Of a stretch of DNA of 64,000 nt, positions 1 to 64,000 are shown piece after piece (position 1 is the first letter of the stretch; the number at the start of each line of letters is the position of its first letter). The stretch spans positions 62,001 through 126,000 of the forward strand of contig JAFGHJ010000003.1 in assembly GCA_016930175.1 (NCBI GenBank), read 5' to 3'. Source of the stretch: Caldifarciminota bacterium (lineage in GTDB: Bacteria; Hydrothermota; UBA3072). Under the pieces are notes generated by a model. The model was not told the origin of the DNA. It was given only the letters and a program-made list of their open reading frames with translations, and made no database searches. A program made the translations under genes and the position numbers.

Positions 1-165
1 TACTTTAAAAAACCTTCTTTACTCTGAAAAATTTACTGGTTGAGGCTGATAAGTCAAGAGGAAGGAAAACCGGTTAATCACTTAAGGGATTCGATAATAT
101 ATAATACCCTTGACAAAAGATTGAATACGCGTATAAATTTTTCAAGCGATGTAGGAAAGGAGGAT

Positions 166-447
166 ATGATGCCGAAGGTTATTTATAATTATAATAAATG
201 TACGGGTCTTGCCGATTGCGCTGATGCTTGTCCCGTAGAGATACTGGAAGGCAGCGAGAGCGGGAGATGGTGTAAGCCTGTTGACGACGAAGTTAAAAAT
301 AAGGCTGCGCTCGATAAGTATTATAAAGAAGTAGACCCCAATGATTCATCAAAACTTGTTATAGAATTCGACTTGCCTGAGTGCATAGAGTGCCAGGCGT
401 GCGTCGCTTCTTGTTCACAAGGCGCAATAGAGATAGAATCAGATTGA
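166..447 (+). CDS. 4Fe-4S ferredoxin (two-cluster type)
   Basis: CTGLADCADACPVEI and CIECQACVASCSQGAI cysteine motifs; internal ATG at 166 preceded by aggaaaggagg SD, so the ORF-track start at 40 is probably too early. Confidence 0.9.
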   Translation: MMPKVIYNYNKCTGLADCADACPVEILEGSESGRWCKPVDDEVKNKAALDKYYKEVDPNDSSKLVIEFDLPECIECQACVASCSQGAIEIESD

Positions 448-477
448 AGTTGGTTATTTGGTTAGTTGATTATTTAA

Positions 478-3474
478 TTGATAAAATTAGTATATAGAGT
501 AAAAAAAATAAATTTTAAGTGCCAAATTCCCGGGTTTTTACCCAAACTAAAAAACCCAAACGAAACATCCTTTTCAATCTACAATAATTTGCGTCTTATT
601 ATATTGTTTTTTCTTTTTGTTTTTTCCTGGTCTTGTTTAGCCGGAACAAGTGGTCAGATTGAAGGGAAGATAGTTGACGCAAAAACCGGTAAATCTTTAT
701 CGTACGTAAATATAATAATCGTGGGAACCAGTTTGGGGGTAGATTGTGAAAGTGACGGTTACTACAATATAATTAATGTTCCTCCCGGGATATATGAAGT
801 TCAGGCAAGAGGCATCGGTTACCTCCCTTTGACTGTTAAAGGCGTTGTTGTTGAGGCAGAGCATAGTACCAAACTGAACCTTAAATTGTTTTCTCCGAAG
901 GATTTTAAAGGGAAATATGTGACCCGGGAGGCTGAGAAAGAAGTTATTAAAATGGATGGGTTTTCAAGAAGATATTACTCGAATATTGAAGAAATAAAAG
1001 AGATTCCTATGCTTTTCAGCCTTGAAGATTATCTTGATTTGTATGCCGGAACTACAGGATTAGGCTTGAGAGAAATAAAGGGTTCCCGTATTTCATTTGT
1101 TACTGATGGATTTTTTTTGTTAGATAATAGGCTTAACACTTCGGTTATGCTTCCGCCTCTATCTGCTGTCCGGGATGTGGATGTAATCAAGGGAGGTTTT
1201 GACGCCGAGTACGGGAATGTAAGTTCGTGTGTTGTTAACGTTATCGAGAAAGAAGGTGAACGTGATTCCTATCATGGTTCGGCTGATTTCTTGTATACTT
1301 TTCCTTACCTTCCGCATTATGGAAGTAGTATATTCAGCCCGGAGAACGTGCACATTCGTCCGTTTGTTGATACAGAGGATAGTTTGTGCTGGAAAGGTAC
1401 CTCAGTGCTGCCGGAAGAAGAAGCAGATGAATATAAACCTTTTGAAGGTTGGATTGGGTATGCTGAGACCCGAAAGGGAATAGGGGATACTCTCACTCCG
1501 GAAGAGTGGAGAGATCTATTCAGGTATGTATATAGAACCGAAGGAAGCGATAGCCTGGGTCAAATTCCCGGTAGTTATGGAGACAAATATGGGCATATGA
1601 TTGATTTTAGTTTTGGCGGACCTTTTCCCGGAATAAACATCGTTACTTTTCTTGTTTCGAGTGCGAGAAAAGTAGAACCTTTTTCTCTTCTGGTAACAAG
1701 AGAAAATTACATTGAGAATAAAACCGACTTGAAAACAACTTTTCGTCTTAAACCCGGAGTCAAACTTAACGTTAAAGGCTTATTCGAGACAATAGAAACT
1801 GTTACCAGTGGTTCAAGAGAAATATATTCGGACGGCAAAATTTGGGCGCGAAGCGGAGATATCCTTTATAATGTTGCGGGGAAAGATTTTATGTACTGGG
1901 TTGACGCGCTTAATCCTTATGATATAAAAAGATATGGGTGGGGGTTGGACTTTAGCTATAATCTTAGTCCAACTGCATACTATAATTTAAAGTTTTTTTT
2001 CTCGAAATTTAAGCATTTATCTATTCCGATCTGGCAGTCATCTTATTCGGAAGATTTCAGAGACACAACAGATCTTATTTCTTTTGGAAATATAAGCATA
2101 CCAAGGGAAACACCTTTTGGTTATGAAAGCTTTGCCGGTAACGAGTGTTATTACAGGGGTTTGTTGCCTGCCGGTTTTATATTTAGTAACTTCGGGAGAG
2201 CGGTAGTCGACACTTCGCATGTTAGCACTTTTAACTTCAAGGGTGAAATAAATTCGCAAGTCAGAAGAGGACAGGAGCTTAAAGCAGGCTTCGAAGTCAA
2301 TAATGACTGGATATATTCATATTTATCCGGAGGTATTCCAGATGGAACGGGTGAAGTTGTAGAGGAAATTAACTGGAGCGGCAAAACTCGAAGAGCAGGT
2401 TTTTACGTGCAGGATAAGTTTTCGGGAGAGGATCTTTACGTTAAGATTGGTATAAGATTAGATTATTATAACCCGACTATTGACAATTCTAAATGGAAGA
2501 TTAGCCCTCGTATTGGTGCGTCTTTTCCTCTTAAGGAGCTCGGCAAATTTTACTTCAATTTTGGTCATTTTTATGAATTACCAGAGACCGAAAAGCTTCT
2601 GGGTAAGTTCTGTAAGTATGTGGATTCAATTCGGTACGTTGGTAATCCTCAAATGGATTTGCCTAAGGTTGTTTCTTACGAGGTAGGGTTTGAAAAAGAT
2701 TTCTTCGATCAGTATCTGTTTCATATTTCAGGCTACTTTAACGATTATAGAGAGCAAATCGGAGAGACAGATATAGATGGGTCAGGAGATATTGCTTATA
2801 CGACTTATGCAAATAATTTTTACGGCGAGCTAAAGGGAATGGAATTTTCTTTGAGGAAGAGATACGGGAGACTTTTTAAAGGTTTTTTGGCTTATAATAT
2901 AGAGACGGGTTCTTACGGTAAACTCGGATACGGCGATGTTCAAATGAAATCTAACCCGGACTTTCGTCTTTTTCTAAATTTTAGCACTCCCGATAATTGG
3001 GGTAAAATATTAAAGGATATTTCTGCGAGTTTTCTTTATAAGGGAACAGGCGGCAGTTATTTTAGCTTCGACCCCTATGCTGCCGATCCGTTTTCTCCTA
3101 TTGATCCGACTTACGTGAACAATCTTAAATGGCAGGATGAAAATTACTGGGATTTACGTTTGAGTAAAAGTTTTTCATCCGGTAGATTCGGTTTTTTATT
3201 TTATGCCGAGGTTAATAATATTTTTGACGCCAAATATATAACAGGGGATTATTGCTTCAGGGTTGATTCTGCGAACACGGATAAGATAGATTATTTGCGT
3301 TCTCTTCATCTTCCTATGTACAGTGAAGAAAAATATGCTTCGGATACTGAGCTTATTGGAGGAAATGATAGGGTGGGAGAAATCAATAAAGATTACATAG
3401 ACAAACCTGCCCTTGAATATTTATATTACACAAATCCAAGATTCTTGAGGATGGGGTTGAAAATCGACTTTTAA
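478..3474 (+). CDS. TonB-dependent receptor with N-terminal carboxypeptidase-regulatory-like domain and plug
   Basis: IEGKIVDAKTGKSLSYVNIIIVGTSLG..., plug-like VRDVDVIKGGFDAEYGNVSSCVVNV, long beta-barrel-like C-terminal half; exact start uncertain. Confidence 0.85.
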   Translation: MIKLVYRVKKINFKCQIPGFLPKLKNPNETSFSIYNNLRLIILFFLFVFSWSCLAGTSGQIEGKIVDAKTGKSLSYVNIIIVGTSLGVDCESDGYYNIINVPPGIYEVQARGIGYLPLTVKGVVVEAEHSTKLNLKLFSPKDFKGKYVTREAEKEVIKMDGFSRRYYSNIEEIKEIPMLFSLEDYLDLYAGTTGLGLREIKGSRISFVTDGFFLLDNRLNTSVMLPPLSAVRDVDVIKGGFDAEYGNVSSCVVNVIEKEGERDSYHGSADFLYTFPYLPHYGSSIFSPENVHIRPFVDTEDSLCWKGTSVLPEEEADEYKPFEGWIGYAETRKGIGDTLTPEEWRDLFRYVYRTEGSDSLGQIPGSYGDKYGHMIDFSFGGPFPGINIVTFLVSSARKVEPFSLLVTRENYIENKTDLKTTFRLKPGVKLNVKGLFETIETVTSGSREIYSDGKIWARSGDILYNVAGKDFMYWVDALNPYDIKRYGWGLDFSYNLSPTAYYNLKFFFSKFKHLSIPIWQSSYSEDFRDTTDLISFGNISIPRETPFGYESFAGNECYYRGLLPAGFIFSNFGRAVVDTSHVSTFNFKGEINSQVRRGQELKAGFEVNNDWIYSYLSGGIPDGTGEVVEEINWSGKTRRAGFYVQDKFSGEDLYVKIGIRLDYYNPTIDNSKWKISPRIGASFPLKELGKFYFNFGHFYELPETEKLLGKFCKYVDSIRYVGNPQMDLPKVVSYEVGFEKDFFDQYLFHISGYFNDYREQIGETDIDGSGDIAYTTYANNFYGELKGMEFSLRKRYGRLFKGFLAYNIETGSYGKLGYGDVQMKSNPDFRLFLNFSTPDNWGKILKDISASFLYKGTGGSYFSFDPYAADPFSPIDPTYVNNLKWQDENYWDLRLSKSFSSGRFGFLFYAEVNNIFDAKYITGDYCFRVDSANTDKIDYLRSLHLPMYSEEKYASDTELIGGNDRVGEINKDYIDKPALEYLYYTNPRFLRMGLKIDF

Positions 3475-3748
3475 ATTATAAACACATATTCCACGAGATT
3501 TTTTTGTTTTATAAACCACGAGATACACTAAATTTTTGGATTTACTTTAAGAAACAAACGAAAAATAAATTTAACTCTCTGCAGAACTGCAAAGTTAGAG
3601 AGAAGAATTAATCTTACACAGAGCGTGAGGAGAACGCAGAAAATTTAAAGTGTTGGTATGTTGGCTTGGGAAAAAAGCGCTAACGTACTTTCGCACTAAC
3701 ACACTAACTATGAGAAAATTCTCACAAAGGATACAACACCATTACTCA

Positions 3749-4828
3749 TTATTGCGGCTTATATAACTCCATGCTCCGAAATCCGAATTTCATTACCATT
3801 TTTCGCAAAAAGGAATTGAATATAAAATGTGATTTCATATTCTTTGAGAATATGTTTCTCCTTAATTGTCTTGTATTTTTGCGGTAGCGTTTTTCGAAGT
3901 TATCCGTAGATTTACACAGTACTTCGGCCAGAATAATAGCGCTTCTGAGGGCATAACTGATACCTTCGGCAGAGCTCGGGCTTATCCAGCCTCCCGCTTC
4001 GCCCAGTAGCGCGATACCATTTGTGCCTGTAGAGAGTTGTCGGATTCTCACAGGCCGCATAATGAGCGCACCTTCTCTTTTAGTTGCTTTACCGAATTGA
4101 AATCCAAAGTCTTCAAGCTTTTCTTTTAAAAGCAAAAATTTTCCGGGTGCTTTATCGTTTGGATGTAAGGCTGCTCCTATAATCAGATGTTTTCCTTTGG
4201 GAATGGTCCAGCAGTAATAATCGGTAATCTCCGGGTCAAATACCGTGGAAAAGTATGGAATTTTACTGCTGTCGGCTTCGACCCATTCCTGGATAGCGAA
4301 GTATGGTCTTGAGGAATGGCGTTTTGGTTCCAATTGTTTGTGTACCGGCGAGGATGCACCGTCCGCTCCAACTAATATTTTCGTTTTATCTATGTAGGTG
4401 TTATTTTTATCAGAAAATTTTATTTTGAAACTGCCATTTTCATATTCATATGATTCGAAGGTGCACCCGAGTCTTATATCGACATTCAAGGGTACCATCG
4501 ATAATAACCAGCAGTCGAATTTTTGACGGTCGATGTTGATGTAGTAGCGCTGATAGTATCTCTCCATGTGTCGCTGTGTATCTATCGCTCTGACAACAAA
4601 AAGCTGAGGTTCAACCAGGACGCTTTTAGGTAAGCCCAATCCTAATTTTGACAAAAGCTTTTGAGCATCTGGGGCGAGGAGTCCTCCACAGCACTTTACC
4701 GATGAGGCTTTCTCAGGCGAGTTAGTTAACTCCCTCTTGTCTATTAACTGGACTTTATACTTTGTCCCTATTAGCCTTGCCAGCGTACTACCTGCGGGTC
4801 CTGCGCCAATAATAGTAACATCATACAT
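3749..4828 (-). CDS. FAD-dependent oxidoreductase, geranylgeranyl reductase-like family
   Basis: N-terminal MYDVTIIGAGPAGSTLARLIG dinucleotide fold; GIALLGEAGGWISPSSAEGISYALRSA motif. Confidence 0.8.
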   Translation of the reverse strand: MYDVTIIGAGPAGSTLARLIGTKYKVQLIDKRELTNSPEKASSVKCCGGLLAPDAQKLLSKLGLGLPKSVLVEPQLFVVRAIDTQRHMERYYQRYYINIDRQKFDCWLLSMVPLNVDIRLGCTFESYEYENGSFKIKFSDKNNTYIDKTKILVGADGASSPVHKQLEPKRHSSRPYFAIQEWVEADSSKIPYFSTVFDPEITDYYCWTIPKGKHLIIGAALHPNDKAPGKFLLLKEKLEDFGFQFGKATKREGALIMRPVRIRQLSTGTNGIALLGEAGGWISPSSAEGISYALRSAIILAEVLCKSTDNFEKRYRKNTRQLRRNIFSKNMKSHFIFNSFLRKMVMKFGFRSMELYKPQ

Positions 4829-4986
4829 AAGGATTCGTTTACCTTATTTAAAAAATATTTAGCAAATTCAATAAGTCAAGGGTTTTTATTAAGGAAAGGT
4901 TTTTAAGAATGAGTCGGTCACTTAATTATTCGACTAAAAAAGAAGAGTCTATGTAAGCAACCGGGAGATTTATTTATATTACATTC

Positions 4987-5014
4987 TTGCTACTTTTATA
5001 AAATCTATTATATT
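4987..5014 (+). promoter_or_regulatory. predicted sigma70 promoter of kptA, leaderless geometry
   Basis: TTGCTA-N16-TATATT, then 7 nt to ATG at 5022; no SD. Confidence 0.5.
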
Positions 5015-5021
5015 TATAATT

Positions 5022-5579
5022 ATGGAAGAAAATACGAATCCTTCGTATAAATACGAAAAGTTAAGCAAATTTTTATCTTTTGTTCTGAGGCATCATCCGG
5101 ACCAATATAATCTTGAACTGGACGAAGAGGGCTTTACTCTTCTAAATGATTTAATGGAAGCTTTAAAAAAGACGCGGCACTCATGGGCGGAGCTGGCAGA
5201 TATTGAGAGACTGGTTTCGGAGGGAGAGAAAAAGAGATTCGAAATAAGAGGAGATAAAATACGGGCACTTTATGGTCATTCTGTAAAAGTAAAAATTGAA
5301 GACAGTTTCTGCCCGAAGGGATTTCTTTATCACGGAACATCATCCGACCTTCTAACAGAAATATTAGATGAAGGATTATGTCCGATGGGACGCCAGTTCG
5401 TACATCTATCAAGAGATAAAAAAACGGCAGAGGCAGTAGGAAAGCGACATCATCCCGAGCCGGTTATTCTGGAGATAGATGCCGTGAGAGCTTGTGAAAA
5501 CGGAATTAAATTCTTCGACAGAGGGGAAGTCGTTCTGAGCGAAAAAATCCCGCCCGATTTTATTAAGTCGTTGGGATGA
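5022..5579 (+). CDS. kptA: RNA 2'-phosphotransferase (Tpt1/KptA family)
   Basis: KLSKFLSFVLRHHPDQYNLELDEEGF and FLYHGTSSDLLTEILDEGLCPMGRQFVHLS motifs. Confidence 0.93.
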   Translation: MEENTNPSYKYEKLSKFLSFVLRHHPDQYNLELDEEGFTLLNDLMEALKKTRHSWAELADIERLVSEGEKKRFEIRGDKIRALYGHSVKVKIEDSFCPKGFLYHGTSSDLLTEILDEGLCPMGRQFVHLSRDKKTAEAVGKRHHPEPVILEIDAVRACENGIKFFDRGEVVLSEKIPPDFIKSLG

Positions 5580-5687
5580 AATAAAGAGTTTAGGGTTCGA
5601 GGATTCAAGGCTTCGAGCTTTCGAGTGAAAAACAAAATTAGAGAGTAGGGAGTAGTAAGTAGTAAAAACCAACAAAAAATCCTTTTT

Positions 5688-5740
5688 AATCTGCGTTCAT
5701 CTGCGTCCTATTGTCTTTGTGTCTTAGTGCCTTTGTGGCT
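5688..5740. repeat. intergenic degenerate word repeat
   Basis: ctgcgttcatctgcgtcctattgtctttgtgtcttagtgcctttgtggc; related words recur in other gaps. Confidence 0.6.
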
Positions 5741-5749
5741 TTTCTCAAC

Positions 5750-5777
5750 TTGACAATAAAATCTTTCGACGTAAAAT
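5750..5777 (+). promoter_or_regulatory. predicted sigma70 promoter of sufC, near-leaderless
   Basis: TTGACA-N16-TAAAAT, 9 nt to ATG at 5787; no SD. Confidence 0.55.
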
Positions 5778-5786
5778 TATCTTACT

Positions 5787-6557
5787 ATGTCTGATTCTAA
5801 AGATAAGGACGTTTTACTGGAAGTTAAAAATCTGACGGTTGAGGTCGCAGGCAAACGCCTTCTTCGCGGTGTTGATATGATTGTTAAAGAAGGTGAAACT
5901 CATGTTGTATTCGGCCCTAACGGTTCGGGGAAAACAACTCTCGTGAATGTTATTATGGGCTTGCCGGATTACAAAGTGGTCGATGGAGATATACTTTTCA
6001 GAGGTGATTCGATATTAGAGTGGAACCTTACCGAGAGAGCGAAATCAGGTATAGGACTTGCTTTCCAGCATCCTCCGGTAGTAGAAGGTGTTTCTCTTGG
6101 TGTTCTTTTAAAAACTATAATTCCTGATAAGAAGACTTCCGAAGAAATCGCAAAGAATGCGCATATGGAAGATTATCTGGAAAGAGAAGTCAATGTCGGT
6201 TTTTCCGGTGGAGAAAGAAAAAAAGACGAGCTTTTGCAGCTCCTGGCTCAGGCTCCCCAGCTAGTTATGTTTGATGAACCTGATTCGGGTGTTGATGTTG
6301 ATAGCATAAAATTGATGGTAGATATTATGAGAAAGTTATTGCAGAAAAACACTCCTATAAGAGAAAGAAAAAACAGCGGTATTATCGTAACTCATTCCGG
6401 AGTAATACTTGAAGAAATACATGCAGATAGAGGGTATGTACTTGTAAACGGAAGGCTTGTATGTTCAGGTCCGCCGCTTGATATATTCGATCAGGTTAAA
6501 AATCACGGATTTGAAAGGTGTATCAAGGAAGCTTATGAAAGTGAAAAAGATGGATGA
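5787..6557 (+). CDS. sufC: Fe-S cluster assembly ATPase SufC-like
   Basis: Walker A GPNGSGKTT, FSGGERKKDELLQLL, MFDEPDSGVDVDSI; adjacent SufB/D homologue. Confidence 0.88.
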   Translation: MSDSKDKDVLLEVKNLTVEVAGKRLLRGVDMIVKEGETHVVFGPNGSGKTTLVNVIMGLPDYKVVDGDILFRGDSILEWNLTERAKSGIGLAFQHPPVVEGVSLGVLLKTIIPDKKTSEEIAKNAHMEDYLEREVNVGFSGGERKKDELLQLLAQAPQLVMFDEPDSGVDVDSIKLMVDIMRKLLQKNTPIRERKNSGIIVTHSGVILEEIHADRGYVLVNGRLVCSGPPLDIFDQVKNHGFERCIKEAYESEKDG

Positions 6558-7653
6558 AAATTTAAAAGAAGAAATTGCCGGTTTAGACAGGGTCGGATTT
6601 GACATAAAAGGAGAAACGGAACGTTCGGGTTCTTTTCTTGTTGCCGATGATAAAACAACAGAATCCGAGTCTAAAGAAGAAAACCTTGTTGTAATGCCTC
6701 TTTCCTTTGCTGTTGAGGTTTACGATTGGGTGAACGAACTTCGTTTTTCTCTTGTGGACAGGGAAAAGGATGAGTATACTAAGGAAGTAGCTTCGCGGAA
6801 AGAGTTACTTGGCAGCTTTATTTACGTTAAGGAAGGGGCAAAAATAGAAGCGCCATTCCAGTCTTGTTTTTTTCTTCACTGCCAGGGATTCAGACAGGTT
6901 CTTCATAATATTATTGTTCTTGAGCCGAATTCCGAGTTAAATATTATAACGGGCTGCGCGACCGGGAATCTTGTTTCGGTAAGCAGTCACATTGCGGTTA
7001 CCGAAATGTTCGTAAGGAAAGGAGCTCATCTTACTTATACCATGATTCATGATTGGGGTTCAAAAGCGGTAGTCTATCCAAGGGCAGCTATAGATGTGGA
7101 ACATGGAGGAATATTTACTTCTAATTATATCGCGTTAACGCAGGTTAAAGAGATTCAGAGCAACCCTGTAGCGTATCTTTCGGATAACGCGAGCGCTAAA
7201 TTTAACTCAATCATCTACGGAAGAGACGGATCGTTTTTTGATATGGGAGCCATGGGTATTTTAAAAGGAGAAAACGCAAGCTGTGAGATTGTAAGCCGGG
7301 TGGCATCTAAAAACAGTAAACTTATACTCAGAGCGTATATCGAAGGAAACGGAAAAAACACAAGAGGACATACGGAATGTAATGGTCTTCTCCTGGACGA
7401 TAGAAGTTCTGTTACTGCGATACCCGAACTTAAGGCTAATAACATCGACACCGAACTTTCTCATGAAGCTTCTATCGGGAAAATCGCAGGAGAAAAGTTA
7501 AACTATCTTATGTCCAGAGGCCTTGATGAAGAAACCGCAAGAGCTCTTTTGATTAGAGGTTTTCTTGAAAAGGGTATCGAAGGTCTACCTGAGAGCCTTA
7601 AGAAAAAAGTTGATAAACTGATAGAGATAGCCGCCTCAAGCGAAAGTTTGTAG
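6550..7653 (+). CDS. SufB/SufD-family Fe-S scaffold protein
   Basis: C-terminal SufBD core (GHTECNGLLLDDRSSVTAIPELKANNIDTELSHEASIGKI); start ATG at 6550 overlaps the sufC stop. Confidence 0.85.
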   Translation: MDENLKEEIAGLDRVGFDIKGETERSGSFLVADDKTTESESKEENLVVMPLSFAVEVYDWVNELRFSLVDREKDEYTKEVASRKELLGSFIYVKEGAKIEAPFQSCFFLHCQGFRQVLHNIIVLEPNSELNIITGCATGNLVSVSSHIAVTEMFVRKGAHLTYTMIHDWGSKAVVYPRAAIDVEHGGIFTSNYIALTQVKEIQSNPVAYLSDNASAKFNSIIYGRDGSFFDMGAMGILKGENASCEIVSRVASKNSKLILRAYIEGNGKNTRGHTECNGLLLDDRSSVTAIPELKANNIDTELSHEASIGKIAGEKLNYLMSRGLDEETARALLIRGFLEKGIEGLPESLKKKVDKLIEIAASSESL

Positions 7654-7657
7654 AATC

Positions 7658-7720
7658 TCATACAAAGGCACAAAGAACACAAAGGTTATTTAATTGTTGG
7701 TCTGTTGGTCGGTTAGATAG
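7658..7720. repeat. intergenic degenerate word repeat
   Basis: tacaaaggcacaaagaacacaaagg followed by gttggtctgttggtcggttag. Confidence 0.6.
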
Positions 7721-7815
7721 TTGATCTATAAAAAAACACAAATTTAATTGGTCTGGTTGGGTTTCGTGTCTTTTGTTTGTTTCGTGGTAAAAAAGTGGGA
7801 TGTAGGGGCTGTGGT

Positions 7816-8262
7816 TTAGCTTTTCTCCAGAAGTTCGATGTCTGCTATGTCTTGCTTTCTGCCTACTGTCTTTTTGTTCTTTACTAATTCCTTTTTCCCA
7901 ATGAAGAAAGCGAGTGTTTTTCCGTATTTCTCTTTTTTCTTGTTATTCCAGATTTCTTCAAATGAACATCCCGATATAGAAGTTAAAATATCTATACGAA
8001 CCGGCTCATAGCCGAGCTGTAATATTTGATTTTTCTCAGTCAAATCTTCTGTTTTTATATTTATTTTCTCAAAGCCGAACTCGTTTAAAACGTCGAGTAA
8101 TTTCTTTATGTTTTTTTCTTCAGGCTCAACAAGAATATCTAAATCTTTAGTATAGCGGGGCTTTGAATAAAGCGCAAGAGCAAATGCGCCGACAATAGCA
8201 TATTTTACCCTATTTTTGTTTAACAAGTCTAAGAACTCTTCGTAGTCTTTTTCTGTCTTCAT
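7816..8262 (-). CDS. nucleotidyltransferase (AbiEii/MNT-like fold)
   Basis: YAIVGAFALALYSKPRYTKDLDILVEP: nucleotidyltransferase-type motif with RxTxDLDI; start chosen at MKTEKDYEEF. Confidence 0.75.
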   Translation of the reverse strand: MKTEKDYEEFLDLLNKNRVKYAIVGAFALALYSKPRYTKDLDILVEPEEKNIKKLLDVLNEFGFEKINIKTEDLTEKNQILQLGYEPVRIDILTSISGCSFEEIWNNKKKEKYGKTLAFFIGKKELVKNKKTVGRKQDIADIELLEKS

Positions 8263-8401
8263 TTTGTCTTTTTGACTCCTCTTCACGAAGTTCTTGAACA
8301 ATTGATAATTTTTGACTTGGAGTCAGTGAGGAATAATATCTTATGTCCTCATCTTTAGCTTTAGAGAGTGGAATCTTTTTTGTCCAGATTTTCTTTTTCA
8401 T
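8210..8401 (-). CDS. small helical protein, partner of the nucleotidyltransferase
   Basis: 63-aa ORF immediately upstream and overlapping; promoter-like sequence directly upstream; LSIVQELREEESKR helical segment. Confidence 0.6.
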   Translation of the reverse strand: MKKKIWTKKIPLSKAKDEDIRYYSSLTPSQKLSIVQELREEESKRQNEDRKRLRRVLRLVKQK

Positions 8402-8408
8402 TACTATA

Positions 8409-8436
8409 AATATAACAAAGAATACATTAAATTCAA
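8409..8436 (-). promoter_or_regulatory. predicted leaderless sigma70 promoter of the small-protein/nucleotidyltransferase pair
   Basis: reverse strand TTGAAT-N16-TATATT, 7 nt to ATG at 8401. Confidence 0.5.
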
Positions 8437-8617
8437 GTACGCCACCCTTAGTTTTTGAACCCAGAATCCACGGAGAATTTAAATCGTTGGTCTGTTTTTA
8501 AAACCCACTAACACACCCACGCACCAACTATAACAAAATCTCGCACAAATTCACAAAGAACACAGAGTTATTTTGCCAAGAGCAGAAGGCAAAAGGCTAA
8601 GAGCCTCGTTCAAAAAA

Positions 8618-10033
8618 CTAATCTTCTTTTCCGGTCCAGCAGTAAGTGCAAAGATTATCTTCCCCAAGACCTGTTGCTTTTATCATGTCTTCAAGTCTTT
8701 GGTATTTTAGGGAAGTCACATTAAGGTCTTTTTCCATTTCCTTTATCATCTCGGCATATTCTTTAGAGTCAGGGTCAAGATAAGGGCCTAAATCTTCAAT
8801 ATGTTTTCCGTGTATTTTTTTTATTATTCTTCTTGCGAATAACTCATCTATCTTTCGTGTCGAAAAAAGATATTTACAGGGGAACATAAGAGCCGGGCAG
8901 GCTATTCTTGCATGTATTTCTTTTGCTCCCGCATTCCAGAGTTTAACGAGGAGGTAATTTTTTAATTGGGTTCCTCTTACAATAGAATCTTCAGTTAGTA
9001 TAAGTCTCTGTTTTTCAATCAGAGCTTCCGCTGTTATCTGTTTCATTAACGCGACCAGATCTCGTCTTTCCTGGATTGGGGGCACATAGCTTCTTGCCCA
9101 CCCAGGTGTGTACTTAAGCAATGGTGTTTTTACCGGTATTCCGGATTCGTATGAATATCCGAAGGAGTAGGCAGTACCGGAATCGGCTATTCCTGTAACC
9201 AGATTGGCATTTATATCGTCGTTTTTCGCCATGAGCCTCCCAGAATCTTCCCTAAACTCTTCCACGTTTTTGCCTTCATATTCGGAAGCTGGAAATCCTG
9301 TATACACATACAAAAAAGCACATAAACGCAGGTCCTTTTCAGCTTTTTTCAATACTTCTGTCTTGTTTCCATTTAATAGTAATATCTCTCCGGGACCAAG
9401 AAATTTTTTTGTTGTAAAGTTCAAATTTTTATATGAACAGGTCTCCGAAACAACTATTTTAGCTCCTTCTTTTTCCGCTAAGACTAAAGGGGTTCTTCCG
9501 TATTTATCCCTTGCGGCGAATAACCCCTCTTTACCCAGAAGAAGTAAAGACATAGAACCGTCGATTCGAGAGTGCATATATTCTATTCCGCTGAGTAGAT
9601 TATCCCCTTTGTTAATAAGTTTTGCAACTAACTCAATTTGATTAGGGCATCCGTTTACCATTTCGGAGAATATTGCACCTTCAGATATAAGTTCATCTGC
9701 GAGCTCGATTTGATTGTTTATAAATCCCGTACCGCAAATTGAGTATTCCCCGAATTTCAGTCTAAGAACAAGAGGTTGTGTATCCCGGTCACTTATTACT
9801 CCGATACCTGAATGCCCCTTCATTTCTATATAGTCGATATCCTCGATAAATCTTGTCTTGAATTGTGCTTTTTCTATGGTATGAATTTTCTTATGAATTT
9901 TATTGCCATCGGATATTGCCATTCCCCCGTATGAAGTTCCGAGATGCGAGTGGTAATCAGTCGCATAAAAGAGATCTTGTTTGCAATCTTCTTTGCAGTG
10001 TTTTTTTGTAACAATACCAACGATTCCGCTCAT
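8618..10033 (-). CDS. divergent amidophosphoribosyltransferase (PurF family)
   Basis: EDSIVRGTQLKNYLLV PRPP motif, C-terminal CTYCWTG, N-terminal Ntn-like MSGIVGIV; SD ggggaggaagg precedes the ATG at 10033. Confidence 0.8.
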   Translation of the reverse strand: MSGIVGIVTKKHCKEDCKQDLFYATDYHSHLGTSYGGMAISDGNKIHKKIHTIEKAQFKTRFIEDIDYIEMKGHSGIGVISDRDTQPLVLRLKFGEYSICGTGFINNQIELADELISEGAIFSEMVNGCPNQIELVAKLINKGDNLLSGIEYMHSRIDGSMSLLLLGKEGLFAARDKYGRTPLVLAEKEGAKIVVSETCSYKNLNFTTKKFLGPGEILLLNGNKTEVLKKAEKDLRLCAFLYVYTGFPASEYEGKNVEEFREDSGRLMAKNDDINANLVTGIADSGTAYSFGYSYESGIPVKTPLLKYTPGWARSYVPPIQERRDLVALMKQITAEALIEKQRLILTEDSIVRGTQLKNYLLVKLWNAGAKEIHARIACPALMFPCKYLFSTRKIDELFARRIIKKIHGKHIEDLGPYLDPDSKEYAEMIKEMEKDLNVTSLKYQRLEDMIKATGLGEDNLCTYCWTGKED

Positions 10034-10225
10034 TTTTTTGCCTTCCTCCCCCTTTTGCATTAAAATGAATTTTTATTCGGTTTTATTCAAGAATATACTT
10101 ATGGCTATTATTTTTGCAAGGGCAGAAATACGGGTTTCGGGTTACGTGTTTTGAGTTTCGAGTTAAAAAAACAACAAAAATAAATTCTTTGTGTTCTTTG
10201 TAGCTTTTGTTATTCAGATTGTCGT

Positions 10226-11128
10226 TTAAGAACTTCTCTTTCTTAAGTGAAAGAATAGCACCGAAAAAGCGACTATGAGCATTCCGATAACTGAAAGTAC
10301 GGTCGGCGAATCGTTTTTTAGTAGCGTCCAGCTAATTAGTGCTCCTAATATAGGCATAATAAACTTCCACATATTTAACTCTGAGACTTTTACTCTTTCA
10401 TTTTTTATTAAATAAAACCAGATTGAGAACCCCGCTGCGGAAATAAATGCGAGCCATAACAAAGCAAAAATAAACTGTTTTGTAATAGTGATTTGCGGGG
10501 ATCCTTCCACCAAGAACGAAAGCAGAAGGAGTATAACTCCTCCAAAACCCATCTGGGCGGAATTTAAAGTAATGGGATCTATGTCACTTTTATCTGCTGA
10601 TACTACAATATTTCCAAACGCGCTTGCCGTTGTTGACCCCAGTAGAATGATTATACCCGCTAATTCTTTAATGGAGGTTCCTTTTATAAATCGTCTGTCT
10701 ATCGATATTAAAATTACCCCGAGAATTCCCGCAAAAATGTAAATTGCTTTTCGAAGAGATAACTTATCGTCTTTAAGAATTATATGCGCGGCGACCGCAG
10801 TAATAAGAGGAGATGAACCCGTGACTATCGCACCTGTAGAGCCGGATACCAATGACATTCCCCAGAAGAACAGAGAATACAAGAGAAAAGTCTGGAAAAG
10901 GCTAACCTTCGTAATTGTTTTTAAAGCAGAGTGAGTCGATTTAAAATAAGTTTTTAGTCCGCCGCAAAAAGGCATCAATAATAAACCCGCAAGAATAAAA
11001 CGTATTCCCGCAAAAAGCATGGGAGTACAGTAAGGAAGCCCAATCTTGATGACAGCAAAAGCAGTCGACCATATAATACATGCGAGTATCGCGAGAGAAA
11101 TAATTTTAGATTTTTTCAAATCGAACAT
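10226..11128 (-). CDS. EamA/DMT-family transporter
   Basis: multi-helix protein with IIWSTAFAVIKIGL start and two EamA-like repeats. Confidence 0.85.
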   Translation of the reverse strand: MFDLKKSKIISLAILACIIWSTAFAVIKIGLPYCTPMLFAGIRFILAGLLLMPFCGGLKTYFKSTHSALKTITKVSLFQTFLLYSLFFWGMSLVSGSTGAIVTGSSPLITAVAAHIILKDDKLSLRKAIYIFAGILGVILISIDRRFIKGTSIKELAGIIILLGSTTASAFGNIVVSADKSDIDPITLNSAQMGFGGVILLLLSFLVEGSPQITITKQFIFALLWLAFISAAGFSIWFYLIKNERVKVSELNMWKFIMPILGALISWTLLKNDSPTVLSVIGMLIVAFSVLFFHLRKRSS

Positions 11129-11304
11129 AACCCTCAGGAGAGTATGTTCTTTATGGGGAATGTCAATAGTGTTTCTCGATTTTCGAGAAACAAGTTAATT
11201 GGTTAAATGGTTGAGTTGTTAATTAGTATAAAATAAAAAACTATAAGTACTATATGTGAATAGTGGGGTTTTGGGATTCTAACTACTAACTTCCAACTTC
11301 CAAC

Positions 11305-11412
11305 TTCTTTCTCTGTGCCTTCGCGGCTAATTAATGGGTTGTGGTGGGAGTTTTAAACAAAAAAGTAAAATGGGATGTGGGGGCTCTGTGTTCTCTGTGT
11401 CTCTGTGGCAAA
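11305..11412. repeat. intergenic degenerate word repeat
   Basis: tctctgtgccttcgcggctaa ... gctctgtgttctctgtgtctctgtggcaaat. Confidence 0.55.
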
Positions 11413-11841
11413 TCATACATCAAAAATAACAGTTGCCTGATATTCATTCCCGACCTCCTTGATTTCGAGCTGATGATATGTTACTGCTTTTATCTCGGTT
11501 CCGTTTTTTATGTCTTCTGCCGATACAATATTTCCTTTAAGCTTGATTTGATACCGGTCGTTTTCGATATAGACCGAACACACAGAAGGCAGAAACAACT
11601 CCTTTTCAAAAAAATATATAATTTCTTCCAAAATACTAACAAGTGCCGTTTCCATATTTTCTTCTTCTACAGAGAATTCTCTTTCGATCACCGGCTGGAT
11701 TTCTATTCCGCCGGATAGTAAATCTGCCGTAGCATGGATTGCTTTCCAGAAAATTTCGGTAAGGGAATTTCCTTTTAGTCTAATCCCAATATCCGCCGTA
11801 TGTTCTAATATTTCGTAATCTTTATTCGATCCCAAGGACAT
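11413..11841 (-). CDS. archease
   Basis: YEILEHTADIGIRLKGNSLTEIFWKA, KAVTYHQLEI, VIFDV terminus. Confidence 0.92.
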   Translation of the reverse strand: MSLGSNKDYEILEHTADIGIRLKGNSLTEIFWKAIHATADLLSGGIEIQPVIEREFSVEEENMETALVSILEEIIYFFEKELFLPSVCSVYIENDRYQIKLKGNIVSAEDIKNGTEIKAVTYHQLEIKEVGNEYQATVIFDV

Positions 11842-12244
11842 GTCTCATTAAACGCGAGAACTCGTAGTAGAGTTGTTTTAAATTAAAGACTGCAGGCATC
11901 TTTATTCCTATAACTTCGACTTTTTGATTTACTAATATTTTTTTTGCGAGATATCGGGTTCGGAAGACATGGCTTTGATCCGTAACTATCCAGATTTTTC
12001 CGGCGTTGTCTATAAATTTTTTTGAATTTATGAGGTTCTGCGGAGTTGTTGTCGAGTTATCTTCCGGGATGGCTTTTAATTTGGAATATTTTTTCATCCA
12101 TCCGACTTCTTCTTTTGTCCCCGAAAAAATAACTCTAAAATCGTCGGAATTTTTTAATTTTAATTCAGCGAATTTTACTCTTTTTTTTGTTAGTTCTTTA
12201 TCCTTACAGCCTAAAATTATGACTGCGTCTTTATTTTCTACCAC
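11822..12244 (-). CDS. DUF218/YdcF-like protein
   Basis: VIILGC start, EDNSTTTPQNLINSKKFI, IVTDQSHVFRTRYLAKKI. Confidence 0.8.
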   Translation of the reverse strand: MVENKDAVIILGCKDKELTKKRVKFAELKLKNSDDFRVIFSGTKEEVGWMKKYSKLKAIPEDNSTTTPQNLINSKKFIDNAGKIWIVTDQSHVFRTRYLAKKILVNQKVEVIGIKMPAVFNLKQLYYEFSRLMRHVLGIE

Positions 12245-13494
12245 TTCTCTAAAATTTTTGTTTTATCTTTTTTTAACTTTTTTCCAACCGAGTATGCCGA
12301 TAAAATGCTTTCTTTTATGGGTTCTAATTCCTTTTTGGTATATACAAGAGCGAGTGCTTCCCCTTTTCTGACTTCCTCACCCGCTACTTTTAAAAGTTTT
12401 ATTCCGGCTTTTAAATCTACGTTATCTTCTTTCTTCTCTCTTCCGGCTCCGGTTTTTAAAGCGGCGATGCCGATTTTATAAGCGTCTATTTTCTCGACAA
12501 TTCCCTCAGAGGTACTTTTGACTTCAAAAGATTTTTTGTAAGTGGTAAGTCCTGATAAATCCCCTCCCTGAAGAGAGACCATCTTTTCGAATCGCTCAAA
12601 AACTTTACCGCTTTTAAGCGTTTCTAATATTTCTACTTTTATCCCGGCAAGCGAGCACATTTCTTCCGCAAGAACTTTTGTAATCTCAAGGGTATCGGTA
12701 TAATCGGTTAAGTTGCCTTTAAGTATCTCGACGGATTCGATTACTTCGGGAGCATTTCCGATATTCCTGCCGATTGGCGAGGACTGATCGGTAAAAACAA
12801 TCTTCATTTCTGTTCCGAGTTCTTCGCCGACTTTTTTCATCATTTCTCCAAGCTTTTTAGCGGAAGCAAGGTCTTTCATAAAAGCGCCTTCTCCCACCTT
12901 TAAATCTATAACGAGACCGTCTAAGTCTTCCGCAAGTTTTTTAGAGAGGATGCTGGAAGTAATAAGGGCGACCGATTCTACAGTTTCCGTTGCGTCTCTT
13001 AACGCGTACAATTCCTTATCCGCAGGAGCGATTTCTCTTGTTTGAGATATTATGGAACAGCCGGTTTTTCTTAGAACCCTCTCGAATTGACCGAAGGTAA
13101 GAGAGGTTTTATAGCCCGGAATTGCCTCCATCTTATCTGAAGTTCCGCCGGTGTGTCCGAGCCCTCTACCGGTAATCATTGGAACGATTATGCCCATTTC
13201 TGCTGCGAGAGGAGCGAGAATCAGGCTTATTTTATCTCCGACCCCGCCTGTCGAATGCTTGTCTATTTTTGGACCTTTAATTCCCGATAGGTCAAGTTTT
13301 TTCCCTGAATTAAGCATGAAGTAAGTAAGGTCTTTTGTTTCTTCAAGGTTCATCCCTTTGTAAAATATTGCCATTAAAAGAGCGCTTATCTGATAATTTG
13401 GGATTTCTTTGGTGGTAACACCGTTGATAAAAAATTCTATATCAGACTTATCGAGCTTTTGGCCGTCTCTTTTTTTTCTGATAATCTCCCGCAT
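12238..13494 (-). CDS. thymidine/pyrimidine-nucleoside phosphorylase
   Basis: KIDKHSTGGVGDKISLILAPLAAEMGIIVPMITGRGLGHTGGTSDKMEAIPG signature. Confidence 0.95.
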   Translation of the reverse strand: MREIIRKKRDGQKLDKSDIEFFINGVTTKEIPNYQISALLMAIFYKGMNLEETKDLTYFMLNSGKKLDLSGIKGPKIDKHSTGGVGDKISLILAPLAAEMGIIVPMITGRGLGHTGGTSDKMEAIPGYKTSLTFGQFERVLRKTGCSIISQTREIAPADKELYALRDATETVESVALITSSILSKKLAEDLDGLVIDLKVGEGAFMKDLASAKKLGEMMKKVGEELGTEMKIVFTDQSSPIGRNIGNAPEVIESVEILKGNLTDYTDTLEITKVLAEEMCSLAGIKVEILETLKSGKVFERFEKMVSLQGGDLSGLTTYKKSFEVKSTSEGIVEKIDAYKIGIAALKTGAGREKKEDNVDLKAGIKLLKVAGEEVRKGEALALVYTKKELEPIKESILSAYSVGKKLKKDKTKILEKW

Positions 13495-13500
13495 GAGATT

Positions 13501-13528
13501 AAGTTAATTTGAAAGGGAATATTGTCAA
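13501..13528 (-). promoter_or_regulatory. predicted leaderless sigma70 promoter of pyrimidine-nucleoside phosphorylase
   Basis: reverse strand TTGACA-N16-TAACTT, 6 nt to ATG at 13494. Confidence 0.6.
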
Positions 13529-13557
13529 TAATTAACCCCTCACCACCGTATCAAATT

Positions 13558-13595
13558 AATCTCACACAAAGCACACAAAGACCACAAAGATTTTA
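13558..13595. repeat. intergenic degenerate word repeat
   Basis: atctcacacaaagcacacaaagaccacaaaga. Confidence 0.6.
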
Positions 13596-13805
13596 ATTGT
13601 TTTTTTACTTGAAGCATGGAAACCTTGAACCCTTGATTAGTAAAGAGAGCACGAAAATTCAATTCCTTTTTTTGCTCGAAACTCAAGACACAAAACTTTT
13701 TTGGACCGAATACAGATGATTTACAGATATCCGCAAATAGAATTTACTCATTGCTATATACGGAGTATTTATTATAATATTTTTATACAAATAAAGGAGG
13801 TTTAA

Positions 13806-16800
13806 ATGTTTTCTCTTAGAAATAAAACTATTCAAGAGCCAGGCAGGAGTTTGATTTTTCTATTCTTCCTGGTTTTTTTTCTTTTTGGAGAACAGGTTTT
13901 TGCTCAGGTAACTATAAAAAAGGATGTGCCGAGACCGCTGGAGCTTAACATCGAGGATTGTCTTATTGCGACAATCACATCGCCAGAGCCGATGACGGTA
14001 TATATGGTAGGTATGGCGACCGAAGCGGGGAGGGGACTCGTTGCCAAGGTAACCACTGAAAAATTTGAAATTAGATCAGGCATCAATCGCTATGATGCTT
14101 CTCGTGTACCTCCTCTTGCCGAGACCTGGATTGTCCCGGAATATGAGAGTCTAATAGATAGAACGGGAAAATTCCCGGAAGGCAGATACACAATCCTTAT
14201 TCGTCTTTTTACCGTAAGGGGTGAACTTTTAGACGAAGATAAGATAACCCATATGGTAGAATATCCCGAGCTAAGGCTTATAGCTCCAAGAAACGGAGCC
14301 AGTATAATTGAGCCAAATCCTATATTTCGCTGGTCAATTAGTCGTCCTATTTCCGGAACAAGATATGTGCTGAAAATATTTGAGCTGATGCCGGGACAGG
14401 CAGAAATAGCTGCCGTTTCTGAGATTCCCTTTTTCCAAAGAAGAACCACTTCGACGTCTTTTCGGTATCCTTTAAGTGCCAAAACTTTTGAAGAGGGAAA
14501 AAAGTATGCCTGGCAGATTCAGGCATTGGACGAGACAAGTTATCCTCTGGGAAGAAGCGAAGGGAAAAGTGAGATTTTCTCGTTTGGCTATAGAGAGAAA
14601 GCCAAGGAGAGCTATACTATTAAGCTTATCTCACCGGAAGAAGGCGCTGAAATTCCTTCCGGGGAAATCAAATTTTGCTGGGAGCCTATACCAGTTGAAG
14701 ATGTAAATTATACTGTCTATTACACCCATAGAGACTGTGAATCGTTAACAGAAGGTAGGCCCCATCCGTTTGCTCCTCTGCTTCCCGATTCCAATGCACA
14801 GAGTAGAATTAGAAATTTGAGGACGCGGAAACTTAATCTTGAAGCACAATTGGAACACTGGCAGAGGTATTGTGAAGAAGAGGTAGCCGAAATGCTCCGG
14901 AGCAGCCTTGAGAACCAGCAAGCCTGGGAGGAAGCAAAAGAGCAACTAAGGGCAATGGCAGATTTGCTGAAGGATGAATTAAATTTCTCCCTGCCTGAGA
15001 ACTGCCCGGTTGGTGACCGGTGTTGTAACAATAAACCCTGCTGCGAGCGACTCGATCCCTGCAAAGAAGAAGACCTGGAAACATTCAAAGAACGGGTGAG
15101 ATGTCTCCATGAGCAGATAAATTCATTCAACAATATATTTAACGGCTCTACCGCCGAATTTTTAAGACTTTATACCCGTTGGCGAAATGGCGCGGATCAC
15201 AGAGCTACTATGGATTTCTATCACGCGTATTTTTCGCTCATAGATGATATTATAGGCTTGATTACCTCCGCGCTGGATGCCATCACTCCCGATGAGGAGG
15301 AAATTCTTGAGCAAATTATTGAGGAAACTATATCGTCAGGTGCCTGTACTCTGGCGCCTGAATGGTGTGAGACTATCCAGAACGCAAGGACAGTTAAAGA
15401 AAAGATGGGTGTTGTAAAATCATTAATGGCAAGTGCCAGATCGAGCGGGGCTATGCCTCCCGCATTTATTGTCGCCATGGTTCAGGCGATGGCGCAGCAA
15501 GCTGCCAGTGCGACAGGAGTTGCTGTAGCCGGATGGGATAATTTTGCCGAAGTAATGATAAATCAACTGAGGAGCGCGTATGAAGCTCTTATATGTCTTA
15601 TCCAGCTGAATCAGGTAAGAATAGCGACTTTCAGGGATTGTGATGAATTCTGCAGAAGACTGATAGAATGTTTACGGGAAGATGTTGCGGAGATCGAAGA
15701 AGAAATTGAGGAAATAGAGGAAGAAAATGCCCGTGAGCGTACGGAATACTGGGAGGAAGAGCGCGAAAGAATCAGGGGAGAAATGGAGCAGGCTCTTTCG
15801 GAACTGGGTGAAGGATGGTATGAGAGATGCTGCAGAGAAGGGACCGGCGAAATCCGTATACCGGGTGAGGGCGAATGCGCGAGGGAAGCCGAACAGGCGT
15901 TAAGAAGAGCCCTGGGAGATAAAGCCTGCTTCATGACGTTTGTAATAAGGTGCCATCCTGACGGCAGAGTAACCATAGAACACAGTTTCCCGTCGCGTGA
16001 AAGAAGAGAAGACTGCTGTGAGCCTGAGGTGGAACGGACTGAAGGAATCGGACAGAGGGAAGGGAATCCCCCTGAAGGCGGAAATGTTTGTTATCCCGAA
16101 AGTGAAAGAGAAAGAGAGGAAATGGGAAGGCAAACACTCCCTGCCGGAGGATGGAGGGTGGAGGCTCACGACGGAGAGGGAAATCTGCTTGGCGAAAGCC
16201 CGATACGTGAACTACATCCGACAAGACCCGTACCCGGCAGAGAACCATACCATGTTCCGACTCCTGTCGATTCTGTTGAATGTGAATGCGTTGTAGCACC
16301 CCTGATAAACGGTAAGCCAATTAAGCAAAATACTACTGTTCGTAATCTTCAGAAAGGTATTAAGCAGACAATCTCCCTCAAAGGAGACTGCGGTAAAAAT
16401 TGTGTTCCCGGTCTGCAGAGCATAACGATTCAGCCTCCTCTTGTACTGAGTGCCGCATTCGGAGCACCTATAGTATTTCTGCCTCCTCCGGTTACGGTCA
16501 ACGTGCAGAAGACATTATATGATTTTCCTTACCCGGGATTGTATAAATTAGTCGTTACTCAATTTTGCGAGGATGGAAGTTCATGCGATGCCTCGTTCAA
16601 CGTTTTGATTTCGGAAAAGAGGAAAACAAAACCTCTTGACCCGGACGATATCGCCGGATTGGCTCCCGGCGGAGGGTGCGGGGACGCCTTTTGCTTAAAG
16701 GTACTCTACACTGTTTCAGGCAAGAAAGATTTCAAAACGATTTCTTTCAATACCCTCGATCTGGGGAAGAAAGGAGAACTTGAATTGCGTCTTGAGAGCA

Positions 16801-17012
16801 GTTGTTTCAAGAAATGCAAAGGCAAGAAAGTAGTTACCTGGGAAATAACAGAACCCGACGGGAAAAAGGTAATTGAAAAGGACCAGGATTTATACGAAAT
16901 AAAATATGATTTCAATAAGGTGGGCGTGTATCACATCTGTGTGATAGAAACCGCAGACTGCGGCGGTGGTACTCAAACATGCAGTAAGTTCTTGCTTATC
17001 GAGACGAAATAA
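13806..17012 (+). CDS. large secreted Cys-rich protein with Glu-rich coiled coil and two C-terminal Ig/PKD-like Cys domains
   Basis: SD ataaaggagg; N-terminal hydrophobic signal; FRWSISRP and FCWEPIPVEDVNYTVYY Fn3-like pieces; many Cys pairs. Confidence 0.75.
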   Translation: MFSLRNKTIQEPGRSLIFLFFLVFFLFGEQVFAQVTIKKDVPRPLELNIEDCLIATITSPEPMTVYMVGMATEAGRGLVAKVTTEKFEIRSGINRYDASRVPPLAETWIVPEYESLIDRTGKFPEGRYTILIRLFTVRGELLDEDKITHMVEYPELRLIAPRNGASIIEPNPIFRWSISRPISGTRYVLKIFELMPGQAEIAAVSEIPFFQRRTTSTSFRYPLSAKTFEEGKKYAWQIQALDETSYPLGRSEGKSEIFSFGYREKAKESYTIKLISPEEGAEIPSGEIKFCWEPIPVEDVNYTVYYTHRDCESLTEGRPHPFAPLLPDSNAQSRIRNLRTRKLNLEAQLEHWQRYCEEEVAEMLRSSLENQQAWEEAKEQLRAMADLLKDELNFSLPENCPVGDRCCNNKPCCERLDPCKEEDLETFKERVRCLHEQINSFNNIFNGSTAEFLRLYTRWRNGADHRATMDFYHAYFSLIDDIIGLITSALDAITPDEEEILEQIIEETISSGACTLAPEWCETIQNARTVKEKMGVVKSLMASARSSGAMPPAFIVAMVQAMAQQAASATGVAVAGWDNFAEVMINQLRSAYEALICLIQLNQVRIATFRDCDEFCRRLIECLREDVAEIEEEIEEIEEENARERTEYWEEERERIRGEMEQALSELGEGWYERCCREGTGEIRIPGEGECAREAEQALRRALGDKACFMTFVIRCHPDGRVTIEHSFPSRERREDCCEPEVERTEGIGQREGNPPEGGNVCYPESEREREEMGRQTLPAGGWRVEAHDGEGNLLGESPIRELHPTRPVPGREPYHVPTPVDSVECECVVAPLINGKPIKQNTTVRNLQKGIKQTISLKGDCGKNCVPGLQSITIQPPLVLSAAFGAPIVFLPPPVTVNVQKTLYDFPYPGLYKLVVTQFCEDGSSCDASFNVLISEKRKTKPLDPDDIAGLAPGGGCGDAFCLKVLYTVSGKKDFKTISFNTLDLGKKGELELRLESSCFKKCKGKKVVTWEITEPDGKKVIEKDQDLYEIKYDFNKVGVYHICVIETADCGGGTQTCSKFLLIETK

Positions 17013-17019
17013 AAAATAA

Positions 17020-17120
17020 TCTCACGCCGAGACACGGAGCCCACAGAGATTATACTATGTTAATCTGTTGGTCGGTTAGTCTGTTAAAAGAACATACCAA
17101 CTCACTAACACATTAACAAA
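17020..17120. repeat. intergenic degenerate word repeats
   Basis: tctcacgccgagacacggagcccacagaga ... ctgttggtcggttagtctgtt ... ccaactcactaacacattaac. Confidence 0.55.
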
Positions 17121-17175
17121 AAATTTTGACTCAAGACTCCAGACTCGCGACTCATGACGCGGATTAAAATCCGTC

Positions 17176-17203
17176 TTGACAAAAAATTAAAAATCCATAC
17201 ACT
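17176..17203 (+). promoter_or_regulatory. predicted near-leaderless sigma70 promoter
   Basis: TTGACA-N16-TACACT, 9 nt to ATG at 17213; no SD. Confidence 0.5.
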
Positions 17204-17212
17204 AATCTTGCC

Positions 17213-17992
17213 ATGAAAACATTTAAAAATCTTTTTTTCGTTTCGTTATTAGTTTTTCTTTCCGGCTGCAGCGTGAATAAAACCCAGATCGAACAGGAAA
17301 CTTTACCTCCCGCAGTTCCAGGCGGCACGTCATACGGTGAAACAGAAGATACCGCAAAAGTTGATGCGATTACGGGAGCGACAAAAGCAGAGATGAAAAT
17401 TGTGGCTTTAGCCGGTGCGTCATACGGTGGAATTGTTCATAACCGTGAAATGGCGGGGATAAGCGGTTTTTCGGATATCGATGCCATTACCGGAGCGACA
17501 AAATTGGCTTATAATGCAGGGATTCATTCTATTTTGAAAGGGCATGGGCGTACAGTCGAAATAGGCCTTGATTATATAAAAGTCAACAAGTCTATAGAAT
17601 ATGATATGCCTTCTTTTTCAGTTAACGGAACAAGAAGTTTTGAAGCTCATCAAATTCGATTACCTTTAACATATAATTTCGGATTTTTTAAAAATAAGGT
17701 GGATCAAGCCAGATTTGTTTTTAAAATAGGTCTATCTCCGGGTTATACCTTCAGTAAAACAATAGAAGATTCCGAAGGTTCGGAAAATATGCCGGATTAC
17801 GAGTTTTCCAGTTGGGATGTGTGTGGAAATTTTGGATTTTATTACTATCCTTTCAATTTCAAACAGGATTACAGGATGGGATTTTATCTCGATTTTTGCC
17901 GCGGACTAAAGGCATATAACGATATTTACCACGAATCATGGACGCAAGGCGGGAATGCCCTTATGAATTTCGGCGTCGTCTTCGAACCTTAA
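17213..17992 (+). CDS. lipoprotein with two DAITGAT flavinylation-like motifs and a small beta-barrel-like C-terminal part
   Basis: lipobox FLSGCS; VDAITGATK at 17363-17383 (motif) and IDAITGATK at 17480-17500; amphipathic beta-rich C-terminal part. Confidence 0.75.
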   Translation: MKTFKNLFFVSLLVFLSGCSVNKTQIEQETLPPAVPGGTSYGETEDTAKVDAITGATKAEMKIVALAGASYGGIVHNREMAGISGFSDIDAITGATKLAYNAGIHSILKGHGRTVEIGLDYIKVNKSIEYDMPSFSVNGTRSFEAHQIRLPLTYNFGFFKNKVDQARFVFKIGLSPGYTFSKTIEDSEGSENMPDYEFSSWDVCGNFGFYYYPFNFKQDYRMGFYLDFCRGLKAYNDIYHESWTQGGNALMNFGVVFEP

Positions 17993-18009
17993 ACTCTACC
18001 CACAAACCA

Positions 18010-18250
18010 AATTTATTCTCACACAAAGCACACAAAGGCACAAAGAAAAATTATGTTGTTTTAAACATTCTAACCTTCTAACATCCTAACTAAAAAATAA
18101 CCACAGAGGACACAGAGAAAAAAATTATTTTTCTTTTTCCAATTTAACCACTCAACCAATCCGAAGGATTGATTATTGGGACACAGATAAACGCAGATTA
18201 AAAGAACTTTTTATCTTGTTTTAACTGCTCAGCTATTCAACCATTTAACT
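18010..18250. repeat. intergenic degenerate word repeats
   Basis: ctcacacaaagcacacaaaggcacaaag; aaccacagaggacacagag; gggacacagataaacgcagatt; tcaaccatttaactactcaacc. Confidence 0.65.
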
Positions 18251-18387
18251 ACTCAACCTAAATCCGAAGAATCTATAAATGGAACTGCCGCGTATTCTGG
18301 AGGGTCAAATTAATAAAGAAAATGAAAAGAATTTATTGGTTGGAGTAACAAATTGTAAAAAATAATAGTTAAAAAAAGGAGGTCAAA

Positions 18388-19191
18388 ATGAAAAAGGTAA
18401 AATGGGTAGTATGTAGCTCGTTAGTACTTTTTTTGTTCTTGCCCGGTATGGTGAGGGGTGAAGAGATAGGCATACTTCCTTTTAGAACGACAGGAGTTGA
18501 AATGTATGTTACCGATGCGTTTTATGATCTCCTGGAATCCGAACTCGCTTATTATGACCACAGAGTGGTTACGCCCTACGAAATAGAGCATTATCTTGGG
18601 CACAGGGTGGTATCTTATAACAAAGATTATGCTGCCGATTATGGAAGGTCGTTGGGGCTTGAGAAAGTGATATTTGGCTCTATAACCAGATTAGGCGAGA
18701 AATATATTATTACAGTCGAAGTCGTAAAATCCAGGACAGGAGAAATACTTCTTAGCGATAGAATAACTCTGGATTCTGAGGATTACCTGGAGGAATACAC
18801 GTATAGTCTGGCAGAAGCTATCGAAGAAGACGTTTATGGAAATGTTGTTTATTATGGCCCCGACTATAGCAGAACTGTTACCCACGTCTATATCGGAAAT
18901 TGCTGGCGGCCACGCATTATATGGAGGAGACCATGCAGAAGTTTAATTACCGTGAGATTACCTTTAATTAATATAAATCTCGGAAAGCCTCACCATGTTG
19001 TTCATAGGTCGTCCCCGCCAAAGACGAAAACCGTTTATGTGAAGACGGACCCCAGAAAAGATGAACATGGAAAAACAAATAAAGGGAAAACCGACCACGG
19101 GAAATCAAAGGACAAAAAATCCGATCAGGGAAAATCGAAGAGCGGAAAATCCCATCGCGATGATGGTGGGGCGAAGAAGGGAAGGAGATAG
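18388..19191 (+). CDS. secreted protein with CsgG/TolB-N-like domain and Lys/Gly/Ser-rich C-terminal tail
   Basis: GEEIGILPFRTTGVEMYVTDAFYDLLESEL; VIFGSITRLGEKYIITVEVVKSRTGEIL; tail GKTNKGKTDHGKSKDKKSDQGKSKSGKS; SD aaaggaggtc. Confidence 0.75.
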   Translation: MKKVKWVVCSSLVLFLFLPGMVRGEEIGILPFRTTGVEMYVTDAFYDLLESELAYYDHRVVTPYEIEHYLGHRVVSYNKDYAADYGRSLGLEKVIFGSITRLGEKYIITVEVVKSRTGEILLSDRITLDSEDYLEEYTYSLAEAIEEDVYGNVVYYGPDYSRTVTHVYIGNCWRPRIIWRRPCRSLITVRLPLININLGKPHHVVHRSSPPKTKTVYVKTDPRKDEHGKTNKGKTDHGKSKDKKSDQGKSKSGKSHRDDGGAKKGRR

Positions 19192-19300
19192 ACTGTTAGT
19201 CTGTCGGTCAATTGGTGGGTTGGTCTGTTTTTTACACACTGACCCACCAACACACTAACAAAAAAGAAACAACAAATCACACAAATTGCACGAATATTTT
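19192..19300. repeat. intergenic degenerate word repeats
   Basis: ctgttagtctgtcggtcaattggtgggttggtctg ... actgacccaccaacacactaac. Confidence 0.5.
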
Positions 19301-19348
19301 TTTACTATACCTTAAATACCATATCCTGAACACGAGATTAATTTGATA

Positions 19349-20920
19349 TTACTGTTTTACCATTTTTGTGGCACCTGACAGAGCATCTATATTAACCGTT
19401 GAATCGAATTTTGCCTGGACGGCCGCTTTATGGGCAGCCCTTATAAGATTCCAGTGACTGACCTTTACGGGTCCATTGATCAATTCCGGAACGTTATAGT
19501 TCATTATATATGTTTCATAGAATTCCGGGTTTTTTTGAGGCATTAAAAACGACTTATGCGCATTCCCCAGTGTATCGACGTAACTAAAATATAATCTTGA
19601 ACAGAGTCCGTCTCTCCTTTTACTGGCGAACACGAACCACCGGCTGTTGCTCGACCAGCTATGAAAACTTTCGCTGTGTTCGCTATTGATATCAAGTTTC
19701 CGGTACTTCTTTGTCTTTAGTTCCAACATATAAAGGTCACTCGACGGATAATGTATGGAAAAATAACCGCAATCACTCATACAGAATAATAGATATTTAC
19801 CATCCGGAGAAGTTCTTGGGAAAGAAACGCTCTTCCCTGTTTCTCTTGAACTGAGAATTGTTTCTACGTCGTCCCAGCGATTAGTTTCAACATCATAACC
19901 GATGCGCATAAGATCATATTTTGATAGATTGTATTCTTTCTTGCTTACCCGTTCAGGCCCGCTGCAGAAATACAAATACTTACCATCGGGACTCCAATTA
20001 GGCAGATTCTCCATTCGCTTTGTTGAAACTTTCGGCGATGTTGTTACTGTATTCTTTTGTATGTCGTAGACAACCAGGTCGGAAGCCAGATCCCATACAA
20101 AAATACTCTTATCTTTCCCCGCGTGAAAAGACTGAACTACTTTATTAACTGAAAAGGCGATATGATTCCCATCAGGATGCCAGGCAGGATAAACGCCCGC
20201 AGACATTGTATATTCTGTTCCGGTGTTTACTTTATTCAATTGTCCGTTTTTAAGTAGCATCGTACCGCCATATTTGTCCCTCATGTGAAACATCATAGTT
20301 TCCGGATTGTTATTAGAAAAAGAATGACAATTCATGCAGTTCTGACCGACCGGTCTATTAGTGAAGATGGCGGATTCATCGAAATTTTCGATATTACGCT
20401 GATAAATACCCATTTCCCGCCACAATACATATCCCAGGTTTATCAACCGGTAAGCAACGTGACTGTCAATTTCCTCTTTAGCAATTTTGTTTTCTATGGT
20501 CCGAAACTTATTCCACCTGTTATTATGATCCTTTATATATATAGAGATATTCAGTTCCTCGCCTCGATTTTCCGACAAAATCTCTTTCCATTTTTTTATG
20601 GGAATCATCACAATTTTTTTATTGGCGTTTAAACGAATACGATCACTGTCTTTATTATTAACATGAATATCGATATAGAATTCCGTTCCTTCCTCATTAA
20701 TCTTAAAATTCAAAGGGGCTATGTTGGGAGGTATGACAATACCTGTATAGTCAGGATCTATATTCGGTAGACGGTCGATTTCCGTATAGTCCCCGGGAAC
20801 TACCTTTCCGCAATTTTGTAAGCATAAGACAATAAAAATAACTCCCAAAAAAGCGTTACTTATGGATTTATAAAATAACCTCATCGATCTTTTTCCTCTT
20901 TTATTCAAGTTCTGTTTCAT
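19349..20920 (-). CDS. PD40/TolB-like propeller protein with CxxCH site and C-terminal DALSGAT motif
   Basis: PVGQNCMNCHSFSNNNPETMMFHMRDKYGG; repeated SPDGKYLLFCMSD-type blades; C-terminus TVNIDALSGATKMVKQ; lipoprotein-like LQNCGK. Confidence 0.8.
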   Translation of the reverse strand: MKQNLNKRGKRSMRLFYKSISNAFLGVIFIVLCLQNCGKVVPGDYTEIDRLPNIDPDYTGIVIPPNIAPLNFKINEEGTEFYIDIHVNNKDSDRIRLNANKKIVMIPIKKWKEILSENRGEELNISIYIKDHNNRWNKFRTIENKIAKEEIDSHVAYRLINLGYVLWREMGIYQRNIENFDESAIFTNRPVGQNCMNCHSFSNNNPETMMFHMRDKYGGTMLLKNGQLNKVNTGTEYTMSAGVYPAWHPDGNHIAFSVNKVVQSFHAGKDKSIFVWDLASDLVVYDIQKNTVTTSPKVSTKRMENLPNWSPDGKYLYFCSGPERVSKKEYNLSKYDLMRIGYDVETNRWDDVETILSSRETGKSVSFPRTSPDGKYLLFCMSDCGYFSIHYPSSDLYMLELKTKKYRKLDINSEHSESFHSWSSNSRWFVFASKRRDGLCSRLYFSYVDTLGNAHKSFLMPQKNPEFYETYIMNYNVPELINGPVKVSHWNLIRAAHKAAVQAKFDSTVNIDALSGATKMVKQ

Positions 20921-22769
20921 CTGGTTTAATATAAAGTGAATAATACCAATATGTATTATAGAATCCTTTCTTTAGAGCTTCTTTTGCTTGTGCTTTATCT
21001 GCGAATGAAGAAAGAATACTATTGAACTGGTCGAATTGTTCAACTGTCTGCTGATCAATACTATAGTCAATGGTAAAATCTATTGATGGGTATGCGAGCC
21101 TACTTACTAATATTGCTTCTTCTATATGGTGCGGATATTTTCCATAGTCTAATTCTTTAAATTGACCGAGATATTCCAGCAAATCCTCTAACCTAAATTC
21201 AAGCAAATAATATGCCATTAAATATTCAAAAGCCATTTTGTTGTTTTTGTTTTCCTTTAATAGTTCAATTAAATCCATATCCGCCCTTTCGCCGATGGAA
21301 ATAAAAAAATCGAATTTCGGGGTGAATTGAAGTTTCGATTGGATTAAACTATCGGATTTTATTAATGACTCATTAAAAAGATAGTTCCTGTAATGCTTAA
21401 CCCACTTTTTATGCAAGATACTCTTGTTGAGGATATCCAGGAATTTTTTTGCGATGTCATATTCTTCGTTGATGATGTTGGTCATAATAATTCTTTTTAG
21501 CATTCTTGGATTATATCCGAAGTGTGTTTGCGCCTCATAAGCCATAACTTGTGCCGCTTTTATATGCCCTAAATCAAAGTATATGTCACTGGTGATTATT
21601 GCCACTGGCCTGGGTACTCCTTCAAGAAATAAAACATCCTTCCCTACGATTTGAGGATAGTCGAATAGATTATCAAGTAATTGACCTGTATGATATAATG
21701 CTCTATTTACATTAAAGATTATCTGAACAGTAAAATCATCCATTCCCCGGGAAACACTCAAAAGCTCCTCCCACCTGCCCTGTTCCGCAAGATAATCGAT
21801 CTGAACCTTCTTTTTTTCTCGCCATTCGAAAGAAAATCTTAGTATTAAGAGAGAAGCAAGTAAAATAAAAATCGATTCCATTAAAGTATCAAATATTCCT
21901 TTCCATGAACTATTTCGTTTCTTAATCTTTCGTTTTTTAGTTTTTCGTTTCTTAACCTTTCTTTCTCTAATCTCAGCTTTGATATATTTTAAATAAACGA
22001 AAAGGGCTATTTGTAGCACCGGAGGTGTAAGGAAAAACAAATAAAAATATAAGTTCAGGTTATAATTGAAAGGCCAGTTATGGAATCCACGGGGTACAAT
22101 GTAAAGAAATGCCTCTTTAAGATTAATCATAAACAAATACCGCGACGCAATATATGCGTATATAAAATATATTGCTACATTTAGCCCTGCATAAATATAT
22201 TTTCTCCGCTCTTCCCGTAAAAGTAATTCGTGCAACGTACAAAGCACGATGTAAAATAAATATGCCCATCCACCCAGAATATAATAAATTAAAGCGGATA
22301 GAGGAATAAAAAATATTTTATGACGATGTGGAATCTTTACATAAGAAAAGAAAAAAATAAGAGCCAAAAAATATTTAAAAGTTATTAACAGGGGAAAATC
22401 ATAATCGTTTTGTATAATTAACAAGAAAATAACAGGCAGAAAAGAAATAATCAAAGAATATTCGGAATGTTCGATTTTTTCGATAAGTTTGTAAACAATA
22501 ATGAGAATAGAGAGGGAAACAGCCGCAATTACTAAGGCTCCAAGCAGATTAAAATAGAAAAACTGCAAAAAAAACTGAGTTATCAACTCTGCCGGACCTC
22601 CGGGATACAATAGAAATTCTTTCAGGTAAATTTTATAGAAGAGAAACATAGGCTGGTGGTGATGATAGTACAGGGATGAATCAAAAACTAAAAGATAATA
22701 GAAAAATAAAAACAAAAAGAAAGTTATAAAAGAAAAATTTGGATTACGGATAATTTCTTTTATTTTCAT
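20901..22769 (-). CDS. multi-pass membrane protein, DUF6057-like, with helical-repeat C-terminal region
   Basis: about ten hydrophobic segments then a soluble TPR-like part; second Met at 22769 has gagga SD; overlaps the downstream cytochrome-like gene. Confidence 0.65.
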   Translation of the reverse strand: MKIKEIIRNPNFSFITFFLFLFFYYLLVFDSSLYYHHHQPMFLFYKIYLKEFLLYPGGPAELITQFFLQFFYFNLLGALVIAAVSLSILIIVYKLIEKIEHSEYSLIISFLPVIFLLIIQNDYDFPLLITFKYFLALIFFFSYVKIPHRHKIFFIPLSALIYYILGGWAYLFYIVLCTLHELLLREERRKYIYAGLNVAIYFIYAYIASRYLFMINLKEAFLYIVPRGFHNWPFNYNLNLYFYLFFLTPPVLQIALFVYLKYIKAEIRERKVKKRKTKKRKIKKRNSSWKGIFDTLMESIFILLASLLILRFSFEWREKKKVQIDYLAEQGRWEELLSVSRGMDDFTVQIIFNVNRALYHTGQLLDNLFDYPQIVGKDVLFLEGVPRPVAIITSDIYFDLGHIKAAQVMAYEAQTHFGYNPRMLKRIIMTNIINEEYDIAKKFLDILNKSILHKKWVKHYRNYLFNESLIKSDSLIQSKLQFTPKFDFFISIGERADMDLIELLKENKNNKMAFEYLMAYYLLEFRLEDLLEYLGQFKELDYGKYPHHIEEAILVSRLAYPSIDFTIDYSIDQQTVEQFDQFNSILSSFADKAQAKEALKKGFYNTYWYYSLYIKPDETELE

Positions 22770-22869
22770 AAATTCCTCAATCATTAGAAATTAAAAAAGA
22801 GTATGCGTTTAGTCAATCCCCCCCAATGGAGTAATCGGCTGTCAGCTTACGGCTTACGGCTAAAACCAA

Positions 22870-22990
22870 CCCCATACACAGAAGAGTAACAACAAATTAC
22901 ACGAATAGCACGAATAATTTATTTGTTTTTACTAAATCCTATATCCCAAATCCAAAATCCTAAAATTGGGACGCAGATAAGAAACGCAGA
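22870..22990. repeat. intergenic degenerate word repeats
   Basis: acaaattacacgaatagcacgaata ... tcctatatcccaaatccaaaatcc ... gggacgcagataagaaacgcagatg. Confidence 0.6.
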
Positions 22991-23038
22991 TGCCACAGTT
23001 GACAGCAATTAGTTCTTTTATAATTTCTATATTGTAAA

Positions 23039-23521
23039 ATGAAACGTAATAAAGACACGAAATTAATAGGTTACTGCGGGCTTTACTGCGGAAACTGCGT
23101 TCTCCGTACAGGCGGGATATCGGATTTAGCTCAGGAGCTTTTGGAAAGATTCCATGAAATAAAATTCGAAAAATGGGCAAAAGGTTTAGCTTCTTTAAGC
23201 GAAGAAGTAAAAGCTTTCGAGAATTATGAATCCTGCTACGAAGTCTTAAAAGCATGGGATGCGATGCGGTGCGAGAAACTCTGCAAAGAGGGCGGAGGTT
23301 CGACCAATTGCAAAATAAGAATATGCTGTCGGAAGAAAAATCTCGAGGGCTGCTGGGAGTGTGAACAATTTGAAGACTGCGAAACCCTAGCCTCGATTAA
23401 GGTGGTAAACGGAGAACTAAATATCAATAATATTAGAAAAATAAGAAGCGAAGGTACCGATAAATTCATAGAAGAGATGGAAGGCGAAGAGTTTTGCGAT
23501 TTCTACGAAACAAAAAAATAG
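23039..23521 (+). CDS. DUF3795-type Cys-rich protein
   Basis: LIGYCGLYCGNCVLRTGG start; CKIRICCRKKNLEGCWECEQFEDCE. Confidence 0.8.
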   Translation: MKRNKDTKLIGYCGLYCGNCVLRTGGISDLAQELLERFHEIKFEKWAKGLASLSEEVKAFENYESCYEVLKAWDAMRCEKLCKEGGGSTNCKIRICCRKKNLEGCWECEQFEDCETLASIKVVNGELNINNIRKIRSEGTDKFIEEMEGEEFCDFYETKK

Positions 23522-24790
23522 ATGTCTTCAAAAATACTATTAATCAATCCCAACACTTATAAAGCTCCTCCTGTTTTACCTGTAGGGCTGGAATATTTAA
23601 TAACGGCATTAAAAAAACATAATCACAAATGCGATATTTTAGACCTGACCTTTAGTAAAAAACCTTTAGAGAAAATAAAGAACAAATTAGAAAATAAAAC
23701 TTACGATATTGTCGGATTTTCAATAAGGAATATCGATACCTGTCTTTTCTTTAACAATGAATTCTTTTTAAGTAAGTTTAAAGAGATGTTAGAAAGCATA
23801 AAAAATTCTAATATACCTATCGTTTTAGGCGGTTCAGGATTTTCGGCGTCTCCCGATGAAATATTGGATTATCTTAAAGCTGACTTTGGGATAATAGGTC
23901 CCGGAGAAGTTGCTTTCCCTTACTTCTTAAAACAATGGGAATCGAACCGGATGAATAATAAAATAATAAACGGATGGGACTATGGACTGGATAAAGAACT
24001 CGAAGTATTAAGAGCAGAAGAAATAAAATACAGTCCTTATATGAAAAAAGAAGGTATTGTGGGGTTTTCGACGCACGTGGGATGTTCTAATAGTTGTCCC
24101 TACTGCGTAGAGGCAAACAAAAAAGTTTATTACAGAAAAATTGAAAATATCATAGAAGAAATCGAACTTTTAACCGTTAAAGGTTATCATGATTTTCATT
24201 TATGCGACAGTGAATTTAATGAAAATCTGGATTTTTCTAAAGAATTCTGTGAAGCTGCAATTAATAATTCGCCGGAATTCAAATGGACTTTATACATGAA
24301 ACCCTATCCTTATGATGAGGAATTATTCGGGTTGTTAAGTAAAACTAACGCGACCCTTATAACTCTTTCCGTCGAAAGTGATGAAAATATTCAAGTCAGC
24401 AATCGCTATTCTTATAATGATTTAGAAAAGATTTTAAAATATTGCAAAAAATACGGAATTGAATTGGCAATCGATTTGCTGACAGGATACCCCAACGAAA
24501 GCGTTCAATCGACCAAAAATGTAATTAGCTTTTTCAAAGAGAACAGACCCAGAACAGTTGGAATAAATTCCTATTACCGTTTATTTAAAAATACAAAAAT
24601 AACACAGTTAATAAAAAAGAACCCAGATATGCAGAAGCGATTAACAAGACCTTACGAAGAAAGGGAAAATTACCTTACACCTATCTTTTATAGTCAATAC
24701 GAGAAGGAAGATATCGAAAAACTAATAAACGATGATGATTTATTCAAAATCCCCGGAATCATTCCGGGAGTAAATTACCAGCAAAAATAA
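23522..24790 (+). CDS. B12-binding-domain radical SAM protein
   Basis: ILLINPNTYKAPPVLPVGLEYLITALKKHNH; CSNSCPYCVE cluster motif; ATG directly follows the DUF3795 stop. Confidence 0.88.
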   Translation: MSSKILLINPNTYKAPPVLPVGLEYLITALKKHNHKCDILDLTFSKKPLEKIKNKLENKTYDIVGFSIRNIDTCLFFNNEFFLSKFKEMLESIKNSNIPIVLGGSGFSASPDEILDYLKADFGIIGPGEVAFPYFLKQWESNRMNNKIINGWDYGLDKELEVLRAEEIKYSPYMKKEGIVGFSTHVGCSNSCPYCVEANKKVYYRKIENIIEEIELLTVKGYHDFHLCDSEFNENLDFSKEFCEAAINNSPEFKWTLYMKPYPYDEELFGLLSKTNATLITLSVESDENIQVSNRYSYNDLEKILKYCKKYGIELAIDLLTGYPNESVQSTKNVISFFKENRPRTVGINSYYRLFKNTKITQLIKKNPDMQKRLTRPYEERENYLTPIFYSQYEKEDIEKLINDDDLFKIPGIIPGVNYQQK

Positions 24791-24824
24791 ATTAACATGT
24801 AAGACATGTAGAAAGGTGAGTTTA

Positions 24825-25592
24825 TTAAATACTCTTTCCGACAATCTTATCGAACCGGCTGTCCATGCAGACACTAATATCTGTTGTAACAAATTTGCCG
24901 TTGTAGAAAAGGCTGAATATCGTGGCAGGAGTCGGAGATGATTGCGCTTGCTTCATATTTTCCAATTTGATTGTCTTTAACTGAAGTTTTCGTTTTTTAG
25001 CAGTTTCAGCCAGCGATTCTTTTACATGATATTCGGAATAAGGACAACGGTTTGAATAGTAAACAACATATCCTTTTTTATCAGGACATTCCCCGCTTTT
25101 TACCGAATCATTAAACACGGGTTTGTTTTTTCCCTGATTAAAATCCATGGAAATAAGGCTAAATCCCGCTGGTGTATTCTCGCATACATCAAAGCCCTGT
25201 TTCGATAACCATTTGGTATCGCTCATAAAATGAAACTTCTTGGTGCCTACCACTGTTACCAAACCGTCTTTTCCTTGTTTTTTTGCTTCATCGATGACCT
25301 GTTGCAGTAAGGCTTTACCGTGCCCTTTCCCTTTATATTTACCGGAAACCCAGAAACACCCAATCATGTTATAGTTAGGCGCCGTTACCGGGACCCATGC
25401 CTTTTCAGCCGGTCCATATTCAATAAATACTTTTGCTCGTTCATCAAGCCTTAAGAAAACATATCCATTATCAAATTCATTTTTTAGCCATTGTTTTTTC
25501 AGTGCGTAGCTTTCCGCGCACTTTTTGTCTGAAATAGCACAACATATATGCTCATTATCAATATTGCTTTTGTTGAGTTTAATATAATCCAT
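24825..25592 (-). CDS. GNAT acetyltransferase with YoaP-like C-terminal domain
   Basis: GCFWVSGKYKGKGHGKALLQQVIDEAKKQGKDGL acetyl-CoA motif; CPYSEYHVKESL thioredoxin-like C-terminal part; SD ggaggtagctg. Confidence 0.85.
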   Translation of the reverse strand: MDYIKLNKSNIDNEHICCAISDKKCAESYALKKQWLKNEFDNGYVFLRLDERAKVFIEYGPAEKAWVPVTAPNYNMIGCFWVSGKYKGKGHGKALLQQVIDEAKKQGKDGLVTVVGTKKFHFMSDTKWLSKQGFDVCENTPAGFSLISMDFNQGKNKPVFNDSVKSGECPDKKGYVVYYSNRCPYSEYHVKESLAETAKKRKLQLKTIKLENMKQAQSSPTPATIFSLFYNGKFVTTDISVCMDSRFDKIVGKSI

Positions 25593-25750
25593 CAGCTACC
25601 TCCCTTCGGATTCTTCAGTTATCTCTCTTTGAAAGTAGATTCTATAGATTTTTTGGGGATAAGTCAAGGGGCGGTGATGCTGCGCATCAGTCAAATGGTT
25701 GAATTGTTTAATAGAGAAATAGTAAAATAGTTTTCCCGCATTTTCCCATT

Positions 25751-25800
25751 TATCGGGCTGCCGTCTTCGGTCATCCGTAGTTCTTTTTAACAGCCCGATA
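25751..25800. repeat. 10-bp perfect inverted repeat in intergenic region
   Basis: tatcgggctg ... cagcccgata, 30-nt spacer. Confidence 0.7.
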
Positions 25801-25863
25801 TCTCAAAACCTTTGCAATATAAGGATAAAAAGCACGTAGAAAATACGAATCACAAGTAAAACC

Positions 25864-25892
25864 TTGACTAAAAGCGTGGAAATGCTTATATT
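25864..25892 (+). promoter_or_regulatory. predicted sigma70 promoter upstream of Lys-rich microprotein
   Basis: TTGACT-N17-TATATT. Confidence 0.65.
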
Positions 25893-25993
25893 TCCGTTAG
25901 CGTAGGTTTATTAGAGATAGGAGATTTTCTTCAAAGGGGTTGTCAGCTTTATTTATTTAAATGTTTCGCCATACTCTAAAAAAGGAGGGTAAA

Positions 25994-26101
25994 ATGGCAT
26001 GTAAGAAAAAAGCCGCGCCTAAGAAAAAAGCAAAAAGCAAAGCTAAACCCAAGAAGAAAACCACTAAGAAGAAAACTACGAAGAAGAAAAAGAAAAAGTA
26101 A
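25994..26101 (+). CDS. 35-aa Lys-rich (histone H1-tail-like) microprotein, absent from the supplied ORF track
   Basis: SD aaaggagggt then ATG; MACKKKAAPKKKAKSKAKPKKKTTKKKTTKKKKKK*. Confidence 0.75.
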   Translation: MACKKKAAPKKKAKSKAKPKKKTTKKKTTKKKKKK

Positions 26102-26204
26102 GATTTTTTGATTTTTAGTTAGTTTATTTGTTGATTAAAAAGAGTTCTCTCTTGAGCTCGAGGGATTTTTATACGATTTATCCAACATTACGGAGCACCG
26201 AGTT

Positions 26205-26330
26205 ATGAGTCGTCAGTCATTAGTCAAAAAATAGGATTTGGGATTTAGGATTAGCAAACCAAAAATAGAAACTCTGTGTTTTCTGTGTGTTTAGTCTTTC
26301 TCTGTATCCTCTGTGGTTAAATTCCGTTTT
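26205..26330. repeat. intergenic degenerate word repeats
   Basis: gtcgtcagtcattagtc ... ggatttgggatttaggatt ... aaactctgtgttttctgtgtgtttag ... ctctgtggttaaat. Confidence 0.6.
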
Positions 26331-26332
26331 TC

Positions 26333-29300
26333 TTATTTAACCAAAATCATTTTTCTGGTCTCTGAAAAGTCATTCGCCTCGATTTTATATAAATAGATGC
26401 CGCCTGCAAGATTGTCTGCATTAAAATTAACCGAATAATATCCTGCTTCCTGCCTTTCGTTGAGAAGAACTCTAACTCTTCGGCCGGATATGTCATAGAG
26501 ATTTATGCGAACTTGTGCCGCTTCTTTTAATCCGTATTGGATGCGGGTTGATGCATTAAACGGATTAGGATAATTCTGATTGAGAAAATAGTTTGTGGGA
26601 ATCTTTGTAAGTTCAGGTTCATCCACTCCAGTCCCTGGTTCTCTGATTTCCAGAGCGCTTAATTTTGCGTTATTGGTTATGGTTGTAAAGTGGATATTCA
26701 GTTCCCCGTCGGTTAATTCTACAGGCATGGAAACGTCATACGCCGTGTTTTTGTCGGTACGGAAAAGCAGGTCTAAATTCCTAATAACTCTTTCTCCTTC
26801 CATTTCAACATCGAATAAACGACTCCCCGGATTATCCCAGTATATTTCGGCGAATTTGAATACCACATCATAAGAACCGTTCGTAAGAGGAATATCATAA
26901 CCAAAATCGCCGTAGCGTTCACTCTGGTAAAGTGTGTCATCTGTGGTACCTGCTATAGCATTCGTTCCGGAATAAGGAGTTCCGCCGGAAAGCCATCCCG
27001 TGGTTTCATCATCTATATATTCGATACCGCTTACAGGTGACAGGTAGGTATCGCCACCGGCATTAAGAGCATTAATTACATCGCCGTCTCCGCCTCCTGT
27101 TGTAGTAACGACGACTTCGGTACCGGGATCGGAAATATTTCTTGCGTTGTATGAACGAACCCTATAGGTATAAGCTGTTGACTTTAATAGACCGGTTTCC
27201 AGATAAAAGGTATCGGTTGTTGCCGTGAGCGTTCTAAAAACTCCGTCTATATCTGTCTCCAAATAATATCCGAGTATGTCTCCCTCTACAGCACTCCAAC
27301 TAAGAAGGATTTGACTCGAATTTAAAACATACCCCTCTAAGTTTTCAGGCGTGTCTGGAACACTCAGCCCCGGTTTGGGATCTCCTTCTATACGGATAGT
27401 AATGCCGGCGGGAGATATTGTCCCCGACCAGTCCAGTTTCAGATGAGCCAGGTCTCCGCTTCCTGTGCGCTCATAGTCCGTATCGACTCCGTTTACGCGT
27501 ACAAAATCTATCGCATCCAGTGAATCGCTGTATAAATCCCAAACATAAATAGCCGTAACGTCCATGGATTGATCCGGTGTGAAAACAATTTCCTGATTCT
27601 GATAAGAATCGCCATAAGAATTGTAGCTTATGGTAGAATACCCATCGGGAGTGATAATGAGGACATCCTGCAGTTCATGATTTAATGAATCGAAGAGCAT
27701 AGGTTCGAGCCACAATTCACCTGAATAGTTGTTGTAATGATATCCTGCAATATTGTAGTAATTACGCCAAAGAACAGGTATACTGATATACTGATTTGTC
27801 CCGAGAGAGCTTGTGGCAATCCACGTAGGCGAAGAAACCTCCGAAGGAATGCCGAGTTGCTGATTGAATACAAGATTTCTGTTAAGGTAGTTCCTGTCGT
27901 ACATATTTTTCTGAAGAGCCCACCACATATTATACCGGTTTGTTTGCAGCGAGTACCCCCCGAGATGTCCGATAAGATACGGCTGCCATTCCGAATAGGA
28001 GCCGCCCGGCAGTCCCATACCTTGGTTTAGAGGGTCATAATAATTTACGATTGTGTTATAAAGCCCGTTTAATTTTTGTTTATCCCAGAAAGGATTCATC
28101 TTCAGGAAGTTGGCAATCCACGGACCGCCGAGAACGCTTTCACAAAAATTTGCCACAGGATACGTATTATCCAGCCATCTGCTTTCAAAATTTATTACAG
28201 CTGTATCTAAAGCAGCTTCGTAAAGACTATCTATATCTGCTTCTCCCATGATTTCTGCTAAATAATTCATAATTTGATATGCCGCTATGGAGAGGCCAGA
28301 ATTATAAGCCTGCGAATTACCGCCGGCGTCATAGGTGCTAAACGAACTTTCGAAAGTGAAGGGATATCCAGAGCTTCCGTAAAGTTCGACCTGGTCAAGG
28401 ATACGCTGCCCTGCTCTTTTTACGTAAGGGTCCCAGAAATAGGAGAGCTTATCCAGATCGGCGGTAGCGATAAAGGCTTCATAAACAGAAATAATAAATC
28501 CGCAGTTCAAATCGACCCATTCATATATATTACGGTAATCAGGATGTTCAGTATCATCCCATTCTACATAATTAAAGTTTGTTCCGAAATCGTGATGGAT
28601 TTGACCGGTATAATTTTCGACATGCTGAGTTCGAGCCCACCACTCAAGTTCCTGCCAGGCAAGATTGGGGTTGATCATAGTATAAATTTGCCTTGCGTGC
28701 CACATCTGATCCATGGTACCCTCCGGATGCCACATGCCTTCCGTGTGGCAGTAACGTCCGTCCTGAAAATATACACTGTTGTTTACCAGATTTACAGTCG
28801 AATTAAGAGTCTGATCGACCAGCCACTCCGGGAGATTGGAATTTCTCATGCGGCTTACCAATTCCTCCGATTTATCCTTAAAAGCATCAAAATTCCCGAG
28901 CGCTGAAACAGATACCTCTTTAACATTATTCCAGTAACTGGTATATTGATAATGTTCCAGCTCGTCCGGCTGATACCATGAAAGAACAAAACGAACTCTT
29001 CTCGTTTCTTCTGAGGCTAGAGCAACTCTTAAGGCAAGGCGGTTTGTAGTGCCTGAAAGGTTGTTATCGCATAATCCGCTGGTAAAGAACCCGACGTTGT
29101 TTCCGTAACTTAAATCACCGGTTCCATCGGGGAAATCGCCAACAAGGCAGAGTTCCAGCGATGTACCATTTGCCGTGAATCCAGTATCCGCTATGGCAGT
29201 TGGTGTAACAGGAGTACTGATTTGAAAGGCAAGAGCGACAGCAACTTCACTGCTTTCCAAATTTTCAATCGTGAATTCGAACATCGCAGAAGGATGGCAC

Positions 29301-29689
29301 ATCATCGGAACGGAATCGGGGTAGTAGGGCATATAAGCAGTCATTTCCACTGCTACATCGTTTAACTCCCCAAAATTTGCACGTTGCAGGGGGAAAATCG
29401 CGTCATCATCTACCCGCCCGGCAATCTGCAAAGCGGCTAACCGATCATCCGTTAATATTGAATCTCCTCTCTGTATGAATATTTGAAATTGTGTTTCGGA
29501 TAAGGTTTGATAGTCTCCGTTACGCGTGGGGGTTCGGAAATTCGCGGTAAACGTTCCGCCTCCTGCGTTGTATTTCACGGCTCCCGTACCGATACCGCCG
29601 AGGGGAAGCCCGGTTGTCCCATCCGTTTTTCCGAATAAACAAATATTAAAAATTAAAAAAAGTATGAAAATTCTTTTTAATACATTCAT
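26333..29689 (-). CDS. secreted GH116/DUF608-like glycosidase with Fn3, malectin-like and Por/T9SS-type C-terminal sorting domains
   Basis: GTTGLPLGGIGTGAVKYNAGGGTFTANF; malectin-like INALNAGGDTYLSPVSGIEYIDD; C-terminus NYFLNQNYPNPFNASTRIQYGL...KMILVK. Confidence 0.8.
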   Translation of the reverse strand: MNVLKRIFILFLIFNICLFGKTDGTTGLPLGGIGTGAVKYNAGGGTFTANFRTPTRNGDYQTLSETQFQIFIQRGDSILTDDRLAALQIAGRVDDDAIFPLQRANFGELNDVAVEMTAYMPYYPDSVPMMCHPSAMFEFTIENLESSEVAVALAFQISTPVTPTAIADTGFTANGTSLELCLVGDFPDGTGDLSYGNNVGFFTSGLCDNNLSGTTNRLALRVALASEETRRVRFVLSWYQPDELEHYQYTSYWNNVKEVSVSALGNFDAFKDKSEELVSRMRNSNLPEWLVDQTLNSTVNLVNNSVYFQDGRYCHTEGMWHPEGTMDQMWHARQIYTMINPNLAWQELEWWARTQHVENYTGQIHHDFGTNFNYVEWDDTEHPDYRNIYEWVDLNCGFIISVYEAFIATADLDKLSYFWDPYVKRAGQRILDQVELYGSSGYPFTFESSFSTYDAGGNSQAYNSGLSIAAYQIMNYLAEIMGEADIDSLYEAALDTAVINFESRWLDNTYPVANFCESVLGGPWIANFLKMNPFWDKQKLNGLYNTIVNYYDPLNQGMGLPGGSYSEWQPYLIGHLGGYSLQTNRYNMWWALQKNMYDRNYLNRNLVFNQQLGIPSEVSSPTWIATSSLGTNQYISIPVLWRNYYNIAGYHYNNYSGELWLEPMLFDSLNHELQDVLIITPDGYSTISYNSYGDSYQNQEIVFTPDQSMDVTAIYVWDLYSDSLDAIDFVRVNGVDTDYERTGSGDLAHLKLDWSGTISPAGITIRIEGDPKPGLSVPDTPENLEGYVLNSSQILLSWSAVEGDILGYYLETDIDGVFRTLTATTDTFYLETGLLKSTAYTYRVRSYNARNISDPGTEVVVTTTGGGDGDVINALNAGGDTYLSPVSGIEYIDDETTGWLSGGTPYSGTNAIAGTTDDTLYQSERYGDFGYDIPLTNGSYDVVFKFAEIYWDNPGSRLFDVEMEGERVIRNLDLLFRTDKNTAYDVSMPVELTDGELNIHFTTITNNAKLSALEIREPGTGVDEPELTKIPTNYFLNQNYPNPFNASTRIQYGLKEAAQVRINLYDISGRRVRVLLNERQEAGYYSVNFNADNLAGGIYLYKIEANDFSETRKMILVK

Positions 29690-29812
29690 ATTTATCTCCT
29701 TATTTAGAGGATATGTTTTTTTTACCGATAAGTCAAGAGTCGGCCGTTAGCACCGAATCACTGGACAATAGTTGAGAAAATATTGACTTTTGATAGTTTT
29801 GAATGTTTTTAT

Positions 29813-31378
29813 TTAATTGCCAAAGTTTTTACTGTACAACTCCAGAATTTTCTTTGCCTCGTTTAGGTTCCCTAAAGCATCTTGCAGTTGGAAATCATTT
29901 TTTAATGACAATATCATTTCTTCTTTTTTGCCCCAATAAATACCCGCGATTTCAGTCTTTAAGAGATTCTTTATATTTTGCTCTTCTTTTTTTAATTCTT
30001 TTAAATCCAGTCCTTTCTCTTTAGCTTTGGTCATGAATTCTTTCTGTAATTTCTCATCTATGGTAAAGTTTTTAGCATAATCATCAAATTTTTTATAACT
30101 TTTTAACAAGTTCTTTTTATTTGAAACAAACTCGATTCCATGTTCACATATCAATTCTTTAAGTTCTCTGGTTTCTAAAATACTCGTTGTATCAACCCGG
30201 ATGATTATATCCGGCGTAATACCTCCATTACCGAAAACTTTTCGGCCTCCTTTAGTAGCAAAGATCGACGAACTGTCTAAATCTGTTGTGTCGGGTGCTT
30301 TTATTTCTGAAAAATATTCCCTTAAACTTTTTCCTTCGTAATCACGCTGGATAATTCTGCCGCTTGGGGTATAGTATTTTGCGATTGTCATCAAAATAAC
30401 TCCGCCATTTTGCAATATGAAAGGTTTCTGAACAAGCCCCTTACCAAAACTATTTTCGCCTACAACAAGAGCCCTGTCGTAATCCTGAAGGGCGCCCGCG
30501 ACTAATTCTGAAGCGCTGGCAGAGCCGTGGTTTACCAAAACGATGATAGGATAAAGAGGTTCCTTTTTGCAATCTGTTGAGGAGATGGTTTCATTTGATA
30601 TTTCTTTTCTTCCCTTGATCTCAACGATATTCTCGTCTTTGGGTATAAATAAATCGACTACGCCAACGGCGCCTTCGACTACGCCTCCCGGATTGTCCCT
30701 TAAATCCAGAACTAAATTATTCATGCCTTTCTTTTTTAATTTTTTTAAAGCCTCTGAAAACTCATTTTTTGTTTCTAACGAAAAGTGGTCTATCTTTATA
30801 TAGCCCGTATTATGTTCCTCGATAAAGTGATAATCAACGCTGTTAACGGGTATTCCGCCCCTCTTTATTTCCACTATAAACTCTCCGGACATCGACGGTT
30901 TTTTGAAAGTGAGATCGACTTTTGAACCTTTCTCACCCGCCAGGAGTAATTGAAGCTCGGGTTCTGTTTTGTCGGTAACGTATTTATCGTCGACTTTTAT
31001 AAGCACGTCGCCTGTCTGTATTGTATTGTTATCTGCCGGGCCTCCCCTGATAACGGAAATAACTGTCGGCAGTCCGTCGATTATCGCAAATTCTATTCCG
31101 ACCCCATAAGCTTTTCCTTTCGTAATCTCTAAAAACTTCTCAAATTGATGCGGACCCATATAAATTGTATGGGGGTCTAAAGATGTCAAAACGCCGTATA
31201 CGGCGTATCCGATAAGCTTTGAAGGTGGTACTTCTTCGACATAATTAGCTTTTATATGGTTCAAAACATTAGAAAAGAACATCATTTCTTGATATAAACC
31301 GTCGTCCTGCGCGTAAGCCGTTATATTGGAATAGAGAACAATTAAGCTTACAAAACATATTAATATCTTTTTTTTCAT
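29813..31378 (-). CDS. S41-family C-terminal processing peptidase
   Basis: PDZ region; VNHGSASASELVAGALQDYDRALVVGENSFGKGLVQ catalytic motif. Confidence 0.93.
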   Translation of the reverse strand: MKKKILICFVSLIVLYSNITAYAQDDGLYQEMMFFSNVLNHIKANYVEEVPPSKLIGYAVYGVLTSLDPHTIYMGPHQFEKFLEITKGKAYGVGIEFAIIDGLPTVISVIRGGPADNNTIQTGDVLIKVDDKYVTDKTEPELQLLLAGEKGSKVDLTFKKPSMSGEFIVEIKRGGIPVNSVDYHFIEEHNTGYIKIDHFSLETKNEFSEALKKLKKKGMNNLVLDLRDNPGGVVEGAVGVVDLFIPKDENIVEIKGRKEISNETISSTDCKKEPLYPIIVLVNHGSASASELVAGALQDYDRALVVGENSFGKGLVQKPFILQNGGVILMTIAKYYTPSGRIIQRDYEGKSLREYFSEIKAPDTTDLDSSSIFATKGGRKVFGNGGITPDIIIRVDTTSILETRELKELICEHGIEFVSNKKNLLKSYKKFDDYAKNFTIDEKLQKEFMTKAKEKGLDLKELKKEEQNIKNLLKTEIAGIYWGKKEEMILSLKNDFQLQDALGNLNEAKKILELYSKNFGN

Positions 31379-31409
31379 AAAACCCTCTCCTTTAATTTTT
31401 GTGTAAAGG

Positions 31410-32576
31410 TTACTCTTTTTCCAATGAATCTATTCTCGTTTGCGCCCTTTCTATAAACTCATTCATACTTTTTGGAGCTTTATCTATAAAATTTCGATAG
31501 TTTTTAACCGCTTCTTCTCTATTTCCTACCGATTCCAAAATAATAGCAAGAGCGTAGTAAGATTTATAAAATTTTGGGTTTATAGAGATAGCATTATTAT
31601 ATTCCTGCATGGCTTCCCAATCTCTGCTCATTGTATTCAGGCAAATCCCTTTGGAGAAGTGAAATACCGGATCGTCCGGTTTGGCAATTATTGCCGCATC
31701 AACTTCTTTTAATGCTCCGGCGTAATCTCCTCTCATTTTACAAATATTTGAAATCTGATAATGTGCCATATAAAAGCCCATGTTTTCCATAATAACCTTT
31801 TTGAATGTTTCTTCTGCTTTATCAAGTTTTTCTTGTTTTAAATACGCGAAGCCTATCCAGTAATAGAGTTCGGCGGGGTTTAGATAAATAGGAAGGACTT
31901 TTTCTTTATTGTATTCCTCCAATTTATCTATTAGGAATCGGAAATCTTTGATGGCTTCTTCATATTTTTGCAGCTGTGCTTGAGAAATACCTCTAAGGAA
32001 ATAAGGCAGTCTGTATTCAGGCCATTCTTCAATTACATAATCAAATCTTTCAATTGCTTTCTCATAATTTCCGGTACGGAACTTTGCAATACCATCGTAT
32101 ATTATTTTGATAATCATTGGAGTAAATGGGGTATCACTATAAGGACTTCTTTCCAGAAATATAGTAGAAATTTTCCAATCGAAGAAGGGATTATAGAATA
32201 GAGCATAATTAAAGTAACTTCTGACCTCGTTTATTCTCTTTTCGGTTTCAGGATCATGTTCTTTATCATCGAATGCTTTTTTATACAGTTTTTTGTCCTT
32301 CGCAAACTCGACACAGTAAATAGCAAAATAGGCGTCGGAGAAATGAGGTTCAATCTCTAGAGCCTTATGGAAGTATTCCAGAGCTTCTTCATATTGTTTT
32401 TTAGCAGTGTATCCCACTCCCAAGTTATAGTAAGCAACAGGATCGTTAGGGTCTTCCTGGACAGCAGACTGTAATTCTTCAATAGATTTACTGATTTTGA
32501 TATACGGACCCGTAGGACAGCCGATAAGAAGAATAAGTATTATTAATATAAAAAGATACTTTAAACGAAGAAACAT
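31410..32576 (-). CDS. TPR-repeat lipoprotein
   Basis: LLIGCPTGP lipobox; repeated TPR motifs (AYYNLGVGYTAKKQYEEALEYFHKALEIEP). Confidence 0.88.
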   Translation of the reverse strand: MFLRLKYLFILIILILLIGCPTGPYIKISKSIEELQSAVQEDPNDPVAYYNLGVGYTAKKQYEEALEYFHKALEIEPHFSDAYFAIYCVEFAKDKKLYKKAFDDKEHDPETEKRINEVRSYFNYALFYNPFFDWKISTIFLERSPYSDTPFTPMIIKIIYDGIAKFRTGNYEKAIERFDYVIEEWPEYRLPYFLRGISQAQLQKYEEAIKDFRFLIDKLEEYNKEKVLPIYLNPAELYYWIGFAYLKQEKLDKAEETFKKVIMENMGFYMAHYQISNICKMRGDYAGALKEVDAAIIAKPDDPVFHFSKGICLNTMSRDWEAMQEYNNAISINPKFYKSYYALAIILESVGNREEAVKNYRNFIDKAPKSMNEFIERAQTRIDSLEKE

Positions 32577-32679
32577 AATTTATCCCCCTTTTTAATATAA
32601 ATAAAAAATTTTTGTAATATTATCTCTACATTATAATAAAATTAAAAAGAAATGTCAAATGCTTTATTTGTTTGTAGTG

Positions 32680-32840
32680 GGTTGGTGTGTTGATGTGTGA
32701 AAAAACAGCCCAACATATTAAAATCTTTGTGTTCTTTGTGTGAGTTTTTAGGTTTTAGGTCTTGGGTTTTAGGTTTTAGTTAAAAAACAACAGAAGAATC
32801 CTGAGAATCTGCGTTTATCTGCGTCCAATTACTGGGGTGT
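32680..32840. repeat. intergenic degenerate word repeats
   Basis: ggttggtgtgttgatgtgtg ... tctttgtgttctttgtgtgag ... ggttttaggtcttgggttttaggttttag ... ctgcgtttatctgcgtccaatt. Confidence 0.65.
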
Positions 32841-32852
32841 TGGGGTAGGGTT

Positions 32853-33266
32853 TTATTCTCCTATTATCTTAATCATTACCCTTTTCTTTCTTCTCCCGTC
32901 GAATTCGCCGTAAAATATCTGCTCCCAGGGACCGAAGTCTAACTTCCCGTCGGTAACCGCCACGACAACCTCTCTGCCCATAAGTTGACGCTTAATATGG
33001 GCGTCTGCGTTATCTTCGTAAGTATTATGCTTATAACAGGCGGGGCCATAAGGCACTTTTTCTTCAAGCCATTTTTTGTAATCCTCATGAAGTCCGGATT
33101 CGTCATCATTTATAAAAACACTTGCCGTAATATGCATGGCATTAACGAGGCATAAACCCTCTTTTATTTTACTTTCTTTTAAAGCTTCATCAACCTGGGG
33201 TGTAATATTTATAAGATCTACTCTGTTGGGTGTATTGAACCATAATTCTTTTTTATAGCTTTTCAT
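32853..33266 (-). CDS. YjbQ family protein
   Basis: [71 protein letters not shown]. Confidence 0.92.
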
Positions 33267-33289
33267 CTTTTTTCTCCTCAGCCGATAAT

Positions 33290-34369
33290 TTACGAACGTT
33301 CTTTTTTAGACATAAAATATATGCCTATGGTAAGGAAAAGCACATCCGGAATTAAAATCGATAGTGAAGGTGTTAAATTTCCCTTTATTCCGAGTTCTTT
33401 AAATAGTTGAATGATACCCCAGAAAGTAAAAGCGGAGAGAGTGCCGAGCCCGAACCCGAAAAGAAGACCTCTTCTTTTGACTTCGAGGGCAAGAGGGCAA
33501 CCAAAAAGAAGTATAATGGCACTGACAAAAGGATATGAAATTCTTTCAAGCAATTCAATCCTTTCGGAATTCGATTTTTGCCCGCTTCTGTCCAGTTTTT
33601 TAATATAACGCAGGAGGTCCGTAAAAGGGAGATTTATGGGGTCATATTTAGTCTTAGTTAGTTCGTCGGGGGAAGATTTGAAGTCTTTGACGATTTCTTC
33701 CTCTTTGTATTCAAGCATGACTAAATCATCAACGAAATTTCTAATGTAAACATCAGATAATATCCAGACAGAGTCTTTCCACTCTGCCTTCCCCGCATCT
33801 ACTCTCGAAGTTAATTTTCCGTCTTTGTATTCCAGAATTTGTATTTCGTAAATCATATTATCGTTTAGTCTGCCTATGCCCACAATTTTTCCTCCGTCCG
33901 TTATATAGTTTATATTTCTGGCATAGCTTTTTTGGAAATCTTCTATTTTGTCTATTTCTCTTCTTTTAAACTCTTTCAGGAGCTCCTTTGATCTTGGGAT
34001 TAAAGAGAGATTAAAAGAAAGAACAATTATTGAAACTAAAACACCGTAAAGAAAGATAGGTCTGTATATTCGAAAAGGCGGGACACCGAGCCCTCTTAGA
34101 GCCAGGACTTCGTTATGTTTTGTTATTAATCCGAGAGAAAAATAGATTCCCATTAATGTAGCAAGGGGCATTAAAAGGATAATAATTTTTGGCGAGAAAA
34201 GGAGATAATATTTTAAAACATTAAAGAGAGATGCTTTTCTGTCTACAAAGTATCCGATATTTTCAAATAGATTTGTGATTATATAGATAAAAACGAAGCC
34301 GGCTAAAGAAAGAATTAAAGCTAAAATAAATTTTTTGATTATGTAGTTATCTAAAATTTTATTTTTCAT
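33290..34369 (-). CDS. LptF/LptG family permease
   Basis: [47 protein letters not shown]. Confidence 0.85.
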
Positions 34370-35501
34370 AGATTATTTTATAAAACAGATATAAACCGGC
34401 GACTCCTATAACAATATTCGGTAGCCACATAGCAATAGAAGGATAAAGAGAACCTCTTTCACATAGTTCTTCTCCTCCTACTAAAAGTATATAGTAGAGC
34501 GCAAACATGAAGAAACTCAAAGTTATACCGTTCCCGAGGCCTCCTTTTTTTGTCTGTATTCCGAGTGGTGCACCGATCAGAACAAAAACCAGGCAGGCAA
34601 AAGGTATGGAGAATTTTTTATGAGCTTCAAGAAGATAACGCCATTTTCTTCTTTTTGCATCTGTCCTTCTGGCGTTTTCCAATAGCTGTTCTAAATTCAT
34701 TTCCCTGTAACTTCTGCTGACGGTTCTTTCTTTTTTTTCTCCGAGGGGAATAGATATTATATAATTATTAAAATTCATTATTCTATATTCCTGAGGATTT
34801 GCACGGTCGAATATGTGGGTCTCGCCCTTTGAGAGGGAGAAAGTTAAGCTGTCACCGATGACTTTCATTTTTCCTTCATCGGCATATATTATTCTTGTAG
34901 GTTCTCCCGGGAGGTCTTCCTTAAGCATAATTTTCGTTAGTTCTGAGGTTGAATGGTCTATTGTCTTTATCCATAGAGTATAGCCGTTACTGATTTCATT
35001 GAATTTTTCTGGGAGCAGGTGTAGTGTTGGTCTGGCTCGTGAAACTTCAAGATAAAGTTTTTTTAGTCTGAAGTTAGATTCGGGTAGTAAGTAAATGTTA
35101 AAAAAGACCATTCCTATAGTTACTCCCAAAGCTGCGAGGAAAAAACCTTTGGTCAAGCTTAAGGGATTGATTCCGAGAGAGCGCATTGCTAGGATTTCAA
35201 AATCTCCGCTCATTCTTCCGTAAGTCGCAATAGTGGAAACCAATACTCCCATAGGGACGGTCAGAGCAATTATAAAAGGTAGGCTATATACAAAAATTCC
35301 GATGACGGATATTAAGGGGACATTTTTACCTATTAAAAAGTCGAACAATTGGAAAGCTCTGTCCATAAGGAGAATAAAACTAAATAGTGAAAATCCGGCG
35401 ATGAAAGGGATAGCCGCCTGTTTTATTAAATACTTACTCAGGCGGGAAATTTTACATCTTCTTGAACGGAAAAAAAAGTCTTTCGTATTCATATTGCGCA
35501 A
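34359..35501 (-). CDS. LptF/LptG family permease
   Basis: SRLSKYLIKQAAIPFIAGFSLFSFILLMDR; adjacent overlapping permease paralogue. Confidence 0.85.
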   Translation of the reverse strand: MRNMNTKDFFFRSRRCKISRLSKYLIKQAAIPFIAGFSLFSFILLMDRAFQLFDFLIGKNVPLISVIGIFVYSLPFIIALTVPMGVLVSTIATYGRMSGDFEILAMRSLGINPLSLTKGFFLAALGVTIGMVFFNIYLLPESNFRLKKLYLEVSRARPTLHLLPEKFNEISNGYTLWIKTIDHSTSELTKIMLKEDLPGEPTRIIYADEGKMKVIGDSLTFSLSKGETHIFDRANPQEYRIMNFNNYIISIPLGEKKERTVSRSYREMNLEQLLENARRTDAKRRKWRYLLEAHKKFSIPFACLVFVLIGAPLGIQTKKGGLGNGITLSFFMFALYYILLVGGEELCERGSLYPSIAMWLPNIVIGVAGLYLFYKIIYEK

Positions 35502-36600
35502 AGCGGTCTGTCATTCCCGCTATGTAATCGCAAGTGACTCTTTCTTTACCAAATTCCGGTATTGTCTTCTGAAATTGAGGGGGGAGCTGATTTGTTTCCT
35601 TTACATAAATTGAGAAAAGTGCGTCTATTATTCTTTTGGATTTTTCCTGCATTTTTATTACCTTATAATGCTGGTATAAATTTTCCATCAAGAAATCTTT
35701 TAATTCACGGTTTAATTTTTCTAAATTTTCGGAAAATTTTACAAGAGGAGGGTTATCGTAAACGTCTTTTAAGGATTTTATTTTGTTCGCCTTGATGTTA
35801 TTTAGCGAGGTTACTATTACATCTCTTACTTCAAATTTAATAAAATTTCTTATTGCCATATAGATTCTTTCCTGCTCTTCGAGTTTCGAGTCGGTTTTTT
35901 CATAGATATCACTCCAGAAGGGGACTTTTCTTAATTGGTTCAGTTTTATGTAATTAGATTTGAGCCCGTCGTCAAGGTCATGGGCGTTATACGCGATTTC
36001 GTCCGCGAAATTTGCTATCTGCCCTTCAAGAGAGGCAGAAGAGTCCGGATCAAATTCGTTTTTTGCCGGATCAGGAGAATCGTAGTCGGTTTCATGCTTT
36101 ATTATTCCTTCTCTTGTTTCGTAACATAGGTTCAAACCTCTAAATTTACTGTACCTGTGCTCGAGTACATCTACCACCCGTAAACCTTGAACATTATGCT
36201 CAAATCCACCGTGGTCCTTCATAAGTTCGTTTAATTTAGATTCCCCCGCATGTCCAAAAGGGGTGTGTCCGATATCGTGTGCCAGACTTATTGCTTCGGT
36301 AAGAGATTCGTTCAAACGTAGCGCTTTTGATATTGTTCTTGCGATTTGCTGAACCTCAAGTGCGTGGGTCAGTCTCGTCCTGTAGTAATCTCCTTCGTGA
36401 TTTACGAATACCTGCGTCTTGTATTCTAATCTTCTGAAGGCGGTGGAATGAATAATCCTGTCTCTATCCCGCATGAAATGAGTCCGGTAAGATGGGGGAG
36501 GTTCATCGTATACCCTTCCCCTGCTTTTTCCGGAAAAGACCGCATACGGTGCGAGAGTTTTTTCTTCGATTTCTTCAAGCTGTTTTCTTAGATTTTTCAT
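35452..36600 (-). CDS. deoxyguanosinetriphosphate triphosphohydrolase-like protein (HD domain)
   Basis: RDRDRIIHSTAFRRLEYKTQVF; RLTHALEVQQIARTI; AHDIGHTPFGHAGE. Confidence 0.93.
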   Translation of the reverse strand: MKNLRKQLEEIEEKTLAPYAVFSGKSRGRVYDEPPPSYRTHFMRDRDRIIHSTAFRRLEYKTQVFVNHEGDYYRTRLTHALEVQQIARTISKALRLNESLTEAISLAHDIGHTPFGHAGESKLNELMKDHGGFEHNVQGLRVVDVLEHRYSKFRGLNLCYETREGIIKHETDYDSPDPAKNEFDPDSSASLEGQIANFADEIAYNAHDLDDGLKSNYIKLNQLRKVPFWSDIYEKTDSKLEEQERIYMAIRNFIKFEVRDVIVTSLNNIKANKIKSLKDVYDNPPLVKFSENLEKLNRELKDFLMENLYQHYKVIKMQEKSKRIIDALFSIYVKETNQLPPQFQKTIPEFGKERVTCDYIAGMTDRFAQYEYERLFFPFKKM

Positions 36601-37351
36601 ATAAAGAAGAATTTGTTAAGATTTCAGGTTCCGCTTCAGATATTAATATTGTGTGTTCGAAATGCGCGGAGAGTTTTCCGTCCCCGGTAACCACGGTCCA
36701 GTTGTCTCCCAGAATTTTAACTTCGTGACATCCGGCGTTAATCATAGGTTCAACCGCGATTGTCATACCTTTTTTTAATCTGGCTCCGAATCCTTTCTTT
36801 CCGAAGTTGGGTACAGCCGGATCTTCGTGTAAATTTTTTCCAACCCCGTGACCCACAAAATCTCGCACGACATTGAATCCGGCATCTTCGGCTGTTTTTT
36901 GAATAGCATTTGAAATGTCCCCTACTCTATTATCTTTTTTCATTTCTTGTATTGCATTATAAAGCGCTGTTTTCGTTACGCTCAAAAGCTTCTCTGCTTC
37001 CACTTTTAATTCGCCTATACCGAAAGTGTAAGCTGCGTCACTGAAGAATCCATGATATTTAACCCCCACGTCGACACCTACAAGGTCGCCTTCCATTATT
37101 TTTCGGTCATCGGGAATCCCATGAATTACAACTTCGTTAATAGATATACATGAAGAAGCAGGGAAGCCTCTATAGCCTTTAAATGCGGGATAAGCTTTAT
37201 ATTTTTTTATAAATTCTTCGATTTTTCTGTCCAGGTCTTTTGTTTTCATTCCTTCCCGGATTGTATCGTTTATGTATTCGAAAGTTAAGCTGAGGATTTT
37301 GGAGGCTTCTTTAATTTCTTTGATTTCTTTATCGCTTTTGATGATTATCAT
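36575..37351 (-). CDS. map: type I methionyl aminopeptidase
   Basis: SCISINEVVIHGIPDDRKIMEGDLVGVDVGVKYHGFFSDAAYTF; GHGVGKNLHEDPAVPNFG. Confidence 0.95.
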   Translation of the reverse strand: MIIIKSDKEIKEIKEASKILSLTFEYINDTIREGMKTKDLDRKIEEFIKKYKAYPAFKGYRGFPASSCISINEVVIHGIPDDRKIMEGDLVGVDVGVKYHGFFSDAAYTFGIGELKVEAEKLLSVTKTALYNAIQEMKKDNRVGDISNAIQKTAEDAGFNVVRDFVGHGVGKNLHEDPAVPNFGKKGFGARLKKGMTIAVEPMINAGCHEVKILGDNWTVVTGDGKLSAHFEHTILISEAEPEILTNSSLYEKSKKTA

Positions 37352-37357
37352 AAAAAG

Positions 37358-37386
37358 ATAATAAATAGCTGTTCACTTTCTGTCAA
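37358..37386 (-). promoter_or_regulatory. predicted leaderless sigma70 promoter of map
   Basis: reverse strand TTGACA-N17-TATTAT, 6 nt to ATG at 37351; no SD. Confidence 0.7.
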
Positions 37387-37413
37387 GGTAAAAGTACTTA
37401 TTCTTTTAAGCTC

Positions 37414-37441
37414 TTGATTTTTTCTTTAAAATTTGTATCAT
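37414..37441 (+). promoter_or_regulatory. predicted leaderless sigma70 promoter
   Basis: TTGATT-N16-TATCAT, 6 nt to ATG at 37448. Confidence 0.55.
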
Positions 37442-37447
37442 TATCAT

Positions 37448-38083
37448 ATGGAATTAATTAGCTTTGTGCCGATTGCGGGTGTGGTTTCGGGTTTAATTGC
37501 TATACTACTCTTTTTTCTTTTGATAAAGAGGCTACGAAACAGGAAGAAGAAAATTCTTGTATGCATTATTCACTTTCTCATTGTTGTCATTTTTGCTCTT
37601 ATATCTTCTATTTTTGTGCTTTTGTACGTGAGTTTGAAAGGCTATCAACATTTTACCTATAATAAACCGATTTTTTCCATTGAGTGTCCGATAAGAGAAG
37701 ATGATTCGTTTGTTGTTAAATTTATTCCCCTAGACGGGGAAGAGAGTCAGGCGAGATTCTATCGTGTTAAAGGACAGCAGTTTGTTATTGAAGGGCATAT
37801 AGTTAGATGGGAAAATTTTTTCGTTACGGTAGGGATGAAGCCTTTATACCAGGTTACGAGGTTGACGGGACGGTACGTTTCGATTAATGATGAGAAGGAA
37901 AAGGAACGAAGTGTCTATGAAATCGCGGAAGAAACCAGGGTATGGAGATGGTTGATGCAGTATGGGGAAAAGATACCCGGTATCGATGCGGTTCATGGTA
38001 TTTCTTCGTTCAAAGATGCAGTAGAACATAAAAATTTTACAGTTTATATCACTCATAACTCATTCATTATTAAAGAGAAATAG
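37448..38083 (+). CDS. conserved membrane protein resembling a family often mislabelled cation/multidrug efflux pump
   Basis: two N-terminal TM segments, soluble domain YRVKGQQFVIEGHIVRWENFFVTVGMKPLYQVTRLTGRY; ATG at 37448 preferred over the track start. Confidence 0.65.
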   Translation: MELISFVPIAGVVSGLIAILLFFLLIKRLRNRKKKILVCIIHFLIVVIFALISSIFVLLYVSLKGYQHFTYNKPIFSIECPIREDDSFVVKFIPLDGEESQARFYRVKGQQFVIEGHIVRWENFFVTVGMKPLYQVTRLTGRYVSINDEKEKERSVYEIAEETRVWRWLMQYGEKIPGIDAVHGISSFKDAVEHKNFTVYITHNSFIIKEK

Positions 38084-38109
38084 TTAGCAGGGAGCAGTTA
38101 GAACAACTA

Positions 38110-38330
38110 ATAAGAACTTATTGTTTTTGTGACTTTGTGGCCAACCAGTCTTCGGTTGCTAGTCGCCAGTCACTAGTCAAAAAAAAGAAACAATAAAATT
38201 ATTTGTGCTATTTGTGTGATTTGTTGTTTCTAATTTTCGGATGGGGTGGGGTTTAAACAAACAAAATTTATTTTTTCTCTGTGTGCTCTGTGTGTTTGTT
38301 TCTCCTCTGCGTTCTCTGTGGTTAAACTCT
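38110..38330. repeat. intergenic degenerate word repeats
   Basis: tgtgactttgtggcc; agtcgccagtcactagtc; ttgtgctatttgtgtgatttgttg; tctctgtgtgctctgtgtgttt; ctctgcgttctctgtggttaaac. Confidence 0.65.
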
Positions 38331-38385
38331 TTTATGCCCTTGACTTTAAAATAAACAAAGTTATTCTTTTCGAAAAGGAGACAAG

Positions 38386-39792
38386 GTGAAAAAAATTCGA
38401 ATCTGGCTGCCAGTTTTATTCTTATTAATAGGAATTGGCGTTATATTTTTTATCAAAGTAGGTATTGCTAAACCACGGGAAGTCTTCTCGGAGAATTTCT
38501 TTGAAGAAGGCTCCAATACCGAGTATTTGGGTGTATATCTAAAAGGGCATAAAGTGGGTTATCTTGCATCCAGAATCGATACAGTTGATAATGGTTATAG
38601 GGTTTTCTCTAACACTTACCTTAAGTTATCTCCCCTGCCGGGAATAGAGAAGGAAGTCTCCTACAGGGTTACTGCCAATACCGATGGCTTGTATAACCTA
38701 AAGAACTTTGAATTTTCAATGTTTTCGGATGATTATTTCTTCGAGGCGAAAGGAGAAAGGAGTAACGGTAAACTTTTAGTCGATATGAATATAGCGGGAC
38801 AAAAAAGAAAGCAAGAGTATGAGATTAAATCTTCTTTTATGCCGGCAACGATAGAAGGTCTGGTAAAGACTGGTAAAACGGGTAAATTTGAATTCTTCGA
38901 CCCTACCCTTCAATCAGTGTTCGAAATAAGCGTGCGGAATTTAGGAGATGATACATTGGAAGGAGAGCCGGTTACCAAGTACGGCGTTACGCAGTCGGGC
39001 ATGGAAATGGTCTTCTGGGTTTCGGATAAAGGGAAGCTCATTCGATCCGAATCGCCAATAGGTTTGGTTATGAAAAGAGAGGGAAGAATTCTTAAGGAGG
39101 ATATCAAGCCGGTAGGCTTGAAGCTGTATGATTCCTACGCGATAAAAGTTGCAAAAGAAATTGAAAATCCCCGCGGTATATCCATGCTGAAAATCCGACT
39201 GGACTCGGTTGACCTCACCGGACTCAGGATAGAAGATGACAGGCAGACACTTAACGGTAATATTCTTACAATCAGGAAAATCGAACCCGGCGAGTCTACA
39301 AGGATTCCGGAAGATATAAAAGAATTTTTGAAATCTACTCCCTTTATACCTTCAGACGATGAGAAGGTTAAAAAAATAGCGGAGGATGTTGTAGGAGACA
39401 AGGAAGGGATTGAAGCTGTCGAAAATATTATCTCTTATGTAGACAAAAAACTAACGGATAAACCGACATTTTCCATTCCAAACGCTCTCGATGCTCTCGA
39501 GTCCGGAGAGGGGGACTGTAATGAACATTCTGCTCTTGCAGTAGCACTCTTACGTGCAATCGGGATTCCCTCCAGGGTGGAAGTAGGACTTGTTTATGTG
39601 GAAAGTGCGTTCTATTACCATGCGTGGATAGGAGTTTATCTCGGAGGCAAATGGATTTCTGCCGACCCTACTTTTAACCAGTTAATAGCTGATCCTACAC
39701 ATGTCAAATTGGAGTACGGGGGGTTTGAAAATCAGGCTAAACTCTATAGAGTCATAAACAAGCTCCAAATTTCGGTTTTGGATTATGATTGA
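38386..39792 (+). CDS. transglutaminase-domain protein
   Basis: DALESGEGDCNEHSALAVALLRAIGIPSRVEVGLVY ... YHAWIGVYLGGKWISADPT; GTG start with aaaggagac SD. Confidence 0.88.
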   Translation: MKKIRIWLPVLFLLIGIGVIFFIKVGIAKPREVFSENFFEEGSNTEYLGVYLKGHKVGYLASRIDTVDNGYRVFSNTYLKLSPLPGIEKEVSYRVTANTDGLYNLKNFEFSMFSDDYFFEAKGERSNGKLLVDMNIAGQKRKQEYEIKSSFMPATIEGLVKTGKTGKFEFFDPTLQSVFEISVRNLGDDTLEGEPVTKYGVTQSGMEMVFWVSDKGKLIRSESPIGLVMKREGRILKEDIKPVGLKLYDSYAIKVAKEIENPRGISMLKIRLDSVDLTGLRIEDDRQTLNGNILTIRKIEPGESTRIPEDIKEFLKSTPFIPSDDEKVKKIAEDVVGDKEGIEAVENIISYVDKKLTDKPTFSIPNALDALESGEGDCNEHSALAVALLRAIGIPSRVEVGLVYVESAFYYHAWIGVYLGGKWISADPTFNQLIADPTHVKLEYGGFENQAKLYRVINKLQISVLDYD

Positions 39793-40522
39793 ACTTAAAA
39801 ATCTTTCCAAGAGTTTTGGAAAGGTTAAAGCGGTGAATAATTTGAATTTAATAATTCCCAAAGGAGAGTTATTCACATTTTTGGGACCAAATGGAGCAGG
39901 TAAGACCACAACAGTTAAAATGATTACAGGGCTTATATTACCAACAGAAGGGGAAATTTTTATAAAAGGGATTAATCTTCTAAAAGAACCTGAGAGAGCC
40001 AAAAGTGTAATTGCGTACATCCCCGATGAGCCTTTTCTTTATCCGGAGTTGACCGGAAGGGAGTTCATATTTTTTGTATGCAGGCTTTACGAACTGGATA
40101 AGAAAACCATCGAAGAAAGGATGGAATATTTATTTGGGGAGTTCGGAATAAAAAAATGGATCGATTTTCCTTCTTCCGAATATTCGCATGGTATGAGGCA
40201 AAAAGTCGTATTTATCCAGGCGTTAATTCATAATCCGGATATTATAGTTATTGATGAACCTATGGTTGGATTGGATCCTGTTTCCTCAAGAACAGTCAAG
40301 AAAATATTAAGGGAGAGGGTAGACAGCGGCGTATCTGTATTTATGTCTACACATTCTCTCTCTCTCGCGGAAGAAATATCCGATAGAGTCGGAGTGATTG
40401 ATAATGGAGTTTTGATAGAAACCGGAAAGGTTCCCGAACTCAAAAAAAGTCTGGGTAAGGATTATTCAACTTTAGAAGAAGTTTATTTTAAGCTTACAGA
40501 GGAGGAAAAGAGTGTCGTGTAG
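39785..40522 (+). CDS. ABC transporter ATP-binding protein
   Basis: FLGPNGAGKTTTVKMITGLI; YSHGMRQKVVFIQALIHNPDIIVIDEPMVGLDPVS. Confidence 0.92.
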   Translation: MIELKNLSKSFGKVKAVNNLNLIIPKGELFTFLGPNGAGKTTTVKMITGLILPTEGEIFIKGINLLKEPERAKSVIAYIPDEPFLYPELTGREFIFFVCRLYELDKKTIEERMEYLFGEFGIKKWIDFPSSEYSHGMRQKVVFIQALIHNPDIIVIDEPMVGLDPVSSRTVKKILRERVDSGVSVFMSTHSLSLAEEISDRVGVIDNGVLIETGKVPELKKSLGKDYSTLEEVYFKLTEEEKSVV

Positions 40523-41138
40523 AGTAGCTGTTTTAGTTTCAGGCAGAGGTTCAAATCTTCAATCTATTATTGATAAAAGTAAATCTCGTGAGATTGATGC
40601 TGAAGTAGCGGTTGTTCTTTCCGATAACAAGGAAGCTTTTGCGCTTGCGAGAGCAAGAAAAGCGGGAATAGAAGCGCATTATATCGACCCTGAAGTAACA
40701 AAACCTGTGTTAATCGGTAATGCAGAAGACAATTATATCAATACTTTAAAAGAATACAAAGTTGATCTCGTATGTCTCGCTGGATTTATGAGGATAGTAA
40801 AGGAAAAAATTATAGCAGAGTTTAAATGGAAAATGATGAACATTCATCCTTCTCTTTTGCCGTCTTTTAAAGGTCTCCATGTCCAGAAAAAAGCACTGGA
40901 TTATGGTGTACGCTTTGCCGGTGCTACAGTTCACTTTGTGACAGGAGATGTAGACGGAGGTCCTATAATCCTGCAGGCAGTGGTGCCTGTTTACCAGGAT
41001 GATACAGAAGAGAGTCTTTCGAGCAGAATTTTAAAAGAAGAACACAGGATATATCCCGAGGCTATAGATCTTTTTTCGAAGAATAAGTTAAAAATAAAAG
41101 ACAATAGAGTATTTATTGAGGGAGATGATGGAAAATAA
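40512..41138 (+). CDS. purN: phosphoribosylglycinamide formyltransferase
   Basis: VAVLVSGRGSNLQSIID; LAGFMRIV; MNIHPSLLPSFKGLHVQKKALDYGVRFAGATVHFV. Confidence 0.94.
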   Translation: MSCRVAVLVSGRGSNLQSIIDKSKSREIDAEVAVVLSDNKEAFALARARKAGIEAHYIDPEVTKPVLIGNAEDNYINTLKEYKVDLVCLAGFMRIVKEKIIAEFKWKMMNIHPSLLPSFKGLHVQKKALDYGVRFAGATVHFVTGDVDGGPIILQAVVPVYQDDTEESLSSRILKEEHRIYPEAIDLFSKNKLKIKDNRVFIEGDDGK

Positions 41139-42126
41139 AATTAAAATTGGTTTGGTGGGTGCGGGTGCGGTTGCGCAAGTTGGCTATTTGCCGGTGATTG
41201 CCGAAAGAGAAGATCTGGTTCTTGAAGCAGTTACAGAATCAAACAGGGAGAAGGTAGAAATTCTTTCCAGGATGTATAACATAAAAAAGATATTTGTAGA
41301 TTACGAAAAAATGCTGCAGGATTCGGAAATCGATGTTGTTATTATAGCCACACCCAACTATCTGCATACTCCCATGGCTATTTCTGCTATTGAGTATGGG
41401 AAAAATGTTCTCTGCGAGATGCCTCTTGGTCTCGACGCCAAGGAGGTTAAGCGTCTGGGAGAAGTTGTTGATTCCTCTGATTTGGTTTTAATGCCTGCCT
41501 TCAATGGAAGGTTCAGGCCGGATGTCGGAATATTAAAAGAACTTGTTTTTGGAGGAGAATTAGGTAGGCTTTCCTTTGCTAAGGCAGGATGGCTTAAATC
41601 CCTGCATGAAGAACATCTTGATGGGTGGAGAAGAGATCCTTTGAAATCCGGAGGAGGAGCTATAATGACCTTAGGTGTGCAGATTCTTGGTTATGTTACT
41701 CATCTTTTTGGTTCTGATGTCTCTTCTGTAATTGCTGGATTTCATACCACTGATAAAATTGAAGATTCCGGGATAGTATTCCTGCGCTATAAAGACGGAA
41801 GGTATCTTTTGCTTGAGGTAGGCTGGACTCTTCTTTTTGAAAAGGATTTCACTTATTTTAACCTTTATGGAAGCGATGGTGTTGGACTTTTAAATCCACT
41901 AAAGATAAAAAAGTTAGAGGATAACAAAGTTAAGGATATTACTCCAATTAATATCCCAAAGCACCCGGTGAAAACTTCTTATTACGGTCTTGTAGATTAT
42001 TTCATAAACGCTGTTCGGGGAAAACATCTGGAAGAAAACACCTGGGAAGATGCTTATCAGATTGCTAAAATAGTAGATGCGGCTTACCAATCGGCGGAGG
42101 AGAAAAAAGAAGTTCATCTGGACTGA
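41116..42126 (+). CDS. Gfo/Idh/MocA family oxidoreductase
   Basis: IGLVGAGAVAQVGYLPVI; VVIIATPNYLHTPMAISAIEYGKNVLCEMPLGLDAKEVKRL. Confidence 0.92.
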   Translation: MREMMENKIKIGLVGAGAVAQVGYLPVIAEREDLVLEAVTESNREKVEILSRMYNIKKIFVDYEKMLQDSEIDVVIIATPNYLHTPMAISAIEYGKNVLCEMPLGLDAKEVKRLGEVVDSSDLVLMPAFNGRFRPDVGILKELVFGGELGRLSFAKAGWLKSLHEEHLDGWRRDPLKSGGGAIMTLGVQILGYVTHLFGSDVSSVIAGFHTTDKIEDSGIVFLRYKDGRYLLLEVGWTLLFEKDFTYFNLYGSDGVGLLNPLKIKKLEDNKVKDITPINIPKHPVKTSYYGLVDYFINAVRGKHLEENTWEDAYQIAKIVDAAYQSAEEKKEVHLD

Positions 42127-42140
42127 GTTTCTTTCTGATC

Positions 42141-43661
42141 ATGTTATCATTTTTAAATCGTTTTAATAAATCTTTTGTTGATTATGCTTTATTGGTTTTA
42201 GGCGGGTTTTGTTTGACTCTTTCTTTTGCTCCTTTTAATATTTCCATTCTTGCCTGGTTCTCTTTTATCCCTCTGTTTTATTCTCTTCGAGACGGGAAAT
42301 TTCCTTTCTTGAAGGGTTTTATTATGGGTTTTTCCTTTTTTTCTTCGCTTCTTTACTGGGTCCCTTTCTCTAATGTTGTAGAAGGTACGATTGTGCCGCT
42401 TGTAGTACTTGGTTCTTTTCTTTTGGTTGTATATCTTTCTTCTTTTTTCGGTTTTTCTGGTATTTTGTATAATAAATTAAATAAAATTGGCTATGCCTAT
42501 TTGTTCCCGATTGTATTCGCAGGATTGGAATTTCTGCGAAGTCTTTCTTCTGTTTGGGGCTTTACCTGGGGTTCTATTGGCTTTTCTCAGAGCAGTTTAA
42601 TTCATCTGGTTCAATTTGCCTCTATAGGAGGTTTACCTCTTGTTGCTTTGTGGGTCCTTTTTTTAAACATTTTTATATATTTATTTTTTAAAGATTTAAG
42701 TACTAAAGAAAAAAAAAGAATGATTTACTTGATTTCTTTCTTTTCTTTACTGATTATCCCTTTTGCTTATTCCCAAATTATACTCAACAGAGGCATTTCG
42801 GATGTCGAATACAAAAATATAGGAGTTGTACAGCCTAATATCTTACCGTCAGATAAAAGGAAAAGCGATGTCGAGCGATTGCTGAGGATGAAAAAAATTA
42901 TTGAAGAGAGCTCCGATGCCGACTTGTATGTATTGCCGGAAACGGCTTCACCCTTTTCTCTTACCAAGAATAAAAATACGGAGCTTTTCTTTATGGACCT
43001 TGCTAATGAAAAAAATGCGCCTGTTATTACCGGTATGGTTGATTATAAAAGGAAGAAAGGCGGTTTTTCATATTATAATTCGGCAGCCGTTGTAGATTCA
43101 TCCGGTATCGAGGGTCTTTATAGGAAAGTTTTTCTTCTTCCTTTTGTGGAGAGACTTCCTTTCGATGATGTAATGCCAAAATTGAAAGAGTTTGATCTTG
43201 GACAGGGGCAATATACTCCTGGTTCGGAATTTCCGGTTTTTGAAGTTGATAACCTGAATTTTTCTGTTTATATATGTTATGAAGCTATTTTCCCTCAGCT
43301 TTTAAGAAATTTTGTTGAAAATGGGGCTAGTTTTCTGGTAAATATTACCGAAGATGGGTGGTTCGGCAGAACTAACGGGCCTTACCAGCATGCCCAGATG
43401 GCTGCTTTTCAATCGATAATATTCAGGAGGGCTGTCGCAAGGTCGGCAAATACAGGTATTTCGTTTGTATCTGATCCTTATGGCAGAGTTATAAAGAAAA
43501 CTCGGATTTTCACGGAGGACTGTATTGTTTGTGAAGTTCCTCTTTTGGAATGTAAGACTGTTTATACGAGAATAGGTAATACTTTCGGCTGGACTTTTTT
43601 GTTTTTTATTTTAATATTGATTGTTACAGAGCCTGTACTAAGGAAGAATAAGAAAAAATGA
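42141..43661 (+). CDS. lnt: apolipoprotein N-acyltransferase
   Basis: N-terminal TM bundle, CN-hydrolase domain with LYVLPETASPFS, YRKVFLLPFVERLPF, VYICYEAIFPQLLRNFVENGASFLVNITEDGWFG. Confidence 0.92.
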   Translation: MLSFLNRFNKSFVDYALLVLGGFCLTLSFAPFNISILAWFSFIPLFYSLRDGKFPFLKGFIMGFSFFSSLLYWVPFSNVVEGTIVPLVVLGSFLLVVYLSSFFGFSGILYNKLNKIGYAYLFPIVFAGLEFLRSLSSVWGFTWGSIGFSQSSLIHLVQFASIGGLPLVALWVLFLNIFIYLFFKDLSTKEKKRMIYLISFFSLLIIPFAYSQIILNRGISDVEYKNIGVVQPNILPSDKRKSDVERLLRMKKIIEESSDADLYVLPETASPFSLTKNKNTELFFMDLANEKNAPVITGMVDYKRKKGGFSYYNSAAVVDSSGIEGLYRKVFLLPFVERLPFDDVMPKLKEFDLGQGQYTPGSEFPVFEVDNLNFSVYICYEAIFPQLLRNFVENGASFLVNITEDGWFGRTNGPYQHAQMAAFQSIIFRRAVARSANTGISFVSDPYGRVIKKTRIFTEDCIVCEVPLLECKTVYTRIGNTFGWTFLFFILILIVTEPVLRKNKKK

Positions 43662-45031
43662 TAAAGAAACAGAATCTTGAAAGTCTTCTTCGGAAGATAA
43701 AACCAATAAAAAAAATAAAGGACTACGCCGATAAAGCGAATAAAAAGGTTTATCTTGTTGGAGGAATGCTAAGAGACCTTCTGCTTGGTTTTGAGATATG
43801 TGATATTGATATTGCGATAAGCGGTAAAGGTCAAGATTTCGCGAAGGTACTGGGTAGGAATTTCCGTTTAAAAAAGGGTCTGGATGAGTTTAGAGTAACC
43901 AGCGAAGGCGTTGATATCGACGTATCCGGTCTTGGTTCTACTGAAATTCTGGAAGACCTTGGAAGAAGAGATTTTACAATAAACGCTATGGCTTATAACC
44001 TCCTCGATAAACGTTTTATAGATCCTTTTAACGGTGTCAAAGACCTTGAAAATGGTATCATTAGAACCATGGGTAGAAAGAATATTGTGGAAGATAGTTG
44101 CAGGATACTTCGCGGTTTGCGATTTAGAGCTTATCTCGGTTTTGAAATTGAAGAAAACACAGAAGATTTATTTAAAGAATACGCAGGTAAACTCGCGGAA
44201 GTTGCTCCGGAAAGGATACATTTCGAGCTAACGGCTTTATTTAATGCTGATAAGGCCCACCTTGCGGTATTTCCCGAGATTTTCGATAAAATATTTCCCG
44301 GCTTCTTGAAAATGAAAGAAATTAAAGGCGGTAAAATCTCGGAGAATCTTTTAGAACATTCTATATTAACTCTTGAAAAAATGGAAAATCTTTCTAAGGA
44401 CTTCTCTTTATTTGGTAATCACAAAAAGAAAATTGAAGCTTATTATTCGGAAAATAAGACAGCGCTAAAAATAGCTGCCCTGCTGCATGATATAAAGAAA
44501 CCTGATGCGATGGAGGTGGATGGAGACGAGGTTCATTTTTACGGACATGATAAAATGGCTTCTGATTGGTTTAAAAAGATAGGGAAGGAGCTGAAGTTTT
44601 CTGCCGATGAGAGAAATTATATTTCCAAGCTAATGTTGCATCATATGTGGATTCATCTTCTCGCAGCCCAGCAGGAGGTAACGGAGAGAGCCAAAAGAAG
44701 ATTGTGTTTCGAATTGGAGTCGGATGTAATAGGATTAGCGCTGCTTTCTTGTGCGGATCAGACGGCAACAACCGGTGTAATAGATCCCCATTTGACGGAA
44801 GTATGCAAGGATATTATTGGTTATTATTTTTCGATGAAGGATGAAGTGGAGAAACCTCTGCTTAAGGGGCGAGATCTTATTGCAAATTTCAATCTTAGTC
44901 CCGGCCCCGTTTTTGGTGAAATATTAAGTAAGGTACAAATGGCTTACGAAGAAGGAAGAATTAAAACAAAAGAGGAAGCGCTGGAATTTGTCAAAAAAAA
45001 TATAAAGGGACTTGACATAAAAGAGGTATGA
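43658..45031 (+). CDS. CCA tRNA nucleotidyltransferase/poly(A) polymerase family with HD domain
   Basis: VYLVGGMLRDLLLGFEICDIDIAI; RRDFTINAMAYNL; LLHDIKKPDAMEVDGDEVHFYGHDKMASDW. Confidence 0.93.
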   Translation: MIKKQNLESLLRKIKPIKKIKDYADKANKKVYLVGGMLRDLLLGFEICDIDIAISGKGQDFAKVLGRNFRLKKGLDEFRVTSEGVDIDVSGLGSTEILEDLGRRDFTINAMAYNLLDKRFIDPFNGVKDLENGIIRTMGRKNIVEDSCRILRGLRFRAYLGFEIEENTEDLFKEYAGKLAEVAPERIHFELTALFNADKAHLAVFPEIFDKIFPGFLKMKEIKGGKISENLLEHSILTLEKMENLSKDFSLFGNHKKKIEAYYSENKTALKIAALLHDIKKPDAMEVDGDEVHFYGHDKMASDWFKKIGKELKFSADERNYISKLMLHHMWIHLLAAQQEVTERAKRRLCFELESDVIGLALLSCADQTATTGVIDPHLTEVCKDIIGYYFSMKDEVEKPLLKGRDLIANFNLSPGPVFGEILSKVQMAYEEGRIKTKEEALEFVKKNIKGLDIKEV

Positions 45032-45065
45032 AATATCTTGAAGTAAGGAAAGGAGGAAGGAGCGA

Positions 45066-45542
45066 ATGAAAATAAGATTTTCTAAAGCGATATTTGTTTT
45101 TGCTTTATTGGTTTTGGTTTTTGGTTGCAAGAGAAGTAAATTTATTCCACCTGAAGATGGTGTCGTTACAAAAGAAATGGCTGAAAGGTACGTCAAGGTT
45201 TCCTTTGCTCTAACCGAACTTGCAGAAAGTGAAACAGTAAAGCTTGCCGAGCTTAGAAAGAAATATGGGATTTCTCAAAGTATGGCTGAACTTAGCGATG
45301 AGGAATACAAAGAAAAGTACCCTGAGGTTGTGGCTGTGTGGGATTCCATCCTGCAGGATTGGAACAAGAAACAGGACTCGGTTCATAAGGAGCTTGGTAT
45401 GTCGGAAGAAGAATGGGATTGGATAGCCGGTGCTATTATATCCCATAAAAATAAGGAAATCCGCGAGTTTATTGGCGAAGAATTTGAGAAGATAAAAAAA
45501 GAAAAAGGCTCACTCCCGACGCAACCCACAGATAGTAACTGA
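45066..45542 (+). CDS. small lipoprotein of unknown function
   Basis: VLVFGCKRSK lipobox; SD aaaggaggaagga. Confidence 0.75.
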   Translation: MKIRFSKAIFVFALLVLVFGCKRSKFIPPEDGVVTKEMAERYVKVSFALTELAESETVKLAELRKKYGISQSMAELSDEEYKEKYPEVVAVWDSILQDWNKKQDSVHKELGMSEEEWDWIAGAIISHKNKEIREFIGEEFEKIKKEKGSLPTQPTDSN

Positions 45543-46221
45543 ATAAATATAGGTTCTTTTTTATTATTACCTTGTAGAATATCCACAATGCAAGAAGACC
45601 GGAGAAGAAAGCGGCCGCGGATCCGGTAAGTAGGCTTGGTACTTCTATATTAGTTTCCAAAATATCTGGTATATTAATTATGAAAGCTCCCAAAAGAGCA
45701 GGTATTGCGAGGATGAACGAAAATTCGAATGCCTTCTTTCTTGAAACTCCGAGAAGTAGTGCCGTAGCGATTGTAAACCCCGAACGGGAAATTCCAGGGG
45801 TTAATGCTAAAGCTTGAGCGAGACCTATAATAAAAGCCATTTTTAAATCCAGCTCTTCTTTGCTTTCTTTCGGATTTCTGCTTAAAAACAGCATTAAGCC
45901 CGTTACAGAGAGCGTTACTGTAACAAGTAAGTAGTTATTAAACATAAGTTCTATTTCGTCTTTAAATATAATACCTATTAGCGCTATTGGTATTGTTCCT
46001 ACAATTATTATTAGTATTCTTTCTTTAGTCACATAATCCAATATTCTTCTTCGGAAAAATACAATTATTGCTAATAGAGTAGCAAAGTGTAGTGTCGCTT
46101 CCATTATCGCACCTTCACTCCGGAAATTAAGCCAGTACTTTAAGATAACCAGATGGCCGGAACTGGATATAGGAAGAAATTCGGTTAAACCCTGAACAAT
46201 CCCTAATATTAACGATTTCAT
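45469..46221 (-). CDS. uppP: undecaprenyl-diphosphatase (UppP/BacA)
   Basis: GIVQGLTEFLPISSSGHLVIL; LTPGISRSGFTIATALLLGVSR. Confidence 0.95.
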   Translation of the reverse strand: MKSLILGIVQGLTEFLPISSSGHLVILKYWLNFRSEGAIMEATLHFATLLAIIVFFRRRILDYVTKERILIIIVGTIPIALIGIIFKDEIELMFNNYLLVTVTLSVTGLMLFLSRNPKESKEELDLKMAFIIGLAQALALTPGISRSGFTIATALLLGVSRKKAFEFSFILAIPALLGAFIINIPDILETNIEVPSLLTGSAAAFFSGLLALWIFYKVIIKKNLYLFSYYLWVASGVSLFLFLSSQILRQ

Positions 46222-47021
46222 TAAATCCTACTTAAGATTAATGATATAACACCAGGTACGATTAAAAATTTTAGTATTCTTTGTGTATTACTGAACCAGA
46301 TAGGAGTGGCTTCTGCTCTTTTAATCATAATCAAAACGGGCAAAACAATACCGGGAATAGCGCAAACCGCGAAGAGCTTACCTAATATGAAAGAGTTGAA
46401 AAATATCCACAGAATTAAAATCCATAGCGTGAACAAAACTAATTGGCGGGTACGTTTTATACCGAATACAACCGGGAAGGTACGGAACCCCGCCTTTCTA
46501 TCTCCCATAAGATCTTCTCCGTCCTTTAATATTTCTCTTGGCAGGTTTAAAAAGAATATTAATGAAGAGGGTAATATCGCGTTTTTTAGATTGAGGAAAG
46601 CACCGGAAGCAAGAGCTCCGGCTATGATTGTAAGAGAAAGCAATAAAGCTACCGTAATGTTCCCTATCAGAGGTCGTCTTTTTAAGATAGGAGTATATAT
46701 AATAAGCAAGAACGTAGCTGCCAATCCGATTTTCAATAGATTCAGGTCGACAATGGTTAGTAAAATATTGCCTAAAATAAAAAGAGAGATAGAAATTAAT
46801 AAAACTTGTTTGCTCGTTAACTTGCCTGAAGGAATTAACCTGTCAGGTCTGTTTATTTCGTCAGTTTCGACATCGAAATAATCGTTTATGAGATTGCCGG
46901 CTATTGTTATTATGGCTACTGATAACGCGGTAAGATAAACATGGATTCCAATATAAGCCGATGTGAGGAAAGCGCCAAGAATTACAACCCCTCCTGCTGT
47001 CAGTGCGTTAAGTACCCTCAT
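46221..47021 (-). CDS. UbiA-family prenyltransferase, geranylgeranylglyceryl-phosphate geranylgeranyltransferase-like
   Basis: AGNLINDYFDVETDEINRPDRLIPSG; DGEDLMGDRKAGFRTFPVVFG. Confidence 0.87.
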   Translation of the reverse strand: MRVLNALTAGGVVILGAFLTSAYIGIHVYLTALSVAIITIAGNLINDYFDVETDEINRPDRLIPSGKLTSKQVLLISISLFILGNILLTIVDLNLLKIGLAATFLLIIYTPILKRRPLIGNITVALLLSLTIIAGALASGAFLNLKNAILPSSLIFFLNLPREILKDGEDLMGDRKAGFRTFPVVFGIKRTRQLVLFTLWILILWIFFNSFILGKLFAVCAIPGIVLPVLIMIKRAEATPIWFSNTQRILKFLIVPGVISLILSRI

Positions 47022-47090
47022 TGTCTCCGTGTTCTCTGTGTTTTTTTAAAACAATCACAATTATTTCTCTGTGTACTCTGTGGTAAATGT
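47019..47090. repeat. intergenic degenerate word repeat abutting the ubiA start codon
   Basis: cattgtctccgtgttctctgtgttttttt ... ttctctgtgtactctgtggtaaatg. Confidence 0.65.
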
Positions 47091-47101
47091 TTTTTAAATT
47101 A

Positions 47102-49096
47102 TTATGAGACTTTAGATCCTGCAGGGACATCCTCATCCGGAGTGATAATTGAAATTTTGTCTCCGCTGCTTGCCGCAAGAAGCATGCCTTCTGATTTAAT
47201 TCCTCTTATCGTTGCAGGTTCCAGATTGGTGATAACCACGATTTTCTTATTCAGCAGCTGTTCCGGAGTATAACATTCCTTAACGCCGGCTATAAGAGTG
47301 CGTTTTTCTCCCGTATTTACAGTGAGTTTGTATAGTTTGTCTGCTCCCTGCACATCTTCAACTTCTTCTATTATCCCTACTTTCAAACCCATCTTTGTGA
47401 AGTCATCGATTGTAACATGAGTCATATTCAACCTCCTTAATTGTTTTTCTATATCAGTGTCTTCAATTTTTTTGAAAAGCGGTTCGATCTTTCCTGTTTT
47501 GTGGTCTTCAGGAAGCTCTATTTCTTTTAGTTTATCCCATTCTTTTTCTTCGAGTTTCAATAACGAGAAGATTTTGTTTGCGGTGAAAGGTATGAAAAGT
47601 TTCCCGATTGTACCCAGAACGTGAGTCAGGTGAGAACAGAGATAGATCGTGGTAGCCATTCGCTGCAGGTCTTTTTTTCTGCTTTCCCAGGGTTTCATCT
47701 GGTCGTAGTACCTGTTTCCTGTTGTGCTTATTTGCATCAGTAGTCTTATAGCCTGTCTGAAATTAAATTTTGAAAGAGAAGCGTCTAATTTGTCTATTAT
47801 TGAATTAACTTCTGATAGCATTTTTTTATCTTTCTCTGAGAATTTACCAGGTTTTGGTATTCTGCCTTCAGTATATCTATCTGTAAATTTAAGCGTCCTA
47901 TTTACGAAATTTCCAAGGTTGTTTATAAGTTCCTGATTAACTCTTTCCTGAAATTCTTTCCATTTGAATTCCGAATCCCTTGTTTCAGGCATTATGCTGC
48001 ACAAGTAATATCTTAGAAAATCGGGTTCGAAATTTTCCAGATATTCATGCAACCAGATAGCCCAGTTTCTGCTTGTGGAAATTTGTTTCCCTTCTAGATT
48101 TAAGTACTCGTTTGCCGGTATTTCATCAGGCAAAGTGAATTCTTCTGTACCCATAATGATTGCAGGCCAGATTATGCCGTGAAATACAATATTATCTTTT
48201 CCTATAAAATGAATCAAGCTGGTGTTCGGATCTTTCCAATAGTCTTTCCATCTTTCCGGCTGCCCTATTTTTTCCGCCCATTCTATTGTCGAAGAGATGT
48301 AGCCAAGAGGAGCATCAAACCATACATAAAGAACTTTGTTGGCAGGTGCATCATCGAGAGGTACGGGTACACCCCACTCAAGATCTCTTGTTATTGGTCT
48401 TGGCTTGAGGCCTTCTTTTAGCCAGCCTTTTAGATAACTTTTTACGGTTTTTCTCCATTTCTTTTTTTCAATCCATTTTTCTAATTTGCCTTGAAATTTA
48501 TCGAGTAGAAGATACCAGTGTTTGGTCTCTTTCTTTATTGGTTTAGTTCCGCACAATTTACACCTGGGATTTATTAATTGATCTGCTTCCAGCCAACTAC
48601 CACAGGAATCGCAGGAATCTCCCCTTGCTTCATCAAAATCGCAGTATGGGCAAGTCCCTTCTACGTATCTGTCGGGAAGAAATTTCTTGCAGTTTTCACA
48701 GTAAAATTCTTTGCTTGTTTTTGCTTCTATGTACCCTTTCTCATATAGTTCTAGAAAAATTTTCTGTGATAAATCATGATGAATTTTCCTTGAAGTCCCG
48801 GAGAAATTGTCGAATTCAACTCCTAATTTTTTTAAAGATTCCTTTATTATTTTATGGTAACGTTTTACCAGATCCTTGGGTGAGATTCCTTCTTTTTCAG
48901 CAGATAGAGTTATTGGAACACCGTTTTCATCGGTTCCGCAAATGTAAATTACATCGGCGTTTTTTTTTCTTAGAAAACGTGTATAAATATCAGCAGGCAG
49001 ATATACACCGGCAAGGTGCCCGATATGAACCGGCCCGTTTGCGTAAGGTAATGCCCCTGTTACTATTATTTTTCTTTTTTCTTTAATCTGATCCAC
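47102..49096 (-). CDS. metG: methionyl-tRNA synthetase with C-terminal tRNA-binding domain
   Basis: TGALPYANGPVHIGHLAG; Zn-knuckle Cys; EGKQISTSRNWAIW; C-terminal IIEEVEDVQGADKLYKLTVNTG. Confidence 0.96.
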   Translation of the reverse strand: MDQIKEKRKIIVTGALPYANGPVHIGHLAGVYLPADIYTRFLRKKNADVIYICGTDENGVPITLSAEKEGISPKDLVKRYHKIIKESLKKLGVEFDNFSGTSRKIHHDLSQKIFLELYEKGYIEAKTSKEFYCENCKKFLPDRYVEGTCPYCDFDEARGDSCDSCGSWLEADQLINPRCKLCGTKPIKKETKHWYLLLDKFQGKLEKWIEKKKWRKTVKSYLKGWLKEGLKPRPITRDLEWGVPVPLDDAPANKVLYVWFDAPLGYISSTIEWAEKIGQPERWKDYWKDPNTSLIHFIGKDNIVFHGIIWPAIIMGTEEFTLPDEIPANEYLNLEGKQISTSRNWAIWLHEYLENFEPDFLRYYLCSIMPETRDSEFKWKEFQERVNQELINNLGNFVNRTLKFTDRYTEGRIPKPGKFSEKDKKMLSEVNSIIDKLDASLSKFNFRQAIRLLMQISTTGNRYYDQMKPWESRKKDLQRMATTIYLCSHLTHVLGTIGKLFIPFTANKIFSLLKLEEKEWDKLKEIELPEDHKTGKIEPLFKKIEDTDIEKQLRRLNMTHVTIDDFTKMGLKVGIIEEVEDVQGADKLYKLTVNTGEKRTLIAGVKECYTPEQLLNKKIVVITNLEPATIRGIKSEGMLLAASSGDKISIITPDEDVPAGSKVS

Positions 49097-49869
49097 GTAT
49101 CGCCTTTTTTCTTTATTTCTTCAATGGGAATTTCTTCCTGAGTTTCATCAGGGTTTGAAACTGTTACAATTCCTGTTAACATATTTCTATGAAGTACCTG
49201 GCTGTTTCCTTTTTCTGTTTTGATCAAATTATCTCTTTCGGGGAATTCCTGACCTGTTTTATCATAAAAATTTTGTTCATACTGCAGACAGCAAAGTAGC
49301 CTTCCACACAGACCGGAAATTTTTGAAGGGCTAATATAAATGTCCTGATTTCTCGCAGTTTCAAGCTTTACTCTTGGTTTTTCCGCTAAGAAAGTATTGC
49401 AGCAAAGCGGGCTTCCGCATAAACCTAATCCTCCCATAAATCCGGCATAATCTCTGACCCCCATATGCCTCAGTTCTATTATGCAATTAAATTCTTTCTT
49501 CAGATCTTTTACAAGGGTTCTAAAGTCTATTCTTTTATCGGCGAGGAAATAAAATTTAAGCCTTTTACCATTCCATTCTTTGTCTACTCCGACTACTTTC
49601 ATGGTAAGTTTATAATGTTTTATTCTCTTTTTGCAGAAGTCAAGAGCTTTTTCTTCATCTTTTTGAATTTCCTTTAATTTGTCTTTTTCGCTATCGTAAA
49701 TAAGATGAAGCACCTTTCCTTCCGGTTGTAATTTACAATGTATTTCGTCCGAAGCTTTGCCCGCGAAGCGCTCATTTTTTATTTCACAGAGGATATACTC
49801 TCCACTTTTGAGTGTAAACTCTGATTCCATAGGATATTTGACGCCGTGGAATTTTACAAAGTACAACAT
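49066..49869 (-). CDS. PSP1 domain protein (RicT/YaaT-like)
   Basis: LKFYFLADKRIDFRTLVKDLKKEFNCIIELRHMGVRDYAGFMGGLGLCGSPLCCNTFL; SGLCGRLLCCLQYEQNFY. Confidence 0.92.
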   Translation of the reverse strand: MLYFVKFHGVKYPMESEFTLKSGEYILCEIKNERFAGKASDEIHCKLQPEGKVLHLIYDSEKDKLKEIQKDEEKALDFCKKRIKHYKLTMKVVGVDKEWNGKRLKFYFLADKRIDFRTLVKDLKKEFNCIIELRHMGVRDYAGFMGGLGLCGSPLCCNTFLAEKPRVKLETARNQDIYISPSKISGLCGRLLCCLQYEQNFYDKTGQEFPERDNLIKTEKGNSQVLHRNMLTGIVTVSNPDETQEEIPIEEIKKKGDTWIRLKKKEK

Positions 49870-50756
49870 CAGACTTTTAACATAAGATAAAAAATGATTT
49901 TTTCCGCACTGATATTTGAGTAGTAGTACCGGTAGGCTTTTTTCAGAAGGGAAAAAGTATTCCAGGCTTTACTAGATGTAATTTCTTTATTTTTGTATTT
50001 ATCTTCTACCTTTTTCTGTAAGTACTGTAGCATAGATTCTATATTCCATTCTTTTCTCAGCTCTTCGGACCAGTTTTTTAAACGTGATTTTGATGAAAGA
50101 GAAAAAAACAATTCTTCTATTCTTTCCTCTAAATTTTTCTTAGAATTTAAAAAGAGGGTTTCCTCTATACCTCTTCCAAAACGGTTAATAGATTCGTCTT
50201 TCAATATTTCTTTCTGCAGTTCAAAAGGCAAAGGACTAAACCTTACAGTATGACTTCTGGATACGATTGTTTCAGGTAAAAAGTGTTTTTCCGTTGTTAT
50301 CAGTATAAAGATTACGTTTGGAGGCGGTTCTTCAAGGATTTTCAAGAAAGCGTTGAACCCTTCTGTTGTGATTCTGTCAGCCTGGGCTATTATTACGATT
50401 TTCCACTCGTTTTCCATGGGTGTCAAGTAGGTGTAATCTTGAAGCTTTCTTACTGTATCGATAGAGATGTGTCCTTTCCTTTGCCTGAGTTTGAAGTATT
50501 CTTTATTCCTCCTTGAATCCATAATTTCATTCTTTTCGAGTCCTTCAAATTCCGGAAATATAATTGCGAGATCAGGATGAGTACCTTTAAAAGTTTTCTT
50601 TTTGTCTTTAAGTATTTCTGAAGCAAAATATAATGCCGTGGAAAACTTACCTACCCCGGGTGGTCCGTAAAACAGAAATGTAGAAGGAAATTTACCTGTT
50701 TTTATTATTGAGTTTAATATTTTCTTTGGGATTTTTTGTCCTTTTATTTCTTCCAT
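49869..50756 (-). CDS. holB: DNA polymerase III delta'-like subunit
   Basis: STFLFYGPPGVGKFSTALYFASEIL; IIAQADRITTEGFNAFLKILEEPPPNVIFILITT. Confidence 0.9.
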   Translation of the reverse strand: MEEIKGQKIPKKILNSIIKTGKFPSTFLFYGPPGVGKFSTALYFASEILKDKKKTFKGTHPDLAIIFPEFEGLEKNEIMDSRRNKEYFKLRQRKGHISIDTVRKLQDYTYLTPMENEWKIVIIAQADRITTEGFNAFLKILEEPPPNVIFILITTEKHFLPETIVSRSHTVRFSPLPFELQKEILKDESINRFGRGIEETLFLNSKKNLEERIEELFFSLSSKSRLKNWSEELRKEWNIESMLQYLQKKVEDKYKNKEITSSKAWNTFSLLKKAYRYYYSNISAEKIIFYLMLKV

Positions 50757-50760
50757 ATAT

Positions 50761-51867
50761 TTATAATTTTATATAATTGAAAGGATTAACCGCTTTGCCG
50801 TTTTTTCTTATTTCGAAGTGAAGGCTTGGTTTTTTTACGGAACCAGTTTGCCCAACTTGACCGATAAAGTCTCCTGCTTCGACTTCAGTTCCGTTCTCAA
50901 CCGAAGCGGAAGCGAGATGACTGTATAAGGTTATAAATCCGTCGCCGTGCTGTATTAGGATTAACTTGCCGTAACCAAGGAAATTATCACTATATACGAC
51001 TTTGCCGGGTGCTACTGCTTCAACGTTAGTTCCCCAGGGGACTTCGATATCTATTCCTCTGTTTATGGTCTCGGTTCCATACTTTTCTTCTCTTTTTTTG
51101 CCGAAATATCCCGAGACCATGCCATCTACCGGTAATTTGAGTATTTTTTCGGCGAAGTATCTGCTTCCGGGAGTTATTTCTTGTTTGGAGAGGCTTTTTA
51201 TTAACTTTTCCAGATCTTCCATTGCTTTTTCCATTTCTTTGGACATTGCTACAGCTTTCTTGCTTTCACCCTCAATTTCGTTTAAATACTCATTTTTTTC
51301 TTTTTTAGTCTTCGCTAAAGCAATTTCTTGATCTTTTACCTCATATAAAATTTCATCCAGAATTTCCGCTTTTCTTTCAATTCTTTCGTTTTGCAATTGA
51401 AGACGTTCTTCTAATCGTTCTATTTCATCAAGCACTCTCTTATCTTGATCCGCGATTATGGTAAGAAATTTTACCCTTTTTAATGCATCAGAAAAGGAGT
51501 AAGAAAGTAATATAACTTCAATGGGATGCAGCGGTCCGTGTATATATATTTCTTTAATCCTATTACCCAATATTTCTCTTTTCTCTTGCAGTCTATAATG
51601 TATTTCATTCATGAGAAGTTCGATGTTCTTTTTTTCTTCATTTGTTATTTCTTTTTTTCTTTTGAGCACGTTAATGAGTTCCGTATTTAGGCTTATTTCT
51701 TTATCGAGCTCCTGTATATTTTTTAAAATGTCTGTTTTTTCAAATTTCAACTCTGCTATTTTTTCTTTCTGCTCTTTTAATTGAGCCCTTAGGATTTGCA
51801 ATCTTTCTTCCGGAGATTTCACCTCCGCAGAAATGAGGGTCATTAGTAGTAAAAAACAGATAGCCAT
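50761..51867 (-). CDS. murein hydrolase activator EnvC-like, M23 peptidase domain with coiled coil
   Basis: coiled-coil N-terminal half; NRGIDIEVPWGTNVEAVAPGKVVYSDNFLGYGKLILIQHGDGFITLYSHLASASV. Confidence 0.9.
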   Translation of the reverse strand: MAICFLLLMTLISAEVKSPEERLQILRAQLKEQKEKIAELKFEKTDILKNIQELDKEISLNTELINVLKRKKEITNEEKKNIELLMNEIHYRLQEKREILGNRIKEIYIHGPLHPIEVILLSYSFSDALKRVKFLTIIADQDKRVLDEIERLEERLQLQNERIERKAEILDEILYEVKDQEIALAKTKKEKNEYLNEIEGESKKAVAMSKEMEKAMEDLEKLIKSLSKQEITPGSRYFAEKILKLPVDGMVSGYFGKKREEKYGTETINRGIDIEVPWGTNVEAVAPGKVVYSDNFLGYGKLILIQHGDGFITLYSHLASASVENGTEVEAGDFIGQVGQTGSVKKPSLHFEIRKNGKAVNPFNYIKL

Positions 51868-51995
51868 CTTACCCCAATAGTTTGTTATTTGTTTTAAGTG
51901 AATTTTCTGATATTTTACTGTCTTCTCTAATAAATGATGATATTCTTTTTTTTAAGGCGAAAAGGACGCCGAGAAGAGTAATTATAAAGCTCTTT

Positions 51996-52844
51996 CTATT
52001 CATAATAACCTAACCTTTTTACTTCTTCCTTTTCTTTTCTCCAGTTTTTCTTAACCGCTACCCAGGTGCTCATGTATACCGGTCTTCCAAGAAAGTTTTC
52101 GATGTTTTTACGTGCTTCGCTTACTACTTTCTTTAATTTTTCTCCGCCTTTTCCTATTATAATGCCTTTTTGAGATTCTTTTTCGACGAAAATTTTTATA
52201 TCTATCCTGCCGTTTTCCATGTTTTCCACTTTTACAGCGACGGAATATGGTATTTCTTGTGAATATTCGTAAAGTATTCTTTCTCTAACGAATTCTTCGA
52301 TAAAGAAGCGCTCAGGCCGGTCAGATATGAAATCTTCCGGATATAGCGGTTCTCCTTCAGGTAAATAATCCAGTAGAGAAGGTATGATTTTATCTGCGTT
52401 GTCACCTCTTAAGGCGGATATAGTAAAAACCTTATCAAAAGATTGTAAATCTATATTTTCTATTATCTTATCTAGATCTTTTTCGGAAATTAAATCTATC
52501 TTATTTATAATCAAAAAAGTTGGTTTTTTAGGTCTGGAAGGGAAGCTGTCCGTAATTGAGCTTTCTCTATGGTCAATCATTAACATTATTGCGTCAGAAT
52601 CATTTATAGATGTTTTGATCTGCTGCTGCATTGCGCTTTCCATCTCATTTCCCGGTTTGAATTTACCCGGAGTGTCTATAAAAATGATTTGGTTGTTTTC
52701 TTCTGTCCATATACCTAAAATTCTGTTTCTTGTTGTTTGGGGTTTTGGTGTAATGATAGAAATATTGCTGCCTATAAGGCGGTTTAATAAAGTCGACTTG
52801 CCTACATTTGGTTTTCCAACTATTGAAACATATCCTGCTTTCAT
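51996..52844 (-). CDS. era: GTPase Era
   Basis: VSIVGKPNVGKSTLLNRLIGSNISIITPKPQTTRNRILGI; C-terminal KH region GIIIGKGGEKLKKV. Confidence 0.96.
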   Translation of the reverse strand: MKAGYVSIVGKPNVGKSTLLNRLIGSNISIITPKPQTTRNRILGIWTEENNQIIFIDTPGKFKPGNEMESAMQQQIKTSINDSDAIMLMIDHRESSITDSFPSRPKKPTFLIINKIDLISEKDLDKIIENIDLQSFDKVFTISALRGDNADKIIPSLLDYLPEGEPLYPEDFISDRPERFFIEEFVRERILYEYSQEIPYSVAVKVENMENGRIDIKIFVEKESQKGIIIGKGGEKLKKVVSEARKNIENFLGRPVYMSTWVAVKKNWRKEKEEVKRLGYYE

Positions 52845-52851
52845 ATAAGCA

Positions 52852-52879
52852 AATATATCCCTATCACTTATAAAGTCAA
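52852..52879 (-). promoter_or_regulatory. predicted leaderless sigma70 promoter of era
   Basis: reverse strand TTGACT-N16-TATATT, 7 nt to ATG at 52844; no SD. Confidence 0.65.
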
Positions 52880-52989
52880 GGGAAGCCGAATCTCGCTTTA
52901 ATTAGGGCGTTGCATTACACAAGCTAAATCGTAAATTTATCTTGTTGGGGCAAAACAGCCTAAATTTAAAAATCAAATATAAAAATTCA

Positions 52990-53085
52990 AAAACACATCT
53001 TGAAATTTGATAGTGTGTTAGTGCGTGGGTGCGTTGGTGTTTTTTTCTAAACGAACCAACGGACTAACCGACCAACAGATTTTCT
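52990..53085. repeat. intergenic degenerate word repeats
   Basis: gtgtgttagtgcgtgggtgcgttggtgt ... cgaaccaacggactaaccgaccaacaga. Confidence 0.5.
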
Positions 53086-53087
53086 TG

Positions 53088-54647
53088 TTATTGTGCCTTT
53101 ATAACTGTAATATACCTCGATGTCCAGGCTACAATTTCTCTTCCTCTGGATAAAATCGCAAAAACTTTTACATTCCTTTGATTTATTCCTTCAGGAAGTT
53201 TATTCGCCTGGAATTCTCTGTTTAAGATTATTCTGCCTGCGTCGGGAGGAATAACTTTCCAGGTTACGATATAATCAGCGGGTTCCTTCTTTAATGTTAG
53301 AGGTGTTTTGAAGCCTTCAACAACTTGTTGTGAAGGGAAAGAAAAATCAATAAATCCGGGTTCCTGTAGTTGAGCCTCAATCGAAGCAGTATCTGCTGTC
53401 ATATACCTGTCTGCGCCAATAATTACTATTGCTCTCGCCGGTTTAATATTTATAGCTGCTCTTGGTTCAGCCATTACAACTCCCGCGCCTAATCTTTTGG
53501 GAACAAAAATGCCGTTATTGTTAATAGAGCCAAGATCCTCGGGAATTACTCTCCATTGTAAGTCTATTTTCTGTGTGCCTATGATGCTAAATCGAAATTC
53601 TTTGTCAATATCAACGTATGTAAATTGTTTAAAAGGCGGTATAATTTCTAAAGGTTTTATCTTTTCTGAAGTTATATATACGTTTGCGGAAACAACTCCT
53701 TTTCCGAATCTTTGAGGTAGGATGGCAATCACTCTGCCTTTCATTGGAATCTCTCCCGCTATAAAAGTGCCGTCTTTTCTAATTTGTCCGCAGCGCTCAG
53801 GAATTACCTTCCAGCTAACTGGAATATTTACATTACCGAACCCTTCTGCGTTTACTTTAAAATGTACTCTTTCTCCGGTTTTAATGGTTACGGATTCCGG
53901 AATGATACGTAAACCCACTTCGCCGCTTACTACCACAATAGCATGTCCTTGGTTGCCGTTCTTCTCGGCAATAATAACTGCTTTTCCCGGAGTCTTGGCT
54001 TTGAAGACCCCGTTTGAGTTTATCTCTCCTATGTTTTCACCCTCGACTCTCCAGGTAACTCTTTCGTTACCTTTTGTCTCGAACTGTATTGTTTCTCCTA
54101 CTTTAATTCTTTTGAACCGCGGAGTAATTTGAATATCGCTAACTTCCCCGCTTACTCTGACAAATGCCGTTTTTATTTCTCCGTTTGTAAGCAAAGCGAT
54201 GACTCTGCCCCTGCCGCTGTTTTCAGCCGTGAAAATACCGTTTCTGATATTTCCAATAACTGCGGGTATACACTTCCATTCTTTAGCTGTTCCGCCGTCA
54301 ATTGTAAATTTGATTTGTTCTCCTTTTTTAAGAATCGCAATAGGTGGAATTATCTTTGCTCTTTCCTGGCTGCCTATTTTGATATAGGCAAATCCGTTTA
54401 TATGTTGACCGTTTTTTGTGCTTATGCATCTAAGAACGCCCTTACCCTCTTTGTTCGCTACGAAAAAGTTCCCCTGGACTTGTCCAAGGGAACTGGGTAC
54501 GACGCTAAATGACAAATCCCTTTCGAGTATTTTTCCCTCTCTATCTAATACCCTTACGGTAAAGGGGATTTTTTCTCCTACTTTGCCCTCAATGGGATTT
54601 GGCGATATATGCAGTTCTAAGGATAATAATAAAAAGACAAACATCAT
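53088..54647 (-). CDS. secreted protein of tandem Ig-like (BIG2-like) repeats
   Basis: six degenerate W(K/R)V(I)PxxxGxIxxNGxFxA units. Confidence 0.78.
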   Translation of the reverse strand: MMFVFLLLSLELHISPNPIEGKVGEKIPFTVRVLDREGKILERDLSFSVVPSSLGQVQGNFFVANKEGKGVLRCISTKNGQHINGFAYIKIGSQERAKIIPPIAILKKGEQIKFTIDGGTAKEWKCIPAVIGNIRNGIFTAENSGRGRVIALLTNGEIKTAFVRVSGEVSDIQITPRFKRIKVGETIQFETKGNERVTWRVEGENIGEINSNGVFKAKTPGKAVIIAEKNGNQGHAIVVVSGEVGLRIIPESVTIKTGERVHFKVNAEGFGNVNIPVSWKVIPERCGQIRKDGTFIAGEIPMKGRVIAILPQRFGKGVVSANVYITSEKIKPLEIIPPFKQFTYVDIDKEFRFSIIGTQKIDLQWRVIPEDLGSINNNGIFVPKRLGAGVVMAEPRAAINIKPARAIVIIGADRYMTADTASIEAQLQEPGFIDFSFPSQQVVEGFKTPLTLKKEPADYIVTWKVIPPDAGRIILNREFQANKLPEGINQRNVKVFAILSRGREIVAWTSRYITVIKAQ

Positions 54648-55690
54648 CCCTCCTTATAAAAAGTGATACTTTTTTCTTCTTTTGTTGAGAGAGAAAGGTA
54701 ATGCAGTCCCTCTTCTAAGGGAGGTATGGAATCGCTTCCTATAAATATAACATTCGAGTATTCTTCTCTTGTATAGTTGACTATTTTCTCTCCATCAAGG
54801 GTGATTTCAATTTTCTCCCCAGGGTTTTCTAATATGAGAACAATTTCGAAATCTTTTCCTACAACCGATCCCTCTTCAGGAAATACAAAACGTGTCTCTT
54901 TGAAATTTTCTTCGGAGATGACCATAAATGCCGGAATGCCTCCGGGAACAGCAGGAGGGATTTCTCCTATTTCTATACCTGTCTCGGGTTCAAAAGTCAG
55001 GCTTTCCCCGGATCGGTCACTTTCAATTGCGGCGGATGGCAGGGCTTCGGGCGCTTTAGAAAGCATCGGCATTTTCTCATAGACTTCTTCGGATGCAGTA
55101 AACTCTCGTATATCTTCCGGTGAAGTGATTTCGCTGTGTTTTTCTGAAGCGGCAAAGTCCTTTTTCTTTTCCGGCGGAGAAATTTTTGGAGCATCAGGCT
55201 CTTTCGAGATGGATCTCATAGTAAGTTTCTTTTCTTCTTCCTTTTCGACTTTCTTCTTGTCCAAAGAAACATCCGTACTTTCTAAAATTTCTACCTCGTC
55301 AACAGTTTCTTCTTTTTGTATTTCCTTGACCCCTTTTGTTGTAAATATTTGTTCTCTGTCTTCTATGTTGAGTAAAGCGGTCGAAACAACTATTAAAACA
55401 GCCGCAGCACTTACAGCCAGATATCTCCATCTGATTTTGTATGATTTAATAATAACCGGAGTCTCTTTTTGGGTGGTGTTTTTTAATATATTGTCGATTA
55501 GGTAATCCGGACATTGGATTTCTTCCTTTGTTGAGCGCAGTTTCTGTAAAAGTTTTTCTTTGGCTTTTAGTTTTTCTTCGCACTTTTTGCAGGATTTCAG
55601 ATGACTTTCTAAATCCAGGCGTTCTTTATTGCTAAGGGCATCGTCCACGTAGCCCTGAATTAATTCTTCAAATCTTTTATGATTTTTCAT
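54644..55690 (-). CDS. anti-sigma factor with zf-HC2 domain, TM helix and extracytoplasmic Ig-like domain
   Basis: LESHLKSCKKCEEKLKAKEKLL zinc-finger; WRYLAVSAAAVLIVVSTALL TM; overlaps sigma gene by 4 nt. Confidence 0.85.
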   Translation of the reverse strand: MKNHKRFEELIQGYVDDALSNKERLDLESHLKSCKKCEEKLKAKEKLLQKLRSTKEEIQCPDYLIDNILKNTTQKETPVIIKSYKIRWRYLAVSAAAVLIVVSTALLNIEDREQIFTTKGVKEIQKEETVDEVEILESTDVSLDKKKVEKEEEKKLTMRSISKEPDAPKISPPEKKKDFAASEKHSEITSPEDIREFTASEEVYEKMPMLSKAPEALPSAAIESDRSGESLTFEPETGIEIGEIPPAVPGGIPAFMVISEENFKETRFVFPEEGSVVGKDFEIVLILENPGEKIEITLDGEKIVNYTREEYSNVIFIGSDSIPPLEEGLHYLSLSTKEEKSITFYKEG

Positions 55691-56217
55691 ATTTTTTCCT
55701 TTACCAGTTCTCCAAGTTCGTTGAGAGTTCTATGCAGGCGTGAACGTACGGTACCAATAGGTATTCCCAGTATTTGAGATATAGTCAAATAATCGCAATC
55801 CTCGTAGTACCTGAGCACTAAAACTTCCTGGTATTTTCTGGGTAGTAAATAGAGCATTCTTTTGATGAGTTGCTGGTCGGATTTCTTGATTAAGGCTTTC
55901 TCAGGATTTCCTTCTGTCGCAAGATGTGTAATATCGTCTATCGAGATTATCTTTCCTTCACGGGCCTGTTCTCTTCTGTATTTAAAAACAGAATTAAGAG
56001 CTATCCTGTAAAGCCAGGTGTAAACGGCTGAATCTCCCCTAAAGGTCTTGAATCCTCTCCAGGCATTTACAAAAACTTCCTGGGTTAACTCCCTTGTAAT
56101 TTCCGCATTATTTGTCATATTATAAATCATTTTATAGATCCTCGGAGTGTTAGTTTTAACAACTTTATCAAATATTTCTTTCCTCTGTTCATAATTTTTA
56201 TTCCTCCGTTTCTTCAT
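55687..56217 (-). CDS. ECF RNA polymerase sigma factor
   Basis: TRELTQEVFVNAWRGFKTFRGDSAVYTWLYRIALN; QILGIPIGTVRSRLHRTLNEL. Confidence 0.93.
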   Translation of the reverse strand: MKKRRNKNYEQRKEIFDKVVKTNTPRIYKMIYNMTNNAEITRELTQEVFVNAWRGFKTFRGDSAVYTWLYRIALNSVFKYRREQAREGKIISIDDITHLATEGNPEKALIKKSDQQLIKRMLYLLPRKYQEVLVLRYYEDCDYLTISQILGIPIGTVRSRLHRTLNELGELVKEKI

Positions 56218-56253
56218 TTGTCTATTTAGATACTAAATTTAAGAGTTAGTTCC

Positions 56254-57756
56254 CTAAAAATCATATTCGTATATAATTCTGAGCAGGTGTTCATCATATC
56301 CGTTTTCCAAGTATGGATAGTAGTTTATGTTTATATTACCAAAGCTTCCCAAACTTAAGGTTCCGTCTACATTGAAATCGAAGCTTGTGTTTGTACCATT
56401 TATGTAAGTATAGATACCAACGGATAAAATATGCTTTTCGTGATACCAGGAAACGTTAGACAAAATTCTAAAAGAACGTGTTTCTTCTATATAAGTCGTT
56501 TTTTCTATTCCTATAGTGTTTTCCATTTGCAGAGAACCTGAAATAGCTTCAAAACCCAGACCAATATAACTGTATTTCTCCTCTTGGTACTCGGGGTATT
56601 TAGCCCACCGATATTCCAGAATGGGGGAGAAGTTATCTGATATTTTCAATTTAAACGATTGGTTAAGGGATATACCTACCATTTCATATTCCTGGTAGGC
56701 AAGGTAATCGACATAGGTCAAAAAACAGCCTTTTTCATATACTCCGTTTATAAAACCGGAGGTTCTTCCCTGGTAAAGATAAGCATTGCCCAGTGTTAAA
56801 TACCCGTCACTCACCGTTCTTATACCGGCTTCAATGTTATTCAGTTCGGATTCAAATATTAGTTTACCTTCAAATGCTGTTCCTTTTATAGTTGAATCCG
56901 CATATAAATTGTAATTACCTGTCGAGAAAGCCCCTTTAATTTTTAAGCATATTAACTTATTTAGACCAAATTCTGTTTCTCCTGATAAGATGGAGGATTT
57001 AGCCGGGTCTTCGAAAGTGAAGCCGATTATATTTGAAGTATCATCTTCCCCGTAAAAAGCTGTGACACCCATATAAAACTGATTTTTCTTAAAGGCTGTT
57101 TTTCCTCCCAGTAACCATCTGGGGTACTCAGCAAATAAGGTATCATAATTTTCCGAGTATAGGATGACGGGATTTATAAAAAAGTTCCCGGCGCCTATTT
57201 CGCCGCTTAGCCCAAGACCTCCGGGAGAACAGATTGTCAATTCGTGCAGATATGGAGAAATATAACCAACTTCCAGATATGATTTTCCTTTTAAATAACT
57301 AAAGTACGGGTACCATTCTATCTGGTACTGCGGGTCATGGTATAAAGAAAATCTTAAGTAATTTTCATTTTTAAAAACTGAGAAGTCTAATCCCAAGAGA
57401 ACTTCGTTCTCTCCTGGGAAAGAGGTATCCGCGAAGTAGGAGTTATGATTTCCTACTGAAAGATTTCCTGTAAAGGTATAGGGGGTATCCTCTTTTTTTT
57501 CGGTTACCATAAATGACCATTCTTCGGTTTCGTTTTCGGTTTCTACTTTTATTTTGTGTTTGCCTCCTGATAGACTGCTTGTTTCCGAAAAAAAATAACC
57601 TGATTTTATTTCCCCGGGTAGATTGGTCCCGTCTAAGTAAACATTTATTGATTTTTCTGCTACCGGCGGGTCGAACAGGATAGTTATATCGAAAGGGGTA
57701 GAAATTGAATCCCCGGGAGAAATAAGAAATATGGTTGAAATAATTATTTCTAACAT
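56254..57756 (-). CDS. putative outer-membrane beta-barrel protein
   Basis: N-terminal signal, Ig-like region, then repeated aromatic/amphipathic beta strands ending LLRIIYEYDF. Confidence 0.6.
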   Translation of the reverse strand: MLEIIISTIFLISPGDSISTPFDITILFDPPVAEKSINVYLDGTNLPGEIKSGYFFSETSSLSGGKHKIKVETENETEEWSFMVTEKKEDTPYTFTGNLSVGNHNSYFADTSFPGENEVLLGLDFSVFKNENYLRFSLYHDPQYQIEWYPYFSYLKGKSYLEVGYISPYLHELTICSPGGLGLSGEIGAGNFFINPVILYSENYDTLFAEYPRWLLGGKTAFKKNQFYMGVTAFYGEDDTSNIIGFTFEDPAKSSILSGETEFGLNKLICLKIKGAFSTGNYNLYADSTIKGTAFEGKLIFESELNNIEAGIRTVSDGYLTLGNAYLYQGRTSGFINGVYEKGCFLTYVDYLAYQEYEMVGISLNQSFKLKISDNFSPILEYRWAKYPEYQEEKYSYIGLGFEAISGSLQMENTIGIEKTTYIEETRSFRILSNVSWYHEKHILSVGIYTYINGTNTSFDFNVDGTLSLGSFGNININYYPYLENGYDEHLLRIIYEYDF

Positions 57757-57966
57757 AATTTAGGTTTATTTTATTATTTTCTGCACGGTTGGTCAAGGGT
57801 TTTTTGTTTTTTAATGTTCATTGCTTTCTACGCGTAATTTCTCACCATCCAATTATTCAACTTAGATTTGAAGACTTTATTAAATTTAGTTCTTGACACG
57901 ACATTTTAATTGAATAAATTGAAAAGTAAAAGAAAATAACATGAAAAACAATAAGGAGGTAAAATA

Positions 57967-58320
57967 ATGGCAAAAGAAAAAAAGAAAGATGCAAATACTT
58001 GGGCTATGCTCTGTCATTTGACCGCTCTTTCATTATATGTCGGTGTACCTTTTGGGCATATAATAGTTCCTCTCATAATATGGCTGATTAAAAAGGATGA
58101 GTTCGCTTTCGTAGATGAACAGGGGAAGGAATCATTGAATTTCCAAATTTCAATAACTATTTATGGAATTGTTGCCGGACTATTATGCTTAATTGCCATC
58201 GGTGTTATTTTGCTTCCCGTTATCGCGGTTGCTCATATCGTGTTAACTATAATGGCGGCAGTGAAAGCAAACCAGGGCGAAGGCTATCACTATCCCTTCA
58301 CATTGAGATTTATTAAGTAA
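57967..58320 (+). CDS. DUF4870-type membrane protein
   Basis: TWAMLCHLTALSLYVGVPFGHIIVPLIIWLIKKDEFAFVDEQGKESLNFQISITIY; SD ataaggaggt. Confidence 0.88.
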   Translation: MAKEKKKDANTWAMLCHLTALSLYVGVPFGHIIVPLIIWLIKKDEFAFVDEQGKESLNFQISITIYGIVAGLLCLIAIGVILLPVIAVAHIVLTIMAAVKANQGEGYHYPFTLRFIK

Positions 58321-58467
58321 AAGCAAATAAAAAATTCATATTGTATATAAGTTCGTCATAATAAACTTCCTGTTTTTGACAGAATTTTCTTGGTTTAGCC
58401 AAAAAACAAAAATTTTTTTGGAACCAAATAACAGTTTTTTTATCTAATAAGAAAACAGGAGGAATTT

Positions 58468-59706
58468 ATGAAATATAAAAAAGTATTATGTGTATTTATT
58501 TTAATTTTGCTTTCATTTTTTGGTTGTGATACGACGGAGCCGACCGAACCCATACGAGAGTTAAGTTCTTCCGAGACAAAAATTGTTGAATCGGATAATT
58601 CTTTCGGAATTAAACTCTTTAAGGAAATTAACGCAGGGGAGGAGACAAATTCAAATGTTTTTATCTCTCCTCTTTCTATTTCAATGGCTCTCGGAATGAC
58701 TTATAACGGTGCTCACACGAGTACCGAGGAAGCAATGAGGACCACACTTGAATTTGCGGATTTATCTATGGATGAAATAAACGAATCCTATAAAAGCCTG
58801 ATAGAATTATTAACTGGTATCGATACGGATGTCGACTTCAATATCGCGAATTCCATCTGGTACAGGGACGATTTCACTTTTGAACAGGATTTTTTTGAGA
58901 GGTGCAGGGATTATTTCGATGCGAGAGTAAGCGGACTTGATTTCAGCCAAAGTGAGGCGGCAAAGGATACTATGAACAACTGGGTGGATGAAAATACTAA
59001 CGGTAAAATTGAGAAGATAGTGGATTATGTTGACCCGTTAAATGATGTTATGTTTCTGATAAATGCGATATATTTTAACGGTACCTGGACCTATCGGTTT
59101 GAAGAGGAAGATACAAAAGATGATGTATTCCATATGCCCGGAGGCTCCACCAAGGAATGCAAGATGATGGAAATAAGGAGTTATTTTAAATATTTCGAAG
59201 ATTCTCTACTGCAGGCGATCGATATTCCGTACGGGAAAGGCAATTATTCGATGACTGTAATCCTGCCGGAATATAGTGAAGATATAGATGAGTTAATTGC
59301 AGGATTGACGAAAGAAAAGTGGGATGAATGGATGAATAGTTTTTATGAGGATACGGTAACCCTGTTTTTGCCAAAGATTAAGCTGGAATACAAAATAAAG
59401 GATTTGCTGGAGGATGTGCTAAAGAGTTTGGGGATGGGAGTTGCCTTTGACGATCAGGAAGCCGATTTTACCGGAATGTATGAACCGGGAGGTATTTTCA
59501 TTGATAGGATTATACATAAAACTTTTCTGGAAGTGGATGAGGAGGGAACTGAGGCAGCGGCAGCTACGGTTGTGGCTATGAGTCTTACATGTATTGATGG
59601 AAATTTAACAATTCGGGTTAATAGACCTTATATATTCGCAATAAGGGAAAATCATTCCGGTACAATACTTTTTATCGGAAAGATTATCGAACCTATCTGG
59701 GAATGA
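58468..59706 (+). CDS. serpin, lipoprotein (copy 1)
   Basis: lipobox FFGCD; NVFISPLSISMALGMTYNGA; FLINAIYFNGTW; hinge EEGTEAAAAT; RCL VVAMSLTCIDGNLTIRVNRPYIF. Confidence 0.95.
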   Translation: MKYKKVLCVFILILLSFFGCDTTEPTEPIRELSSSETKIVESDNSFGIKLFKEINAGEETNSNVFISPLSISMALGMTYNGAHTSTEEAMRTTLEFADLSMDEINESYKSLIELLTGIDTDVDFNIANSIWYRDDFTFEQDFFERCRDYFDARVSGLDFSQSEAAKDTMNNWVDENTNGKIEKIVDYVDPLNDVMFLINAIYFNGTWTYRFEEEDTKDDVFHMPGGSTKECKMMEIRSYFKYFEDSLLQAIDIPYGKGNYSMTVILPEYSEDIDELIAGLTKEKWDEWMNSFYEDTVTLFLPKIKLEYKIKDLLEDVLKSLGMGVAFDDQEADFTGMYEPGGIFIDRIIHKTFLEVDEEGTEAAAATVVAMSLTCIDGNLTIRVNRPYIFAIRENHSGTILFIGKIIEPIWE

Positions 59707-59745
59707 AAAAAGTAAAACTAAATTGAGGATTTTTTAAAAGAATGA

Positions 59746-61002
59746 TTGGAGGTGAATATGAAAAGTAAAGGAATATTGTTTTTGTTCATTGTTATTTTAC
59801 TTTCAACTTTTGGTTGTGATACGACGGAGCCGACCGAACCGCTGCGAGAGTTAAGTTCTTCCGAGACGAAAATTGTTGAATCAGATAATTCTTTTGGCCT
59901 TAAACTCTTTAAGGAAATTAACGCAGGGGAGGAGAAAAATTTAAATGTTTTTATATCCCCTCTTTCCATTTCTATGGCTCTTGGGATGACGTATAATGGA
60001 GCTGCCGGAAGTACTGAGGAGGCAATGAGAACCACACTTGAATTTGGGGATTTATCTATGGGTGAGATAAACGAGTCCTATAAAAGCCTGATAGGATTAT
60101 TGAGAGGTATTGATTCCGAAGTTGAGTTCAGTATAGCGAATTCTATCTGGTACAGGGATGATTGGATTTTTGAACAGGATTTTTTTGAGAGGTGCAGGGA
60201 TTATTTTGATGCGAGGGTTAGCGGGCTTGATTTTAGTCAAAATGAGGCGGCAAAGGATACTATGAACAACTGGGTGGATGAAAACACCAACGGCAAAATT
60301 GAGGAAACAGTAGATTACGTAAACCCAATATATGATGTTATGTTTTTAATAAATGCAATATATTTTAATGGTACCTGGACCTATCAGTTTAATGAGGAAG
60401 ACACGAAAGATACTCTCTTTTACCTTTCTGGAGGTTCAACTGAAGAATGCAAAATGATGGAGGTGAAAAGTAAATTTAAATATTTTGAGGATTCGCTCTT
60501 ACAGGCGATCGATATTCCATATGGTATAGGTAATTATTCGATGACTGTCATCCTGCCTGGTTATGGAAAAGACATGGATCAGTTCATTGCAGAGTTGACA
60601 CAGGAAAAATGGGATGAGTGGATGAGTCGTTTTTCTGAAGATTCGGTGAATTTGTTTCTTCCTAAACTTAAAGTAGAATATAAAGCTGATAGTGTTTTAA
60701 AAGAGGTTCTAAAAGATATGGGAATGGAAATTGCTTTCGATGGAAGGGCAGATTTTACCCAAATGCATAAACCAGGTGGTATATGGATTGGTAAAGTGAT
60801 ACACAAGACTTTCTTGGAAGTCGATGAAGAAGGCACAGAAGCTGCGGCAGCCACTGTAGTTGAGATGATATGGGAGAGCACGGGCGGCGGAGAAGTTTTC
60901 CCTGTGATGCGTATAAATAGACCTTTCCTTTTCGCAATCAGGGAAAACCATTCGGGTACCATACTTTTCATCGGGAAGATTATCGACCCTGTCTGGGAGT
61001 AA
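59746..61002 (+). CDS. serpin, lipoprotein (copy 2)
   Basis: same family; hinge EEGTEAAAAT; RCL VVEMIWESTGGGEVFPVMRINRPFLF. Confidence 0.95.
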   Translation: MEVNMKSKGILFLFIVILLSTFGCDTTEPTEPLRELSSSETKIVESDNSFGLKLFKEINAGEEKNLNVFISPLSISMALGMTYNGAAGSTEEAMRTTLEFGDLSMGEINESYKSLIGLLRGIDSEVEFSIANSIWYRDDWIFEQDFFERCRDYFDARVSGLDFSQNEAAKDTMNNWVDENTNGKIEETVDYVNPIYDVMFLINAIYFNGTWTYQFNEEDTKDTLFYLSGGSTEECKMMEVKSKFKYFEDSLLQAIDIPYGIGNYSMTVILPGYGKDMDQFIAELTQEKWDEWMSRFSEDSVNLFLPKLKVEYKADSVLKEVLKDMGMEIAFDGRADFTQMHKPGGIWIGKVIHKTFLEVDEEGTEAAAATVVEMIWESTGGGEVFPVMRINRPFLFAIRENHSGTILFIGKIIDPVWE

Positions 61003-61055
61003 AAAATTTGGAATTAAATCAAGGGTTTTGTTGAAAGGAATAAAAGGAGAGAAAG

Positions 61056-62291
61056 ATGGAATGTAAATGGGTGTTATTTTTGTTTGTTGTAATTTTACTT
61101 ACAACTTTCGGTTGTAATACTACGGAGCCCACCGAACCGCTTCGAGAGTTAAGTTCTGCCGAGGCAAAAATTGTCGAGGCAGATAACTCTTTTGGTCTCA
61201 AGCTTTTTAAAGAAATCAACACAGAAATGGCAGATTCAAATGTTTTTATCTCTCCTCTTTCTATTTCAATGGCTCTCGGAATGACCTATAACGGTGCTCG
61301 CACGAGTACAGAGGAAGCAATGAGAACGACGCTTGAATTCGGCGATTTGTCGATGGGGGGAATAAACGAGTCTTATAAAAGCCTTATAGAATTATTGGAA
61401 GGAATAGATACGGATGTTGAGTTCAATATCGCGAATTCCATCTGGTACAGGGACGATTTCACTTTTGAACAGGATTTTTTTGAGAGGTGCAGGGACTATT
61501 TTGATGCGAGAGTAAGCGGACTTGATTTCAGCCAAAGTGAAGCAGTAAAGGATACTATAAATAACTGGGTAGAAGACAACACGAACGGAAGGATAAAAGA
61601 TATTTTGAATTTTGTTTCCCCGGATGCTGTTATGTTTCTCGTAAATGCAATATATTTTAACGGGATATGGACTTACCAGTTCGACGAGAAGGATACAAAG
61701 GACGAGTCGTTCCATCTCTTGGGGGGAGGAACAAAAGATTGCAAAATGATGGAGATGAGGAGTTATTTTAAATATTTTGAGGATTCGCTCTTGCAGGCGA
61801 TCGATATTCCTTACGGGAAAGGCAATTATTCGATGACTATAATCCTGCCGAGTTATGGGAAAGATATAGATGAATTAATCGCAGGATTGACGAAAGAGAA
61901 GTGGAATGAATGGATGAATGGTTTTCATGAGGATTCGGTTAATTTGTTTTTACCTAAGCTCAAACTAGAATATAAAACGGATAGTATTTTGAAAAAGGTT
62001 TTAACAGACATGGGAATGGGTGTTGCTTTTACTGGTTCGGCAGACTTCACCGGTATGTATGGACCCGGAGGTATTTGGATTGGTAAAATTATTCATAAAA
62101 CTTTTTTGGAAGTGGATGAGGAAGGCACAGAAGCTGCAGCAGCTACTGTTATTGCGATGGAAAGTGGTCCCGGACCCGTAACTTATTATCCTACTATATT
62201 TGTTAATAGACCCTATATATTCGCAATCAGAGAAAATCATTCGGGAGCGATACTTTTCATCGGGAAGATTATCGACCCTGTCTGGGAATGA
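61056..62291 (+). CDS. serpin, lipoprotein (copy 3)
   Basis: same family; hinge EEGTEAAAAT; RCL VIAMESGPGPVTYYPTIFVNRPYIF. Confidence 0.95.
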   Translation: MECKWVLFLFVVILLTTFGCNTTEPTEPLRELSSAEAKIVEADNSFGLKLFKEINTEMADSNVFISPLSISMALGMTYNGARTSTEEAMRTTLEFGDLSMGGINESYKSLIELLEGIDTDVEFNIANSIWYRDDFTFEQDFFERCRDYFDARVSGLDFSQSEAVKDTINNWVEDNTNGRIKDILNFVSPDAVMFLVNAIYFNGIWTYQFDEKDTKDESFHLLGGGTKDCKMMEMRSYFKYFEDSLLQAIDIPYGKGNYSMTIILPSYGKDIDELIAGLTKEKWNEWMNGFHEDSVNLFLPKLKLEYKTDSILKKVLTDMGMGVAFTGSADFTGMYGPGGIWIGKIIHKTFLEVDEEGTEAAAATVIAMESGPGPVTYYPTIFVNRPYIFAIRENHSGAILFIGKIIDPVWE

Positions 62292-62345
62292 AGAATTCGA
62301 ACTAAACGAGAGGGCTTTAATCTAAAGAATATAAGGGAGGATGAA

Positions 62346-63251
62346 ATGAGGAGAAGAAAATTAGTAGGGTTAATAGTTATATTTGTTATATTCGTTGTTT
62401 TCGGGTGTGAAACCAACCCGACAGGCAGCGATATTTCTACGGATGAAGAGGCAGATAAAAAAGCAATTCAGGATTTTATATCAAACGATGCTGATTTTGC
62501 TGGTTATTTTGCGTTTGACGAATATTACGGATTAGGAGATACTATGCCCCTCGAAATTCCATTAAGAACCATTACCAATCCGCACACATGGTATAGAGAG
62601 CCGCAGGATGTAAATAGAGATATGTCGATTAACATAGTTAATGACTCAGCCTTTGTTTCTTTTTGGAATAGAGTTGATGGCGTATTTCATGTACTGGAAA
62701 AAGATATATCGGCTTCTTCAGGTGCCCTAATAGACCATCAGAAGAAGCTTATAGATGTATCTCATAACTATGCCATATTTAAACGTTACGCAGGAGTATC
62801 TGCTTATGGGGGATATAGACTCGAAAGCTTGACCGGAATAGGGGTATCTGGAGCAGAGGTCCAGCCTTCTGACTGCGTATGGGTTAGAATTGATTCCCTC
62901 AGAATTAATTGTGAATCCTACGAGGACACATTATTTACTTCTCCCTTAGTATTTTTCCATAGAGAAGAGCTTCTGACTTTTAACGGTCAGGAAGTGGTTA
63001 CTCTCACTATTTATTCATCTTCATCTCCATATTATCATATATATGCCTATCTGCATGCCAATAGTCTGGGACACTTGAGAAGATGGAGGTTGGAAGAAAT
63101 TGAGACGGGAGTATGGCAGGGTTATTGGGTAACTCCGCTTATTTCCGGGATTAGGTCTATCGCGTTCGATATTGTGGAGAAAGAAACTATCGACGAAGAA
63201 GAGTGGCGGTATCTATCCAGCATTTGGTTGCTTCCTTATAAGATAGAGTAA
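62346..63251 (+). CDS. lipoprotein of unknown function
   Basis: lipobox VVFGCE; SD ataagggaggatga; directly downstream of the serpins. Confidence 0.75.
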   Translation: MRRRKLVGLIVIFVIFVVFGCETNPTGSDISTDEEADKKAIQDFISNDADFAGYFAFDEYYGLGDTMPLEIPLRTITNPHTWYREPQDVNRDMSINIVNDSAFVSFWNRVDGVFHVLEKDISASSGALIDHQKKLIDVSHNYAIFKRYAGVSAYGGYRLESLTGIGVSGAEVQPSDCVWVRIDSLRINCESYEDTLFTSPLVFFHREELLTFNGQEVVTLTIYSSSSPYYHIYAYLHANSLGHLRRWRLEEIETGVWQGYWVTPLISGIRSIAFDIVEKETIDEEEWRYLSSIWLLPYKIE

Positions 63252-63274
63252 ACTCTGACTTTTTTCCGTTTCTT

Positions 63275-63308
63275 CAACAAAGGGGCAGTTTAGACTGCTC
63301 CTTTGTTG
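63275..63308 (+). terminator. strong Rho-independent-type hairpin
   Basis: caacaaaggggcagt-ttag-actgctcctttgttg, 15-bp stem with one G.U, followed by tttaattcccttttt. Confidence 0.85.
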
Positions 63309-63378
63309 TTTAATTCCCTTTTTACGAAAATTTTTTCCGACCCTTGACACTTTGATACAATTATGATAGGTTGTAGAT

Positions 63379-63618
63379 ATGAAATTCGAAGAATCCTTGA
63401 GTCGTCTCGAGGAAATTGTTAGGAATTTAGAGGAAGGAGAGGTTTCTCTTGAAGAATCCCTGCCTTTGTTTGAAGAAGGGATAAAACTTCTTACCGAGCT
63501 CAAAGATTATCTTTCGGCAGCTGAAACCAAGATAGAAAAATTGATAAGAGATAGTGAAGGTAAATTCAAGTTAGATGAATATAGAGAATTATCTAAAGGA
63601 TTGGAAGAAGAAAGTTGA
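63379..63618 (+). CDS. xseB: exodeoxyribonuclease VII small subunit
   Basis: KFEESLSRLEEIVRNLEEGEVSLEESLPLFEEGIKLL. Confidence 0.94.
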   Translation: MKFEESLSRLEEIVRNLEEGEVSLEESLPLFEEGIKLLTELKDYLSAAETKIEKLIRDSEGKFKLDEYRELSKGLEEES

Positions 63619-64000
63619 CGATAAGTTGAACGAACATCTCCCTTCTGAGGAAGAGTACCCGCCCTTGTTACACAAAGCTATGAGGTATTCGGTTCTTGCA
63701 GGAGGCAAGAGGATTCGAGCCATTCTTATGATTACAACTTACTCGCTCTCGGGAGGGAAACATTTCGATGAAATTATGCCTGTCTCTTCAGCTATTGAGT
63801 TTATTCATTCTTATTCTCTGATACATGATGACCTGCCTGCGATGGATAATGATGATTACAGGAGGGGAATTTTAAGTTCTCACAAAAAATTTGGAGAAGA
63901 TATTGCAATATTAGCAGGTGATGCTCTTTTCTCTCATGCTTTTTATATGATATCTCACAGTAACATTCGAGCGGATTTAAAAGAAGAAACGCTGCGGGTG
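63575..64000 (+). CDS. polyprenyl (farnesyl/geranylgeranyl) diphosphate synthase, truncated by window end
   Basis: translation from ATG at 63575: MNIENYLKDWKKKVDDKLNEHLPSEEEYPPLLHKAMRYSVLAGGKRIRAILM...HDDLPAMDNDDYRRG; overlaps xseB; not in the ORF track because it has no stop in the window. Confidence 0.9.
   Translation, partial: MNIENYLKDWKKKVDDKLNEHLPSEEEYPPLLHKAMRYSVLAGGKRIRAILMITTYSLSGGKHFDEIMPVSSAIEFIHSYSLIHDDLPAMDNDDYRRGILSSHKKFGEDIAILAGDALFSHAFYMISHSNIRADLKEETLRV

Follow-up and report, generated by a model that had tools for sequence, protein, structure and literature searches.

The lipoprotein gene and its features

The window (the whole stretch of 64,000 nucleotides that was analysed) contains a gene for a predicted lipoprotein, P0001, in which the same short motif stands twice. 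On the opposite strand, with its end 1.4 kb from this gene, lies a gene for a PD40 protein with a motif of the same type at its C-terminus. The features are as follows.

17213..17992, + strand: lipoprotein P0001, an open reading frame of 259 aa
17258..17269, + strand: lipobox LSGC, aa 16-19, read from the sequence; predicted mature N-terminus at Cys19
17363..17383, + strand: copy 1 of the motif, DAITGAT (aa 51-57), in the linker that precedes the barrel-like part; Thr57 is the predicted acceptor of FMN
17402..17989, + strand: barrel-like part (aa 64-259), in which some eight amphipathic strands can be made out by eye; last residues FGVVFEP
17480..17500, + strand: copy 2 of the motif, DAITGAT (aa 90-96), ahead of the second predicted strand; Thr96 is the predicted acceptor of FMN
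19349..20920, - strand: PD40 propeller protein that has a haem-type motif (CMNCH) and carries the tag NIDALSGATKMVKQ at its C-terminus, with DALSGAT at 19387-19367
20901..22784, - strand: membrane protein matching DUF6057 (Pfam PF19529, E 8e-113), paired with the PD40 protein

The N-terminus of P0001, MKTFKNLFFVSLLVFLSGC, reads as a lipoprotein signal in the translated frame. Under the established lipobox rule P0001 should be exported and lipidated, and it is probably located in the outer membrane. The original prediction had placed the protein at 17213-17992 with an FLSGC lipobox, and both the open reading frame and the sequence bear this out. The flanking genes (13806-17012 and 18388-19191, both + strand) match nothing in Pfam or NCBIfam above cut-off. 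A promoter scan gave a result at chance level.

The two DAITGAT copies

The two DAITGAT copies lie exactly 39 codons apart, as had been reported, and P0001 thus carries the ApbE substrate motif D-x-x-[ST]-G-A-[ST] twice. They are part of an 8-mer, DAITGATK (aa 51-58 and 90-97), in which 22 of the 24 bases over eight codons are identical and both differences are synonymous. The three residues on each side of the motif all differ between the copies. A second common block, GTSYG in one segment and GASYG in the other, recurs after 30 codons. Because the SYG spacing is 30 codons and the motif spacing 39, the two segments are read as related but offset by a 9-residue indel. Their local similarity was equalled in 1 of 20,000 shuffles and, with the 8-mer masked, in 271 of 20,000, which is still unusual. 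We read the segments as a partial internal duplication in which the motif has been held constant; with two copies in one genome, selection and recency are inseparable.

Three coding patterns of the motif type are present in the window versus none in 100 shuffles. Across the 2.34-Mb genome the D-[AG]-x-[ST]-G-A-T-type codon pattern occurs four times (reversed control, none). Two of these are in P0001, the third lies at the C-terminal end of the PD40 protein (19349-20920) and the fourth is in a protein encoded on contig C47. The exact DAITGATK coding pattern is confined to the two sites in P0001 among 147 genomes of the phylum, and the motif pair is therefore beyond chance.

Domains, relatives and fold

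The absence of a recognisable FMN_bind domain, claimed in the original prediction, is upheld by the Pfam profile search. The best FMN_bind (PF04205) match in P0001 scores 14.6 bits against a cut-off of 22 and covers 16 residues at copy 1 only (aa 43-58, profile positions 48-63 of 77). Full FMN_bind domains are ruled out, as this match stays below the threshold. DUF3570 proteins, which are probably outer-membrane barrels, share with P0001 the presence of two ApbE motifs per protein. However, P0001 has no Pfam match to DUF3570 (PF12094) up to E 1, which rules out membership, and the 147 genomes of the phylum contain no DUF3570 protein above cut-off. None of the genes of a DUF3570-type cluster (apbE, DUF4266, thioredoxin-like) is among the neighbours of P0001 that were scanned, and P0001 has no profile match to DUF2271 (PF10029).

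P0001 has no orthologue in the 147 genomes of the phylum, bar one homologue in G131 that is 29% identical. It has no relative in its own genus or family; in the same-genus genome, which is without the gene, different genes adjoin the orthologue of the PD40 gene. The G131 homologue (P0003, 226 aa) is lipoprotein-like, and its alignment spans aa 97-237, with E 2e-16 in the pairwise comparison and 4e-13 when the genomes were searched. It has no DAITGAT: copy 2 aligns to a seven-residue gap and copy 1 lies beside a missing stretch. As this is a single homologue, the motifs look like either gains in the lineage of the window or losses in G131. The original prediction had allowed that motifs unconserved in orthologues would speak against it, and this is partly so, given one distant homologue without the motifs and a same-genus genome without the gene.

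Wider relatives were absent from GTDB (searched with peptide patterns), plasmids and PDB. Weak tblastn matches in G009 and G062 were rejected as relatives because the frames are short and lie opposite longer genes or next to them. Relatives were judged without the weak tblastn matches in G144, G029, G071, G102 and G069.

The strand-like alternation of aa 99-259 exceeds all of 500 shuffles, and the same score for the G131 homologue is not above its shuffles (p 0.17). By eye the strands of P0001 have alternating short and long connections and an aromatic end, FGVVFEP, a pattern that matches the anatomy of small outer-membrane barrels. No Pfam barrel family matches P0001 or its homologue. Two single-sequence AlphaFold2 runs on P0001 were uninformative (mean pLDDT 37 and 34). 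The earlier description of the domain as beta-barrel-like is thus plausible from the alternation and the homologue, and finds no support in the structure models. If the domain is a barrel, one would expect copy 1 in the periplasmic linker and copy 2 in the first of the outer loops.

ApbE and other candidate substrates in the genome

The original prediction had staked itself on an ApbE in the genome, and one is present on contig C35 (P0004, 316 aa). It scores 225.7 bits, above the Pfam cut-off, over profile positions 34-266, and is near FAD:protein FMN transferases of solved structure, among them 7esa (E 7e-42). Its N-terminal hydrophobic anchor suggests that it is probably extracytosolic. The organism therefore has an ApbE in the same compartment as P0001, the compartment being assigned by sequence only (lipobox and hydrophobic anchor). 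The apbE gene is on another contig than P0001 and shares no operon with it. Downstream of apbE (L012:4346-7103, contig C35) are genes for radical SAM, small NusG-II-like and Gx-transporter-like proteins, as named from their sequences.

Other exported proteins carry motifs of this kind. An Rnf cluster on the contig of the window encodes an RnfG in which DAITSAT accompanies a proper FMN_bind domain. On contig C47 of the same genome, a secreted protein with a T9SS sorting tail (L009:867-1910) has DAVSGAT and a sub-threshold DUF2271 match, and is a probable further substrate of ApbE. Together with the tagged PD40 proteins described below, RnfG and this DUF2271-like protein are probable extracytosolic targets of ApbE.

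Three PD40/CxxCH proteins of the genome end in ApbE-type tags (DALSGAT, DAVTSAT and DMAITGAT). Besides the one in the window there are two paralogues on contig C35, 8-13 kb from apbE, with the tails DLDAVTSATMKDEEGG.. and VDMAITGATPKKENRE; a gene adjoining them looks like ResB/CcsA cytochrome c biogenesis. The orthologue in the same-genus genome is 68% identical and keeps the tag (tail NIDALSGATKIVR), and a second PD40 copy in this relative is without a tag. Each PD40 protein is paired with a DUF6057-type membrane protein; the tagged ones are at window 19349-20920, L029, L031 and L028. Homologues in Bacteroidales (a Bacteroidaceae MAG, Parabacteroides and Phocaeicola) also adjoin DUF6057 where annotated, and have kept the haem motif with the tag absent. 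A Bacteroides fragilis frame was left out of the tail comparison because its end appears altered. The untagged Bacteroidales homologues rule out the tail tag as an old feature of the family, and the tags therefore appear limited to the genus within the sample taken. The tagged PD40/CxxCH proteins are possible natural flavin-plus-haem proteins.

A putative flavin-tagged lipoprotein

We lean slightly towards an explanation in which P0001 is a lipid-anchored, barrel-like electron relay of the outer membrane, with FMN placed by ApbE on Thr57, Thr96 or both. It is supported by the two perfect consensus motifs, the ApbE, the lipobox and the further candidate substrates that the genome encodes. The absence of the gene from the same-genus genome and from the family, the motif-free homologue, the low confidence of the structure models and the location of apbE on another contig count against it, and the copies may be nearly identical because of a recent small duplication. 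The seven-residue motif alone suffices for ApbE, and works best at termini and less well in surface loops (PMC12052999). In one case ApbE failed to modify a target that had already folded, whereas co-expression worked (PMC10722498). These two observations argue for modification of the newly exported protein and make Thr57 the likelier site.

A lipid-anchored, barrel-like protein would thus have gained two minimal recognition tags for ApbE. Once exported and lipidated, and still unfolded in the periplasm, it would meet the membrane-anchored ApbE, which would move FMN from FAD onto Thr57 in the flexible N-terminal linker and possibly onto Thr96 in the loop before the second predicted strand. The tethered flavins could then carry electrons at the outer membrane, with Rnf or the tagged PD40/CxxCH proteins as a possible donor. 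The flavin attachment, the barrel topology, and the redox role with its partners are what we infer. Flavinylation of P0001 is somewhat favoured on balance; its function is largely deduced, and a flavin with no known pocket might be functionally idle. The original proposal of a di-flavin lipoprotein stands in part, in that the ApbE consensus fits, ApbE is present, export and lipidation are predicted, FMN_bind is absent and the bare 7-mer suffices (PMC12052999), and is weakened by the absence of the motifs from the distant homologue.

In another explanation Thr57 alone is modified, and copy 2, which would lie in a folded segment of the barrel, is a side effect of a partial internal duplication spanning some 30-39 codons. 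The SYG and DAITGATK blocks common to the copies, with their 9-residue shift and 22 of 24 identical motif bases, would fit such an event, and flavinylation is poorer at loop motifs than at terminal tags (PMC12052999). However, every motif residue is kept in copy 2 where the flanks have diverged, and we hold this outcome to be unlikely. It is also improbable, in our estimation, that the motifs are unused and that P0001 is an orphan barrel lipoprotein, free of flavin, in which chance or inherited sequence was duplicated. An unused pair would suit a protein that has no orthologues, a homologue without the motif and no apbE nearby, but the exact 8-mer is otherwise absent from the 147 genomes and the ApbE consensus fits at all positions. 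Predicted export, an encoded ApbE and tags on other exported proteins likewise argue against idle motifs.

An origin from two FMN_bind domains in front of a barrel, of which only decayed or truncated remains are left, would account for the weak profile match at copy 1 (aa 43-58). Copy 2 has no such match, however, and about 32 residues precede each motif (Cys19 to copy 1; copy 1 to copy 2) against an FMN-bind1 core of about 120 residues (PMC11334425). This origin is very improbable.

Implications

Viewed together, the lipoprotein tags and the tails of the haem-type proteins suggest a grafting of flavin tags onto exported proteins that are unrelated to one another. A bolder and tentative idea, which we think rather less than probable, is that the genus repeatedly added bare ApbE tags to unrelated, pocketless extracytosolic proteins, at the tails of CxxCH propellers and twice in a barrel-like lipoprotein. 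This would yield flavin-tagged haem and outer-membrane proteins, with the lipoprotein flavins in a periplasmic linker and a surface loop. Searches for the domains FMN_bind, DUF2271 and DUF3570 are the usual way to find ApbE substrates. Such searches miss substrates if nature uses bare seven-residue tags on unrelated lipoproteins and haem-type proteins, and covalent flavins may then be portable redox groups, much like haem motifs.

Comparison with known systems

A scan of GTDB for paired motifs, limited to motifs starting with GAT and 27-47 codons apart, returned three stretches, none of which resembles P0001. Only one (L021) is convincing; L023 is low-complexity and L022 is without a nameable open frame. 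The convincing stretch (L021:1504-2802, JAFYQH010000020.1, from a Bacteroidaceae MAG) encodes a PepSY-TM protein in which DA[VA]S[GSA]AT stands five times in tandem, a possible multi-flavin insert. Like P0001 it repeats the motif outside FMN_bind, but the repeats recur every 10 residues in the linker of a transmembrane protein and the sequence is unrelated.

Multi-flavinylated FMN_bind proteins are exported and have more than one candidate site for covalent FMN, as P0001 does, but they repeat whole FMN_bind domains and P0001 has none. FMN_red proteins have short unstructured C-terminal extensions with one or two flavinylation motifs, the number being similar to that in P0001 (PMC11334425). They have a native flavin pocket beside the tag, whereas none is known in P0001. 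The synthetic Flavin-tag is likewise a bare D-x-x-[ST]-G-A-T outside FMN_bind (PMC12052999, PMC10722498). It is engineered, whereas the putative tag of P0001 is natural, doubled and placed in a lipoprotein.

A further likeness in motif arrangement is to DUF3570, which also has two ApbE motifs outside any FMN_bind domain. These proteins are about 420 aa long and clustered with apbE, DUF4266 and thioredoxin-like genes, whereas P0001 has 259 aa, a lipobox and no such neighbours. In the DUF3570 protein of Chlorobium luteolum, which has no FMN_bind domain, both of the two sites are modified (PMC8238504), and a two-motif ApbE substrate outside FMN_bind is thus already known.

Follow-up and report, generated by a model that had tools for sequence, protein, structure and literature searches.

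A PD40 beta-propeller protein encoded on the minus strand at 19349..20920 of the window, the whole 64,000-nucleotide stretch of Caldifarciminota bacterium DNA analysed here, combines one CxxCH motif with a C-terminal flavinylation-type tag (523-aa ORF). The tag is not a chance match, and we think it probable that ApbE attaches FMN to the tail of this protein, which would then act as a membrane-anchored haem-c propeller electron carrier. With slightly more reserve, we also favour the broader reading that a domain-free flavin tag was gained once by a haem-c propeller lipoprotein with DUF6057 as its partner, resulting in a two-cofactor envelope carrier with FMN on a short tail and in a new class of ApbE substrate, which would occur in Bacteroidota and, beyond this phylum, in at least one genus. 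In the proposed mechanism the beta-propeller body of the exported, membrane-anchored protein would hold one covalent haem c at the CxxCH motif, and ApbE (FAD:protein FMN transferase) would put FMN on T518 of the DALSGAT motif. The tail FMN might then pass electrons to or from the haem and a donor or acceptor in the membrane, which would link the envelope to a redox pool, with Rnf as one candidate in this genome; the electron flow, its direction and the identity of the redox partner are what we infer here.

Architecture of the window protein

A start at Met13 (codon starting at 20884, minus strand) is a plausible alternative to the start of the open reading frame; the coding sequence then no longer overlaps with the gene upstream. 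A hydrophobic stretch is followed by a lipobox-like LQNC (residues 34-37; 20810..20821, minus strand), a probable lipid anchor on the non-cytoplasmic side. Cys37 is kept in at least 90% of the 99 aligned homologues, a helix spans residues 11-34 in the AF2 model, and the protein is predicted to be exported on account of this lipobox-type cysteine. A conserved N-terminal domain lies between the lipobox and the CxxCH motif, and the PD40 propeller blades cover about residues 243-448 (19577..20194, minus strand), as indicated by PF07676, by the strands of the AF2 model and by propeller folds in the PDB. The match to the Pfam profile PF07676 (E 6.7e-20, 3 stretches) reaches 71 bits against a cut-off of 20.9 and bears out the propeller-like blades that had been noticed in the sequence-only reading. 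The designation TolB-like used there describes a resemblance between propellers only and not membership of the TolB family, since the curated TolB models score 36.8 and 39.2 bits, far under their cut-offs of 343 and 405. The AF2 model, built from the 99 homologues, has a mean pLDDT of 93.7, and a fold search with the window protein returned propellers in the PDB, including cytochrome cd1 nitrite reductase at a low TM-score.

Conservation of the C-terminal tag

The window protein ends in ...FDSTVNIDALSGATKMVKQ with DALSGATKMVKQ as its final 12 residues, and the DALSGAT motif (residues 512-518; 19367..19387, minus strand) lies exactly where it had been claimed and fits the published ApbE motif D-x-x-[ST]-G-A-[ST] (PMC12052999). 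This minimal motif was defined experimentally and its seven residues suffice; engineered flavin tags perform best at N- or C-termini, and in motif mutants an exchange of Asp to Ala had a minor effect, while Gly to Ala about halved flavinylation (PMC12052999). The predicted FMN-bearing residue is T518 (19367-19369, minus strand). A lead-in to the tag, AKFDSTVNI (residues 503-511; 19388..19414, minus strand), is conserved together with it as FDxxVD[IV]. An FMN_bind domain (PF04205) was found neither in the window protein (P0001) at E 1 nor in four other tagged proteins, even at E 10.

Our homologue set comprises 99 distinct sequences: those of the congeneric genome G127, the two additional copies of the own genome and those from Bacteroidota. 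The strict pattern D..[ST]GA[TS] occurs within the last 40 amino acids of 20 of these 99 sequences, compared with a shuffling expectation of 0.005, and 24/99 carry the tag once SAT, AGAT and N variants are counted. Departures from the motif include DALAGAT in two members and NALSGAT in one. Among 425 unrelated ORFs from the same loci, none has the strict motif in its last 30 residues. The tail consensus of the tagged homologues reads FDxxVDIDALSGAT(R/K); the tag columns from D to T hold about 4 bits each and the next column falls to 1.9. Furthermore, the tag residues are fixed in fifteen sequences whose codons differ at nearly every synonymous site, which shows that the tag is under purifying selection. 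A missing or decayed extension in the nearest relatives had been named as the outcome that would speak against the tag, and the reverse was found: the orthologue in G127 is identical at 16/17 positions of the 17-residue tail FDSTVNIDALSGATKMV, compared with 6/20 in the preceding linker and 65% over the whole protein (68% by the aligner's count).

A paralogue in the own genome ends in DAVTSAT, and the RnfG of this genome, its sole FMN_bind protein and a classical type of ApbE substrate, carries DAITSAT with the same TSAT variant. The third copy (L009:5893-7329, contig C35) ends in VPVDMAITGATPKKENRE, in which TGAT is kept and the Asp is off by one residue (DMAITGAT), so that this copy may work poorly or differently as a substrate. 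At its start there is no clear Met ahead of the anchor.

Origin and distribution of the tag

In a homologue tree computed with the tail columns left out, every tagged row falls inside one 32-row clade (SH-aLRT 100). The same clade also holds eight rows that are untagged or have a shifted motif only, and the 67 rows outside it are all untagged. This is best read as one gain of the tag and about four losses, the simplest scenario, although change counts alone cannot separate gain from loss. No hidden tag behind a frameshift was found downstream of untagged clade members in any frame, and some genomes (e.g. G944, G931 and G148) contain tagged as well as untagged copies. We also looked for body residues that change together with the tag: T293 follows the tag in an average of 3.3 out of 4 independent pairs and hardly ever changes in the opposite sense, an association that stays short of significance because there are only four pairs.

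The protein family has no match in 145 of 147 sampled genomes of the own phylum and is common in parts of Bacteroidota, where 49 out of a sample of 393 genomes of one order contain PD40/CxxCH homologues. Therefore, it is likely that the family of the window gene was acquired by transfer from Bacteroidota.

The DUF6057 membrane protein as conserved partner

As its conserved partner the tagged protein has a DUF6057 membrane protein, whose gene is located directly upstream of the window gene (20901..22784, minus strand; PF19529, E 8.1e-113). It encodes a multi-spanning protein with a C-terminal helical-repeat domain (AF2 pLDDT 91.1), and nearly every homologue, whether it has the tag or not, lies next to a DUF6057 gene. 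The pair of DUF6057 and PD40 genes recurs in annotated Parabacteroides records, and the Bacteroidota protein of P. distasonis (WP_121955947.1) belongs to the same family and has the same neighbour, but its tag is absent. DUF6057 was also considered as a haem b electron-transfer protein and dismissed, as it has no conserved His; a fold search gave weak TPR-like matches only, none of them at E 0.001. In many genomes a chorismatase-like gene (FkbO/Hyg5, RidA-fold) lies near the pair of DUF6057 and PD40/CxxCH genes, with or without the tag (e.g. L009:9143-10330, L011:6416-7603 and L094:347-1519).

ApbE and the proposed flavinylation of the tail

The own genome encodes a single apbE (C35:65215-65925). 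It shares contig C35 with the two paralogues, following the nearer of them at a distance of about 8 kb, and is not adjacent to the window gene, which lies on a different contig; at other tagged loci, too, apbE is usually not a neighbour of the tagged gene. A co-occurrence of tag and ApbE had been proposed as a check, with a mixed outcome: ApbE is encoded in 15 of 17 tagged genomes, but also in 36 of 40 untagged ones, so that the co-occurrence is compatible with flavinylation and, as weak evidence, hardly discriminates. Both tagged genomes without ApbE, G931 and G940, are fragmented assemblies. In G931 the single contig of 3.5 Mb was put together by linking short pieces with stretches of 100 N (L089, L183, L184), so that neither the order of genes across a join nor the absence of a gene can be relied on. 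The nqrF frame of this genome breaks at an N-join where relatives have apbE, and in several relatives apbE is located about 3 kb from an FMN_bind gene. Due to this fragmentation the lack of ApbE in G931 is uninformative as a counterexample. The G940 assembly is split into at least 434 contigs, and its tagged gene runs off the end of one of them. A linkage to Rnf suggested by G931, where the tagged pair seems to be located directly upstream of an rnf operon, was discarded, because a 100-N join lies between them (L089 9728-9827).

In two untagged clade members, G226 and G187, neither ApbE nor FMN_bind was found. This is the expected pattern, with the limit that both proteins sit near each other on the tree and that a single loss may account for the two cases. 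The tagged genome G857 (L101) has ApbE and no FMN_bind protein at E 0.1; provided that its assembly has no gaps here, ApbE could have the tagged propeller as a main substrate in this organism.

The sequence-only reading had left room for a second use of the D-x-x-S/T-G-A-T sequence as an alternative to flavin attachment. The tail could, for example, be a docking or sorting peptide that is read by a factor other than ApbE, such as DUF6057 or an envelope partner, with a convergent match to the motif. Such a peptide would fit with the conservation that reaches upstream of the minimal motif (FDxxVDI), with the unspecific co-occurrence of ApbE and with apbE genes that are usually not beside the tagged genes. 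The AF2 model, too, orders the tail (pLDDT 97 for residues 501-510 and 88 for 511-520), as if it packed on the body. However, the best-conserved core corresponds exactly to the seven residues of the ApbE motif. The substitutions observed (T to S, G to S, D to N) are mostly of types that also occur, or do little harm, in ApbE substrates. Untagged members have DUF6057 as well, the untagged clade members G226 and G187 are without ApbE, and a similar C-terminal motif is found in 0/425 unrelated ORFs. We regard a docking peptide as unlikely and flavinylation by ApbE as the more probable reading.

The putative haem c site

CMNCH (residues 195-199; 20324..20338, minus strand) is a putative covalent haem c site and is located as claimed, with NCMNCH at residues 194-199. 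Each of the 99 homologues has exactly one CxxCH, in which C195, C198 and H199 are invariant. No cytochrome c domain profile from Pfam or NCBIfam matched the window protein and the motif sits in a beta-strand of the AF2 model, so that haem binding rests on the motif together with indirect context. This context includes a cytochrome c assembly gene (ResB/CcsA) directly after the third copy in the own genome and a ResB/CcsA gene near a copy in G127 too, which indirectly supports haem attachment.

It is conceivable that ApbE flavinylates the tail while the CxxCH motif carries no haem and instead binds another metal or forms a disulfide, in which case the protein would be a flavoprotein only. The strand position outside any cytochrome c fold in the model and the missing cytochrome Pfam match point in this direction, as does H248, which was rejected as distal haem ligand because only 83% of the tagged members have it. 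Against this, the two cysteines and the histidine do not vary in 99/99 exported proteins, H212 is conserved in 100% of the tagged members, and ResB/CcsA genes accompany copies in two genomes. A haem-free protein appears about as improbable to us as a docking peptide. A reading that combines haem and flavin within this single protein is well grounded in the conservation of the tail in the orthologue, the paralogue and the Bacteroidota clade.

The DAITGAT lipoprotein at 17213

An exported lipoprotein is encoded on the other strand within 4 kb of the window gene (17213..17992, plus strand) and bears two DAITGAT motifs (17363-17383 and 17480-17500) ahead of a barrel-like region, in agreement with the sequence-only reading, which had combined the two proteins into an extracytoplasmic heme-flavin redox pair. 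Only the first half of this idea survives: heme and flavin are plausible within the window protein alone, but the pairing of two proteins finds no support in the distribution of the lipoprotein. It has no match in the congener G127, which keeps the tagged gene. Its sole relative in the phylum sample is 29% identical over the barrel-like part and is without the motif, and no other genome of this sample has the lipoprotein with the motif. Export, motif and a distance of less than 4 kb are what the two proteins share; the genes lie on opposite strands with an unrelated gene between them, and a dedicated redox pair is in our view very improbable. The lipoprotein, in which FMN_bind matches below threshold only, is possibly a separate ApbE substrate of the own genome.

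Comparison with known systems

The FMN_bind (PF04205) substrates NqrC, RnfG, NosR and PceC are, like the window protein, exported, carry the same motif and have ApbE available in the genome. In contrast to them, the window protein is without FMN_bind and has the motif alone at the extreme C-terminus. Substrates free of FMN_bind already appear in flavinylation surveys, namely DUF2271 and DUF3570 (PMC8238504) as well as Flavodoxin_4 and FMN_red (PMC11334425), so the tagged propeller would add to a known kind of ApbE substrate. FMN_red, with motifs on a C-terminal extension, and Flavodoxin_4, with a motif insertion, also represent a motif added to an existing fold, but these folds already bind flavin non-covalently (PMC11334425), whereas the window protein has a propeller body that bears a haem motif and for which no flavin site is known. 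DUF2271 and DUF3570 are exported and flavinylated outside FMN_bind, which is predicted for the window protein; they are unrelated families and are located in apbE gene clusters, unlike the window gene (PMC8238504). The engineered Flavin-tag (Tong et al. 2021, via PMC12052999) is described as a seven-residue motif that is sufficient and works best at a protein end. It is a laboratory construct, whereas in the window protein the arrangement occurs naturally and has been conserved in evolution. Cytochrome cd1 nitrite reductase (NirS), retrieved by the fold search, also combines haem c, putative in the window protein, with a beta-propeller. At a TM-score of about 0.3, with no separate cytochrome c domain and no evidence of haem d1 in the window protein, this is a generic propeller similarity.

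Neither of the two main flavinylation surveys mentions PD40 in its main text. In the open-licence literature we found nothing on DUF6057 or on PD40 plus CXXCH in Bacteroidetes, and no published description of such a haem-flavin electron carrier. If our reading is true, ApbE flavinylation reaches proteins that are invisible to FMN_bind profile searches, and the bare terminal tag built by protein engineers is also in use in nature. It would also provide a first functional handle on the uncharacterised pair of DUF6057 and PD40/CxxCH genes.

Motif matches elsewhere in the genome

A seven-residue motif can arise by chance somewhere in a genome, and the motif DNA pattern indeed has 14 matches in the own genome, several of them in wrong frames or unrelated proteins; for the tail itself chance is refuted by the shuffling result and the unrelated ORFs; the single clade, the tail identity and the synonymous variation speak against it as well, and its probability is negligible. 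One of the loci with the motif, L144 (C47:73879-73898), encodes an exported-looking protein of 376 aa from stop to stop with an internal DAVSGAT, which possibly arose by chance; this protein bears a C-terminal sorting-type domain.
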